Source: a virus
Virus record (IMG/VR): IMGVR_UViG_3300038678_000052
Coordinates: 1 to 42,866 of that record
Strand: one strand, 5' to 3'
Length of the DNA stretch: 42,866 nucleotides
The translations under genes were made by a program, and so were the position numbers. Of this stretch, positions 1 to 42,866 are shown piece after piece; the stretch's first letter is position 1, and each line of letters begins with the position of its first letter. A model generated the notes under the pieces. It was given only the letters and a program-made list of their open reading frames with translations. It was not told the origin of the DNA and ran no database searches.

Positions 1-127
1 CCAGCATGAACATAGGCCAATCACCAAACGTTCTAAAGCCATTGTTTTTCCCATATCGTCTACCACACTCGCTAATGAGCATGGTTTTTGTTTCTCGCAA
101 TCTAACTTTGCGCTTGTAGCCGTCTCT
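1..127. repeat. Terminal direct repeat, left copy (circular overlap)
   Basis: Identical base for base to 42740-42866. An exact 127-bp repeat at both ends of a contig, splitting one open reading frame, is what a circular molecule leaves when assembled with k=127. It therefore most likely marks a circular map (circularly permuted or circularised genome) rather than a biological terminal repeat. Joining the ends gives a 42,739-bp circle. Confidence 0.9.
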
Positions 128-172
128 GATTCTAGCGTCAACGCCTACCTCGTAAGCTTCTTTAGTAAACAT
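1..172 (-). CDS. Hypothetical protein spanning the circle junction (N-terminal part)
   Basis: Translation from ATG at 172-170 runs off the left edge and continues at 42740 down to a TGA at 42695-42693. This gives a 72-residue protein starting MFTKEAYEVGVDARIRDG and ending in an acidic, Gln-rich tail. It is basic in the middle (KRKVRLRETK). A purine-rich Shine-Dalgarno (AGGGGA) lies just upstream. Its stop overlaps the start of the next leftward gene (ATGA at 42696-42693), so the two are translationally coupled. I do not recognise the family; its place among small early genes suggests an accessory role. Confidence 0.7.
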   Translation of the reverse strand, partial: MFTKEAYEVGVDARIRDGYKRKVRLRETKTMLISECGRRYGKNNGFRTFGDWPMFML

Positions 173-188
173 CTCTATTCCCCTACTT

Positions 189-383
189 CTAATGCGCCAT
201 CATTTTAATAGCGGCTGGATCGCCTCTTTGTTCTGCGTTGTGATCTATCTGGACGACAACTTCGTATCCATTACAACGCTCCATGCATACTCTTCTAGTA
301 ACCCCGGCAGAATGATAAGACTTTAACAACCCCCCGCAATGAGGACATTCTGCCGGCATATCTTCCCGCCGTATTGATATCAC
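189..383 (-). CDS. Small zinc-ribbon-like protein
   Basis: A 64-residue protein with CPHCGG near residue 13 and a second cysteine pair VCMERC near residue 32. Two CxxC-type knuckles fit a small zinc ribbon. The GTG start at 383 has a good Shine-Dalgarno (AGGAGA, 6 nt spacing). An internal ATG (MPAECPHCGG) preceded by GGGAAG is an alternative start that keeps both cysteine pairs. It lies in the leftward early operon, directly downstream of a decayed duplicate of the Cro-like gene, whose remnant supplies the upstream Shine-Dalgarno. Function unknown; DNA- or protein-binding is inference. Confidence 0.65.
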   Translation of the reverse strand: MISIRREDMPAECPHCGGLLKSYHSAGVTRRVCMERCNGYEVVVQIDHNAEQRGDPAAIKMMAH

Positions 384-385
384 TT

Positions 386-451
386 CTACTCTCCTAACTT
401 AATAAATTCAGACGCCTTCGATTCAAACACGGCGCACAGCTTGTCAAGCAT
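386..451 (-). pseudogene. Truncated duplicate of the Cro-like regulator (C-terminal 21 codons)
   Basis: On the minus strand this encodes MLDKLCAVFESKASEFIKLGE, nearly identical to the C-terminus of the helix-turn-helix protein at 1797-1994 (MLERLCTVFESKASEFIALGE). DNA identity with 1802-1870 extends over about 69 bp with roughly eight mismatches, then stops. The helix-turn-helix half is absent, so this is a remnant of a duplication. It keeps an ATG with an AAGGAG Shine-Dalgarno 8 nt upstream, so a 21-residue peptide could still be made. Confidence 0.7.
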
Positions 452-463
452 TGGCCCTGCTCC

Positions 464-598
464 TTATTGCGACATATTATTTGTCCAGAGTGCGACGAAT
501 AACGCGACTGCTGCCGGGGCATTGGTGAAATAGCCAAATGCTACTATTGATATAACCCCTATCACTAACACCAGCACACTTTCTGCTTTGTTCGTCAT
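464..598 (-). CDS. Small membrane protein, 44 aa
   Basis: ATG at 598-596, TAA at 466-464. The product begins MTNKAESVLVLVIGVISIVA and continues through FGYFTNAPAAVALFVALWTN, i.e. one or two hydrophobic segments with a short polar N-terminus. The start is packed against the stop of the gene at 601. No family recognised; an early membrane protein of this size could be a host-takeover or superinfection factor, but that is only inference. Confidence 0.6.
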   Translation of the reverse strand: MTNKAESVLVLVIGVISIVAFGYFTNAPAAVALFVALWTNNMSQ

Positions 599-600
599 CA

Positions 601-789
601 CTATTCCCCTGCTTCAATCGCGGCCAATAATTCAGACTTGCCTGCGGCATAGCCTTCTTTAAATATGCCCAGATATTTGTGTGTAATTTCGCTTACATAC
701 ATCAGGTGAAGCGGGTGCATTTCCATGTCAAGCCCCATCTTCTTTCCTAGCTTTTCAAATGCTTTATGTTCTTCGTCGCCTTCTTTCAT
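601..789 (-). CDS. Hypothetical protein, 62 aa
   Basis: Starts MKEGDEEHKAFEKLGKKMGL and ends AAIEAGE. It is soluble, charged and likely helical. A strong Shine-Dalgarno (AGGAGGG, 6-7 nt before ATG) lies within the end of the upstream GIY-YIG gene, which it overlaps by 4 nt (ATGA). Its C-terminal AAIEAGE resembles the ends of neighbouring gene products (EAAGE, ALGE). That may be a compositional trait of the operon or a trace of shared ancestry. Function unknown. Confidence 0.7.
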   Translation of the reverse strand: MKEGDEEHKAFEKLGKKMGLDMEMHPLHLMYVSEITHKYLGIFKEGYAAGKSELLAAIEAGE

Positions 790-1247
790 TTCTTGCCCTC
801 CTTGTTAAGTTTTTCTGCTCCAAACGTCATTTTTCCTATCTCTTCAATCAGGCGCTCTGCATCATCAACTCTCATATACTCCGTTGAGTGGGTAGAGAAG
901 ACGATAATCTCGTCCTTTACCGAGATAGCCCTAACCGCAAGCCTCTTGAATTCTGCTTTGTTTATGTATTTATCAGTCGGAGGCAGCATTTTGTTTAGTG
1001 CTGGGCGCAGATCTACAATGGCGTCCGCTTCGTTAGTGTTGGCGTCTTCCTGCTTACAGAGAGAATACTCAACCCGGTCAAACTCTTTTTTCCCGACAAG
1101 ATGCTGATAAACCCGCTCTCTAAGGGCGCTCGACTGACCGACATAAACGCAGGCTTGCCCGAGAAATAATATATATATGTAAGTCTCTCCCTCAGGCGCC
1201 TCTTCGATTTCAGGAAGCAGGCTGTTAACTTCTATGATTTTGTTCAT
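786..1247 (-). CDS. GIY-YIG-domain protein, copy 2
   Basis: A 153-residue protein whose first 80 residues match the GIY-YIG nuclease plan: YIYILFLGQACVYVGQSS as the two-strand signature, then LRERVYQH with the conserved Arg and His, NEADAIV with the metal-binding Glu, and PALNKMLPP with the Asn. All positions expected for catalysis seem present. The C-terminal 70 residues have no recognised domain. It follows a related gene (1249-1794) after one base, with a GGGAGAG Shine-Dalgarno. Single-domain GIY-YIG proteins in phages can be nicking or homing endonucleases; here nuclease activity is inferred and the target unknown. Confidence 0.75.
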   Translation of the reverse strand: MNKIIEVNSLLPEIEEAPEGETYIYILFLGQACVYVGQSSALRERVYQHLVGKKEFDRVEYSLCKQEDANTNEADAIVDLRPALNKMLPPTDKYINKAEFKRLAVRAISVKDEIIVFSTHSTEYMRVDDAERLIEEIGKMTFGAEKLNKEGKK

Positions 1248-1248
1248 A

Positions 1249-1794
1249 TCACTCTCCCGCCGCTTCTAATGGTTCGCCAGTCACCCACGCATCAAGGTCA
1301 GATAGCGACTCTTCGATAGCCGCGGCGATTTTTGCTGTAGCAAGATCAACATCTGCAATTTTGAAATACTTAGCCGGCCGATGGTCGCCGTGCTGAAATG
1401 ACGGCCCTATTATCTCGACAGCTCTATCCACCGCAGCCTTGAGTGTTTCCATCGACCGAGTTCTTATAGCTCCAGTGCTGGCGTATAGGTCGTTGGATGG
1501 GATTGTGCGATTTATAGACGGGTTGAGCTTTACAATGTACGCCGCCTCAATATTGTTTAGATCGCTTCCTTTCACCTCTAGAAAGCAAACATGAGTAAAA
1601 GTCTTTTCTGTTGTGTGCTGATAAATACGGCCTTTCAGTGAAAACGTCTGGCCGACATAAATTATTTCTGATTCGTTTATAAGAAAATATACGAAAGGCC
1701 CATAATTTTCCGTTAACACCAGATGCATAATATTTTCTTTTGGTGTGCCCCGACAAACGATATCTTCATGAGACAAAAGATCTGGATAATCCAT
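1249..1794 (-). CDS. GIY-YIG-domain protein, copy 1
   Basis: A 181-residue protein. Residues about 31-95 carry GPFVYFLINESEIIYVGQTF, then LKGRIYQH (Arg, His), NNIEAAYIV (Glu) and NPSINRTIPSND (Asn), the same layout as the product of 786-1247. An N-terminal extension of 30 residues and an 85-residue C-terminal part are unique to this copy. The start has AGGAG 7 nt upstream, placed at the end of the Cro-like gene. Being the second gene of the leftward operon, it should be among the first phage proteins made. Nuclease activity is inference from the domain. Confidence 0.75.
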   Translation of the reverse strand: MDYPDLLSHEDIVCRGTPKENIMHLVLTENYGPFVYFLINESEIIYVGQTFSLKGRIYQHTTEKTFTHVCFLEVKGSDLNNIEAAYIVKLNPSINRTIPSNDLYASTGAIRTRSMETLKAAVDRAVEIIGPSFQHGDHRPAKYFKIADVDLATAKIAAAIEESLSDLDAWVTGEPLEAAGE

Positions 1795-1796
1795 TC

Positions 1797-1994
1797 TTAT
1801 TCTCCTAGCGCGATAAATTCAGACGCCTTCGATTCAAACACGGTGCACAGCCTTTCAAGCATTGGTCCTGTACATGATGTGTTCTTGCAGAGCGTGGTTA
1901 CCGTTGCCGGTGTAACAGCAAGCTCAAAAGCCAGCCATCTCTTGTTCTTGCCTTTATCTCTAAGGGCGATAATTACTGATTTTCCAATATCCAT
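1797..1994 (-). CDS. Cro-like helix-turn-helix regulator
   Basis: A 65-residue protein starting MDIGKSVIIALRDKGKNK. Residues about 20-45 (WLAFELAVTPATVTTLCKNT) form a helix-turn-helix of the XRE/Cro class, followed by a short helix with a VFESKASEF tail. It is the first gene left of the divergent control region, the classic position of a small switch repressor acting on the flanking promoters. At 65 residues it has no room for an oligomerisation or cleavage domain, so it resembles Cro more than CI. A weak AAGG Shine-Dalgarno precedes the ATG. Its C-terminal segment is duplicated at 386-451. Confidence 0.8.
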   Translation of the reverse strand: MDIGKSVIIALRDKGKNKRWLAFELAVTPATVTTLCKNTSCTGPMLERLCTVFESKASEFIALGE

Positions 1995-2147
1995 AGGGCG
2001 GTGCCTTTTGTTGTGTTTAGTTAAGTTGAAGCCATCTTATGCTAAATTAACGATAGCCGCAAACAATTAATTAAAATAACACTTGTATTAATTCGCTGGC
2101 GCCATTAATCTTTACAGCATCAAACGAAACGGGACAGGGGTAGGAAG
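1995..2147. promoter_or_regulatory. Divergent control region with two promoters and an operator candidate
   Basis: An AT-rich 153-bp gap between oppositely transcribed operons. Leftward: -35 TTGCGG (2062-2057) and -10 TAAGAT (2039-2034) with 17-bp spacing. Rightward: -35 TTGTAT (2083-2088) and a weak -10 TAATCT (2106-2111), also 17 bp. A dyad GCTA-N9-TAGC at 2041-2057 fills the leftward spacer and is the best operator candidate for the adjacent Cro-like protein. Further AATTAAT-type symmetric sequence lies at 2063-2092. Promoter assignments rest on hexamer matches only. Confidence 0.55.
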
Positions 2148-2477
2148 ATGAAACAAATAGTAAACGTGGCGGTATTTGACCAAGCAGAATATGTCGGTGA
2201 CTGGCCTCCAGAAAATGCTGCTGACTGCTTAGCGTGGTTCGCGGAAAAGATTGATTCAATTCCAAAGGAATTTATCGATACCGCAGAGATTAAGATTGAC
2301 AGCACTTCCGGCTATGAAGGCAGTAGCGACGCAAAGATATCGATTTCTTATAGCCGAATGGAGACAGGCGCCGAGGAGCAGCACCGCGAGGCGAGAAAAG
2401 AGCGAATAGTATCTTTGCAACAAGATCGTGAACGCGCTGAATTTAAGAGGCTGCAAGCTAAGTACGGTGCAGAATGA
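2148..2477 (+). CDS. Hypothetical protein, 109 aa, first gene of rightward operon
   Basis: Starts MKQIVNVAVFDQAEYVGDWP after a clear AGGA Shine-Dalgarno. The first 75 residues look like a compact alpha/beta domain and the last 30 are strongly charged (EEQHREARKERIVSLQQDRE), probably a helix. The stop overlaps the next ATG (AATGA), indicating translational coupling. No family recognised. Its position next to the control region implies early expression. Confidence 0.75.
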   Translation: MKQIVNVAVFDQAEYVGDWPPENAADCLAWFAEKIDSIPKEFIDTAEIKIDSTSGYEGSSDAKISISYSRMETGAEEQHREARKERIVSLQQDRERAEFKRLQAKYGAE

Positions 2478-2629
2478 AAATATTAATCATCGCATTACTA
2501 ATTTGCGCCTTCGGAATCATCGGCAGCATGGATTACGAAGACGAGCAGAGTCAGCAGGATATCTACTGCGATATGGTTAGCGAAGGTAGCTGGCCTGATT
2601 ACGACAAGTCAATTGAGTGTGGAGAATAA
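2474..2629 (+). CDS. Small exported or membrane-anchored protein, 51 aa
   Basis: ATG at 2474-2476 overlaps the upstream stop; TAA at 2627-2629. The product begins MKILIIALLICAFGIIGSMD, a typical signal or anchor segment, followed by an acidic mature part with two cysteines (IYCDMVSEG, SIECGE) that could form a disulfide. Similar short proteins with an N-terminal hydrophobic stretch and a Cys-containing tail are common in phages of proteobacteria, with no known function. Confidence 0.65.
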   Translation: MKILIIALLICAFGIIGSMDYEDEQSQQDIYCDMVSEGSWPDYDKSIECGE

Positions 2630-2633
2630 GTCG

Positions 2634-2843
2634 ATGGAACGTTGCAGAGTTGAAGACGAAACAACGGCTCACAATGAATCTGAAGCGCAGAAAGAAGAGG
2701 CGCAGATATGCGACGAATGCAGCGATCAATTCCCTGCTACAGAGTTTAAATATCCAGGCATTTGCAAAGGCTGCGCCGAGTGGGGCCACTGCCCTGACGA
2801 GCATACCTTCATCTCAGAAACCGGCAGACACTTTAAAACCTAG
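2634..2843 (+). CDS. Small zinc-ribbon protein, 69 aa
   Basis: I chose the ATG at 2634 ([11 protein letters not shown]) because GGAG lies 9 nt upstream; the in-frame upstream start would overlap the previous gene. Residues about 27-55 contain ICDECSDQF and [11 protein letters not shown], two CxxC knuckles plus an extra cysteine, fitting a zinc ribbon. The N-terminus is acidic and probably flexible. Function unknown; RNA polymerase or DNA interaction would be usual for early phage zinc ribbons but is not shown. Confidence 0.65.
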
Positions 2844-2854
2844 GAGAAAGAGAA

Positions 2855-3406
2855 ATGGAGCGGCAAAAGTTAAAAGAAATCCTTAGCAAGCATCAATTAT
2901 GGATGGACGATGAAGAGGGCGGCGAGCTTGCCGACCTGAGGGGTGCCGACCTGTGGGGTGCCAACCTGAGGGGTGCCAACCTGAGGGGTGCCAACCTGAG
3001 GGGTGCCAACCTGAGGGGTGCCGACCTGTGGGGTGCCGACCTGTGGGGTGCCGACCTGTGGGGTGCCGACCTGAGTGGTGCCAACCTGAGGGGTGCCAAC
3101 CTGAGGGGTGCCAACCTGTGGGGTGCCGACCTGTGGGGTGCCAATGGAAATATAAAAAACATCAAGTCAATTTGTATCGATAAATATCCTATCGCATACA
3201 CCGACACTTATTTGCAGATCGGATGCGAGAGACATCCTATTACAGATTGGTGGGGCTTTGATGATAAGCGAATTCTTCAAATGGACGGTAAAACAGCGCT
3301 AACCTTCTGGCGTAAATGGAAAGATCAGATCAAAGTAATCATTGATATGAGTCCCGCAGAGCCAACTGGTTACGTAGAGAAAGAATCGACGGAGCAAGAG
3401 GAATGA
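2855..3406 (+). CDS. Pentapeptide-repeat protein
   Basis: A 183-residue protein. Residues about 26-95 are 14 uninterrupted pentapeptides of the A(D/N)LxG type, which in this family fold as a right-handed quadrilateral beta-helix. A conserved-looking C-terminal domain follows ([43 protein letters not shown]). This combination of repeat plus cytidine-rich-phage type C-domain occurs in other phage proteins of unknown role. Pentapeptide proteins such as Qnr mimic DNA and protect gyrase, but the helix here is short (about 3.5 coils) and that role is not shown. AGGAGA precedes the ATG. The repeat DNA is described separately. Confidence 0.8.
2930..3139 (+). repeat. Fourteen tandem 15-bp units encoding pentapeptides
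   Basis: Fourteen copies of GCC-RAC-CTG-WGK-GGT without interruption. The Ala, Leu and Gly codons are invariant in every unit (GCC, CTG, GGT); only the second codon (GAC or AAC) and the fourth (AGG, TGG or once AGT) vary. Units come in runs of identical copies (four of one type, three of another), as expected from recent slippage or unequal crossover. Copy number may differ between isolates. Confidence 0.9.
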
Positions 3407-3669
3407 TAAACGGAATCGACCCAATCAAGTTTAACGAAGTGTTTGGAGCAGCTAAGCCCGCCCATCGCACGAGAATAGAAACTCGGGAGCATTATGAGGG
3501 TGAATTGGAAAAACTCCACCAGCAGCATCTGGAAGCGTTATTTGATACAAGAAAGCGCCGCCCAGAGCTTCCTCTCGACTCTATTGTCGGGCTGGTCAAC
3601 TGGAATCTTGATTGCAGTATTAGCACAGATGTTATTGATCAGTTTAAAAAGGAAATTGGAAATGGATAA
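3403..3669 (+). CDS. Hypothetical protein, 88 aa
   Basis: Starts [20 protein letters not shown], overlapping the pentapeptide gene stop by 4 nt (ATGA). A helical, charged middle ([20 protein letters not shown]) is followed by a C-terminal segment with one cysteine. No family recognised. Its position upstream of the Rad52-like gene suggests a role in the same early recombination block, but nothing in the sequence proves it. Confidence 0.7.
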
Positions 3670-3943
3670 TACAACACGAAAAGAAATAATTGATTCGCTG
3701 GGAAACGCTCAAGGCTTGGCGATGGACTTGATTCACGCAGCAAAAGGGGTGCCATTTGAGAGGATGCTAGTCAGTTCTCTTGAGAGTCGGCTGGCAGAGT
3801 TTCAGAGATTGACGCGAAAACTTGAGATCGAGCAGTGCGCGATAGAGCAGGAAGAAGCAGAGCTAAAAAGCGAACAGTATGCGCTTGAGCAAGAAGCAAC
3901 ACACCGGACTGAAAAGATGATGGAGGAGGCTTGTGGACACTAA
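3662..3943 (+). CDS. Coiled-coil hypothetical protein, 93 aa
   Basis: I chose the start at 3662 ([17 protein letters not shown]), overlapping the previous stop, with AGGAA upstream; a longer in-frame extension would only be the shadow of the upstream gene. Residues about 35-90 are a Glu/Gln-rich helix (IEQEEAELKSEQYALEQEAT), predicted coiled coil. It overlaps the GTG start of the Rad52-like gene. A helical accessory factor for the annealing protein is possible but unproven. Confidence 0.7.
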   Translation: MDNTTRKEIIDSLGNAQGLAMDLIHAAKGVPFERMLVSSLESRLAEFQRLTRKLEIEQCAIEQEEAELKSEQYALEQEATHRTEKMMEEACGH

Positions 3944-4541
3944 GTCATTAAGCGAGCCGCTAGCCATCGACCAGATTGATTTCAGAGTTCAGTCAATCAA
4001 TAAGGGTGGCTATGCAACGATCCTGGCGTACAAAGATGCTCGTGTCGACATGAACCGGCTTAATACAGCGTTTGGTATTGGCAAGTGGCAACGCAAGCAT
4101 GAATTCATTAATGGTAGCTTATTCTGTTCTGTAGGTATCTGGAACGATGGCATTAAGCAGTGGGCATGGGTTCAGGATGTGGGTGTTGAATCTCAGGCAG
4201 CGAAGGAGAAAGGGCAGGCAAGCGATTCATTCAAAAGGGCCTGCTTCAATCTTGGGATAGGCATTGAACTTTATGATTACCCAATTATTGAAGTGAAACT
4301 AAACGGCGGTGGAAATAAAAACGGCTCAGATGTTGAGTGGTTTTTAGACGAAACCAAAAAAGACAAGTGGGGCAAGCCGTCAGTTAAAGCTGGCTGGGGA
4401 TTAAAGCTTAAAGAGTGGACGTGGTTTAGCCAGTTTGACGAGCAAGGCAAGCTGAATTGTTTGGCGGCTCAGGACGAAAAAGGCAAGACACGATTTAGCT
4501 ATGGTAAATACCGAAAAGAAGAAGTGGAGAAAACATCATGA
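3933..4541 (+). CDS. Rad52-type single-strand annealing protein
   Basis: A 202-residue protein starting at a GTG with GGAGGAGG just upstream. Residues about 15-120 match the Rad52/Rad22 family of phage annealing proteins (Sak-like): INKGGYATILAYKDARVDMN, then FGIGKWQRKHEF, WAWVQDVGVES and KEKGQASDSFKRACFNLGIG, the last being the most diagnostic block. Such proteins form rings, coat single-stranded DNA and anneal complementary strands during phage recombination and concatemer formation. It overlaps the next gene by 4 nt. An SSB-like protein and NinB/NinG elsewhere in this genome complete the pathway. Confidence 0.85.
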   Translation: MDTKSLSEPLAIDQIDFRVQSINKGGYATILAYKDARVDMNRLNTAFGIGKWQRKHEFINGSLFCSVGIWNDGIKQWAWVQDVGVESQAAKEKGQASDSFKRACFNLGIGIELYDYPIIEVKLNGGGNKNGSDVEWFLDETKKDKWGKPSVKAGWGLKLKEWTWFSQFDEQGKLNCLAAQDEKGKTRFSYGKYRKEEVEKTS

Positions 4542-5569
4542 GTGAAGATTTAGAAGTATTAGAATTAGTGGTAATTGAGCCATCTACAGTATTGGCAGCA
4601 TACACCAACGGCGAAGGCTTGGATGATGCTATCGACCAAGTACGCGGAGTGGTGGCTAGCTTTGACCATGACATGACAACCAAAACAAGTAGGGCTAAAA
4701 CCGCCTCTCTAGCACACAAGGTGGCAAAGGTTAAAACTCGCCTTGATGCCATGGGTAAAGAGCTTGTTACTGGCTGGAAAGATCAATGTAAAAAAGTTGA
4801 TTCAAGCCGTAAGTCTATGCGAGAAGCTATGGACGATCTAAAGGTTGAAGCCCGCAAGCCTTTGGATGAATGGGAGTCAAAGCAAGCTGCTATAGAAGCT
4901 GAGCGAGTCGCAATCGAAGAGGCTGAAAAGCTGGCAAACCAGATCGAATCTGACCATGAAATCGGCCTGTTAATGAATGACGCGCTTGACCGCTTCGCCG
5001 CTGAAATTAAAGCAGAAGCAGACAGGCTGGCAAAAGAAGCTGCTGATCGTGAAGAGCAGCTACGCAAAGATCGAGAAGCCAATATTGCACAAGAAGCCGC
5101 CGAACGAGCAACCCGTGAAGCAAACGAGCAAGCAGCGCAAGCTGCGAACCAGGCAGCACGCAAGGAAGCAGAAGCCGCGCAGGCAGTAAAGGCAGCGCAG
5201 CAAGCCGAGCAACGAGCTAAATGGGAGCAGGAAGAAGCTCTAAAGCAGGCGGAGGCGCAAAGAGTCCAGGCTGTTAAAGATGCCGAAGCCGCAACAGAGC
5301 GCGCAGAGCATGAGAAGGCGGAAGCTATCAAAGCCGCCGAGCAAAAGGCAGAGCGTGAAGCTAAGGCCAAGGATGATGCCCGTATCGCAGAAGAGCAGCG
5401 CCTCATTGACGAACAGGAAGCACGAGCTGCAAATAAGGCTCATTGCGGCAAGATTAATCGCGCTGTACTGGCTGACATGATGAAAGCTGGTATCGACGAA
5501 GACACGGCAAAGAATCTGATCGGCCTAATCGCTAAAGGCCAGATCGCCCATACTTCAATTAAATATTAG
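4538..5569 (+). CDS. Long coiled-coil recombination-associated protein
   Basis: A 343-residue protein. Residues 1-125 form a mixed helical domain (LDDAIDQVRGVVASFDHDMT, WKDQCKKVDSSRKSMREAM) that recurs in phage proteins next to recombinases. Residues about 125-295 are an almost continuous Ala/Glu/Lys helix (EAAQAVKAAQQAEQRAKWEQ), often misannotated as TolA because of composition. The last 45 residues (INRAVLADMMKAGIDEDTAK) form a small conserved C-terminal domain. It overlaps the Rad52-like gene by 4 nt, implying equimolar synthesis. A nuclease partner is usual for annealing proteins, but no nuclease motif is visible here. Confidence 0.75.
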   Translation: MSEDLEVLELVVIEPSTVLAAYTNGEGLDDAIDQVRGVVASFDHDMTTKTSRAKTASLAHKVAKVKTRLDAMGKELVTGWKDQCKKVDSSRKSMREAMDDLKVEARKPLDEWESKQAAIEAERVAIEEAEKLANQIESDHEIGLLMNDALDRFAAEIKAEADRLAKEAADREEQLRKDREANIAQEAAERATREANEQAAQAANQAARKEAEAAQAVKAAQQAEQRAKWEQEEALKQAEAQRVQAVKDAEAATERAEHEKAEAIKAAEQKAEREAKAKDDARIAEEQRLIDEQEARAANKAHCGKINRAVLADMMKAGIDEDTAKNLIGLIAKGQIAHTSIKY

Positions 5570-5581
5570 AGGGATAGAAGA

Positions 5582-5779
5582 ATGAGCAATATTGCATTAG
5601 GGAGTTTCGTGAAAGTAATTGGCGAGAACAGGGTTTTCAAGGTATGCGGCTTTACTGGGAAAGAGAGCGCGACTATTCCCGAGGGCTGGCTGATTGATGA
5701 TAGAGGGTCGTTCGTTAACCCTGAATTCTGCAAGCCATACGAAGGTGCGACAAGCGTTTTAACCAATAGCCCAAACTGA
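5582..5779 (+). CDS. Hypothetical protein, 65 aa
   Basis: Starts MSNIALGSFVKVIGENRVFK, probably a small beta-barrel, with a good upstream AGGGA-type Shine-Dalgarno. GSFVKVIGENRVFKVCGF resembles SH3-like barrels, and it ends in a flexible NSPN tail. No family recognised. Confidence 0.65.
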   Translation: MSNIALGSFVKVIGENRVFKVCGFTGKESATIPEGWLIDDRGSFVNPEFCKPYEGATSVLTNSPN

Positions 5780-5788
5780 GGAAAAGTG

Positions 5789-6001
5789 ATGACAGCAATC
5801 AAGTTTGCTTTGTGTATTTTGATTGTATCGTTGTGCGTTGGATGCTCATCCAATCAGCATTTATGGGATGAGCTTGAAAGATGCTCGAAAATGTTTAATG
5901 AAGATTGCACACTAGTGACTATACCTGTAAGTAAAGAGGACCAAATGCGAGATACCGTAACGAAATGGAAAGAAGAACACGGCAATGCCCAAGCATTATG
6001 A
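5789..6001 (+). CDS. Small lipoprotein
   Basis: Starts MTAIKFALCILIVSLCVGCS. The N-terminal Lys, a hydrophobic core and LCVGC form a lipobox with the modified Cys near residue 18, so the mature protein of about 52 residues should be lipid-anchored. The mature part has two more cysteines (ERCSKMF, DCTL). A GTG one codon earlier is an alternative start; GAGG lies upstream. Small phage lipoproteins may act in superinfection exclusion or as Rz1-like spanins. It is not near the lysis genes and is not Pro-rich, so the Rz1 option is unlikely. Confidence 0.65.
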   Translation: MTAIKFALCILIVSLCVGCSSNQHLWDELERCSKMFNEDCTLVTIPVSKEDQMRDTVTKWKEEHGNAQAL

Positions 6002-6236
6002 CAATCACTACACGCGCCCACTGACTGATGAGGAACGCACAACCGGCATTGTCAAAATCAAACTTGATCCCTACTGCATTTGTGATGCGTTGAATATTGG
6101 TGGTGGCGCCCGTGAACAAATCGTCAAAAAGGGTTTACGTTGGATTGACAAAGGGGATAATGAACGCAAAGTTATCAAAGAAATCATGCAAGTCTGTGAA
6201 CGTCGGCTTGAAATGTTAGATGAGGATGGGTTATGA
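5985..6236 (+). CDS. Hypothetical protein, 83 aa
   Basis: Starts MPKHYDNHYTRPLTDEERTT and overlaps the lipoprotein gene by 17 nt. The central segment IVKIKLDPYCICDALNIGGG followed by AREQIVKKGLRWIDKG and a charged C-terminal helix resembles a widespread family of small phage proteins with an (I/L)DPY...H/A..Kxx(L/G)R motif, found in early operons and of unknown function. Its stop overlaps the next ATG. Confidence 0.7.
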   Translation: MPKHYDNHYTRPLTDEERTTGIVKIKLDPYCICDALNIGGGAREQIVKKGLRWIDKGDNERKVIKEIMQVCERRLEMLDEDGL

Positions 6237-6331
6237 ATAAACGCAGTCGGACTGTTCTTGCAATGATAGTCACTTCCCCATTGTGGGCTCTGCTTTTAAT
6301 TTACATAATTGCTGTCTTAAGTGAGGGCTAA
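6233..6331 (+). CDS. Small membrane protein, 32 aa, last gene of rightward operon
   Basis: ATG at 6233-6235 overlaps the upstream TGA; TAA at 6329-6331. The sequence begins MNKRSRTVLAMIVTSPLWAL, a basic N-terminus followed by one membrane-spanning helix, so it should insert with the N-terminus inside. Its last four bases overlap the end of the convergent holin-like gene. No family recognised. Confidence 0.55.
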   Translation: MNKRSRTVLAMIVTSPLWALLLIYIIAVLSEG

Positions 6332-6627
6332 TCTGCTTCCCTTCTCAGCGGCTGTCCTGTCTCTTTCCGAAGTTCAGCCGCTTCTTTTCGTTCCGCTTCC
6401 TTGTCTTTCATAATCTGCAATTCAAGCTGTTCTTTTTTTAACGTAACGCGCTGAACTCTAAGTATCATTATTGACACCATGATGCCGACAATCACAGCTA
6501 GTTTACCAATGTCGTCAGGTATCCAATCAAGGACCGTCCCTGCCCCTGTGCCTGTTGTCATCGCTGCCACGCCCGCTGCAACCTTCGGGTTGTGTGTCAG
6601 CTGTTGCAATAACTCTCTGCCGCTCAC
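6328..6627 (-). CDS. Putative holin, 99 aa, last late gene
   Basis: I chose the GTG start at 6627 because it overlaps the upstream TGA as GTGA, a typical coupled start; the longer form would begin at a TTG inside another frame. Two hydrophobic segments (VAAGVAAMTTGTGAGTVLDW and IGKLAVIVGIMVSIMILRVQ) are followed by a long charged tail (KKEQLELQIMKDKEAERKEA). Two membrane helices and a charged cytoplasmic C-terminus fit a class II holin. Its position at the end of a lysis cluster supports this; exact family not identified. Confidence 0.65.
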   Translation of the reverse strand: MSGRELLQQLTHNPKVAAGVAAMTTGTGAGTVLDWIPDDIGKLAVIVGIMVSIMILRVQRVTLKKEQLELQIMKDKEAERKEAAELRKETGQPLRREAD

Positions 6628-6721
6628 GCTTGACCACCGTTGCCAAATATATGACCAAAGAACGAAGGCCGATTGAAGCGAAAACAAGAATACCAGCTAT
6701 CCATTCTATAGCCTCCCACAT
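6527..6721 (-). CDS. Overlapping one-helix membrane protein in lysis cluster
   Basis: Third frame between the flanking lysis genes, overlapping both by about 100 nt. From ATG at 6721 it reads MWEAIEWIAGILVFASIGLR and further, one transmembrane helix then a basic segment (VKRERQRVIATADTQ), with AGGA 9 nt upstream. The N-terminal half looks like a real protein; the C-terminal 20 residues (RGSDDNRHRGRDGP) look like a shadow of the holin frame. It could be a holin antagonist or spanin component, or simply non-coding. Confidence 0.45.
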   Translation of the reverse strand: MWEAIEWIAGILVFASIGLRSLVIYLATVVKRERQRVIATADTQPEGCSGRGSDDNRHRGRDGP

Positions 6722-7091
6722 CGGCCCCGTTCCTTTCAATTAGTATTAATAACGTCCATGTGTAAAGAACCATGAATGACATATCATAGATAGCAGGCGG
6801 CAGATACGCCAACCAAATAAAATAACCAACAAGGTTAATAAAAACTGATGCCAGGCATATTCTCTGCAAGTCAATGACCATCTGATGAATGGGGTTTATC
6901 CCGCTGGTCAACATGATGATTCCCATGTCGAATAATGCAGCACTGCCGTAGTAAGCCAGCCCGTCAACATCAGACATGACAAATTCATGACTGAGGGTCA
7001 CTAATACAAACACAGCAGCCGCGAAAAAACGCGGAGCGTTAGGCTGAAATAATACAGCAACGGCAATCACTATCAGCAGAACAGTGATCAT
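6624..7091 (-). CDS. Multi-pass membrane protein, 155 aa
   Basis: Starts MITVLLIVIAVAVLFQPNAP and contains about four hydrophobic helices up to residue 125 (LPPAIYDMSFMVLYTWTLLI). The last 30 residues (Phe, Cys and Ser rich) are dual-coded with the small membrane gene at 6527-6721 and look less constrained. The ATG overlaps the stop of the 30-codon gene, and its TGA overlaps the holin GTG. It sits between endolysin and holin candidates, so a lysis or envelope role is likely but undefined. Confidence 0.65.
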   Translation of the reverse strand: MITVLLIVIAVAVLFQPNAPRFFAAAVFVLVTLSHEFVMSDVDGLAYYGSAALFDMGIIMLTSGINPIHQMVIDLQRICLASVFINLVGYFIWLAYLPPAIYDMSFMVLYTWTLLILIERNGADVGGYRMDSWYSCFRFNRPSFFGHIFGNGGQA

Positions 7092-7180
7092 TTAACAGGC
7101 TTTTCACGCTGTTTGCCGCGTCCGCCAACATTACGTTTTGGTGGCTGAGGGTGTTTTACAGGTATGACATGCTTAGTCAT
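7088..7180 (-). CDS. Small basic protein, 30 aa
   Basis: ATG at 7180-7178 with AAAGGA 9 nt upstream; TGA at 7090-7088 overlaps the next ATG (AATGA). The product reads MTKHVIPVKHPQPPKRNVGG and ends KQREKPVK: strongly basic, Pro-rich and disordered. Tight coupling on both sides supports a real gene. No family recognised. Confidence 0.55.
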   Translation of the reverse strand: MTKHVIPVKHPQPPKRNVGGRGKQREKPVK

Positions 7181-7185
7181 TAGTG

Positions 7186-7605
7186 TTAATCCTTTTTACG
7201 GTTGAATAAGTTAGGTAGCACGCCGCCGCCCATATATAAACTAAGGACAGATAGCACCGGCCAAAATACATAATCCGACATTGCGAACTGTAGCATCTGT
7301 TCCCGTGCTTGTATATCGGGCCACACAGCCTCAACCCATATCGCAATCATGACGTTGATGCCAACTACCCACCATAATGACGTTACAGCAAAGGCAATTA
7401 TCCGTTGAACAATTTTAAACGGGGCCAATGCTTCAAGCTGCTTTATTCCCCACTGTCTAACCAGTAATTGATTATCAGCCTTTTCAGCGTCAGTGTAGTT
7501 CAGATCGTTAATCCACCCGCCTGCGCGAACTAAAAGCCCTTTGTCTTTATCAAGTAAATTGTCAACGGCCTTGTCAGTACCAAATAACTTCCCTAGAAAA
7601 TTCAT
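7186..7605 (-). CDS. Putative holin of the 3-TM (GTA-holin-like) type
   Basis: I chose ATG at 7605 (MNFLGKLFGTDKAVDNLLDK) because it overlaps the endolysin stop as ATGA; an upstream in-frame start would lie inside the endolysin gene. After an amphipathic N-terminus of about 60 residues come hydrophobic segments (IIAFAVTSLWWVVGINVMIA, then YVFWPVLSVLSLYMGGG). The layout resembles the 'holin of 3 TMs' family known from gene transfer agents and phages. Placement right after the endolysin supports a role in its release. Confidence 0.7.
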   Translation of the reverse strand: MNFLGKLFGTDKAVDNLLDKDKGLLVRAGGWINDLNYTDAEKADNQLLVRQWGIKQLEALAPFKIVQRIIAFAVTSLWWVVGINVMIAIWVEAVWPDIQAREQMLQFAMSDYVFWPVLSVLSLYMGGGVLPNLFNRKKD

Positions 7606-8132
7606 ACTTTTACCCTGTTTTTCAGCCATCCATAAACAAAGGATTCATCTTTTTCACGGCGTTCAGCTAGTTCAATATAAAACGCACCTTGCAGACAGTT
7701 CAACGCCTTGATTAAAGTCAACTCATCACGGAATTCAAGGAACGCATCAAGGGCAGACAACGTGCCTGGTCCAATGTCACCATCAACAATAATGTCATTA
7801 TATAAAGCGCACTGCTTGTTAAACACGTTCAGGGACCGCTGAAGGAACTTGGCCGCACAACTGACGCCCATATTCACACCAGCGTCAACCACTTCAGCAG
7901 CAACGGCTTCAGGCAAGCTGTCAGCATTCAATGAGTCCCAATAGCGGGAACAGTAAACGGTGAACGCAAAGTCACGCGGCATTTCTCGCATGTCACCGTA
8001 ATATCCTGACACCCGGGCAACAGTTGCCGTGATTCCGAAGTTGGTTTCACCGCCGCTGTCATTTGGATCATCAATGTAGCCACCTTCAGCCGCAATGATG
8101 TCATTAATGATTCGCTGCTTAAGAGGATGCAT
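7602..8132 (-). CDS. Endolysin, GH108 / peptidoglycan-binding type
   Basis: A 176-residue protein. Residues about 10-40 carry the family 108 signature AAEGGYIDDPNDSGGETNFG, with the presumed catalytic Glu in EGGY, followed by ARYWDSL-like residues (FTVYCSRYWDSLNADSLPEA). The C-terminal half (VDGDIGPGTLSALDAFLE) is the usual peptidoglycan-binding module (PG_binding_3). No signal peptide is seen, so it should need a holin. It lies between tail-fibre genes and holin candidates. Confidence 0.88.
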   Translation of the reverse strand: MHPLKQRIINDIIAAEGGYIDDPNDSGGETNFGITATVARVSGYYGDMREMPRDFAFTVYCSRYWDSLNADSLPEAVAAEVVDAGVNMGVSCAAKFLQRSLNVFNKQCALYNDIIVDGDIGPGTLSALDAFLEFRDELTLIKALNCLQGAFYIELAERREKDESFVYGWLKNRVKV

Positions 8133-8133
8133 A

Positions 8134-8493
8134 TTACACGCCGCCAGGAGCCACCGGGCGTGATGCAGGATCAGGGAATAATGGATCAGCTGGCCAATCT
8201 CTTAGATTCATTCGATAAGCCCGCCAAGTTTCCGCATTGAATGCGCCGAGTGTATCCTCGGCTTTACTTATTTCAATGTCAGCACGTTTTAACTCACCAT
8301 CACGCCATAGTCGCTCAGTGGCTGCTAATTCGTCTGCTGTTGGTGGAGGCATAGGCGGTGCTGAAAATGTGCCATCACCGTTATGAATCCAGCCGATACC
8401 AGCACCACCAACGGCTCGAACCCAGCCTTCATGTAACGTATCGAATACCGCCGCATTCACAACTACGCCATTTTCAACCAATAATCCAATCAT
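8134..8493 (-). CDS. Tail fibre assembly chaperone-like protein
   Basis: A 119-residue protein. The N-terminal part (VENGVVVNAAVFDTLHEGWV, then GAGIGWIHNGDGTFSAP) and the C-terminal helix-rich part (FNAETWRAYRMNLRDWPADP) match small phage tail assembly chaperones found next to fibre genes. It starts one base inside the fibre gene stop. Expected role: folding or attachment of the fibre encoded immediately upstream. Confidence 0.75.
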   Translation of the reverse strand: MIGLLVENGVVVNAAVFDTLHEGWVRAVGGAGIGWIHNGDGTFSAPPMPPPTADELAATERLWRDGELKRADIEISKAEDTLGAFNAETWRAYRMNLRDWPADPLFPDPASRPVAPGGV

Positions 8494-9569
8494 TAGAAAA
8501 ACTCCTTAACAACTACAATACCATCAGCACCGTCACCGCCCGCAAAATTTGTGACAACATCGCCAACAGAAGTGCCGCCACCGCCCGAGCCTGGTGATAC
8601 ACCATTAAATCCAGTATTGAGAAATCTTGTTCTTAAACCACCACCGAAAATAGATGACCCGCTCACTGAAGCCCCGCCAACCTCCCCGTTCACCACGCTA
8701 ATCAAATCTGAGTCAGAACCTTGGATATTTAAATCACCCCCAGATGAGGTTCCCCCCGTAATACCGGTTAATACTACATTTCCCGCAGTGGCTGTATTTC
8801 CTACACCTGCACCGCCACCATTACCGGTTAAAGATAAAGACACGGAGACAACGGTAGTATTGCCACCAACCGTACCGTTATTATTACCTGCCGCACCACC
8901 CGGGCCCCCCGCACCAATTGTGATGTTGTAAGTTGCATTAATTGCAAATGTTGTTTTGATTGATGTTCCGCCACCTGAGCCCGCTGACGAAATACCACTC
9001 GTTCCAGCTCCTTGCCCGTCAACACCACCGCCACCACCGCCACCACCAATAACAGTGAATTCAATAGATTTAACACCTGGTGACGGTGTGAATGCTGCGT
9101 CACTTACAGTGACAATGGTAACTTTAACTTGACCAGTTTGAATTAACTCACATCGATTATTAGCTAAATCGAATTTGAGAGTCACACGTCCGTCAATCTG
9201 ACCAGCTGCAGGATCATTACCGTCCGCAAGTTTTATGTTTTTAGGGCCTATCGCTGCAACGTTAACAGTTGCTGCACCACCTGTGCCTGGATTGGCAGCG
9301 ATAAAGTCAAAAACAGCACCGTCAGTATATGCCGTCAATGCTTGTTTGCTGCCAATGGTTGTCAACACATATGCATCAGCAGCACCACTATCAGTGTAAA
9401 ATGTACCGTTAGCAACATAACCCGCAATCGCTTTACCTAGTTGATTGAGATCTCCACTGGACAGCGTAATGCCCAAACCTTCAATAACGTTCTGAATCTC
9501 AGAAGGTACTTCGTTCCACTCTAAGGCGGTTAGCGTCCCGCCCGTGATTTTATCGTTCAGATCTTGCAT
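8493..9569 (-). CDS. Tail fibre / adhesin with glycine-rich tip
   Basis: A 358-residue protein. Residues 1-60 (MQDLNDKITGGTLTALEWNE, then GITLSSGDLNQLGKAIAGYV) form the particle-proximal part. Residues 60-165 are a beta-rich shaft. From about residue 175 the sequence is glycine-rich (FTVIGGGGGGGGVDGQGAGT and further Gly/Asn loops) and ends DGIVVVKEFF, typical of glycine-rich adhesin tips, in which variable loops between poly-Gly strands bind receptor. It is the only fibre gene in the window and is short. Host range probably maps to the Gly-rich half. Confidence 0.82.
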   Translation of the reverse strand: MQDLNDKITGGTLTALEWNEVPSEIQNVIEGLGITLSSGDLNQLGKAIAGYVANGTFYTDSGAADAYVLTTIGSKQALTAYTDGAVFDFIAANPGTGGAATVNVAAIGPKNIKLADGNDPAAGQIDGRVTLKFDLANNRCELIQTGQVKVTIVTVSDAAFTPSPGVKSIEFTVIGGGGGGGGVDGQGAGTSGISSAGSGGGTSIKTTFAINATYNITIGAGGPGGAAGNNNGTVGGNTTVVSVSLSLTGNGGGAGVGNTATAGNVVLTGITGGTSSGGDLNIQGSDSDLISVVNGEVGGASVSGSSIFGGGLRTRFLNTGFNGVSPGSGGGGTSVGDVVTNFAGGDGADGIVVVKEFF

Positions 9570-9573
9570 ATCT

Positions 9574-10179
9574 CTACACCTGTTGGAATATTATATTACA
9601 GTTAGCGGGTTTTAATTTAGTGAATAAACATTCAAGAATTGCTATTTCACCACTGCCGAATGTAATCGGAAAAACTAACGGGAACCTGTTTGCGGCTTGA
9701 ACGGTGAATCTGACAACTATGGTGAACCGTGCTTCAGTTTTTGTTGTGAACATTACAATAGGGAATGTTAGAGGAAATGTAATCTCATCTATTCCGCCCC
9801 TTACCGTCACAGTTACACCAAATGCTGCACCCAAATCAACAAAATCCTGTGCTGTTTGAACGCCCAACGCCGCCAATTTGACTAATATATCACGCCGGCG
9901 GTCATCGTTAGAGCCCGTGCCGCTGAAACAATCATCGGGAATGCCGAGTGTTGACTCCCATTCACTGAGAAACTTGTTAGTTTGATCTGGTATAATCTCA
10001 CAGCTGTATTCACGCAACAGACCATTAGCCCTGAATAATTCACCAGCCATGCCGGTCAATAGCTTGCGGAAATTGCTATCTTTAATCGATTTCGATGTAA
10101 ACAGTTCACCGCCCGGCAAATATGCCGCCAGGCTGTCTGTGTATTGTTCAACGTCGCGTCGTAGGAATAAATCAGACAT
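9574..10179 (-). CDS. Baseplate protein, Mu gp48 / YmfQ-like (DUF2313)
   Basis: A 201-residue protein. DVEQYTDSLAAYLPGGELFT at the start, LREYSCEIIPDQTNKFLSEW and WESTLGIPDDCF are characteristic of the YmfQ/DUF2313 family, which lies at the distal end of Mu-type baseplates. The start overlaps the baseplate J stop by one base. It probably links wedge and fibre. Confidence 0.85.
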   Translation of the reverse strand: MSDLFLRRDVEQYTDSLAAYLPGGELFTSKSIKDSNFRKLLTGMAGELFRANGLLREYSCEIIPDQTNKFLSEWESTLGIPDDCFSGTGSNDDRRRDILVKLAALGVQTAQDFVDLGAAFGVTVTVRGGIDEITFPLTFPIVMFTTKTEARFTIVVRFTVQAANRFPLVFPITFGSGEIAILECLFTKLKPANCNIIFQQV

Positions 10180-11504
10180 TATGGATACACCACGTTACCC
10201 AGCACGCCAATCTCACCAGCGGCAATAGCAATGTCACCTACAGGTGCAGACAGTGTGAATGTTGATACAACATCGCCTGTCACCGTATCGACGGTGTTAA
10301 AGATCGCCGAACGGTATGCGTCCTCATCGATGTTAACGCCCACAGCGGTTCGTTCATCATAGAACTGACGCAAACTGGCGGTTATAGCATCTTGCATTGT
10401 TGATGTGTTAGGGCTCAGCGCTGTGAATGTGTAGTCAGTTGTCACACCCGTTGGCGCTAACACTATGACATCGGCATCAGCGGTGTTCGCTGGCTTAATA
10501 GTCAATATGTTGTTTTTGACTGTAGTGACTTCTGACCCTGTGGGAATCGGGTTGACATCGTTGTCACGCATGAAAAAAACGGTCACCTGACCGATGGCGG
10601 GCGTCACCTCTTGAACGAATACCCGCGTCACACCCGCTATTTCTTTTGCTTTTTCTATAATGGCAGCGACGTTGAATTGAGCAACAGGATTCTGAATACG
10701 ATCAAGCATTCTTGCCCGCAATGAATCATCCGACTCTTGAGCAGTGCCACCACCGACAGCGCCAAAATCAACCGTCAAAGTATCATCAACGCCTATGATT
10801 GGACTTTGTAACGTCAGCTTTGTACCAGCGTCCAGATTGACGGTTACAATCTCGGTTTCAAAATCTTCAGACTGTACAGGAACACTGGCGGTGGTGAAGG
10901 ATGTCGTTGCACTTGTGCCGATTTCATCAGGTGGTGAACCAATGACAGTGAATTCATATTCATCGTCAGCAGTTACTGTGATTATGAACGCACCATTGTA
11001 TTCAGTATTACTGGCGCCTGCGTGCGTTACGCTGACACCGTTTGCCAGGTTGTGCGCTGATGCAAACTTTGCAGTTGCGGTCTGTCCAGCACGGGTGAAA
11101 TCAACAACGTTCACAACCTGTGCTGAGATAGTGGCAGCTGCCGTACTGATGAAGTTACCAACATCACTGACAGTCATCACAGTACTGATAGGAATCACAG
11201 AAGTTGCAACGCCTGTTGCTACAACGTTCCCGTTTGATTTAGTGGCTGCCTGTAGCTGAATACCCCATATTGCCGCCCATCTTACCAGAAGGCCGGTATC
11301 GCCTGTGGTAGCTGTGTCAGGGAAATTCTCACGAATAGCCGCTTTCAATTGTAAGTAAAAGTCAAAAATACGATTAGCTGCGGCCGTAACAATGGCACCT
11401 AACCAGCTATTTTTTAGAAACGGATTTGACTGGTTCAGTTCGCGCTGAACATCAGCCTTTGACCTGGCTTCAACTTCTGCTGCTGATTCGGGTATATCTA
11501 ACAT
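10179..11504 (-). CDS. Baseplate J-like wedge protein (Mu gp47)
   Basis: A 441-residue protein. Residues 30-85 (NSWLGAIVTAAANRIFDFYL, LVRWAAIWGIQL) and the C-terminal half (SLRARMLDRIQNPVAQFNVA, AKEIAGVTRVFVQEV) match baseplate J. Residues about 131-192 are an inserted beta domain (FTRAGQTATAKFASAHNLAN, GASNTEYNGAFIITV) also present in the gp37-like protein at 19369-20454. The start overlaps the HNH gene stop by 7 nt. Confidence 0.88.
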   Translation of the reverse strand: MLDIPESAAEVEARSKADVQRELNQSNPFLKNSWLGAIVTAAANRIFDFYLQLKAAIRENFPDTATTGDTGLLVRWAAIWGIQLQAATKSNGNVVATGVATSVIPISTVMTVSDVGNFISTAAATISAQVVNVVDFTRAGQTATAKFASAHNLANGVSVTHAGASNTEYNGAFIITVTADDEYEFTVIGSPPDEIGTSATTSFTTASVPVQSEDFETEIVTVNLDAGTKLTLQSPIIGVDDTLTVDFGAVGGGTAQESDDSLRARMLDRIQNPVAQFNVAAIIEKAKEIAGVTRVFVQEVTPAIGQVTVFFMRDNDVNPIPTGSEVTTVKNNILTIKPANTADADVIVLAPTGVTTDYTFTALSPNTSTMQDAITASLRQFYDERTAVGVNIDEDAYRSAIFNTVDTVTGDVVSTFTLSAPVGDIAIAAGEIGVLGNVVYP

Positions 11505-12067
11505 TGATTAGCTCTCAATTCAGCGTGAATCATTAACGCGTTCCTGATACGGCAATCTACTTGCTGAAATGCAACACGTCGTATTTCTTCACTTTTAAAT
11601 TTATTGTATGCGTTCACAGCGTCCTGCAATACCAGAAAACAACCCAATGATGCAATTCTGTTTTCAACTTTACATCTAGCACGGAATTTATTTTTATGTT
11701 TTGTCACACCTAAAGGTAAGTCACCTCTACCGCGTCGATGGTCATTGAGCAATCTATTTACGTGCTTTGATACGAATATACAATTCTCAGGGCTGTATAT
11801 TCTATTGCCTGCATTCAGTATGTCTTTGTCTAACTCTTTCCCTTTCCAATCCTGAGACATCATCCACTGTTTGAAATTAGAAAATAAAAGCCATTCGTCA
11901 CACACAAAGCAGTCTAAGTAAGACGGATGTTTCGCAAGAGAATCAGCAGAATAGCATCTGCTGATCATGGACTTCCAAGCGGAATAAAACGGACAACGGG
12001 CACCATCAATATCAACTGGTAAATCAACATCGTTTACGCCTATCCCTTCTATTAAGCTAAGTGACAT
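11498..12067 (-). CDS. HNH homing endonuclease with AP2-type domain
   Basis: From ATG at 12067 (MSLSLIEGIGVNDVDLPV) it is 189 residues. FYSAWKSMISRCYS, YLDCFVCDEWLLFSNFKQWM and KELDKDILNAGNRIYSPENC form the HNH-type nuclease core of free-standing phage homing enzymes (T7 gp5.3-like). LGVTKHKNKFRARCKVENRI near residue 120-160 is an AP2-like DNA-binding domain. It sits between two baseplate genes, overlapping the gp46 stop and the gp47 start, so it has entered the operon without breaking either gene. The start is chosen because ATG overlaps the gp46 stop region. Confidence 0.85.
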   Translation of the reverse strand: MSLSLIEGIGVNDVDLPVDIDGARCPFYSAWKSMISRCYSADSLAKHPSYLDCFVCDEWLLFSNFKQWMMSQDWKGKELDKDILNAGNRIYSPENCIFVSKHVNRLLNDHRRGRGDLPLGVTKHKNKFRARCKVENRIASLGCFLVLQDAVNAYNKFKSEEIRRVAFQQVDCRIRNALMIHAELRANQC

Positions 12068-12506
12068 TGCCGGTGTTGTCCCAAAGTGTGAATAATTTAC
12101 GGTCAACTTTATCACGGGTGCGGCGGATTGTAATGTCTAACAATACCCTCCCGCCTGACAATGTTGCAACCACTTGATCAATCGACACAGCAAGACCGTC
12201 ATCAACCAACCATTGTAATGCTTTTTCAGCTTCATCCTGAATCCGGTTCAGCGTACTTCGGGTCAGCCTAGACTGTGACAGCAACCATAGTTTTGACCCG
12301 TTTTCAAAGTCATCACTGTTGCCAATCCAGCCCCGTCTACGCTCAGGGTCAACCACTTCATCAGGGGACGCCCGACGTTCACCGAACAGGGAATACAGCA
12401 ATGACGTGTCGAAAAAGTCAGCAGTTTTGATGTCACCATCATCATCAAGGGTGAAGTCATAAAAACCGGTAGCCGGATCAATTGTCAATACTGCGTCAGT
12501 TGTCAT
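12057..12506 (-). CDS. Baseplate wedge protein, Mu gp46-like
   Basis: A 149-residue protein. TIDPATGFYDFTLDDDGDIK, LLYSLFGERRASPDEV and RRGWIGNSDDFENGSKLWLL match the phage GP46 family, the Mu counterpart of the T4 gp25-type wedge component. The C-terminal part (GGRVLLDITIRRTRDKVDRK) is a beta hairpin typical of the family. It overlaps the gp45-like gene by 4 nt. Confidence 0.87.
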   Translation of the reverse strand: MTTDAVLTIDPATGFYDFTLDDDGDIKTADFFDTSLLYSLFGERRASPDEVVDPERRRGWIGNSDDFENGSKLWLLSQSRLTRSTLNRIQDEAEKALQWLVDDGLAVSIDQVVATLSGGRVLLDITIRRTRDKVDRKLFTLWDNTGNVT

Positions 12507-12985
12507 AGCACACCGTCGGTATTAGCTTGAGTGTCACCTGCTGAGTCATTGCCCTGTGGGTGACCATGAGTATCATCAATGACTTTACCGTTGGCCTTCA
12601 CTATGCCTATGAAGTTCGTTTCAGCGGCGGTGATGTTCAGCTTGTTAGTGCCCGCATTAATATCCAGATCGCCATTAGCGCGCCAAATAATAAAACCACC
12701 AGTTGACGGATGATAAAAAGCAACTTCACCTTCAGCTAATGTCGGCCGGTCTTTAGGTGATACTCCAATTGCTGCACGATTATCGGGGCTGCCTTGAATA
12801 GATGCTGTCAGTGCCAATACATCAGCGGGAACGTTGCCGTGATAACCATAAGGAAACACCATGGCCCCGTCAGCAACCTTTCCTAAATATTCCATTTGTT
12901 GTGCCGCGAATTGCTGATCATCACTGCTACTTTTAGTGATGCGGGCCCACCTTAATAAATTACGCAACATCGGTGGCTTCCTCAA
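12503..12985 (-). CDS. Baseplate spike / assembly protein, Mu gp45-like
   Basis: A 160-residue protein. The N-terminus (MLRNLLRWARITKSSSDDQQ, MEYLGKVADGAMVFPYGYHG) is the OB-fold of the gp45/gpV family. The C-terminal NKLNITAAETNFIGIVKANG followed by DTHGHPQGNDSAGDTQAN is the beta-helical needle with a His-containing tip. It forms the membrane-piercing trimer below the hub. It overlaps the hub gene by 26 nt in another frame. Confidence 0.87.
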   Translation of the reverse strand: MRKPPMLRNLLRWARITKSSSDDQQFAAQQMEYLGKVADGAMVFPYGYHGNVPADVLALTASIQGSPDNRAAIGVSPKDRPTLAEGEVAFYHPSTGGFIIWRANGDLDINAGTNKLNITAAETNFIGIVKANGKVIDDTHGHPQGNDSAGDTQANTDGVL

Positions 12986-14048
12986 CTAATGGGTCAGGTT
13001 CAAGGAACAGAGTATATGCCCTTTGACCTACAAATCCCAATGATGTGTTTCTGCCGTTATCAGCGTCAAAGGTGAACGTCACTGCATTGCATAGCATGGG
13101 CTCAACTTTACCAACGAAGTCATCAACAATCTGATACAGGCGGTTAATGGCCCACAGATCGCCGCTGTCAACCCCAACGCGGAAACCTGGCACAACGGCT
13201 GAATATAAAAGCCCCCGCGCTCTCCTGATGTCAGCCTCCCATCTGGCACGCTTTTCACAGTCGCTGTCTGAGAATGGAGTCTCTGAAATTAAAATCAATT
13301 GCCGTCCTGCCCTGATTTCATTATCAAAGACCCCGCCGCTCTGACTGACTACTGATGCGAGGTCAGTATCACCAGCCAAATTCAGAGCGACGGGATTCAA
13401 CCCGGATGCCATTTTATAGGCGTTATATCTTCCGGTTGTGTCAAAGCTGAAACTACTGCTCATGACGTTATTATCGGATGCACCGATGATGTGCTGAACT
13501 GCGCCAATTGCCGTCTGCCCTAAATTGGCAGTGATCACAACATTGCCGTCACCGTTTGAGGTCAGCAGTACTTGACGTTTGCGGGCGTATTTTTCAATAA
13601 ACTGAAATGCATTGTCACCTGGTTCCGGTGCGGCAATATCTTCAGCGGGGTTGTACGCCGCCGGGTTTGCTTCATCGATGACTTGGATGTCTAATCCTAA
13701 GTGAGCAATAACGATTTCAATTAGAATTTTCAATGTCAGTTCATCGCCGCGTATATCATCAAGCGCATCAATGGTGCTGTCTAACAGGTCGCCAGTCTTA
13801 TCACGGCCGCTAACGTTGATAACATGGTCAGAACCATCATAATCAACGCTGACGATCTCAATACTGCCTGTCAGAACCGTTTCACCGCTCACAACGACCT
13901 TGCATGCCTCACCACCTTTAAACGGTAACGGTTGGCCTTGTGGCGCCACTGCCTGAAAGCTGAAACTATTGCTCAAAGAATCAAGGCGGATTTCACAACT
14001 TGCTGATGTGAAATTGGTATAATCCACGCCGTTGACTTGAAGCATCAT
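12960..14048 (-). CDS. Baseplate hub protein, Mu gp44 (gpP)-like
   Basis: A 362-residue protein. VNGVDYTNFTSASCEIRLDS, VSGRDKTGDLLDSTIDAL and DNAFQFIEKYARKRQVLLTS are typical of the Mu P / gp27-like hub family; CEKRARWEADIRRARGLLYS is the conserved helix in the C-terminal half. It forms the trimeric hub at the tail tip carrying the gp45-like spike. It overlaps the gene upstream by 4 nt. Confidence 0.85.
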   Translation of the reverse strand: MMLQVNGVDYTNFTSASCEIRLDSLSNSFSFQAVAPQGQPLPFKGGEACKVVVSGETVLTGSIEIVSVDYDGSDHVINVSGRDKTGDLLDSTIDALDDIRGDELTLKILIEIVIAHLGLDIQVIDEANPAAYNPAEDIAAPEPGDNAFQFIEKYARKRQVLLTSNGDGNVVITANLGQTAIGAVQHIIGASDNNVMSSSFSFDTTGRYNAYKMASGLNPVALNLAGDTDLASVVSQSGGVFDNEIRAGRQLILISETPFSDSDCEKRARWEADIRRARGLLYSAVVPGFRVGVDSGDLWAINRLYQIVDDFVGKVEPMLCNAVTFTFDADNGRNTSLGFVGQRAYTLFLEPDPLVEEATDVA

Positions 14049-15241
14049 AGCGTCAATACCTCAACATCACCCTCAACGAATGACACATCACTGATGTTGT
14101 TCAATTCAGCAATTGTTTCAGCAAGTTCATCATCACCATAGTATGCAAACGCTAACAGGCGCACGGTTGTTGGGTTGGTCTGAACAGTGATTATCTGACT
14201 TGTGTTGGTGCGGGTCTGATCAAGTGACTGCAACACCTTCACCCGCATGTCAGTGATTAAATCCTTGACTGTTTGTGATGACCCATTTGTTTGAATCGCT
14301 TCATACTGCGCGTCAAGTTCAGCAGTCAGTTCATCAATTTCACGGGTTGTTTCAAAATCAGTCCGTGTGGCTGCTAGAAACGCATAGCCCAAAGAGGCAG
14401 AGGACACAGCACCATTTAAAACATCATTGTTGTTCTGCCGCTCAATTCTGCCCGCTGTATCCTGACGGATCATTGTGTCATCGGAACCAAATCCAAAAAA
14501 GCCCGTCATGGTGTCAAAGGTGGCGCCGGCTGAAGCATAAAGACCATTCACGCTCTCAAACAGACCAACAACAGCATCAGCTAATTTTGAGGGGTTGGAA
14601 ACTAATGAATTCACATTCGCTGACAGTTCACCAATCAACGCACTAAAGGTGTCAAGCGTCTGCGCTGCTTCACCGATGAACTCAGTTGCTTTGTTTGCCT
14701 CATCAATAATGCCGTCCACCTTGTCAACAGCTGAACCGAAATTCCCAGCAAACGCATTGGTCACACTGAAATTGTTAGCTATGTCAGTATTGATAGCAGA
14801 TTGAACGGCATCATTAGCGGTTGCAATCTCTGTGACCACAATGCCGGACGTTTGAGGAATGCCTGTATTCTCGTTGACCTCAAAGTTGACACTGATGCGG
14901 GTATCGCCAAATGATCCAAAATTCTCATTCAAGCTATAGCTGACAGCAACAACATCATCAACCCGACCATAGAGCGGATGTATTAATTCACCGGGCCCCT
15001 TTGACTCAACAGCAGCAAGCACACGGTTTCTGTACCCGAAATAATCCTGTTGCAGTTTGGCACTGATGATAATTTCAAGTGAATACTTGCGCGGCAATAA
15101 CCCCAAATCTTCAACAGACTGAGTGTCACGGCTTGGGAATTGCTTCACCGCTACCTTTCGGCCACCCTCAATCGAACTTGAGTCAATTGAAATCGGAACG
15201 CCTTTGAACGATCCGTTGATGATTTGGGTATCATCTACCAT
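14045..15241 (-). CDS. Mu gp43-like 'DNA circularisation N' tail protein
   Basis: A 398-residue protein. Residues 1-110 (GSFKGVPISIDSSSIEGGRK, FPSRDTQSVEDLGLLPRKYS, PGELIHPLYGR) match the N-terminal domain named DNA_circ_N in Mu gpN. The family name is historical; in contractile tails the protein sits at the tube-baseplate interface next to tape measure and hub. The C-terminal half is helical. The order tape measure, gp43, gp44, gp45, gp46, gp47, gp48 is exactly the Mu order. Confidence 0.82.
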   Translation of the reverse strand: MVDDTQIINGSFKGVPISIDSSSIEGGRKVAVKQFPSRDTQSVEDLGLLPRKYSLEIIISAKLQQDYFGYRNRVLAAVESKGPGELIHPLYGRVDDVVAVSYSLNENFGSFGDTRISVNFEVNENTGIPQTSGIVVTEIATANDAVQSAINTDIANNFSVTNAFAGNFGSAVDKVDGIIDEANKATEFIGEAAQTLDTFSALIGELSANVNSLVSNPSKLADAVVGLFESVNGLYASAGATFDTMTGFFGFGSDDTMIRQDTAGRIERQNNNDVLNGAVSSASLGYAFLAATRTDFETTREIDELTAELDAQYEAIQTNGSSQTVKDLITDMRVKVLQSLDQTRTNTSQIITVQTNPTTVRLLAFAYYGDDELAETIAELNNISDVSFVEGDVEVLTL

Positions 15242-16593
15242 TAGGTAGCCGCCATATTCATTCCGATATTCATTCCACGTCCACGGGCCTGAATGCTTGT
15301 CCGTCTGACCCGTGTGCCAGGCTCAGCCATTACCGTTATCTGCCCGTTTAAAGTGCCGTTAGCACCTCCACCCGGCGCGCTGGGGGCTTGTACTTGGCTA
15401 ATGCTAACACTGCCAAAGCCTAGTTTTTCAGCAACAAAGTTGAGAGGTGCTAACAATGAATTGATTGCAAGGATTCCGAAGTTCACAAAATCAATCAGGC
15501 CAGCTTTTGCGCTTTCCCATATTCCATTAAATACGTCTGTTATTTTCTGCCAATTGAGGACGGCAGCTGTGATGATCGCAGTCACCCCTAATATGGCCGC
15601 ACCAATAGCCAAAATCGGCAAGCTGATGACGCTGAAGGCTAAAGCAATGCCGCCCAGTACCACAAGCAGCGGGCCACCAATAGCGACCAGCCCGGCAAGG
15701 ATCAAGACTGTTTTTTTCATGCCTGGTGACAGTCTGCCGATGGCATCAACAACTTTAATCATGATGTTTGTGACTTTGGTGGCAATAGGGATCAACAAAC
15801 GGCCGAATGATTCCTTTAGCTCCTTTGTTCTCTCAGTTGATCGACGTTGAACGCTGGCATAGTCTTCCCAAGTACGGTTGACATCGCCAACAGCTTTGCG
15901 GCTTTGAGTGGTGGCAATCCGTAATATCTCAATCGCTTTAGCTTGCAGCAGATTGACGCGCTGACTTCGCATTATCTGCTTTATGTTTGTCTTGAATTCC
16001 TTTGTGCCTTGTCTAACAACAATACCTAACGCTTTGGCTGACTCACTTTCACCGAGGATAGCTTTAGTTAGAGCAAGATTGGCACCCTCTGCACCGCCTG
16101 CAAAGTTTTGAAATGACGCCAAATCAGACGCTAATTCACTGACCTTCTTAGACATTTCGAGAGCGGCATCACCAGTGAATCCAAAACCGACTAACAAATC
16201 ACCAGTATCACCGATCATTTTACGAGCTGTTGATCCAGCTACACCAAAGCTCCGCGCAAAATCATCAGCAACTAAATTGGCTTTACCTCTAACATCGTCA
16301 AACACAGCGTCGAACTTATTGGCGGTTTCCGTGGCGTCACTGGCAGCGTTAATCATAGCCCGCCCCAATAATGCAATTGGCACGGTCAGACTGGCGGTCA
16401 TAATAGCGCCGGTTTTGGCAGCTTTCTTGCCTAGATTACCTAGTCCACGCTGACCCTTTTTGACAAGCTCAGTGATTGACCGGTTGGCCTTATCGGCCTT
16501 CCGTTTCATGCCTTCAAACTGACGATTGACTTTAGCGGCAACTTTGCCGAATTGGTCTTTCAGCTGAATAATGAAGCTGATTTTTGAAGCCAT
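15241..16593 (-). CDS. Tape measure protein
   Basis: A 450-residue protein. The N-terminal 60 residues are basic and helical, followed by MTASLTVPIALLGRAMINAA and a domain typical of tape measures (FGFTGDAALEMSKKVSELAS, ILGESESAKALGI). Residues about 290-350 are a hydrophobic block (VLILAGLVAIGGPLLVVLGG). The C-terminus contains a Gly/Ala linker. It is short for a tape measure. If the common ratio of about 0.15 nm per residue applies, the tail would be around 65-70 nm. It lies directly after the frameshifting chaperone gene, as in nearly all long-tailed phages. Confidence 0.85.
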   Translation of the reverse strand: MASKISFIIQLKDQFGKVAAKVNRQFEGMKRKADKANRSITELVKKGQRGLGNLGKKAAKTGAIMTASLTVPIALLGRAMINAASDATETANKFDAVFDDVRGKANLVADDFARSFGVAGSTARKMIGDTGDLLVGFGFTGDAALEMSKKVSELASDLASFQNFAGGAEGANLALTKAILGESESAKALGIVVRQGTKEFKTNIKQIMRSQRVNLLQAKAIEILRIATTQSRKAVGDVNRTWEDYASVQRRSTERTKELKESFGRLLIPIATKVTNIMIKVVDAIGRLSPGMKKTVLILAGLVAIGGPLLVVLGGIALAFSVISLPILAIGAAILGVTAIITAAVLNWQKITDVFNGIWESAKAGLIDFVNFGILAINSLLAPLNFVAEKLGFGSVSISQVQAPSAPGGGANGTLNGQITVMAEPGTRVRRTSIQARGRGMNIGMNMAAT

Positions 16594-16611
16594 TATGTAA
16601 CGTCCTCAACT

Positions 16612-16809
16612 TTATTTGCCACGTTTCAAGTCCGCCTCTCGTTTACGACTGATTTCACTAGCACATTCAACCACGGCAAATAGTTCATCGATTGCCATTG
16701 CTGCTAAGTCACTGTAAGGGATACCGCCCTCATAGAAGGCGGCCATTTCACAAATTAATAGCCTGTGTTTATCTACTGTCCATCCATCAGGGATGGCGCT
16801 ATAAAATTT
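16612..16809 (-). CDS. -1 frame extension of tail assembly chaperone (E'-like)
   Basis: An open frame with no plausible own start at its beginning. In the -1 frame relative to 16773-17210 it reads from the slippery site as KFYSAIPDGWTVDKHRLLIC, continues EMAAFYEGGIPYSDLAAMAI and ends READLKRGK at TAA 16614-16612. Fusion by a -1 slip at 16803-16809 gives a product of about 199 residues (136 from the 0 frame plus 63). It fills the gap before the tape measure gene, as P2 E' and lambda gpGT do. It leaves only an 18-nt gap before the tape measure ATG. Confidence 0.75.
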   Translation of the reverse strand, partial: KFYSAIPDGWTVDKHRLLICEMAAFYEGGIPYSDLAAMAIDELFAVVECASEISRKREADLKRGK

Positions 16810-17210
16810 GCAATATAATCACCCAGCAGACCTTCAACGTCTGTCATGGTCATTTTATCAAGTGTCGCAGTTTTCATTACTGTTTCACCGTCAATCAAAG
16901 CAACGCCTGATTTGAATAGCTCAGCAGCATGGATAAATATTTTATTCATATCGCCTGACCATCGATACATTAGCTGCATGACTTGGGGACCAGTGACCGA
17001 CCCCTCAGCCTCTCTGGCTTCTTCCGGCTGTTTGCCGTCAAGGTCTTCGGTCACCTCAGAAATTGCAGACATGAACGCTTGCTTGATAGGTGTGAAGTTG
17101 ACCACCTGCTTATAACCTGGTGCAGTCATGGTGATAAAGCTTGCCGTCTGAGTGTCACCTTTCAGTGCATATTCAAACGGGTTTTTTAATTCGTAAGTGT
17201 GTTCGCTCAT
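16773..17210 (-). CDS. Tail assembly chaperone, P2 gpE / Mu gp41-like
   Basis: A 145-residue protein. HTYELKNPFEYALKGDTQTA, GYKQVVNFTPIKQAFMSAIS and MTDVEGLLGDYIANFIAPSL match the chaperone family of P2 gpE and Mu gp41 that binds the tape measure during tail assembly. The gene lies between tail tube and tape measure. A slippery sequence near its 3' end (16803-16809) leads into a 63-codon extension. Confidence 0.8.
   Translation of the reverse strand: MSEHTYELKNPFEYALKGDTQTASFITMTAPGYKQVVNFTPIKQAFMSAISEVTEDLDGKQPEEAREAEGSVTGPQVMQLMYRWSGDMNKIFIHAAELFKSGVALIDGETVMKTATLDKMTMTDVEGLLGDYIANFIAPSLMDGQ
16803..16809 (-). promoter_or_regulatory. Slippery heptamer for -1 ribosomal frameshift
   Basis: On the minus strand the 0-frame codons GCA AAT TTT ATA contain A-AAT-TTT, which fits X-XXY-YYZ and allows the tRNAs on AAT and TTT to re-pair with AAA and TTT. 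Nine codons remain before the 0-frame TAG, and the -1 frame stays open for 63 codons. Downstream, GCGCCATCCCTGATGGATGG offers a small CCATCC/GGATGG stem that could act as stimulator. Confidence 0.7.
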
Positions 17211-17235
17211 AGCTTGACCTCGCTTTAGCGGTTAA

Positions 17236-17625
17236 TTACTGGGCTGGATTGGCTCTGAATTCAAGCTCAATGTTCCCATCAGTTGCGGCGTTTGATTCTG
17301 GATCTTCCATAATCGCAGCCTGTGTGAAGATTTTGGTAAAACCAGAACCAGCAGGGCCGATTAATTCAACAACATTATTGTTGTCATTGTCCTTCCATGC
17401 CCTTTTAAATTTTTCATTTTCAACGGTTGTCGGCAATGAGAATTTAACCATGCCGAACTTCGTTGAAAGGTCTTTGCTGAACACTTGCTCAGTCTGACCG
17501 CCGCCAACGATTGCGTTGCGGATGTTGTAATCACCTTGACCATCCTTCCAGCTTAATGAGTCAGCGGTGTATGCAATCTGAACGTCATTCACCAGAATGA
17601 CAATATCATTTAATTGTGTTGACAT
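17236..17625 (-). CDS. Tail tube protein (Mu gp40-like)
   Basis: A 129-residue protein. NDIVILVNDVQIAYTADSLS, WKDGQGDYNIRNAIVGGGQT and KFGMVKFSLPTTVENEKFKR match the phage tail tube family of contractile tails. It polymerises as hexameric rings inside the sheath. Position directly after the sheath gene is diagnostic. Good Shine-Dalgarno (AGGAG-type) upstream. Confidence 0.87.
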   Translation of the reverse strand: MSTQLNDIVILVNDVQIAYTADSLSWKDGQGDYNIRNAIVGGGQTEQVFSKDLSTKFGMVKFSLPTTVENEKFKRAWKDNDNNNVVELIGPAGSGFTKIFTQAAIMEDPESNAATDGNIELEFRANPAQ

Positions 17626-17639
17626 CAGCTAGGCTCCTT

Positions 17640-19193
17640 TTAAGCAGTAGTGCTGAAAGCAATTTTCATGGTTGCTGCAATTTCACGCAGCTGTGTGACA
17701 ATCGGTACAATCATTTGAATGGTGACTTTGCCTGACGCCTTATCGATCGCAATGATCAGATTATCATTGAAGAAGATTAAAGCAGCCTCACCGGATTCAA
17801 GCAACACGAAATCAATACCACTCAAATCCTGATACAAGCGTTTTGAGAAGGACCGGACAGTCTGAGCGTTCGCCATGTCACGACCTTTCACGGTGTCACC
17901 TTCAGTCAGTCGTGATTGAGCAAAACGTTTGCGGTAGTTGTTGAAGAAATACTCACGCGCCTGGCTGGCCGTATCAACAAAGTTCAGCAAGGTGAACGTC
18001 ACATCAGGGTTGCCCGCAACGTCCGTTTTATAAGTCGTTACCACTTCACCTGTGACGATACCGTTGGCCGCAATGTTGTTGCCAAGCAAGCTGACGCCAT
18101 CATCCTTCAACGTTTCAATTTCAGTGGCATCAAAGCCACGACCTGTTTTAATTGGGAACAGGTCAGCGAAAGGCGTATTAAAATAAGGCTTGGATGCAAG
18201 GGCCGGACCACCAAAAGAGTCAAGAGGTCCGTTAGCAGTAATAACAAGATCAGCGATATTAAAACCGTCAGTATCAAGACGCAAACCACGGAACCCGGCA
18301 AAAACAGCAGCCTTGATCATTGGAATCTCAACAATGTCACCGCCGGAATAGTTGGTTTCAGTCTCTTGTTGACCGCCGAAAATAACCAGTGATTGACTGT
18401 TCAGAGGTGTTGCAAGGGCAGATAGATTGGACAACGTGTCATTCAGTGCCGTGAACCCAACACCATCCAGCACCACGCCATCAGCGTTGAAACGGGGATC
18501 AAGGAAAGCCCGTAGAATAACTGTATCGTTAGGGTAAGGCCACACAACAGCCTGATAGCGTTTATCGGCTACAGGGTCGAATACAGTGGTCAGAACAGGG
18601 TCAGTTGCACCGGATGCCATGCCCACAACGGCAGTTCCCGTAATACCCGCAACTTCACCGCGCACTTCAATCGGAATGCTGTTGCCGTAGGTGCCGGCAT
18701 TGATAGCAGTGAAGGTGACAACGCCTAAAACATTACCAGCGGTGACCGGCACATCAAGATCAGCATTAACAGCCGCAACAATGGCAGCCGCAACAGTCGT
18801 TTCAGTGTCAGTGTCAGCAACGGCAATGGTGAATTTATGGTTGCGTTCGGAACCGGTGATAACTGTCAGTGTGCCCGCTTCACTGGCTGTACCAACAACT
18901 GTGATCGTGCCAGTTGCGAAGGTGGTGCCATTGTCATCTAGTGCAATAACATCGACTTGAACCTGTTGATTGCGGACCTTCATTGACCGGATCAACGTTG
19001 CAAGCATGCTGTCACGGCCAAAAAGTGCATCTTCCGCGCCACCGTTGCCGATGTTTTCAACTAACGCGCCAGCAGTGGCACTGCCTGCCGCCACTTTCTG
19101 ACCGATAAATAGAATCTTTTGCGCCGTATTTTGTGCCACCTGTGAAGAAGGCACAATATTGACGTTTACGCGTGGCTGATTGATTGTGGTCAC
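17640..19193 (-). CDS. Contractile tail sheath protein (Mu gp39/L-like)
   Basis: A 517-residue protein from a GTG that overlaps the stop of the small upstream gene. MTTINQPRVNVNIVPSSQVA at the N-terminus and the C-terminal block (AREYFFNNYRKRFAQSRLTE, KGRDMANAQTVRSFSKRLYQ, IVTQLREIAATMKIAFSTTA) are characteristic of Mu L sheath proteins. The middle contains variable surface domains. This gene makes the particle a myovirus. Confidence 0.9.
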   Translation of the reverse strand: MTTINQPRVNVNIVPSSQVAQNTAQKILFIGQKVAAGSATAGALVENIGNGGAEDALFGRDSMLATLIRSMKVRNQQVQVDVIALDDNGTTFATGTITVVGTASEAGTLTVITGSERNHKFTIAVADTDTETTVAAAIVAAVNADLDVPVTAGNVLGVVTFTAINAGTYGNSIPIEVRGEVAGITGTAVVGMASGATDPVLTTVFDPVADKRYQAVVWPYPNDTVILRAFLDPRFNADGVVLDGVGFTALNDTLSNLSALATPLNSQSLVIFGGQQETETNYSGGDIVEIPMIKAAVFAGFRGLRLDTDGFNIADLVITANGPLDSFGGPALASKPYFNTPFADLFPIKTGRGFDATEIETLKDDGVSLLGNNIAANGIVTGEVVTTYKTDVAGNPDVTFTLLNFVDTASQAREYFFNNYRKRFAQSRLTEGDTVKGRDMANAQTVRSFSKRLYQDLSGIDFVLLESGEAALIFFNDNLIIAIDKASGKVTIQMIVPIVTQLREIAATMKIAFSTTA

Positions 19194-19372
19194 TAGCCTT
19201 CTCCTGCTTTACGTTTAGGGGTGCCAGGCTTAACAACCTCAACACAATTATCTGTTTCAGCATCCTTCAGACGCTTGCGCCAGAATCGTTCTAATGGTAC
19301 ACCGCTGGCATCAGCTTGAACAGTTACTGTCCCGCTAAAGCCTGGTACGCTGTTAATTTTGAGTTTTATCAT
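19193..19372 (-). CDS. DUF2635 small tail protein (Mu gp38-like position)
   Basis: ATG at 19372-19370 overlaps the previous stop (ATGA); TAG at 19195-19193 overlaps the sheath GTG. The 59-residue product reads MIKLKINSVPGFSGTVTVQA then VPLERFWRKRLKDAETDNCV, matching the short DUF2635 pattern (N-terminal strand, then YWxRRL-type motif) found immediately upstream of sheath genes in Mu-like tails. Function unknown, but the location is strictly conserved. Confidence 0.8.
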   Translation of the reverse strand: MIKLKINSVPGFSGTVTVQADASGVPLERFWRKRLKDAETDNCVEVVKPGTPKRKAGEG

Positions 19373-20454
19373 AATGGTTCATCATCCAAGTCAATTAATG
19401 TGTTGAAAGTCTCTGTGCCGACATCAAGGCCAATAGTCAAATCCATGTCACGGAATGCAACATCATCTGTCGGAACGAATATGTCTGACGGTCCCAGTTG
19501 CAGTGTTGCCTCAAAAGCGTACTGATGAGCGTAAAACGCCGTATTATACGCCTGTAGCCCATGCCCTGAAAGCATTAAAGGATTGTTGCTGTTCTCAACC
19601 AGACTAGGGAATTTAACCCCTAGAATACTATTACAGATCGGCTTTAACAATTCTTCAGCACGGTCACGCGCGTCACGTCCAGCAATTTCACCGGATGACG
19701 GAATAAACACGAACAGTTGAACAGTCTGAATCAATCGCTGATTAAAATAATTACCGTTCTGAATGTTGTCAGTGCTGTCAGTGTCAATGTTTCTGTTTTT
19801 ATCGGCCAGTGCATCACCCATGACCACAAATAACCACGCCTCATCGACTTTTTGTTTTGTGTAGGCGTCAATCAACCGTTCAAAATCCACAGCAGCGGAA
19901 ATGCGCGGCGATGTTTTAGCAACGATTGTACCGCTAGCAGGTGTAAACAGTGTTGAGTCAGTGACTTCATATTCAAACGTGGTCGTTGTTGGAACGGCTG
20001 TGATTTCACGCAGTCCATTGTAGCTTTGAAGAGGACTGGAACCACTCAATAACAACGGACTACCAGTAGCGGACGTTGGGCCGCTGTCAGCAACTTGAAA
20101 TGTGAGAGTGCGGCGGTTCGGTTCGGTCAGCAGAGTAAACGTCCCGTTGAATTCTGATTCCGTCGCGCCTTCAATCTGAACGTCAAAGCCTGCGTTCTCA
20201 GTGACGTCATGATCAGCGCTGGATGCCAGTGTTGCCACTATGCCGACACGGGTAATACTGGTAATGGCAATCGGGGTCTTAGCCCCTGTGATGTTGACCT
20301 GCTTACCCACTGACAAACCGTGGGGGGCTGACGTTGTGGCGGTGACAGTTGTGCCGGATCGCGTCAGGCTGGTCACCGCAAACTGATCCGTGAAGTCATC
20401 CACAAATGAGGGGAGCAATACAGCTAATTGACTGACAATATCCTTTGACCTCAA
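19369..20454 (-). CDS. Tail terminator/completion protein, Mu gp37-like, with inserted beta domains
   Basis: A 361-residue protein. The N-terminal 20 residues (MRSKDIVSQLAVLLPSFVDD) and the C-terminal half (VDFERLIDAYTKQKVDEAWL, ELLKPICNSILGVKFPSLVE, YEFATLQL-type strand) are gp37-like. Residues about 25-185 are an insertion of beta modules (TRSGTTVTATTSAPHGLSVG; TRVGIVATLASSADHDVTEN; GATESEFNGTFTLLTEPNRR) related to one in the baseplate J protein. The usual family length is about half of this, so the insertion doubles the gene. Confidence 0.78.
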   Translation of the reverse strand: MRSKDIVSQLAVLLPSFVDDFTDQFAVTSLTRSGTTVTATTSAPHGLSVGKQVNITGAKTPIAITSITRVGIVATLASSADHDVTENAGFDVQIEGATESEFNGTFTLLTEPNRRTLTFQVADSGPTSATGSPLLLSGSSPLQSYNGLREITAVPTTTTFEYEVTDSTLFTPASGTIVAKTSPRISAAVDFERLIDAYTKQKVDEAWLFVVMGDALADKNRNIDTDSTDNIQNGNYFNQRLIQTVQLFVFIPSSGEIAGRDARDRAEELLKPICNSILGVKFPSLVENSNNPLMLSGHGLQAYNTAFYAHQYAFEATLQLGPSDIFVPTDDVAFRDMDLTIGLDVGTETFNTLIDLDDEPL

Positions 20455-20921
20455 AATCCACGCCCCTCTAATCGTTTTCCGATTTCACGTTCAAAATTAT
20501 TTTGGAAGTTTCGCCGCTGACTTTTTATACCGTTCTGTAATGAGGGTCGGGGCTTCATGCGTCGTGTCCCGAATTCAACAAAGCCCGCGTAATCGGGCGC
20601 ATCATTGCTCTGCACACCGTAGCCAAATTCTAACTGACCCGGGTTAACTTTAAACCCCAATGACCGGCGCAATGTACCGCTAATATTAGCATGTGTTTCA
20701 CCTGGCGCTGATGCAATGTGCCGGCGGCGTCTGCCTGCACTGTCACGGCGGATGTATGTGCGTCCACCTTTGGGTTTTTTCAGTATCTCAGCGCTTGTGG
20801 CTTTGACTAACCCTCTGCCTGATGTAAACGCCGCGAACTGCACACCAGACCGCGTCAGCTTGCGGAGGTTGCGAATTCTGAGTATTGCCTTGCGGCTGTT
20901 CCGGTCAATGGTCAGACTCAT
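20451..20921 (-). CDS. Head-tail connector / tail completion protein, HK97 gp10-like
   Basis: A 156-residue protein. RKLTRSGVQFAAFTSGRGLV, YIRRDSAGRRRRHIASAPGE and FVEFGTRRMKPRPSLQNGIK match the gp10-like connector family; the motif EFGT..M.P.P is its signature. Very basic in the middle. It overlaps neighbours by 4 nt on both sides. Confidence 0.78.
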   Translation of the reverse strand: MSLTIDRNSRKAILRIRNLRKLTRSGVQFAAFTSGRGLVKATSAEILKKPKGGRTYIRRDSAGRRRRHIASAPGETHANISGTLRRSLGFKVNPGQLEFGYGVQSNDAPDYAGFVEFGTRRMKPRPSLQNGIKSQRRNFQNNFEREIGKRLEGRGF

Positions 20922-21277
20922 GCCTTAGATGCCTCACCTGTTCCGCGTTCAGTACAGCGGAGGATCAGAACTTCATCTTTTTCACAGCAATTTTCAACAT
21001 CCAATATGTCAAGACGGCGCCCATTTAACAGAACCCACGTTTCAGCAGTTACGCCAGCGATGAACACAATGGTTATTTTGTGAGTAATTGGATTGTCGGT
21101 AGCCACACCATCAAACAGAGTCGTTCCGCGCTTAGTCGATACAATCGCTTGAACTACCTGATCACCTGAAAAGGTTTCATCAAAGTCAGACGTACCAAAT
21201 ATCGGCGCCATAATGTCACGGTTCTGCAACGTAATCGGTTGCCCGTATTTGGCAAGATTGCGTTTAAACAGTGACAT
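20918..21277 (-). CDS. Head closure protein (SPP1 gp16-like)
   Basis: A 119-residue protein. LFKRNLAKYGQPITLQNRDI at the start, the central FDETFSGDQVVQAIVSTKRG, then TAETWVLLNGRRLDILDVEN fit the head-tail joining family that seals the connector. Family identity rests on fold-like pattern and gene order rather than a strong motif. Confidence 0.65.
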   Translation of the reverse strand: MSLFKRNLAKYGQPITLQNRDIMAPIFGTSDFDETFSGDQVVQAIVSTKRGTTLFDGVATDNPITHKITIVFIAGVTAETWVLLNGRRLDILDVENCCEKDEVLILRCTERGTGEASKA

Positions 21278-21660
21278 CAGTGACAGCCAATACTAAGCAG
21301 TGCAGTCGATTGTTTATCAAGCTCAGCTAGGCAGCCACCTGACAGCGTGTTTGCCATTTGACCGAACGGTGTACCTTTCACACCCTCACCGAATTTAAAC
21401 CCGTACACAGCCTTTCCGCCGCTACATGGGTCAGTCTCAGATACCAGCGATAATGTGTTCTCAGTTGCCGCGGCGTAGTGTGCCGATAAATACAATTCAA
21501 CCTGTTTTAGACATGCGTCCGTCAGGTGTGATGAACAACCCGCTGCAGCCTGATCAACAACACACGTTGCGGCATCGATAGCGGCTTGAATTTGAGGGTC
21601 TGTCAGTTGAGTGTCAGCAGGTAATATGACCTTGACTTCTGTTACTATAACTCTTGCCAT
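21277..21660 (-). CDS. Head-tail adaptor (gp6 / DUF4054-like)
   Basis: A 127-residue protein. It has an N-terminal strand, then LTDPQIQAAIDAATCVVDQA, and a helical block LTDACLKQVELYLSAHYAAA with GCSSHLTDA before it. The pattern of a helical bundle followed by GKAVYGFKFGEGVKGTPFGQ corresponds to connector adaptors encoded between capsid and tail genes. Cysteine content (six) is unusual for a virion adaptor. Confidence 0.65.
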   Translation of the reverse strand: MARVIVTEVKVILPADTQLTDPQIQAAIDAATCVVDQAAAGCSSHLTDACLKQVELYLSAHYAAATENTLSLVSETDPCSGGKAVYGFKFGEGVKGTPFGQMANTLSGGCLAELDKQSTALLSIGCH

Positions 21661-21662
21661 TA

Positions 21663-22097
21663 TTACACCTTCTCCACAGGAACACGGTAGAACATCAACG
21701 TGATCAGAATGTTGTTGTCATTGGTCTTAGCGTTGACCCACTTACCCTCAGGGATTAGCAAATTTAAACCAGTCAGCGCCAAGTTTGCAGCCCTTGTCAG
21801 TCGCGGACTGATGACGCTTGGTAAGGGGATCAGTGAGTCTACCCCGTCAGCCCCGTATATTTCAATGTCAGCAGGGTCAACGTTGCTGACATCCTTATTT
21901 GCGCTGACCAGAATATCAGTAATAACAATATTTTTGCCGGCTTCAGGCGACAGGAAATTAAACGCAGTGTTAATCGTATCAAGCTCACGTTTAATCGGCT
22001 GACTGTAATCCAATGGCGCCACAACCAGTTGGCCAAAACGGGTGACCCTGGCAGTCTGTCCCGTTTTGGAATCCTTTAAACCGATGCTGGCTGTCAT
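21663..22097 (-). CDS. Predicted virion protein, beta-rich, member 3 of a tandem family
   Basis: A 144-residue protein. The N-terminus (LKDSKTGQTARVTRFGQLVV) shares a pattern G-x-x-A-x-V-x-x-x-x-x-L-x-V with the next two upstream gene products. It continues with alternating strands (GKNIVITDILVSANKDVSNV) and ends in NILITLMFYRVPVEKV. Likely a beta-sandwich exposed on the particle. Position between the connector genes and the capsid block suggests a head decoration or head-fibre component; family not named. Confidence 0.6.
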   Translation of the reverse strand: MTASIGLKDSKTGQTARVTRFGQLVVAPLDYSQPIKRELDTINTAFNFLSPEAGKNIVITDILVSANKDVSNVDPADIEIYGADGVDSLIPLPSVISPRLTRAANLALTGLNLLIPEGKWVNAKTNDNNILITLMFYRVPVEKV

Positions 22098-22627
22098 TTT
22101 TCAACAACAGCCAGAGATACAATCGCGGTCACTAGCCCCACCGCCGATGCCTCAAATGCTACAGCCTGACCTTGGGGAATAATAATGTTGCTGGATGTCT
22201 TGATGAGCCTGAGAGAATTAGCAACTTCTATTTCCTCAAATAAAAATATCCCGTCATCAGTCAAGCCTGTGATGTTTACACCTTCCTGAATTGTCGCATT
22301 GGGTAATTTGGGATTTCCTAATTTTCTATTCATCACAGCAGCATCTGAACCACCAATGGGTGTGCCTAATGCTTTCTTGTACAGGAATTTGTTGGGTACT
22401 GACGAACTGATGCGGATGTCAGTAATGAATAGATCAAAAATACCGGTATTTGTAATATAGAAAAAATTATTACCGGGCGAGGCAGGCGTGATGTTGACAA
22501 AAATTGAAAAGTACCGCCCATCAATGTTTTTGAATTTGTCTTCATTTTGACTAATCGAAAACACCTGAAGCTTGTTGTCGTCATCAACATCTGCAACTTG
22601 TCCATTTGGACCTGTAATTTTAGCCAT
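22094..22627 (-). CDS. Predicted virion protein, beta-rich, member 2 of a tandem family
   Basis: A 177-residue protein beginning MAKITGPNGQVADVDDDNKL, the shared motif. The body alternates strands and loops (FYITNTGIFDLFITDIRISS) and ends in GQAVAFEASAVGLVTAIVSL, resembling a cupin- or jelly-roll-like sandwich (IIPQGQAVAFEA). Overlaps its neighbours by 4 and 8 nt. Function inferred only from position and relatedness to its neighbours. Confidence 0.6.
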   Translation of the reverse strand: MAKITGPNGQVADVDDDNKLQVFSISQNEDKFKNIDGRYFSIFVNITPASPGNNFFYITNTGIFDLFITDIRISSSVPNKFLYKKALGTPIGGSDAAVMNRKLGNPKLPNATIQEGVNITGLTDDGIFLFEEIEVANSLRLIKTSSNIIIPQGQAVAFEASAVGLVTAIVSLAVVEK

Positions 22628-23216
22628 TGTCCAGCTCCCTGAAAATCACAATTTGAACGCTTGTATTTTGACTGGTGTTTCCGGCAGGCGGAGTATACGC
22701 GATAGCAAAAGACGCACCGGGAGGTATAACCACCGGACCGGCCTCAAACTCACGGCTCAATAAACCTTCAGGCTCTAACGTTTGAGGTGTATTGATACCA
22801 TTGGTTATGGTTTTGCCCTCCCCGCCTAATTTAATAGTGGACGGGAGCTGCTTAGGACTTCCAATATTGAGATTAATTGCCGGCAAGTCAACGCCCGCGC
22901 TGATCAGCGTCCCTTCTGTGGCGCCAACATTGAATTGATTGAATGAATCACCCGATCCGCCCGTAGATACACCAAAAGCAGCGGCAATACTATCAACCAC
23001 CCATTGCACAGTGTCCTCGTTCTTGACATAGAGTAACCATGATTCGGTGTCTGTTGTCAGATTGACAGTGCCTGTGGTGATGAAAAAAGTATCCCCGTTG
23101 ATTGATGCTTCAACAACGGCATCCTTTGAAACAGCTGCTGTATTCAGCCGGTTGTTTTTATCAACCTTAGCTGTACTACCAGACCGGCCATCGACAATAG
23201 TACTGTCACCGCTCAT
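22620..23216 (-). CDS. Predicted virion protein, beta-rich, member 1 of a tandem family
   Basis: A 198-residue protein. The N-terminus (VDGRSGSTAKVDKNNRLNTA) carries the clearest form of the shared motif. It continues with strands (GDTFFITTGTVNLTTDTESW) and a C-terminal VVIPPGASFAIAYTPPAGNT, the same IPPG/IPQG element as in the 22094 product. The three tandem genes probably arose by duplication. Confidence 0.6.
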   Translation of the reverse strand: MSGDSTIVDGRSGSTAKVDKNNRLNTAAVSKDAVVEASINGDTFFITTGTVNLTTDTESWLLYVKNEDTVQWVVDSIAAAFGVSTGGSGDSFNQFNVGATEGTLISAGVDLPAINLNIGSPKQLPSTIKLGGEGKTITNGINTPQTLEPEGLLSREFEAGPVVIPPGASFAIAYTPPAGNTSQNTSVQIVIFRELDNG

Positions 23217-23641
23217 CGCACGTCACCCCCGTCAATATCGGTTTCAAATGCTTCTTCAAATCGAGCATTCAATAAATGTAATTCTGTGTTAATCGAATCT
23301 AAAGCCACCAAAAGTGACTGTCTGAATTCTTGTTCACTTATTCTATCTTTTGATTCACTGTCGCGCAATAACTCAACGTTGACAAGCCCGCCATCAGTGT
23401 TACAAAAAGCCCACAAACCGGCATCACCAGGTATTGAGTTATAAGGTATCCCGTTTTCACGTTGAATGATCTTAAATGCGGTGTTTTTTTTGGTAGGTTG
23501 TGTTGCCTGAACAGCAAAATATAAATCACACACACCAATATTCTGAACAGAGACTTCAGCACCAACACTGATGCCGGATAGGGTGTATAGGTCAACCCAT
23601 TGATTAACAGGTATGACGATGTTTTGGAGGGTATTAGCCAT
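23213..23641 (-). CDS. Predicted virion protein, 142 aa
   Basis: Residues 1-90 are strand-rich (NIVIPVNQWVDLYTLSGISV, EVSVQNIGVCDLYFAVQATQ) and the last 45 are helical (EQEFRQSLLVALDSINTELH). A beta head with a helical tail fits a head fibre or decoration protein. The ATG lies 4 nt after the T-run of a terminator hairpin and no Shine-Dalgarno is visible, so translation may depend on read-through and an unusual initiation context. Confidence 0.6.
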   Translation of the reverse strand: MANTLQNIVIPVNQWVDLYTLSGISVGAEVSVQNIGVCDLYFAVQATQPTKKNTAFKIIQRENGIPYNSIPGDAGLWAFCNTDGGLVNVELLRDSESKDRISEQEFRQSLLVALDSINTELHLLNARFEEAFETDIDGGDVR

Positions 23642-23644
23642 ATT

Positions 23645-23670
23645 AAAAAATAGGGGCCGTTAAGCCCCTA
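23645..23670 (-). terminator. Rho-independent terminator inside the late operon
   Basis: On the minus strand a perfect 7-bp stem TAGGGGC / GCCCCTA with a 6-nt loop is followed directly by six T residues. It lies after the gene at 23681-23989, downstream of the major capsid gene. It would stop a large fraction of late transcripts there, raising capsid protein relative to the connector and tail proteins encoded further on. Confidence 0.85.
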
Positions 23671-23680
23671 TCTCAGTGGT

Positions 23681-23989
23681 TTACAGAGAGTTACCGGCCG
23701 CAATCTCAGCTTCAGCCTTTGCAATCTCTTCTTTGAGGCGTTCTGCACCCCAACGATTAGACCCTTCAAGGCTCAGCTCAGCGGCACGCGCTTTCAGTGC
23801 TTCTCTTTCATCAGCACCGTCAGCCACATCAACAGTTTCACCGTCCAATGGTGTGACAAATCCCCGCTTCACATAACCTTTGGCCTGCTCTTCAGTCATT
23901 GCCAAGCTAGTGCCGCGCGCAATGTGAGTCAGCTTGCCATCAACTGATAAATGAAGTTGAGGATGATCAACACGATATTGTTTCTTCAT
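23681..23989 (-). CDS. Small head-associated protein, 102 aa
   Basis: Residues 1-50 (KKQYRVDHPQLHLSVDGKLT, then MTEEQAKGYVKRGFVTPL) form a small domain similar to short virion proteins encoded after capsid genes. The C-terminal half is acidic and helical (DEREALKARAAELSLEGSNR), close to a HeH/SAP-like extension (GSNRWGAERLKEEI). It is the last gene before the internal terminator. Role unknown. Confidence 0.65.
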   Translation of the reverse strand: MKKQYRVDHPQLHLSVDGKLTHIARGTSLAMTEEQAKGYVKRGFVTPLDGETVDVADGADEREALKARAAELSLEGSNRWGAERLKEEIAKAEAEIAAGNSL

Positions 23990-23999
23990 ACCCTACTCC

Positions 24000-25058
24000 T
24001 TATGGGATTTCATGTGCGAATAATGCACAAGTGTTGTTGAAGAAATCCGTACGAACTTCAAAACCAATCGCACCCCAAACCACAAATTCATAGTTTGAGT
24101 TGTAGACCGGGCGAGGCATCGCAACTGTGTTCAGACCCATACCGACCATAGGACGGATGAAGTTTGAATCAAGAGGGAAGGCCATCAGCTCATTACCAGT
24201 CAGCTTAGAGCTAACCTTAATGGCAGCAACACCCATCAGCTGTGCAAGCTCCTGGCTGATCAGTTTTGCGTCATACTGAGTGCTGAATTTACGTTCAAAG
24301 TTAGACATGATTTCACGGCTAACATAGTACGTTGCTTCACGCTCGCACTTGTTGGTGATCCACAGCACGTCACGAACCTGAATGAACGCGGCTTTGATCT
24401 GATCACCGGTGTTTGATGTCAGCGTAAAGTCAAAGTTGATACCAGAGGCGTCAAGGTCAACTTGAGCAACACGGCTATCATTACGCATGCCCTGCCAATC
24501 CAGACCATCAACCTTGATGAACTGACCATTCTTGTCTTTGTGACCGTCAAGGAAAGCATCAGCCAGATGACGACGGATTGTTGCAACGGATTCACGCTGA
24601 TCATCAATCAGGCCGTCAAAGCCTTCAGATGTCATCGCATTCCATTCGCGCCAGTTGCGGTAAAAACCAGTGTCATGAACTGGAATGATTGAGCCGTCAA
24701 AGCTGAAATCAGTCTGATCCATCTTCACGCCAATTTGACCGGACATAGATGATTGAGCGTTGCCAGCGTCAGATACCTGACGGAAACGATTAACCAGCTT
24801 ACCGATTGACAGTGAACGGGACAGAGGCAACAGATCATTCAAGAATGTGTCACCGTCATCTGAGCGCATACGCTCAACAGTCACGTTGTCAAATTCCTGA
24901 TACACGTCACGCGGGATCAGACCCTCATTAACATTCAGGCCAGCCATTGCGTTCAGCGACATGTTATGTCGGTTTGACGCGTCACGGGCTCGCCGAACTT
25001 CCTGCCATTGCTCTGCACCAGAGCGGCTGTTAAGAATAATATCTTTATGAAGTAGCAT
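24000..25058 (-). CDS. Major capsid protein
   Basis: A 352-residue protein. Its position after protease/scaffold and decoration genes, its length, and the pattern (GLIPRDVYQEFDNVTVERMR, IGKLVNRFRQVSDAGNAQSS, FIRPMVGMGLNTVAMPRPVY, FEVRTDFFNNTCALFAHEIP) fit an HK97-fold major capsid protein of the type seen in aquatic gammaproteobacterial myophages. The C-terminal block with a short acidic/His end is typical. No N-terminal delta domain is evident, consistent with a separate scaffold. Confidence 0.82.
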   Translation of the reverse strand: MLLHKDIILNSRSGAEQWQEVRRARDASNRHNMSLNAMAGLNVNEGLIPRDVYQEFDNVTVERMRSDDGDTFLNDLLPLSRSLSIGKLVNRFRQVSDAGNAQSSMSGQIGVKMDQTDFSFDGSIIPVHDTGFYRNWREWNAMTSEGFDGLIDDQRESVATIRRHLADAFLDGHKDKNGQFIKVDGLDWQGMRNDSRVAQVDLDASGINFDFTLTSNTGDQIKAAFIQVRDVLWITNKCEREATYYVSREIMSNFERKFSTQYDAKLISQELAQLMGVAAIKVSSKLTGNELMAFPLDSNFIRPMVGMGLNTVAMPRPVYNSNYEFVVWGAIGFEVRTDFFNNTCALFAHEIP

Positions 25059-25070
25059 ATCTCAGTTCTC

Positions 25071-25535
25071 CTACGCTACGCGAACGCTAACAAGCTGCGT
25101 CGCTGTTGTGGTTACTGTTTCGTCGCTGTAACACAACACCTGTTCACTGGTAGCGCCGACCACAGCCGGTGTTACAGCAATTTTCAGCAGACCTGCACCA
25201 TTCAGCGCCAACGGAGTGCCGCGAACGAGAGCCTGTCCAGTGATGACCAACACATTGGCGAATTCACCGGAACGCAGTTTGACCGCTTCCATGTTTTCAT
25301 TAATGGTCCAGTCATCGTCAACAGTCTTGCTTTTGATCCAGTCTTTGTTAGCAACTAACAGTTCCTGACCGAAAACAGTTGCCGCATTGGCGTTTGCCTG
25401 TAGGCCAGTTGCGACCTCTTCAACCACTGTGCCAGGGGTAGTAGCAGCAAGTGCCTTACCTTCAATCAGCAACGGTTTGTGATTTGCATCATCAGCAGGG
25501 CCAACAAAAATGGTACGTTTTCCAATAATAGCCAT
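25071..25535 (-). CDS. Predicted capsid decoration protein
   Basis: A 154-residue protein: MAIIGKRTIFVGPADDANHK, then a long Ala/Val/Thr-rich beta segment (VKLRSGEFANVLVITGQALV, GTPLALNGAGLLKIAVTPAV). Small beta proteins between protease and capsid genes are usually head-stabilising proteins. Exact family not recognised. Confidence 0.65.
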   Translation of the reverse strand: MAIIGKRTIFVGPADDANHKPLLIEGKALAATTPGTVVEEVATGLQANANAATVFGQELLVANKDWIKSKTVDDDWTINENMEAVKLRSGEFANVLVITGQALVRGTPLALNGAGLLKIAVTPAVVGATSEQVLCYSDETVTTTATQLVSVRVA

Positions 25536-25547
25536 GAGTCAACCCTC

Positions 25548-25985
25548 CTATTTAGGCATATCAACAGGGGCTGAGAACTGATCGTTCTGACCGCCACTGT
25601 GGTTAATAACAGGGGACAGACCGAAGCCAGGCTGACAATTTGCCGCCATTTCTTTCAGTTTATCCACACCTAATACTTTCAAACTGTCCGCATCCAATGC
25701 GGGATACTTGCCGCTGTTAGCAACAAGGTCAGCCAAGCGGGTTACTTCCGCTTCATCTGCTGAGTTTAATTTTGCTTCCAAGCCGTCAATCTTGTCAGTC
25801 AACGGCTTTAGAGCGTTAGCAACAACATCGGCAAGGCCGTTGTCATCACCAGCACCGCCAGCACCGTCACCGTCAGATTGGCTGGCTTGAAGCTCACTGT
25901 ATGCGGCCAATAGATCAGCATCAGAAGCATCAGCGTTAACTGAGATTCCTGCATCACTCAAGGCTTTCAACATGAGTTCCTTCAT
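25548..25985 (-). CDS. Internal-start scaffold protein (Nu3-like), same frame
   Basis: ATG at 25985-25983 lies inside the protease gene in frame. It is preceded by AGAAGGT with 6-7 nt spacing, a better Shine-Dalgarno than expected by chance inside a coding region. The product of 145 residues starts MKELMLKALSDAGISVNADA and is mostly helical and acidic. Phages with protease-scaffold fusions, lambda C/Nu3 being the model, commonly make the scaffold in excess from such an internal start. Confidence 0.6.
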   Translation of the reverse strand: MKELMLKALSDAGISVNADASDADLLAAYSELQASQSDGDGAGGAGDDNGLADVVANALKPLTDKIDGLEAKLNSADEAEVTRLADLVANSGKYPALDADSLKVLGVDKLKEMAANCQPGFGLSPVINHSGGQNDQFSAPVDMPK

Positions 25986-26924
25986 AGCGTTACCTTCTAA
26001 ATGGTTGGTTTTTGGGGTAAATGTCACATTCCGTTCAACTGGCAACGGAATACCGACAATCGTTGCGAGGCCCTGTTCATCAATGACGAAAGGCACCTCA
26101 AATAATTGGTCATTAGACCAGAAAATAACTTTATCACTGAACAGCTCTTCAATCCAGTCAGCGTCAACGGCTGAACGCTCAAATGCGCTATCAACAGCCT
26201 TATGTATCTCAGTTAGAGACATGCCTTCCTGATTACCGTAGAGTGCAGCAAGCCTATTGAACTGATATGGCGCATCTCCGCTACCAGATCCCGAATTTAT
26301 ATCAAACTTCTGGACATCTGTTTGCTCGCCATCTTTGTTGACTGCTACTCCAACACCTTGATGGGGTTGAGCGGCGCCAACTGAGTCAAGCAGGATAGCG
26401 TCATGATCAAACATCAAGTCACGGGCAATCCATGTGAATTCATCACCGTGGGCGTTCGTTTGCGGTTCTGCCAGTTCTTCAGGCATTAAGAACACCCCCA
26501 CCGAGGTGTGAATAGGCCGCGGATCACTATTATTTTCTAACTCATCGATACGGTCAAGTAAGCGTTTGCCACGATCAGTCTTGAGGGCTTCAGCAACGTT
26601 GATGAATTTGTCAACGTGTACGCGGCCACCTTCACGACGAACATTTCTGTTGAATGCTCCAGCGTGAAACCCGTGGATCGCGCGCGGATCGCTGGCAGAG
26701 ATAAACTGTCCGTTCACAAAAGGGTGTTCAATTGGAGCAAGTGTCAGCTCAAGTGTTTCAAAACCTTTGGCAATCTCTTCAGCAGGGTACAGGCCACCGT
26801 TCATAACGATGTCATCAGGAAGGGTTGAGCTTGATACAATGATGTGTTCAACACCATCAATTGATTCTCTACGCACAGCATCGCGGTTTACGAGCGTTCG
26901 ACATTGGATCATTATACGTTTCAT
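25548..26924 (-). CDS. Prohead protease (DUF2213-like) fused to scaffold domain
   Basis: A 458-residue protein. Residues 1-200 (VEHIIVSSSTLPDDIVMNGG, APIEHPFVNGQFISASDPRA, PIHTSVGVFLMPEE, MFDHDAILLDSVGAAQPHQG) match the DUF2213 protease class, in which His (EHP) and Ser (TSVG) are the likely catalytic residues. Residues about 315-458 are a helical acidic scaffold-like region (KELMLKALSDAGISVNADAS, DGLEAKLNSADEAEVTRLAD). An internal start for the scaffold part is listed separately. Confidence 0.82.
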   Translation of the reverse strand: MKRIMIQCRTLVNRDAVRRESIDGVEHIIVSSSTLPDDIVMNGGLYPAEEIAKGFETLELTLAPIEHPFVNGQFISASDPRAIHGFHAGAFNRNVRREGGRVHVDKFINVAEALKTDRGKRLLDRIDELENNSDPRPIHTSVGVFLMPEELAEPQTNAHGDEFTWIARDLMFDHDAILLDSVGAAQPHQGVGVAVNKDGEQTDVQKFDINSGSGSGDAPYQFNRLAALYGNQEGMSLTEIHKAVDSAFERSAVDADWIEELFSDKVIFWSNDQLFEVPFVIDEQGLATIVGIPLPVERNVTFTPKTNHLEGNAMKELMLKALSDAGISVNADASDADLLAAYSELQASQSDGDGAGGAGDDNGLADVVANALKPLTDKIDGLEAKLNSADEAEVTRLADLVANSGKYPALDADSLKVLGVDKLKEMAANCQPGFGLSPVINHSGGQNDQFSAPVDMPK

Positions 26925-26960
26925 AGTCGGTTTATAACCTCATTCTGTATACGGTGCAAG

Positions 26961-27899
26961 TTAATCACTAAAAAACTCCCTACCCTCAGCCTTAATGTCA
27001 GCCTGTAATTCAGCCTGAACAACATTGCCTTGGCGGTCAATCAGCACTGATCTGATATTGCACTTGCAATTAATTCGATTTGGTGTAATAGCCCACCATT
27101 GCCGTTGATCGGCTGTCGTGTAGGCATTTCCGTGGCGATCAGCGTGTGTTTGTCTGGTTGTTGGTGATAGTGCTGAAATATGAATCACACCGGCTCTGAG
27201 TCCTGTTTGTTCTCGCAGTATATCAGTCGCATCAAGTTTGGCATTTGTGTATGCCTGATTAATTTCAGTTTCAGCTATTCGTTTAGCGCTTGACTTGGCA
27301 ACGTCGAACCGCTCACTGATTTCATTAGCAATTAACGTTGGTGTATCACCGGCTTGAATGCCCGCGTTGATCCGCTGCAGCACCTGTGCCGTTGTCCGCT
27401 CACTTAACCCTTTGATGGTGGTGAAGTTGCTGACTTGTGCATTGTTCAACGCTGCTCGATAGGGCTCAGACAACAACACCTGTTCAACAGGCACTGCTTG
27501 AGGTGGCAAACCGTTGATCAACACGCCAGCAGCCACAGCACCGGTCACCAACACATTGAAATCACGCACCTCTTCAACGGTCCCCTGCCGATAAGGCAAT
27601 TCAACGTCATCCTTCCAGTACCAACCAAACGGCATGACATCGGTTTGTGTTTCAAGCAATTCATCATTCAGTATGAATTCAACAGACCGCCCAAATTCAG
27701 CCTGATCAAAATCATAGTCATAGACGGCTATTTGTTCAGCGTTGACAATACGGGTCTGTGTGCGACGGGTACGCGGAACAGCCCTGAACAACGCCTTGAC
27801 CTCACGTTCAGCACGGGTCAGCCTGACAGACAGACGGCGTGTTGACTTGTTGCGGTTGACTGCTTGACCGGTGGGGTCTGATTTGGTTTTTTTAGGCAT
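26961..27899 (-). CDS. Head morphogenesis protein, Mu gpF-like
   Basis: A 312-residue protein. The C-terminal part has the Mu F signature: AKRIAETEINQAYTNAKLDA, LSPTTRQTHADRHGNAY and WAITPNRINCKCNIRSVLID, i.e. the conserved H..RHG and CxC elements. It starts with a basic N-terminus. Such minor head proteins are incorporated in few copies near the portal; some relatives are fused to toxin domains, but none is seen here. Confidence 0.85.
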   Translation of the reverse strand: MPKKTKSDPTGQAVNRNKSTRRLSVRLTRAEREVKALFRAVPRTRRTQTRIVNAEQIAVYDYDFDQAEFGRSVEFILNDELLETQTDVMPFGWYWKDDVELPYRQGTVEEVRDFNVLVTGAVAAGVLINGLPPQAVPVEQVLLSEPYRAALNNAQVSNFTTIKGLSERTTAQVLQRINAGIQAGDTPTLIANEISERFDVAKSSAKRIAETEINQAYTNAKLDATDILREQTGLRAGVIHISALSPTTRQTHADRHGNAYTTADQRQWWAITPNRINCKCNIRSVLIDRQGNVVQAELQADIKAEGREFFSD

Positions 27900-28015
27900 T
27901 AATTACACCAAATCATAAACAGTGAGCCAATACAGAACCCCACCCAAAATTTGGAATCTGACACAGCGTAATGAATAAAACCAATCGTTGCCTGATATGC
28001 AGTCAAGTTACCCAT
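27899..28015 (-). CDS. Small membrane protein, 38 aa
   Basis: I chose ATG at 28015 (MGNLTAYQATIGFIHYAVSD) because it overlaps the end of the upstream gene; a longer frame extension is a shadow. One hydrophobic helix (KFWVGFCIGSLFMIWCN) ends the protein. The stop overlaps the F-like gene start. No family; membrane proteins are unusual inside a head gene block. Confidence 0.5.
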   Translation of the reverse strand: MGNLTAYQATIGFIHYAVSDSKFWVGFCIGSLFMIWCN

Positions 28016-28202
28016 CACTACAGGGCTCTTTCGGGCGCATTTCAGATAATGACTCAAGACCGTAAGATTTCTTAGGTGGGTCATATACAGTGCGTAGAAG
28101 ATCGCCAGCAGCGACTATTGCCTCAAACGACACTTCAAGAGTCTCACCGTCAACATCGAATTCCAGCATGCCGGCGCTAACAACTCTTATTGATGTAGTC
28201 AT
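28008..28202 (-). CDS. Hypothetical protein, 64 aa
   Basis: Starts MTTSIRVVSAGMLEFDVDGE. The first 45 residues form a small beta domain with a helix (VSFEAIVAAGDLLRTVYDPP); the tail is polar and Pro-rich. It overlaps the portal stop by 4 nt. No family recognised; could be a minor virion or accessory protein. Confidence 0.6.
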   Translation of the reverse strand: MTTSIRVVSAGMLEFDVDGETLEVSFEAIVAAGDLLRTVYDPPKKSYGLESLSEMRPKEPCSDG

Positions 28203-29545
28203 TCCTCACCACCCTCATCCGGCTCAAGCTCAGCCTCAAAACCAGCAGCCTCTCTAATTTCCTCACCAGAAAATGGAACTTCACCGCCTGACTTGAATTG
28301 CTTCTCGTTAACGCCAGCCATCTTGTCAGCGTTTTCAAGTTTCTCATTGTCAGAACGGGCCAGCAGGTCATCCCACACAATCTGATATTCAGATGATGGC
28401 AAGATGCCAAACTGAATCAGCCAGTCAAACACATCACGGACCATTTCAGTCATGAAGTTTTCACGTCTAGACTGAACCACTGACAAGAATTGTTGACTGT
28501 CCTCAGAACTGGCAAGGCGGCCGGTCTGTTGACCGATTAGGATGGTTGCTGGGATTTGTGCGCCAGCTGCCACATCATTCAAAGCAATGTTGAAGAAATG
28601 TTCAGGGCTAATCAGTGATGATTCAAGTGTTTTCGCTTCCATGCCAGGCGTCCACATAGCCCGGCGGGAACGGTTACGGCTAAAGTCATCATATTGATCG
28701 TTGAATTTATCAAGCTTGTCCTTGAACTGCATGGCACTGGCGCCATCCTTCAGATCAAACACAATATTCTGTGATGAATTTTTGTAGAACCCTTCGCCAC
28801 CACCGCCAATGATCTTGCGTAGGTCCATCAGTGAGTTGAATATTGACTCAAGTGCTGGGATGCCATAAATCCAACCATCGTCCGCACCTTCAGCAGCAAA
28901 CACAATACGGCTGGCATGAATGCTGATGGTGTTGTTCGTTTCTTCATTGCGGTCACCTTCAACTGACTGACGGTACTGTAAAATAATCGGCTGACCGAAC
29001 GTTTCTGACATGGGGTTTGAGTCTGACTCAATGACCTCAAGCTGTGATTCATACAGTGGCACCATATCCATCAGTGCTGATTCGCCAGACAATTTCCCTT
29101 CAATTGGTTCTTTAGGGTTTTTGCCATCACGAACACGCATGAACATGCCAGCATAACGGCCGACACGCTGACGGGTATCAAGTCCTTTCAACCTGATCCA
29201 TAAATTAATGCGGTCAACCAGAGCATCAACGGCAGTCTCAAACGCGTCAGACCCTTCAACCGTTGGGTTTGTCATCCATCCGGTATCAACGGGCAGTTCA
29301 ACAACATTCTTTGCAATACCAAAACGACGGTACATATTCCAAAAATTGCTGAAATTCAGCTGCATTGGATAACCGAAATCAAGGAACACATTGTGTAATG
29401 TGTCAGAGAAATCATAACCGCCTGAAATCAAGGCACCAATCCGTTTCCGTATGCCAGCAGTGTCACCGGCATCATTACCCATCGTCATCAACTCAGCGGC
29501 CATCGCGTGCAGCTCAGTCAGTTGGTCGTCCTTTTCGTCAGCCAT
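28199..29545 (-). CDS. Portal protein (DUF1073 type)
   Basis: From ATG at 29545 (MADEKDDQLTELHAMAAELM) it is 448 residues. I chose this start because it overlaps the upstream stop as TAATG. FSNFWNMYRRFGIAKNVVEL, VDTGWMTNPTVEG, ISIHASRIVFAAEG and AGAQIPATILIGQQTGRLAS followed by SSEDSQQFLSVV match the DUF1073 portal family common in phages of proteobacteria. It forms the dodecameric DNA channel. Confidence 0.87.
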   Translation of the reverse strand: MADEKDDQLTELHAMAAELMTMGNDAGDTAGIRKRIGALISGGYDFSDTLHNVFLDFGYPMQLNFSNFWNMYRRFGIAKNVVELPVDTGWMTNPTVEGSDAFETAVDALVDRINLWIRLKGLDTRQRVGRYAGMFMRVRDGKNPKEPIEGKLSGESALMDMVPLYESQLEVIESDSNPMSETFGQPIILQYRQSVEGDRNEETNNTISIHASRIVFAAEGADDGWIYGIPALESIFNSLMDLRKIIGGGGEGFYKNSSQNIVFDLKDGASAMQFKDKLDKFNDQYDDFSRNRSRRAMWTPGMEAKTLESSLISPEHFFNIALNDVAAGAQIPATILIGQQTGRLASSEDSQQFLSVVQSRRENFMTEMVRDVFDWLIQFGILPSSEYQIVWDDLLARSDNEKLENADKMAGVNEKQFKSGGEVPFSGEEIREAAGFEAELEPDEGGEE

Positions 29546-29799
29546 TATGAAGCCACCGTCAGTCCGATTAGATTGGTCGCAGTGGTGCCCGTCGCTCTGA
29601 CCCGTCTGCATTTCACTGGTAAAATCTGACCCGCCTGCAATCCAATGAATGTCAACGTTGTGCCTTCAGTGGTATCAACCACCATGTTGCCCGCCACGCC
29701 GACATAGACCTGAACAGCAACAGCAGCCATATCAGCGCTATCGTTAGGGGTGATTGCAAAACCGTCAACGGCTGATTCGCTTATAAATTTAGAAGTCAT
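29545..29799 (-). CDS. Spike-base-like small protein (Rcc01079-type)
   Basis: An 84-residue protein. GFAITPNDSADMAAVAVQVY, VGVAGNMVVDTTEGTTLTFI and RRVRATGTTATNLIGLTV follow the pattern of the 'spike base protein' family known from gene transfer agents (D..DLP.A..ALYVG..G...V....G..V.F..V..G..P.R...V..TGT.A..I). It lies between terminase and portal. It probably decorates the particle; exact site unknown. Confidence 0.68.
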   Translation of the reverse strand: MTSKFISESAVDGFAITPNDSADMAAVAVQVYVGVAGNMVVDTTEGTTLTFIGLQAGQILPVKCRRVRATGTTATNLIGLTVAS

Positions 29800-31307
29800 G
29801 ATTGTTGTCCCATTGCTAGATCAAGTAGTTGTCCGATGTCTCCTGTGACACCTGCCAGTTCGGTCAACAAATGAACTGCAGCGTCAACCCTGTTCGGTGA
29901 TTTCCCGTTAGATTTTTGACTAATCGGATCAAAGTCTAACATTTCATCTTCGCATTTAATCATTCCGCCCTTATGTTGCACAAGTCCTAATTCATACAGC
30001 GACACAACGGGTTCGGCTCTAAGTGTCTTCCCTTTGCTTGCATGGACCCTGATTACCCGTCCTTGATAGCCAGCATTGCGGAGGTTGCTTTCACACATGT
30101 CACCGCCCTGATTGGTCTCAATGACAACACCATCGGCTTCATGTTTATCAACGGCAGCAATGACAGCTTCAGCCCACATGAGAGGTGAACCTTTGCGGCT
30201 GTAGTCACCATCAAGGCTGTATTTTTTATTCGGATATTCACTGCCGACAATGATGCCGTGCTCATCTGATGTTTTGGTGTTAGTGGTTGCAGGGTCAACG
30301 CTTACAAGCGTTCTGATTGGTACTAATCCACCGTAATCAAGTGACCGGGCCTTAGCAATGCTCTTTTCAGTCCACAGTGCGGTTTCTTCATCGCGTTTAA
30401 TCGGTTTCTGCATGTACTGAGCGGCAAATTTACGGCGGTGTGACCTGAGTGCCACAGCGTGCTTCTCGTTGTGCTTAAACGGCCACAACCAGCCGTCAGA
30501 TAGACCGTGATCAATGGGAATGCCGTGGGTGTATTCATCAGGGTACGTTTCACTGTTATCAATGATGACCGGTAAGTTTAAGTGATGCCATTGCTCGCCT
30601 GAACCACCCCGCAACAGGTATCCTGATAAATCATTCCAGTGGATGCGCTGCATGATGACAATGATTGGGATTGTCTCAATAGCAACCCTTGAACTGATAG
30701 TCTCATTGTAACCGTTGTTCACAGCTTCTCTGATTGTCTCACTATATGCGTCATCCGGCTTAACAGGATCATCGATACCCAACGCACCGCTGAACACAGG
30801 GCAAACACCTTCCTCGCCCATGTGACCAGCCCTGAAGCCCGTCACCTGACCGCCTGCAGGGGTTGCCGTGATCCCCCCGTTGACTGTGGTATGCCAAATA
30901 TTTTTACTGTCCGTATCGTTCTTGACATCAATGGGCCACATTTGCTGAAAGGCTTCACTTTTGACGATCTCACGGGTAGTACCGCTGTTGAGCAATACCA
31001 ATTTTTGAGAATAGGATAGGTGCAGAAACCGTGCTTGATGATTGATGGCTAGACCACGGGCCATGTACGCAATAGAAGCAATTTCAGTCTTTGAATAACC
31101 AGGCGGCACATTGATAATCAACCGAGAGATGAAACCAGAATGATCAGGCGGCAACATTGTCCGATCAAGGGCTGCTTGTATCGCCTTGTGGTGTGGGCCA
31201 ATGATCATTTTTGTACCGAACCGTTGCTTGAAAAAGAAACGATTAAAATATAAGCCGTCCTCTTCACATTCGACTTTTCGCGCAAAGATTTCTTCAGCAG
31301 TCGTCAT
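29796..31307 (-). CDS. terL: Terminase large subunit
   Basis: A 503-residue protein. Walker A-like NVPPGYSKTE at residues 66-75, Walker B-type LGIDD near residues 176-180, and coupling motif region IMQRIHWNDLSGYLL near 218-232. The nuclease domain begins VSVDPATTNTKTSDEHGIIV (catalytic Asp near 338) and continues VIETNQGGDMCESNLRNAG. These are the ATPase and RNase-H-like nuclease halves of the packaging motor. ATG overlaps the small subunit stop by 14 nt. Confidence 0.92.
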   Translation of the reverse strand: MTTAEEIFARKVECEEDGLYFNRFFFKQRFGTKMIIGPHHKAIQAALDRTMLPPDHSGFISRLIINVPPGYSKTEIASIAYMARGLAINHQARFLHLSYSQKLVLLNSGTTREIVKSEAFQQMWPIDVKNDTDSKNIWHTTVNGGITATPAGGQVTGFRAGHMGEEGVCPVFSGALGIDDPVKPDDAYSETIREAVNNGYNETISSRVAIETIPIIVIMQRIHWNDLSGYLLRGGSGEQWHHLNLPVIIDNSETYPDEYTHGIPIDHGLSDGWLWPFKHNEKHAVALRSHRRKFAAQYMQKPIKRDEETALWTEKSIAKARSLDYGGLVPIRTLVSVDPATTNTKTSDEHGIIVGSEYPNKKYSLDGDYSRKGSPLMWAEAVIAAVDKHEADGVVIETNQGGDMCESNLRNAGYQGRVIRVHASKGKTLRAEPVVSLYELGLVQHKGGMIKCEDEMLDFDPISQKSNGKSPNRVDAAVHLLTELAGVTGDIGQLLDLAMGQQS

Positions 31308-31905
31308 TGTCTAACATTTCTTGGCGCGCTTTTTTATAATCACCAGTAGTCATAACAACTTGCGTTAGGATCTCTTGCTTTTTCGGAGCTTCCCATCCCT
31401 GCATTTCACATATTTGTTTGATTGCTCCATGGCTATCATAAAGCTCAATCTTCGGGCCGGACTTTGTGATCTGCACAGATTTAATACTTGCAGCAATGTG
31501 GTCAGGAATGTCCTCAGAGTTCTTAATCGTCCAAACCGTTTGATATACCGGATGGCCTTCATCATCTTCACCGACCAGAACATTCTTGAAGTCGCAGACA
31601 TCTTTGATTGTGATCTTTGCTGATTTGGTTAAGCGAGAAAGGGCTTCTTCCCTTGTCATTACCGCATCACTCTGAGCAGCTTCAAGTAGTGAATCGTAGA
31701 AAGCCCTAACCTTCACATTGCTCAACATAGTGCTTGCGGCTGAGTCTTGTGCTGTCTCGGTCTTTGCTTGCCCGCCAGCGGCCTTGTACGCCTCTCTCTG
31801 GCTCATATCAGAGCCAGCTAGATTGATAGCGTATTTGCGCTGTAATTGAGTGAGGGCTGCTGCTAATTCAACTTGTTCCTCAGACAGATTTATTGGTGAT
31901 CCCAT
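31294..31905 (-). CDS. terS: Terminase small subunit
   Basis: A 203-residue protein. The N-terminal helix-turn-helix part (MSQREAYKAAGGQAKTETAQ, STMLSNVKVRAFYDSLLEAA) and TREEALSRLTKSAKITIKDV match the Terminase_2 family, which recognises the packaging site. First gene of the late operon, about 200 nt after its promoter, directly upstream of the large subunit, which it overlaps. Confidence 0.85.
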   Translation of the reverse strand: MGSPINLSEEQVELAAALTQLQRKYAINLAGSDMSQREAYKAAGGQAKTETAQDSAASTMLSNVKVRAFYDSLLEAAQSDAVMTREEALSRLTKSAKITIKDVCDFKNVLVGEDDEGHPVYQTVWTIKNSEDIPDHIAASIKSVQITKSGPKIELYDSHGAIKQICEMQGWEAPKKQEILTQVVMTTGDYKKARQEMLDNDDC

Positions 31906-32107
31906 TGTAGCCTTTTGTTCTAGTTATCAGCAGAATGATTAAGGCTCATTCAGAAGGCCGGTAATAGGTGACTGCTTAGGGAATTCCACCCTTCGTCGGT
32001 GTACTGGGGGCTTCTAACCTCCCTGGATACCCATTGCAGAACCGTGGCTTTCGGGTATCACCGCCCTTAAAGGCTATCTGCTATCACCTGCGTTAAACGC
32101 GCAGCCA
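31906..32107 (-). other. Structured 5' leader of the late operon
   Basis: From the extended -10 promoter to the small terminase ATG there are about 200 nt with no convincing gene but dense symmetry. A 5' hairpin CTGCG/CGCAG lies at 32088-32104. A stem GATACCC/GGGTATC (32059-32053 with 32032-32026) has a 20-nt loop. CGGTG/CACCG (32063-32059 with 32001-31997) closes that stem plus a GGAGG-TTAGAAG-CCCCC arm, giving a three-way junction. It could be a regulatory RNA, a pac/cos-type packaging site, or both. Confidence 0.5.
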
Positions 32108-32113
32108 TAAAAT

Positions 32114-32122
32114 ATTATATCA
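32114..32122 (-). promoter_or_regulatory. Late promoter, extended -10 type
   Basis: On the minus strand TG-A-TATAAT, a perfect -10 with the TGn extension (TATAAT at 32119-32114, TG at 32122-32121). The -35 region is poor (best match TGGCAA at 16-bp spacing). Predicted start near 32107. It lies between the early terminator at 32173-32199 and terS. Confidence 0.7.
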
Positions 32123-32172
32123 CCTCGGTTAATGTTTGCCATCCTCTTCGCATTTCATGTAATCCCACCCAC

Positions 32173-32199
32173 AAAAAAGCCCGTCAATTAAGCGGGCTT
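32173..32199 (-). terminator. Rho-independent terminator of the early leftward block
   Basis: On the minus strand AAGCCCG, a 9-nt loop and CGGGCTT followed by TTTTTT (32178-32173). It ends transcription from the replication/nin block just before the late promoter. Confidence 0.85.
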
Positions 32200-32225
32200 C
32201 ATCTTGTCGGGTAAGTTACTAGGCC

Positions 32226-32237
32226 GGATCACCTCCT
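32226..32237 (-). promoter_or_regulatory. 12-nt perfect complement of the 16S rRNA 3' end
   Basis: The minus strand reads AGGAGGTGATCC, the full extended Shine-Dalgarno, identical to the complement of the universal 16S 3' terminus. No start codon lies at a suitable distance downstream, and it sits in the 3' untranslated region just before the terminator. Discussed in the findings. Confidence 0.6.
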
Positions 32238-32244
32238 GGAAGAA

Positions 32245-32328
32245 CTAGTCATTGTACCTTTGACGGGATACATCAACACCATACCCCACATCAGGACGCT
32301 CGGCAACTATCCTCCCGTATACGCTCAT
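32245..32328 (-). CDS. Possible 27-residue peptide
   Basis: ATG at 32328-32326 with AAGGGG 5 nt upstream; stop TAG at 32247-32245. Sequence starts MSVYGRIVAERPDVGYGVDV and ends RQRYND. Good Shine-Dalgarno and tight placement at the end of the early block, but too short to judge. The remaining stretch to 32376 shows no other open frame of note. Confidence 0.4.
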   Translation of the reverse strand: MSVYGRIVAERPDVGYGVDVSRQRYND

Positions 32329-32376
32329 GCCTGCCCCTTGTTATTGGTTAACCGTGCCCGCCAGCCTATACAATAC

Positions 32377-32622
32377 TCAGGCGCTTTCTAAATAGTCATT
32401 TACTGCCGCCCAATTACTCCAGCCGCAATCAATAATAATGTCCCCATCAGGGCCGTCAAAATCGCGCCTCATGGTTGCCCGTTCTAGCAGATCGTCCCTA
32501 AGCTTCCTTAGCAGCTCATCAGCTCGTTCAAGCGACTCAATTCTTTCCGCTGCGACGGCTGCTGGGCGATAAACGCCAGAGCTGTTATCTCTTAGCCACT
32601 TACAAAGCTTTTTATTATTCAT
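32377..32622 (-). CDS. Hypothetical protein, 81 aa
   Basis: Starts MNNKKLCKWLRDNSSGVYRP. Mostly helical (AAERIESLERADELLRKLRD) with an acidic C-terminus (GDIIIDCGWSNWAAVNDYLE). Overlaps the upstream stop by 4 nt. It resembles small early phage proteins of the Ea/nin region in style, without a recognisable family. Confidence 0.65.
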   Translation of the reverse strand: MNNKKLCKWLRDNSSGVYRPAAVAAERIESLERADELLRKLRDDLLERATMRRDFDGPDGDIIIDCGWSNWAAVNDYLESA

Positions 32623-32879
32623 GCCGCCTTCTCCCGTTTTAGATGCCTGACAGGGATATAAGCTCCGCGCCCTGCCTTCTGTTGCAAGTCGTTCACCTTT
32701 CGCTTTAATGCTCTTATTTCTCCTCTCTGCTCCATGATTAACTCCAAATCCCTAGCCGCTAACTTGCTATAACCTTCTGCCGTCTGAGGCATAGGGTCTT
32801 TCTTTCCAAATGCTCTGTCGTAATTGGCAGAGAACCTCTTATCGTCTGTCGGCCTCCGCTTGTCGCCTTTACCGTTCAT
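32619..32879 (-). CDS. Small basic phage protein (MNGKGDKRRP type), 86 aa
   Basis: I chose ATG at 32879 (MNGKGDKRRPTDDKRFSANY) because it overlaps the previous stop as ATGA, and because short phage proteins beginning NGKGxKxRP..(Y)..FD.(A/I)FGKK are widespread. The C-terminal half is helical with EQRGEIRALKRKVNDLQQKA. Function unknown; the conserved N-terminus suggests RNA or nucleic acid contact, as inference. Confidence 0.68.
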   Translation of the reverse strand: MNGKGDKRRPTDDKRFSANYDRAFGKKDPMPQTAEGYSKLAARDLELIMEQRGEIRALKRKVNDLQQKAGRGAYIPVRHLKREKAA

Positions 32880-33073
32880 GTTCGTTTCTCTTTTTTTCGT
32901 CTTTTCCAAGAACAAGCCTTACTGTAAATAACCACGCAAACCCAAAAACCAATCCATTCCCAGACTCCAGCCTCGGCAGGAAAGCTCATATTTAATACGA
33001 CGTTCATATAAGCTACCAGCAATAAGCTTGCCGCCACCACGGCTACGAGCTCAATAAGATCAACTTTTATCAT
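32876..33073 (-). CDS. Small membrane protein, 65 aa
   Basis: MIKVDLIELVAVVAASLLLV gives one membrane helix, and GVWEWIGFWVCVVIYSKACS a second, followed by a strongly basic end KRRKKEKRT, which should face the cytoplasm. Overlaps ninG by 4 nt. No family recognised. Confidence 0.65.
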   Translation of the reverse strand: MIKVDLIELVAVVAASLLLVAYMNVVLNMSFPAEAGVWEWIGFWVCVVIYSKACSWKRRKKEKRT

Positions 33074-33624
33074 TCGCTCAACTCCTTTAGTTTCTGTTTG
33101 TAATGAATCTCAATTTCTTTGTAATCCTGCGCTGTTCGCTTCATCGTTCCGCCCTTGTTAGCTTTCAAAAACGCAACTCGATTAGATCCGATTTTCTCAA
33201 TTAGCCTGCCTTCGTAATCGTCGCTATTCCCGCCCTTGTATTGATTGCAGTAGACAGACTGAGCGTGGATGTTGTCTTCGTGGTATCTGATTTTCGGATG
33301 GTTTCCTGACTCAATGAAGTGCCCGGCATCGTAACTCTTTCCAAGCGGCCTTCCGCAGCAGATACAGGGCTGATCCTTATCTCTTGCCCGAATGTACGCG
33401 TGACATGCTTTCTTGGCGGAATCTCGACGCGTCTTAATATCATTCTCATAGAATTCCCGCTTCTGCTTGGCGTGTACTTTTTTAACCTTCGTTACAGCTT
33501 TCTTCTGCTTGGCTAATTCTTTCCTTCTGGCATAAGTGATAGCGCAAGCTGGGTTACAGCAGACCTGCAAGCTATTGCGCGGCTCAAAGCTGAACTTGCA
33601 CTCTCGACAAATCTTATTCTTCAC
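33070..33624 (-). CDS. ninG: NinG / Rap recombination nuclease
   Basis: A 184-residue protein. N-terminal zinc-binding part (ICRECKFSFEPRNSLQVCCN, cysteine quartet), a basic helix with KKVHAKQKREFYENDIKTRR, then DKDQPCICCGRPLGKSYDAG, HFIESGNHPKIRYHEDNIHA and QSVYCNQYKGGNSDDYEGRL, the HNH-like core of the NinG/Rap family. Rap resolves Holliday junctions and D-loops in lambda recombination. Good partner for the Rad52-like protein and NinB. Confidence 0.9.
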   Translation of the reverse strand: MKNKICRECKFSFEPRNSLQVCCNPACAITYARRKELAKQKKAVTKVKKVHAKQKREFYENDIKTRRDSAKKACHAYIRARDKDQPCICCGRPLGKSYDAGHFIESGNHPKIRYHEDNIHAQSVYCNQYKGGNSDDYEGRLIEKIGSNRVAFLKANKGGTMKRTAQDYKEIEIHYKQKLKELSE

Positions 33625-33637
33625 TTCACTTCCTCCA

Positions 33638-33694
33638 ATATAACAGTCGGACTTAGGCGCTCGCTGCGCTCAACCATAATCCTTGGTGTTATGT
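33638..33694 (+). repeat. attC-like element A, 57 bp
   Basis: From ATATAAC (33638-33644) to GTTATGT (33688-33694). Both ends match element B at 37438-37494 (ATTTAAC...GTTATGT), and both are exactly 57 bp. The interior has a CGGACT block, a GGCGCTCGCTGCGCTC dyad and a GGA/TCC pairing, like integron cassette sites. It occupies the gap between ninG and the next gene. No integrase gene is near. Confidence 0.4.
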
Positions 33695-33898
33695 GTCTTT
33701 AAATTTGTTTCTAAACTCGCCCCACAAATCTTCACCTAATGCATAGTCTCCATATATTCCGTCATCTTCGAGGTCTTGATATACCCGCCTGGCAACTTCA
33801 TTAAGAATTTCAAGCTTTTCGATATATTGTATTAAATCCTCAGATTCCGGGACTCCTAAAAAGTCCATTGCAAAATCAAAGTTATCCGGTCTTTTCAT
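33689..33898 (-). CDS. Hypothetical protein, 69 aa
   Basis: Starts MKRPDNFDFAMDFLGVPESE. Helical, acidic (YIEKLEILNEVARRVYQDLE) with a C-terminal GEDLWGEFRNKFKDT. Stop codon lies inside attC-like element A, exactly as cassette genes end at such elements, though the orientation is opposite to the usual. No family. Confidence 0.65.
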   Translation of the reverse strand: MKRPDNFDFAMDFLGVPESEDLIQYIEKLEILNEVARRVYQDLEDDGIYGDYALGEDLWGEFRNKFKDT

Positions 33899-33913
33899 AA
33901 ATCCTCCCGTAAT

Positions 33914-34318
33914 TCACACAGTTTCCTTGCACGGCCACGGGACATAGATCCCATGTTCTGAAAGCTTCATATTCAAAGCGTCGTATACCAGTCCATATTC
34001 ATTCATCAGCGGCTTTGTTGTTGATTCCTTGCCGGTGATAGCCTTCTGAATAGGTCGCCACAAATATTCCTTAACCAGCATTTCATTGAACGGCACCGGA
34101 TAACCCTCTTTAACAAATGCCCTAAAGTCAAAGCCCGCATCATTTAAAGCATCAGCCAGCTGTTGGCAGAACAGGTGCAGCGAAGAGTTCTGAGTAAGCG
34201 TGCGCTGTTTCCCAGTCTTCATCGTGGTGCGTAGGTACTTGTGCTGCTCAAACTGAACATCAAGAAACTTCTTGTACGCTTCCAAACTCTGACGGCTGTT
34301 GATTATTTGCTCAGCCAT
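33914..34318 (-). CDS. ninB: NinB recombination mediator
   Basis: A 134-residue protein. KTGKQRTLTQNSSLHLFCQQ, LADALNDAGFDFRAF and MLVKEYLWRPIQKAITGKES match NinB, the lambda Orf protein. Orf loads annealing protein onto SSB-coated single strands and binds host SSB. With the Rad52-like annealing protein and SSB-like protein this gives a full mediator set. Confidence 0.9.
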   Translation of the reverse strand: MAEQIINSRQSLEAYKKFLDVQFEQHKYLRTTMKTGKQRTLTQNSSLHLFCQQLADALNDAGFDFRAFVKEGYPVPFNEMLVKEYLWRPIQKAITGKESTTKPLMNEYGLVYDALNMKLSEHGIYVPWPCKETV

Positions 34319-34331
34319 TACCCACCCTCAC

Positions 34332-34550
34332 CTAGTAAACATGACGCCATGTGCTGTAATTCAGAACCTTTTCAATAGTCCGACAATGAACTCCGAACTT
34401 CTCAGCCAGCGCCTTTGCCGAGCAGCCTTCGTTCAGCTTTTTAATCTCGGCCTGCTTCTCGCTGTGAATCTGACGGATTAACCGAACGTCAGATTCATCT
34501 AGCTTTGATTGAGGTAACTTTGAGCCAGTAGGCCCTTGGTAGGCGTTCAT
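34332..34550 (-). CDS. Small helix-turn-helix protein
   Basis: A 72-residue protein. KLDESDVRLIRQIHSEKQAE then SAKALAEKFGVHCRTIEKVL and NYSTWRHVY form a helix-turn-helix of the kind found in phage HNH-associated and regulator proteins (xLTxxxVxxIR...LAxxFGVSxxTIxxIxxxxTWxHV). Probably DNA-binding; target unknown. Confidence 0.75.
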   Translation of the reverse strand: MNAYQGPTGSKLPQSKLDESDVRLIRQIHSEKQAEIKKLNEGCSAKALAEKFGVHCRTIEKVLNYSTWRHVY

Positions 34551-34588
34551 TCCGCGTTAGCTCCTAGTCCGTTGTCTTTGCGCTAAAG

Positions 34589-34608
34589 GGAGAGGCCGAA
34601 ACCCCTCC
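34589..34608 (-). other. Mid-operon stem-loop
   Basis: On the minus strand GGAGGGG, loop TTTCGG, CCTCTCC: 7 bp with one G-U. The bases that follow are CTTTAG, so it is a weak terminator at best. It may protect the SSB-like transcript's 3' end. Confidence 0.4.
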
Positions 34609-34631
34609 GCATTTAACCTATTTAGGGCTCG

Positions 34632-34958
34632 CTAAAAAGGCGGCTCATTCTCGAATTGTTGATCATACCCGCCTTGTGCTTGCTGTCTTTGCTGTGTCGG
34701 TTGCTGGCCCTGCTGTGGTCGCTGATGCTGATTGTCATCTTCAAACACGCTCACAAGTAGACTATCTCGAACCTGTTTGCCGCTCTTGTGATTCATCATG
34801 TTTTGCTTAGTCAGACAGCCCGCCAAATTCACACAGGGATCAAGCAACAGATAGGGCCCGTTGTCGCCATCCATCATCACGCCAACTCGCGTATATTCGC
34901 CTTTCTCTTGGCCGTCTTTCATGTAAGAACCGGTTTTAATTACTAATCGCTTTGCCAT
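34632..34958 (-). CDS. Phage single-stranded DNA-binding protein
   Basis: A 108-residue protein. LVIKTGSYMKDGQEKGEYTR, VGVMMDGDNGPYLLLDPCVN and SLLVSVFEDDNQ form a compact OB-type domain. A Gln/Gly-rich linker (QRPQQGQQPTQQRQQAQGGY) and a C-terminal FENEPPF tip follow, the analogue of the DDIPF tip by which SSBs recruit partners. It is encoded in the same transcription block as NinB and NinG. Confidence 0.8.
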   Translation of the reverse strand: MAKRLVIKTGSYMKDGQEKGEYTRVGVMMDGDNGPYLLLDPCVNLAGCLTKQNMMNHKSGKQVRDSLLVSVFEDDNQHQRPQQGQQPTQQRQQAQGGYDQQFENEPPF

Positions 34959-35161
34959 TACTTGCCTTCCTCTAATTTGATTGAATTATCTAGCGTCACA
35001 TCACTGACGACTGCCTTGAGTCCAGTTAAAACACCGACAGCAAACACCTTTGCCTCCCTGCCTGAAAATGACATCATCTCGCCTTCGACCTCCATTTCAA
35101 TGCCAGGGTTTTCAATCTGTCCCGACGCAATCAAGAGCATGCTTGCTCGTAAGTCATCCAT
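34958..35161 (-). CDS. Hypothetical protein, 67 aa
   Basis: I chose ATG at 35161 (MDDLRASMLLIASGQIENPG) because AGAGGA lies 6 nt upstream; the in-frame upstream TTG has none. A small helical-beta protein (SFSGREAKVFAVGVLTGLKA). It overlaps the SSB gene by one base. No family. The gap 35162-35248 upstream shows no gene. Confidence 0.65.
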   Translation of the reverse strand: MDDLRASMLLIASGQIENPGIEMEVEGEMMSFSGREAKVFAVGVLTGLKAVVSDVTLDNSIKLEEGK

Positions 35162-35248
35162 TTCATTTCCTCTTTGTTCGTTCAATCTGCATTGAATTGG
35201 TGAGCCAAGGCGGAAGTCTCAAAACCGCCCAGCCCAAGCCGTAAAGTT

Positions 35249-35428
35249 TTATTGGCCCAAATCAAGCCAGCCGGTAATCATTCCGACAGGCGGGATAATG
35301 CCTATCGCGTGTATTACCTCGGCCTTGTACGGGGCTTGAAAATCACAGTCAGCCAGCTTGATAATATTTTTTACCCAACCTGTGCCAACAACCAAAACTA
35401 TAACTAACGGGAATATCATTAATTTCAT
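35249..35428 (-). CDS. Membrane or exported protein, 59 aa
   Basis: ATG at 35428-35426 with GAGGAAG upstream; TAA at 35251-35249. It begins MKLMIFPLVIVLVVGTGWVK, a hydrophobic signal or anchor, then LADCDFQAPYKAEVIHAIGI followed by PPVGMITGWLDLGQ. This pattern (DCDF..PYKAE..H.IG..PP.G..TGW) is known from several phages of gammaproteobacteria. Function unknown. Confidence 0.72.
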   Translation of the reverse strand: MKLMIFPLVIVLVVGTGWVKNIIKLADCDFQAPYKAEVIHAIGIIPPVGMITGWLDLGQ

Positions 35429-35453
35429 TTTTACTTCCTCTGATTTAATTTAT

Positions 35454-35762
35454 TTAAAGCCATTTGGCTTCGTCTTTCGGCCACCAAGTGACGCACAGCC
35501 TGTTATTGCACAGCTTGCATCTGACCGGCTCGCCCTGCTCTACTGAAATCCCGCGAAGGTCTGATAAGCGTCGGGCCGCTTCGTGACGATCCAAGCCGGT
35601 TATCTTTGCGATCTTCGCAGATGAAGCGCCAGGGTTGTTTTCTACAGCCTCCCGGCACTTCTGATTGTTCGTGTGGCGGGTTCCCGTAGTCGTAACGCTA
35701 TGCGCCGCTAGATGGCTTGTGTCTGGATCTGTGTTCCGTGCTGCTGGTGTTTGTATGTTCAT
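35454..35762 (-). CDS. Winged-helix-like DNA-binding protein
   Basis: A 102-residue protein. Residues about 20-70 (NQKCREAVENNPGASSAKIA, KITGLDRHEAARRLSDLRGI) form a MarR/winged-helix-like unit in which GLDRHEAARRLSDL is the recognition helix. The C-terminus contains a CxxC (RCKLCNNRLCVTW) that may bind zinc. It overlaps the methyltransferase stop by 4 nt. Probable transcription factor of this block, by inference. Confidence 0.7.
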   Translation of the reverse strand: MNIQTPAARNTDPDTSHLAAHSVTTTGTRHTNNQKCREAVENNPGASSAKIAKITGLDRHEAARRLSDLRGISVEQGEPVRCKLCNNRLCVTWWPKDEAKWL

Positions 35763-36583
35763 GCTGCCTCCACTGCCATAATTGCTCTGCCGATTGCTTC
35801 GGGTATCTGTGGGACTACTGCATTGCCTAGTCGTCTAAGTCTGTCCAACCTACGGGGAACCCCATCATTTGCTCCACAAAGCGGGGGCTCGGATAGATTG
35901 AATCGCTCTCGGACTGCCTCAGAACTTCGCATAAGTTCGATTTGTTGTTTAAGATGGTGCGCGACTTTGGCGAGCCTTTCGCATCGCTGAGCGTTGGCGT
36001 TGGCAGAAACTTTAATTCTGCTAGAGCCTTCTCGAGGTTCCTGTTTTTGTCGTTTAATCGATTCTTGCTCGCCGTTCCCGTCATCCCGCAGCGTGGGGTA
36101 GGCAATAATCCAGCCTCTATCCCTGTGGTGGGGTGCGCCAACGTAGGCAGCCGATATACGGTGCCATTCAGCATCAAACCCGATCTCGGCCAAGTCATAG
36201 AGAAGCTTAGCGAACCATTTCCCTGACTCTCCAGTAAACAGCCCTGCGACATTTTCAAGAATTGCCCAGCGGCATCCACTCTCGCTAATAATTCGCAGCA
36301 TTTCGAGATATAAGCTGGAGCGCTCGCCGTTAAATCCGGCCTGATTTCCGGCTTGGGATAAGTCTTGGCAGGGGAATCCTCCGCATACAACGTCAACTGT
36401 TCCTCTGTACTGTGTTGCATCTAAAGTCCTCACATCTTCGTGTATTGGCACGTCCGGCCAGTGCTTTTTCAGGACTGCTTGCGCGTGTGGCTCGAACTCA
36501 CAAAACGCAACCGTTTCCATTCCTGCGCGCTCAAGGCCAAGGGAGAAGCCGCCGATTCCACTGAATAGGTCCAAAACCTTCAT
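35759..36583 (-). CDS. DNA cytosine-C5 methyltransferase
   Basis: A 274-residue protein. Motif I (DLFSGIGGFSLGLERAG, residues 5-21), motif IV with catalytic Cys (GGFPCQDLSQAG, PCQ at 71-73), motif VI (ENV at 110-112), motif VIII (HHRDRGWIIAYP near 152-163) and motif X (GNAVVP near 253-258) are all present. The target recognition region is short (about 70 residues), so the enzyme is small for the family. No cognate endonuclease is seen; the role is probably protection from restriction. Residues about 55-252 are dual-coded with 35827-36420. Confidence 0.92.
   Translation of the reverse strand: MKVLDLFSGIGGFSLGLERAGMETVAFCEFEPHAQAVLKKHWPDVPIHEDVRTLDATQYRGTVDVVCGGFPCQDLSQAGNQAGFNGERSSLYLEMLRIISESGCRWAILENVAGLFTGESGKWFAKLLYDLAEIGFDAEWHRISAAYVGAPHHRDRGWIIAYPTLRDDGNGEQESIKRQKQEPREGSSRIKVSANANAQRCERLAKVAHHLKQQIELMRSSEAVRERFNLSEPPLCGANDGVPRRLDRLRRLGNAVVPQIPEAIGRAIMAVEAA
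35827..36420 (-). CDS. Gene overprinted inside the C5 methyltransferase (+1 frame)
   Basis: A 197-codon open frame lying wholly inside the methyltransferase gene on the same strand. Its ATG at 36420 has its own Shine-Dalgarno GAGG at 36431-36428, 7 nt upstream. The product has features of a real protein family: FSMTWPRSGLMLNGTVYRLP, then TTGIEAGLLPTPRC, FLPTPTLSDAKGSPKSR, and a C-terminal PRFVEQMMGFPVGWTDLDD. To my memory, standalone phage proteins annotated near dcm genes carry the same W-P-R-S-G...RLP, LPTPTxxDA and (F/W)VEWMMGFPxGWTDL blocks. No catalytic motif is visible. Function unknown. Confidence 0.65.
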   Translation of the reverse strand: MQHSTEEQLTLYAEDSPAKTYPKPEIRPDLTASAPAYISKCCELLARVDAAGQFLKMSQGCLLESQGNGSLSFSMTWPRSGLMLNGTVYRLPTLAHPTTGIEAGLLPTPRCGMTGTASKNRLNDKNRNLEKALAELKFLPTPTLSDAKGSPKSRTILNNKSNLCEVLRQSESDSIYPSPRFVEQMMGFPVGWTDLDD

Positions 36584-37125
36584 GCTGTTTCCGCCTTAAT
36601 CTCTTTCCATGCTTCAATGCCCGCTTTACTTAGCTGAAAAGCCTGCGATGGCTGAGTTGTTGTAGACGTGTATTTGTCACGACTGCGAACGACCAGCTTT
36701 CTGGCGCGAAGTCTGTTTACCGCCGCATAAACCGACGGGTCTTTTTCGCCCATGCCTTCGGAGATTTCTCGGATGGTTTTTGTTATCCGGCTTTTTGCCA
36801 AGTACTCCATCACAAAAATAGAAAGGTCTCCTTTTTTGATTAATGGGCTTTCAGCCTTTCGGGCTTTTGTTTCTTCCGCTACTTCTGCCGCCGCGATAGC
36901 TACGGCCGCTGCTTTTTCTTGGTGCCCAACTTCTTCGCGCAAATCGTCAATCGTGTACGGGCTGTTAATCCAATCGCCCGCTGGCTTCCACAGAACTTTA
37001 TCGTCATGCGGGGCAGATGCTTGCTTACAATCGACGCCGTTAATGTTAGCCATCAATCCAGCTTCTTGATCTGAGTCGATAAGCGTAAAAACCATTTCGC
37101 TTTCTGTGTTTCTTTCAAGTTCCAT
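36580..37125 (-). CDS. Winged-helix domain protein, 181 aa
   Basis: The N-terminal 70 residues are acidic and irregular, the middle is Ala/Glu-rich and helical (EEVGHQEKAAAVAIAAAEVA), and residues about 100-175 form a winged helix (MEYLAKSRITKTIREISEGM, DPSVYAAVNRLRARKLVVRS, SQAFQLSKAGIEAWKEI). Probable regulator. Overlaps the methyltransferase start by 4 nt. Confidence 0.65.
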   Translation of the reverse strand: MELERNTESEMVFTLIDSDQEAGLMANINGVDCKQASAPHDDKVLWKPAGDWINSPYTIDDLREEVGHQEKAAAVAIAAAEVAEETKARKAESPLIKKGDLSIFVMEYLAKSRITKTIREISEGMGEKDPSVYAAVNRLRARKLVVRSRDKYTSTTTQPSQAFQLSKAGIEAWKEIKAETA

Positions 37126-37159
37126 CTAATTCACTCCCTTCGTTATCCAAATACAAACG

Positions 37160-37426
37160 TTATGCGTCCAAACAACTCCGCAAGTCTTTTCCTTTCTCTG
37201 CCTCTAGTTTTCGCGCTAAATTTTCAACCTGATCACTTGGCGTATATTCACCGGTCTCAATAAAATACCAGTGCCCCGCATAGGTCTTAAAAACCTCTTT
37301 CTGCTCAGTAACTTTTTTCAGGAACAAACCGTTTTTTGTTGTAACATCTACAGTCGCCTTATATCTAAGGTTTATAGGAGAGCCACCAATTACGTCAACC
37401 AACTTAAAATTACTAATCTTCATCAT
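37160..37426 (-). CDS. Hypothetical protein, 88 aa, inside a cassette-like unit
   Basis: Starts MMKISNFKLVDVIGGSPINL. Beta-rich (YKATVDVTTKNGLFLKKVTE, FKTYAGHWYFIETGEYTPSD) with a C-terminal helix. It lies between two copies of the 13-bp sequence CAAACGTTATGYG, the second being the end of attC-like element B. It is the only gene in that 329-bp unit. No family recognised. Confidence 0.65.
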   Translation of the reverse strand: MMKISNFKLVDVIGGSPINLRYKATVDVTTKNGLFLKKVTEQKEVFKTYAGHWYFIETGEYTPSDQVENLARKLEAEKGKDLRSCLDA

Positions 37427-37437
37427 GCAACCCTCTC

Positions 37438-37494
37438 ATTTAACAGATTCATCAATCGGACTGTGTGCCACAGCCGCTTATTCAAACGTTATGT
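37438..37494 (+). repeat. attC-like element B, 57 bp
   Basis: ATTTAAC (R''-like, fits RYYYAAC) at 37438-37444 and GTTATGT (R'-like) at 37488-37494. A central stem CTGTG-TGC-CACAG is flanked by CGG/CCG with one unpaired A, like the extrahelical base of attC sites. The right half GCCGCTTATTCAAACGTTA closely resembles the classical attC end (GCxGCTTAACTCAAGCGTTA). On the minus strand the end reads GTTAAAT, a perfect GTTRRRY. Confidence 0.45.
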
Positions 37495-37502
37495 GCCTAG
37501 CG

Positions 37503-37682
37503 TTACATACCCGACCCTTCGTGATCCTTGAGCTTTTCCGCACATCCGATAACTACAACATCAAACAGCTTTTGCTTGTTCTTGTGCCAGCTGATTAGCG
37601 TCTGAAGGCTCTGCCCTGTCATCTCTGAAACTTGAGTCAGAGTGTAAAGCCCTGCCTTCTTTGCTTGTTGCGATGGCGTCAT
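37503..37682 (-). CDS. Small helical DNA-binding-like protein, 59 aa
   Basis: ATG at 37682-37680; TAA at 37505-37503, just before element B. Sequence MTPSQQAKKAGLYTLTQVSE then MTGQSLQTLISWHKNKQKLF and DVVVIGCAEKL. This is a helix-turn-helix-like pattern known as a small phage family (MTPKQQAKxAGLxSLxEVSExxGxSxQTLxNWHKNKPxLF). Probably binds DNA. Confidence 0.75.
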   Translation of the reverse strand: MTPSQQAKKAGLYTLTQVSEMTGQSLQTLISWHKNKQKLFDVVVIGCAEKLKDHEGSGM

Positions 37683-37695
37683 GATGTGCCCCTTC

Positions 37696-37914
37696 CTAGT
37701 ATGAAGCGTTCAGCTTGTAGACGGTGTCCATAATTGTAATTGTGTAACCGCCATCTGATTGGGTAGATGAGTATTTATCTACAACACTAAAAACCCCTGA
37801 TTTTACTAATGAATGCGCTGCATCGCTGCCCCGTGCGCCTGTAGATACTCGGCCGCCATTCGGGCCTTGTCCATGGCAACGCGAGACACTGATTGATTTG
37901 TTTGCCATGCTCAT
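37696..37914 (-). CDS. Possible protein, 72 aa, overlapping frame
   Basis: Reads MSMANKSISVSRCHGQGPNG and later SVVDKYSSTQSDGGYTITIM. Gly/Ser-rich N-terminus, strand-like C-terminus. No Shine-Dalgarno is evident, but it overlaps the frame at 37787-37960 and could be coupled to it. Only one of the two may be real over their shared 125 nt. Confidence 0.4.
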   Translation of the reverse strand: MSMANKSISVSRCHGQGPNGGRVSTGARGSDAAHSLVKSGVFSVVDKYSSTQSDGGYTITIMDTVYKLNASY

Positions 37915-37960
37915 TGCTATTTGCTATTTGAATTAGTTTCTCTTGAGTCTTTGTGCGCAT
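37787..37960 (-). CDS. Possible first gene after internal promoter, 57 aa
   Basis: From ATG at 37960 (MRTKTQEKLIQIANSNEHGK), with GGAG 9 nt upstream and about 25 nt after a predicted transcription start. The N-terminal 25 residues look like a genuine helix; the C-terminal part (WTRPEWRPSIYRRTGQRCSA) is basic and may be a shadow of the other frame. A short regulator or leader peptide is possible. Confidence 0.4.
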   Translation of the reverse strand: MRTKTQEKLIQIANSNEHGKQINQCLALPWTRPEWRPSIYRRTGQRCSAFISKIRGF

Positions 37961-37994
37961 TTTGCTTTGCTCCAATTCCTTAGTTGACGAAGCT

Positions 37995-38022
37995 ATTATG
38001 TCAAACTATTGGAAGGATGCAA
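37995..38022 (-). promoter_or_regulatory. Internal leftward promoter, extended -10 type
   Basis: On the minus strand -35 TTGCAT (38022-38017), 16-bp spacer, then TG-A-CATAAT with the TGn extension (-10 at 38000-37995). It is the third promoter in this genome with TG one base before the -10. It is placed just before the small genes at 37.5-37.96 kb. Confidence 0.6.
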
Positions 38023-38074
38023 TGATTACTTTAGATTATTTGCCTTTTATAGGGCCATTACCATGACTCCGTAA

Positions 38075-38281
38075 TTAAAATAGAACAGTTTTAAAGGCCC
38101 ACCCTAATATCAAAATCAAACCTGCTCCCAAGCCGAATATCACTAGCAACATGAGATGAAGAGCTATTCCGAGCGCTAAGCTTTTGTAATATGTATACTC
38201 ATCAGCCATGGCTGGTATAGCCACAAAGACATAAAAACCTGTTAGTACGATCCATGCAGCAATATCTTCTACCCCACTCAT
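38075..38281 (-). CDS. Small membrane protein, 68 aa
   Basis: MSGVEDIAAWIVLTGFYVFV is the first hydrophobic helix, LALGIALHLMLLVIFGLGAG with ILILGWAFKTVLF gives a second. The loop carries DEYTYYKS. The ATG overlaps the upstream stop by one base. No family recognised. Confidence 0.65.
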   Translation of the reverse strand: MSGVEDIAAWIVLTGFYVFVAIPAMADEYTYYKSLALGIALHLMLLVIFGLGAGLILILGWAFKTVLF

Positions 38282-38661
38282 TATCCTTGCTCCTCGTTAA
38301 GCGGGGGTGATGGCAATGGATGCTCCTTGGGGTTGCCGATTCCTACCTCTCTCTCAGGCCCGCAAGCATCAAATAGCGTCCAGCTATTTTTATCCAGGTA
38401 TTCATACATTGCCCCCTGTGGCCTCATGCCTCTACGCCTAGCGCAATAAAGCAGACAGCCATCATCTCCAGCATCAACAATGGACTTCTCTAAATCATTA
38501 AATGAATCTTGGGTTAGTTCTTCTGCATCAGCAGACCCCCAGTAGAAAGCATCGTTACAAAGAACAGTGAAATTTAGAGATTCATCCCAGAAAATATCAC
38601 CATCCCATAGCTCATGCTCTGCAATAAGTTTAAGAATGCTTCTGATAAACGTGTTGCTCAT
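38281..38661 (-). CDS. Hypothetical protein, 126 aa
   Basis: Starts MSNTFIRSILKLIAEHELWD. An alpha/beta protein with LNFTVLCNDAFYWGSADAEE, then LYCARRRGMRPQGAMYEYLD and a Pro-rich tail. Short early phage proteins with the same WGxADxEE..(...)L..YCARxRGMRPQGAxYxYL blocks occur in several phages; function unknown. Confidence 0.7.
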   Translation of the reverse strand: MSNTFIRSILKLIAEHELWDGDIFWDESLNFTVLCNDAFYWGSADAEELTQDSFNDLEKSIVDAGDDGCLLYCARRRGMRPQGAMYEYLDKNSWTLFDACGPEREVGIGNPKEHPLPSPPLNEEQG

Positions 38662-38909
38662 TTCACCACCTCCATATCTGCTATGAAGTCTGCCAGATCA
38701 TCACTCAGGCATGAATATTTAGATCCTATATTGTCCTCAAGATATAACGCTAATGATTTAGCATGAGACAAAGGCTCATCCTTTGCAGCCTCAAGCTCTC
38801 TAATCCGATCCACCATTTCAGATACAAGATTCGCAGAAATAACCATATTCATTCCGCGCTTCTCAACTGCTGTTGTATATGCGGTGTCTAGTCCTATGAT
38901 TTTGCTCAT
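38658..38909 (-). CDS. Hypothetical protein, 83 aa
   Basis: I chose ATG at 38909 (MSKIIGLDTAYTTAVEKRGM) because GAGG lies 8 nt upstream, against only 2 nt for the GTG at 38915. A helical charged middle (LVSEMVDRIRELEAAKDEPL) leads to an acidic end. No family. Confidence 0.65.
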   Translation of the reverse strand: MSKIIGLDTAYTTAVEKRGMNMVISANLVSEMVDRIRELEAAKDEPLSHAKSLALYLEDNIGSKYSCLSDDLADFIADMEVVK

Positions 38910-38911
38910 TA

Positions 38912-40507
38912 TCACATCCTCACTGCTTTAAGTATTACAACGTCAACAGACGCACCTTTGAATTGATTTTCATGCGCTTGCGACCAGGTAATATTCATGC
39001 CCGGCAAGACATCTTTACCCGCTGCGCTGGAAGGTAGAATCGCAACCAGTACCCCGTCAGTTTTCAGCATGCTTGCTGCGCGTTCGATATGCGCTTGCCA
39101 CCGACCTTGACTGTAAGGAGGATTCATAACGATGCGGTCAAAATATATTGTAGATTTCCACTCCAAAAAATCAGCCTGCACAACGTAATGACCTTTTTGA
39201 TCCAAAGCTCGACAATGCAGTTCACTAACTTCGACGCATGTGACCGAATCGCAAACAACCATGTGATCCGCCAGCCCCCCGATTCCTGCTGACGGCTCAA
39301 GACAGTCGTGAGTCTCGTTAATACTGGCAATCTCAACAGCTTCTTTCGCGATATGTTCAGGAGTTGGGTAAAACTGGTGGCTTTTTTGATCAGGGATGCA
39401 GCCAGAGCAAATAATATCTTTGATAACCGGCATAACGTCGTATGAGAACTCAAACCACGAAGCACCTTTTTGCGTAAATTTCACGCCGCCTAGTAAGGCC
39501 AACACTTCTACGGCCTCAGCCAATACGTGCTTGTCTTTGTCTCCGTAATAAAACTGAAGCGAGTTTTTGTTTGTTGTTAGCGGTTCGATCTCTTCAAAGC
39601 CCCGGCCCATCTTATTTGTCCGCATTTGCTTCATACCGCCGAGCATATTAAGAACAGCAAACGGGAGCGGCTTATCCATTAGCGTGTATTCACGTTTCTT
39701 GCGCGCTGGCTTCTGCCTGAATCTTGACGGGATTGCAGACGGGTGCAAATGGGCCATAACTTGATTAAGGCGCCACGCCATATCTGGATGAACTTCTAAG
39801 TGAGCATTACCGTTTAAATAACAACGGACTCTCAGCGCGCCGCCATCCACAGTTACCCAGTCGCCCCGATGATATGTTCGAGCATGCTCTACAAGCTGAT
39901 TGCTTGAGTTATAACCTGGCTCATCACGGCCCATAAATTTAGCAATCACTGTGCGAAGATCATTAACTTGACCAGTTTTATCACGCCCATAACTACCCCA
40001 GCTGTCAGTCACGCCAGTTAAGATCATGCGCTTGCTGAAACCCTCTGGCTGATTTGTTATATGCGCCTTACTCAGCGATTGAAATATGCCGTCTACTTTC
40101 TCGGCAAGGAAGTCCATGCGCTGAGAGAGAAGACTGCTAAGAGTTGACCTGACTGTGGCTTCCTCAAAATCTGGAGTTTCCATTTTTGTGATGGACTCGA
40201 ACCATTCCTCGCGTCGTTTTGACGGCATGAAATCAAGCACGTCAGTTAGATCAAGCGCGATTTTCCAGAAGTTCGAATTTAGAGCGCTAATAGCTGGCTT
40301 TGCGTCAAAACTAGGCGCCTCACGATGCCTACCATCAATATTTGACCCAGTTATGAAGTATCCGAGCGCAGCCCCGAAGTCTTTACCCTGAGTGTACTCA
40401 GCGGCCCGCTCAATACTTCCGAGACTGGATTTATACCGGTCTATCAGGCCGTCTACCATGTCGATATTTGATGGTGCGAAAAACTCTGCTGATTCCAGAT
40501 CGCTCAT
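38912..40507 (-). CDS. DUF4942 / N6-adenine DNA methyltransferase fusion
   Basis: A 531-residue protein. Residues 1-330 carry the DUF4942 region (IDGLIDRYKSSLGSIERAAE-like start, FWKIALDLTDVLDFMPSKRR, LMDKPLPFAVLNMLGGMKQM). Residues 330-531 are a gamma-type methyltransferase: motif I LEPSAGIGG near 403-411, acidic VEVSELH near 438, catalytic NPPY at 462-465, and VLVAILPSSAAGK. It should modify adenine. No restriction partner is present. It lies in the replication block, overlapping the next upstream gene by 4 nt. Confidence 0.87.
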   Translation of the reverse strand: MSDLESAEFFAPSNIDMVDGLIDRYKSSLGSIERAAEYTQGKDFGAALGYFITGSNIDGRHREAPSFDAKPAISALNSNFWKIALDLTDVLDFMPSKRREEWFESITKMETPDFEEATVRSTLSSLLSQRMDFLAEKVDGIFQSLSKAHITNQPEGFSKRMILTGVTDSWGSYGRDKTGQVNDLRTVIAKFMGRDEPGYNSSNQLVEHARTYHRGDWVTVDGGALRVRCYLNGNAHLEVHPDMAWRLNQVMAHLHPSAIPSRFRQKPARKKREYTLMDKPLPFAVLNMLGGMKQMRTNKMGRGFEEIEPLTTNKNSLQFYYGDKDKHVLAEAVEVLALLGGVKFTQKGASWFEFSYDVMPVIKDIICSGCIPDQKSHQFYPTPEHIAKEAVEIASINETHDCLEPSAGIGGLADHMVVCDSVTCVEVSELHCRALDQKGHYVVQADFLEWKSTIYFDRIVMNPPYSQGRWQAHIERAASMLKTDGVLVAILPSSAAGKDVLPGMNITWSQAHENQFKGASVDVVILKAVRM

Positions 40508-41160
40508 TCCTTTTCTCCTTTCATCATTTCGATTGCCACGAACTCAGCCACGTTTTTTGCTTGCTTAATATCTTTATCGTTCTCGCCTATATAAGGCCGC
40601 GCAAGCAGGAATTTATGTCTAGGGGTATCCTTTATCGCCTCCAGCCTTGAACGCAGCGCTGGTGTACTTGTAGGTCTAGCTAGACCTATTGTGAATGGCT
40701 GGCATGGGTCAACATCGTGTTTAATCATGATGCTAATCTCATGATCGGTATAATCTCCGCTCAACGCCCTGGCTTTCCATTCCGGCAATAGCTGCAAACA
40801 TTCCTCGGCTCGCTGCCTCAAGTGGAAGCTGTCCCCACTGGCTAGGCTCATCGTTCCAATCTGAATGCAGCACAGTATTCCGAGTGGAGTTTGCTTCAGT
40901 CTTGCCGCGGCAATAATTCCATCGTTTGTAATCCCGCCGCCCTCAAGGTGAAAAACAATGTTGGCTACCTTTGGAAAAAACGGCCCATGCTTATCATCTT
41001 GGATATGCTTATTCGCCGCGTGCCTAACCTGCTCAATGCTGAATCTCTCAAGCGCAGCAAAGTAAATCCCTAGAACGCCTTGAGATAATTCAGGCTTGTC
41101 GTAATAACCCGCCATATCATCGAATAGTTTTTTAAAGCTTTGCTTGTCCTGATTATCCAT
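40504..41160 (-). CDS. Replication-associated protein (helicase-loader-like)
   Basis: A 218-residue protein. FKKLFDDMAGYYDKPELSQG, YFAALERFSIEQVRHAANKH and GPFFPKVANIVFHLEGG match a family encoded next to DUF1376 genes in many phages, in the position of lambda P. The remainder (RQRAEECLQLLPEWKARALS, RPTSTPALRSRLEAIKDTPR) is helical. A role as helicase loader is inferred from position only. Overlaps the DUF1376 gene by 8 nt. Confidence 0.7.
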   Translation of the reverse strand: MDNQDKQSFKKLFDDMAGYYDKPELSQGVLGIYFAALERFSIEQVRHAANKHIQDDKHGPFFPKVANIVFHLEGGGITNDGIIAAARLKQTPLGILCCIQIGTMSLASGDSFHLRQRAEECLQLLPEWKARALSGDYTDHEISIMIKHDVDPCQPFTIGLARPTSTPALRSRLEAIKDTPRHKFLLARPYIGENDKDIKQAKNVAEFVAIEMMKGEKE

Positions 41161-42013
41161 CGCTGACTAACTCCCCTTCGATATCGTTTGAATTGCTTTG
41201 CATGCCAAAGAATTCCTCAAAGCCTTCATTAGGATCGGCCGCTTTCCTGTTAGCAGAAATAAACCGATCAATGTTTTCAGGCTTCAGGATTATGTGTAGC
41301 CCGTCATAACGCTGATTTCGGTCGTTCTTCCCCATGTTGTGAGGAGTAACGCTACAGCCGAGAATTGCTTGATATAGGTCTGCAACTGAATAACCTGTCT
41401 TCAGGGCGGAGTTGATTAATTTCTTTCGCTTGTCGTCAAGCTTGGCTGTCTTGTGATTCATGATCCGCTGCCAACATTCAAATACTTCGCGTGCTGGCGT
41501 GGTCGTATTCTCTTGAGAATCGACAAGGGGTTTAACTTGGTTACTGGTTACTGGTTCTTGGTTCTTGGTTCTTGGTTCTTGGTTAGCTTGCAATCCGGTT
41601 ATTGCTGGGGTGGGGCTGGGTTCTTCTGGGTTAGCTAAATTAACCGGCTGGGTTTCTTTGGGTTCCTGTTGGGTTAGGTCTGGGTTAGTGCTGGGTTTCT
41701 TTGGCCTTCCGCCTTTCTTCCCGTTAACCCTTGCTGTATCTGCCTTTGAGTGATACACGGCTATTTCTTCATTGGCTCTCTTGTTGATCCACCCGCCATC
41801 TTCAAGAAAAAAGAAGTCTTCGAGAATTTGAGCAACCTCATCAGAATATTCGCGCATACCGATAACCCTGGCTACATTTTTAGGGTCTTTAGGTAATGGT
41901 GATTCTTGAAGATAGTAATGGTCGAGAAGCCGTCTATAGGCTAAATCTTCCATCAGCGATAGATAGCCGGTGTGGCTATGGTAATCGCCTATATTGAACT
42001 GGTAATAAAACAT
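41153..42013 (-). CDS. DUF1376 replication initiator-like protein (lambda O analogue)
   Basis: A 286-residue protein. Residues 1-105 are DUF1376: YQFNIGDYHSHTGYLSLMED, LAYRRLLDHYYLQESPLPKD and NKRANEEIAVYHSKADTARV. This is a winged-helix-like unit common in phage replication proteins. Residues 105-180 are a low-complexity Pro/Gln/Asn/Thr linker whose DNA carries phased repeats (41539-41697). The C-terminal 100 residues (VFECWQRIMNHKTAKLDDKR, LYQAILGCSVTPHNM) match phage replisome-organiser C-domains. GAGGAAA precedes the ATG. Confidence 0.82.
   Translation of the reverse strand: MFYYQFNIGDYHSHTGYLSLMEDLAYRRLLDHYYLQESPLPKDPKNVARVIGMREYSDEVAQILEDFFFLEDGGWINKRANEEIAVYHSKADTARVNGKKGGRPKKPSTNPDLTQQEPKETQPVNLANPEEPSPTPAITGLQANQEPRTKNQEPVTSNQVKPLVDSQENTTTPAREVFECWQRIMNHKTAKLDDKRKKLINSALKTGYSVADLYQAILGCSVTPHNMGKNDRNQRYDGLHIILKPENIDRFISANRKAADPNEGFEEFFGMQSNSNDIEGELVSDG
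41539..41587. repeat. Seven tandem heptamers GGTTNNN
   Basis: Consecutive 7-mers on the plus strand: GGTTACT twice, GGTTCTT four times, GGTTAGC once, no gaps. They lie inside the linker-coding part of the DUF1376 gene, next to the phased YTGGGTT set. Confidence 0.85.
41616..41697. repeat. Helically phased YTGGGTT iterons, candidate replication origin
   Basis: YTGGGTT occurs on the plus strand at 41616, 41626, 41648, 41658, 41669, 41680 and 41691. Spacings are 10, 22, 10, 11, 11 and 11 bp, i.e. one helical turn or two, so all copies face one side of the helix. The gap of 22 contains an AT-rich AGCTAAATTAACC. Iterons inside the initiator gene are the arrangement of lambda ori in O. Confidence 0.65.
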
Positions 42014-42064
42014 GCTATAATTTCCTCGTAACTCTGGTTGGTTACATTTCCTTGTTTCGATCTT

Positions 42065-42101
42065 GCCGCTTATTTCCTCCTCCGGTTTAAGCGGCTTTTT
42101 T
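42065..42101 (+). terminator. Plus-strand hairpin with T-run
   Basis: GCCGCTTA (42065-42072) and TAAGCGGC (42088-42095) form a perfect 8-bp stem with a 15-nt loop, followed by TTTTTT on the plus strand. It has the form of a terminator for rightward transcripts, but no rightward gene is known here. On the leftward mRNA the loop would expose GGAGGAGG. The stretch 42014-42086 holds no gene. Confidence 0.45.
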
Positions 42102-42233
42102 ATTTCTTTCTAAAAGAGCTTCCTCTAATAGCCTTGAAACAATATTACTTAGGCTGCGCTTTTCAATTCCAGCTAAAATCTTAGCCGCAGCTATAACCTC
42201 CTTCGGTACTGAAACACTTAGTCGCTCCGTCAC
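42087..42233 (-). CDS. Ribbon-helix-helix regulator, 48 aa
   Basis: GTG at 42233-42231 with AGAGGGGA upstream; TAA at 42089-42087. The product begins MTERLSVSVPKEVIAAAKIL and continues KRSLSNIVSRLLEEALLERN: a beta strand (RLSVSVP) and two helices with the SxSxIVxxLLEEAL pattern of MetJ/Arc-type proteins. It is the first gene after the promoter at 42263-42271, so autoregulation is likely. Confidence 0.78.
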   Translation of the reverse strand: MTERLSVSVPKEVIAAAKILAGIEKRSLSNIVSRLLEEALLERNKKAA

Positions 42234-42262
42234 CCTTATCCCCTCTTATTAATTTATGCCTA

Positions 42263-42271
42263 ATTATACCA
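42263..42271 (-). promoter_or_regulatory. Leftward promoter of the replication block, extended -10 type
   Basis: On the minus strand TG-G-TATAAT (TATAAT at 42268-42263, TG at 42271-42270). No good -35 at 16-18 bp. It lies between a terminator and the RHH gene. Confidence 0.68.
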
Positions 42272-42280
42272 ACATATAGA

Positions 42281-42303
42281 CAAAATAAAAGCCCCGAAGG
42301 GCT
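42281..42303 (-). terminator. Rho-independent terminator with TTCG tetraloop
   Basis: On the minus strand AGCCC-TTCG-GGGCT followed by TTTATTTTG. The TTCG loop makes the stem very stable. It ends the operon that begins at the Cro-like gene and crosses the circle junction. Confidence 0.87.
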
Positions 42304-42316
42304 AATATCTATTCTT

Positions 42317-42478
42317 CTATTTAATCATGGTTTTTATAAATTCAGCAAAGTCTGCGACAACACCAAGACCTAACAATATGCCAGCAAACAGCCCTACAGT
42401 ATTGCTCACTTCTAGATGCCCTGGGGATGCTATGCCTTCAGCTATAATTATCGATGACAATAATATAAACGATCTCAT
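42317..42478 (-). CDS. Small membrane protein, 53 aa
   Basis: ATG at 42478-42476 with GGAGGGG just upstream; TAG at 42319-42317. MRSFILLSSIIIAEGIASPG is one hydrophobic segment, and SNTVGLFAGILLGLGVVADF a second, with a short basic tail. Last gene before the terminator. No family recognised. Confidence 0.6.
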   Translation of the reverse strand: MRSFILLSSIIIAEGIASPGHLEVSNTVGLFAGILLGLGVVADFAEFIKTMIK

Positions 42479-42480
42479 CC

Positions 42481-42696
42481 CTACCCCTCCTTCTCTATCA
42501 GATAATCGACATAAGCCTTAGCGCGCTGCTCTGTAGCGAACCTTTCCGGCTTAGACGGATTAGGACCAGCCGCGTCTACTGTTATCTTGATTAGGCTGTA
42601 GCTGTCGCCCATGTCAGGTGATAGCCAGAACGTGCCTCCTGGAACATCTAAGCTCTGCTGGCCGGATTGGTCGTGGCATTCCCATTCATAGATCAT
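42481..42696 (-). CDS. Hypothetical protein, 71 aa
   Basis: I chose ATG at 42696 (MIYEWECHDQSGQQSLDVPG) because it overlaps the upstream stop as ATGA; the longer frame is a shadow of the junction gene. Residues 20-50 form strands (GTFWLSPDMGDSYSLIKITV), the end is a helix (RFATEQRAKAYVDYLIEKEG). No family recognised. Confidence 0.65.
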   Translation of the reverse strand: MIYEWECHDQSGQQSLDVPGGTFWLSPDMGDSYSLIKITVDAAGPNPSKPERFATEQRAKAYVDYLIEKEG

Positions 42697-42866
42697 TGTT
42701 GCTCCGTGTGCTGGCCAGCATCGGTTATGGTTTCTTCGTCCAGCATGAACATAGGCCAATCACCAAACGTTCTAAAGCCATTGTTTTTCCCATATCGTCT
42801 ACCACACTCGCTAATGAGCATGGTTTTTGTTTCTCGCAATCTAACTTTGCGCTTGTAGCCGTCTCT
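42693..42866 (-). CDS. Hypothetical protein spanning the circle junction (C-terminal part)
   Basis: The C-terminal end of the gene described at 1-172. Bases 42740-42866 repeat 1-127; the unique part 42739-42693 encodes EETITDAGQHTEQQ and the TGA stop. Seen alone, this edge copy lacks its start codon. Confidence 0.68.
   Translation of the reverse strand, partial: RDGYKRKVRLRETKTMLISECGRRYGKNNGFRTFGDWPMFMLDEETITDAGQHTEQQ
42740..42866. repeat. Terminal direct repeat, right copy (circular overlap)
   Basis: Exact copy of 1-127; see the left copy. Confidence 0.9.

Follow-up and report, generated by a model that had tools for sequence, protein, structure and literature searches.

One or two restriction-modification enzymes were previously known to have nested DNA methyltransferase subunits. 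Lee, Kam and Shaw are said to have reported in 1995 that the small subunit of M.EcoHK31I is encoded within the gene of the large subunit, in the other frame. Most C5-methyltransferases are single chains, and M.AquI and M.EcoHK31I are natural enzymes made of two chains (PMC3404938). In M.EcoHK31I (YGGCCR) the large subunit carries motifs I-VIII and X, only motif IX is found in the small one, and both form the enzyme (PMC3404938). M.AquI (CYCGRG) similarly consists of two polypeptides, and the smaller includes motif IX together with a portion of the recognition region (PMC3404938).

The DNA analysed here, referred to as the window, is the whole IMG/VR virus record IMGVR_UViG_3300038678_000052, 42,866 bases long. 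It hosts two overlapping frames on the minus strand, denominated alpha (outer) and beta (inner), which feature the following elements:

35759-36583, minus strand: alpha ORF, a C5-cytosine DNA methyltransferase of 274 aa, with the large catalytic domain, motifs I-VIII and motif X
35827-36420, minus strand: beta ORF, 197 aa, in the +1 frame relative to alpha and fully nested in it
36428-36431, minus strand: GAGG Shine-Dalgarno sequence, 7 nt before the beta ATG (36418-36420)
36112-36420, minus strand: N-terminal half of beta, including TWPRSGLMLNG, overprinted on alpha motifs IV-VIII
35887-36111, minus strand: putative target-recognition region of beta, with LPTP modules; an unconstrained spacer in the alpha frame
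35836-35886, minus strand: motif IX of beta, PRFVEQMMGFPVGWTDL, located by hhalign and by co-linearity with M.HhaI
36362-36382, minus strand: alpha motif IV, GGFPCQD, with the catalytic Cys; G69, F70, P71 and C72 are invariant in an alignment of 96 sequences
36248-36256, minus strand: alpha motif VI, ENV; E and N are invariant in the 96-sequence alignment
36116-36139, minus strand: alpha motif VIII region, GAPHHRDR, conserved in the 96-sequence alignment
35807-35830, minus strand: alpha motif X, LGNAVVPQ, in the alpha frame, at and past the beta stop; conserved, with a C-terminal helix of pLDDT >90

The genes around the locus are ordinary phage genes, encoding terminase subunits, a NinB-like protein and a primosomal protein. 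A second putative DNA methyltransferase, 531 aa long (PHROG 6263, E 4.5e-181), is encoded at 38912-40507 on the minus strand. Alpha matches PF00145 (E 9e-48) only over positions 1-181 of the 324 of the profile, and also PHROG 363. No match to beta was found in Pfam or NCBIfam; the family label comes from a profile match to PHROG 1008, 'DNA methyltransferase' (E 2e-23).

Judged by the described motif layout, M.EcoHK31I is the closest known enzyme to the pair. As in M.EcoHK31I, motifs I-VIII and X are all in alpha, and the small subunit, not the large one, has motif IX; reportedly also as in M.EcoHK31I, the ORF of the small subunit is inside that of the large subunit, here in the +1 frame. The likeness is one of layout, and the window pair is a phage enzyme of unassigned specificity. 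Moreover, selection data place the recognition segment of the window pair in beta, whereas the recognition domain of M.EcoHK31I is predicted to sit in the larger subunit (PMC3404938), which counts against recognition by beta; the placement in M.EcoHK31I is, however, a prediction from the literature and is not part of its defining layout.

As in M.AquI, the window enzyme would be distributed over two polypeptides, the small one hosting the putative recognition region and motif IX. Unlike in M.AquI, where beta has also motif X, in the window this motif belongs to alpha, inside which beta is nested completely. The M.AquI arrangement, with both IX and X on the small subunit, is found in the relatives L204, L190 and L211. 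Phage Samy, L204 and L190 are closer to M.AquI in layout than the window is: alpha stops after motif VIII, and the recognition region, IX and X are all held by betas homologous to the window's beta family (E 2e-31). Genes gp55 and gp56 of Paenibacillus phage Shelly belong to the same family and are also nested in +1. Gp56 is annotated as 'g55 internal gene' and otherwise only as hypothetical, with no link to motif IX or to a subunit. In respect to single-chain enzymes such as M.HhaI and those of PF00145, the large domain of alpha is the same and motif IX of beta matches in position, but two overlapping polypeptides take the place of one. Literature searches on gene overlap in phage cytosine methyltransferases returned nothing relevant, and among the papers accessible none was found that reports the breadth of the nested family seen here.

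It is well supported that the locus belongs to a known type, the nested two-subunit C5-methyltransferase, and is not a family born de novo that left standalone descendants. The preliminary description had suggested that the inner protein may represent the ancestral overlapped state of standalone relatives, later copies of it. This idea is not supported by a search for inner-protein matches not overlapping a methyltransferase: all the 80 viral loci selected by the inner protein overlap a methyltransferase ORF, and no standalone beta away from a methyltransferase was found among them or among the bacterial loci inspected. Even in the least overlapped cases, phage Samy, L204 and L190, the split halves lie next to each other, and motif X is carried as well.

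All C5-methyltransferase motifs had been assigned to the outer frame in the preliminary description, and in this respect it has to be amended. The outer frame holds motifs I-VIII and X, and the complete I-X series which PF00145 enzymes carry in a single frame is not found there. Alpha has no motif IX, and the C-terminus of beta, PRFVEQMMGFPVGWTDL, is motif IX of a C5-methyltransferase. In several actinobacterial relatives, among which L199, L200, L205 and L207, a block reading RLSPxFVEWLMGLPxGWVT...LLGNGVVPQQ is encoded in the methyltransferase's own frame. The beta profile aligns by hhalign to this in-frame block of single-chain enzymes (E 5e-9), and the single-chain profile lines up in turn with residues 271-307 of M.HhaI, RKLHPRECARVMGYPDSY...FGNSVV, which correspond to motifs IX and X; the latter alignment is co-linear, with a low score if taken alone. 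In the single-chain relative L205 the match to PHROG 363, the alpha family, covers nearly the whole length, and the in-frame C-terminal half matches PHROG 1008, the beta family (E 2.7e-47). The sole PDB match of the beta profile, to DNMT3C from the TRD to motif IX, is suggestive only, being not significant (E 1.9).

In the AlphaFold2 model of alpha (pTM 0.80) the large domain and the motif X helix are confident, and much of the spacer is of low confidence. The top Foldseek matches to this model, M.HhaI and M.HaeIII, extend over about 163 columns and include the large domain only, the first of them, M.HhaI, fitting at 1.6 A. Beta modelled alone is poor (pTM 0.28), with the exception of the surroundings of motif IX (pLDDT 87 for residues 181-190), and no meaningful fold match to this poor model was obtained with Foldseek. 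Such a result would fit a subunit that folds on its partner, and proves nothing.

We assign a probability of about 0.8 to the reading that a two-subunit C5-methyltransferase is produced from one stretch of DNA, alpha and beta being read in two frames. Alpha, folding as the large domain with motifs I-VIII and X, would provide cofactor binding and catalysis. Beta, translated from its own Shine-Dalgarno sequence and ATG, would supply the small domain, made of the target-recognition segment with the LPTP modules and of motif IX, and the two polypeptides would assemble into the active enzyme. Position and selection suggest that beta is the target-recognition subunit. The two chains plausibly bind each other, and both would be needed for methylation; the enzyme presumably modifies the phage DNA, as a protection from host restriction. 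The two-subunit reading draws on the homology of motif IX of beta, on the alpha model limited to the large domain, on the frame selection and Shine-Dalgarno data reported below, and on the existence of two-chain enzymes in nature (PMC3404938). The poor beta model with no fold match, the E value of the DNMT3C match and the low lone score of the M.HhaI motif IX alignment were counted against it. An outer ORF cloned or modelled alone would be devoid of motif IX, and probably correspond to an inactive enzyme.

Beta might alternatively be a separate accessory protein, alpha being active alone; it would then regulate or inhibit the methyltransferase, or act against restriction. The N-terminal half of beta is in favour of this, as it has no equivalent among single-chain enzymes, resembles no known fold, and is conserved in every beta, even in relatives carrying motif IX in the alpha frame. 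An accessory role is nonetheless improbable, because alpha is left without motif IX and the small domain, which C5-methyltransferases need, and because motif IX of beta is homologous to the in-frame motif IX.

The frame under selection changes along the gene. Before the start and after the end of beta, alpha position 3 varies most. Over motifs IV-VIII, no beta stop was found in 99 sequences, versus 172 expected, and beta identity is 0.374, versus the 0.251+-0.0016 that the alpha proteins and codon usage would give (shuffle test, 99 sequences); one glycine of WPRSG reaches a conservation of 0.96, versus 0.27 expected. Since stops are missing and identity is above that forced by alpha, the N-terminal half of beta codes in both frames. 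A reduced synonymous variation of the outer frame, to be expected if the inner gene is real according to the preliminary description, was also observed over motifs IV-VIII; the suppression is real, though modest and partly regional, and the shuffle test is the stronger evidence. From motif VIII to the beta end, differences amount to 0.31 at beta position 3, versus 0.13 and 0.11 at positions 1 and 2, respectively. The excess at beta position 3 recurs in 24 of the 25 independent pairs that were informative (p=1.5e-6). The pairs were compared in frame-neutral DNA alignments, which replaced an alpha-guided alignment that blurred the frame test of the recognition region in distant pairs (23/42). 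Because substitutions are concentrated at beta position 3, in this second half beta is constrained, and alpha is a spacer that needs only to avoid stops. The birth of the inner family from the alternate frame of the enzyme, as first proposed, is accordingly to be restricted to the N-terminal half, overprinted on motifs IV-VIII; the C-terminal half is the enzyme's own target-recognition and motif IX segment, where the outer frame is the passenger.

The shift of the selected frame from alpha to beta and again to alpha within the gene is what could be seen if a programmed frameshift fused the alpha N-terminus and the beta C-terminus into one long enzyme. This is very unlikely, since beta starts independently, behind a Shine-Dalgarno sequence, and its conserved N-terminal half overlaps motifs IV-VIII; motif X being back in the alpha frame, two opposite shifts would moreover be required.

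Openness of the inner frame was evaluated in an unbiased set of 80 loci, the window and 79 others retrieved with only the outer protein as query. The interval scored began at approximately residue 22 of beta and ended at the MGFP motif, and within-gene synonymous codon shuffles were taken as the null. The +1 frame is open in all 80, versus about 3.6 expected, and contains no stops, versus 293.5 expected; none of 81 loci has an open +2 frame. Of 144 loci, 89 have a Shine-Dalgarno sequence and a +1-frame start ahead of motif IV, versus 22.8 expected. The beta frame is coding and under selection. The 197-codon inner gene at 35827-36420 is hence real, as had been proposed from the window; its GAGG, 7 nt before the ATG, is at 36428-36431, the blocks of the inner protein originally quoted are all present, and the stop codons in many strains which would have spoken against the gene do not occur in the 80 loci over the interval scored.

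Single stops are found within the first 20 or so beta codons of L060, L115 and L158, where a downstream start is possible. Both frames are open across the match in 79 of the 80 viral loci selected by the inner protein. In the exception, L164, one stop interrupts the alpha frame before motif X, and beta is open for 350 codons. L234 and L235 are apparently frame-disrupted. Three distantly related methyltransferases (L243, L244, L250) lack beta motifs and have stops in the +1 frame.

That the inner ORF is a computed shadow of a conserved methyltransferase, with no functional protein, has next to no probability: outer motifs alone force some inner conservation, the null identity being already 0.25, but the absence of stops, a beta identity far above the null, selection of the second half of beta in the inner frame, the excess of Shine-Dalgarno sequences and starts and the stops in the three distant methyltransferases all contradict it, and stop counts, the +2 frame, identity and selection tests rule it out for the family.

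Relatives were identified by tblastn in 154 phage records, with 24-38% identity among the matches listed. The phages involved infect Microcystis, Synechococcus, Lacticaseibacillus, Mycobacterium, Stenotrophomonas, Paenibacillus, Bacteroides and Vibrio, and contigs hosting the family have been assigned to Myxococcales, Planctomycetes, Acidobacteria, Gemmatimonadales, Actinomycetota, Chloroflexi and others. The same nested design is found in phages and prophages of cyanobacteria, Bacillota, Actinomycetota, Pseudomonadota, Bacteroidota and others, and mostly one frame only is annotated.

Organization varies among relatives. In the group of L199, which includes L200, L191 and L192, the selected frame moves from alpha to beta, at the recognition modules, and back to alpha for motifs IX and X. 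In the L205 group selection acts on alpha over the whole gene, and the conserved N-terminal half of beta is still open in +1. We are inclined to distinguish four architectures: single-frame (L205 group), modules only on beta (L199 group), modules and IX on beta (window type), and modules, IX and X on beta (phage Samy); any order among them would be conjectural. The family is probably large and ancient, with two subunits and a handover between overlapping frames that slides, modules, IX and X being on either chain according to lineage. It would rank among the most widespread long same-strand gene overlaps of phages, the selected frame switching inside one gene. Across the family one overlap has been moved between frames, and this natural series makes the origin and persistence of long same-strand overlaps testable.

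L205, L207, L208 and the viral loci L213-L241 are single-frame enzymes, with motif IX read in the alpha frame, and their +1 frame mostly keeps the conserved N-terminal half of beta, as a relic or a short beta. An extended beta starting with MSWLFSQALVEEYL was found in L127, L118, L119, L128, L148, L150, L151 and L161. In this class a strong Shine-Dalgarno sequence is mostly located near the alpha start, and beta therefore overlaps nearly all of alpha. Several tandem WPTP/FPTP-like modules are present in the betas of L016, L039, L070, L075 and L079. The repeated LPTP modules of long relatives may represent several recognition elements, comparable to those of multispecific phage methyltransferases. 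A beta-like match with 39% identity, with no listed gene beneath, was also detected in the megaplasmid of Methylorubrum extorquens AM1 (NC_012811.1, 731252-731638).
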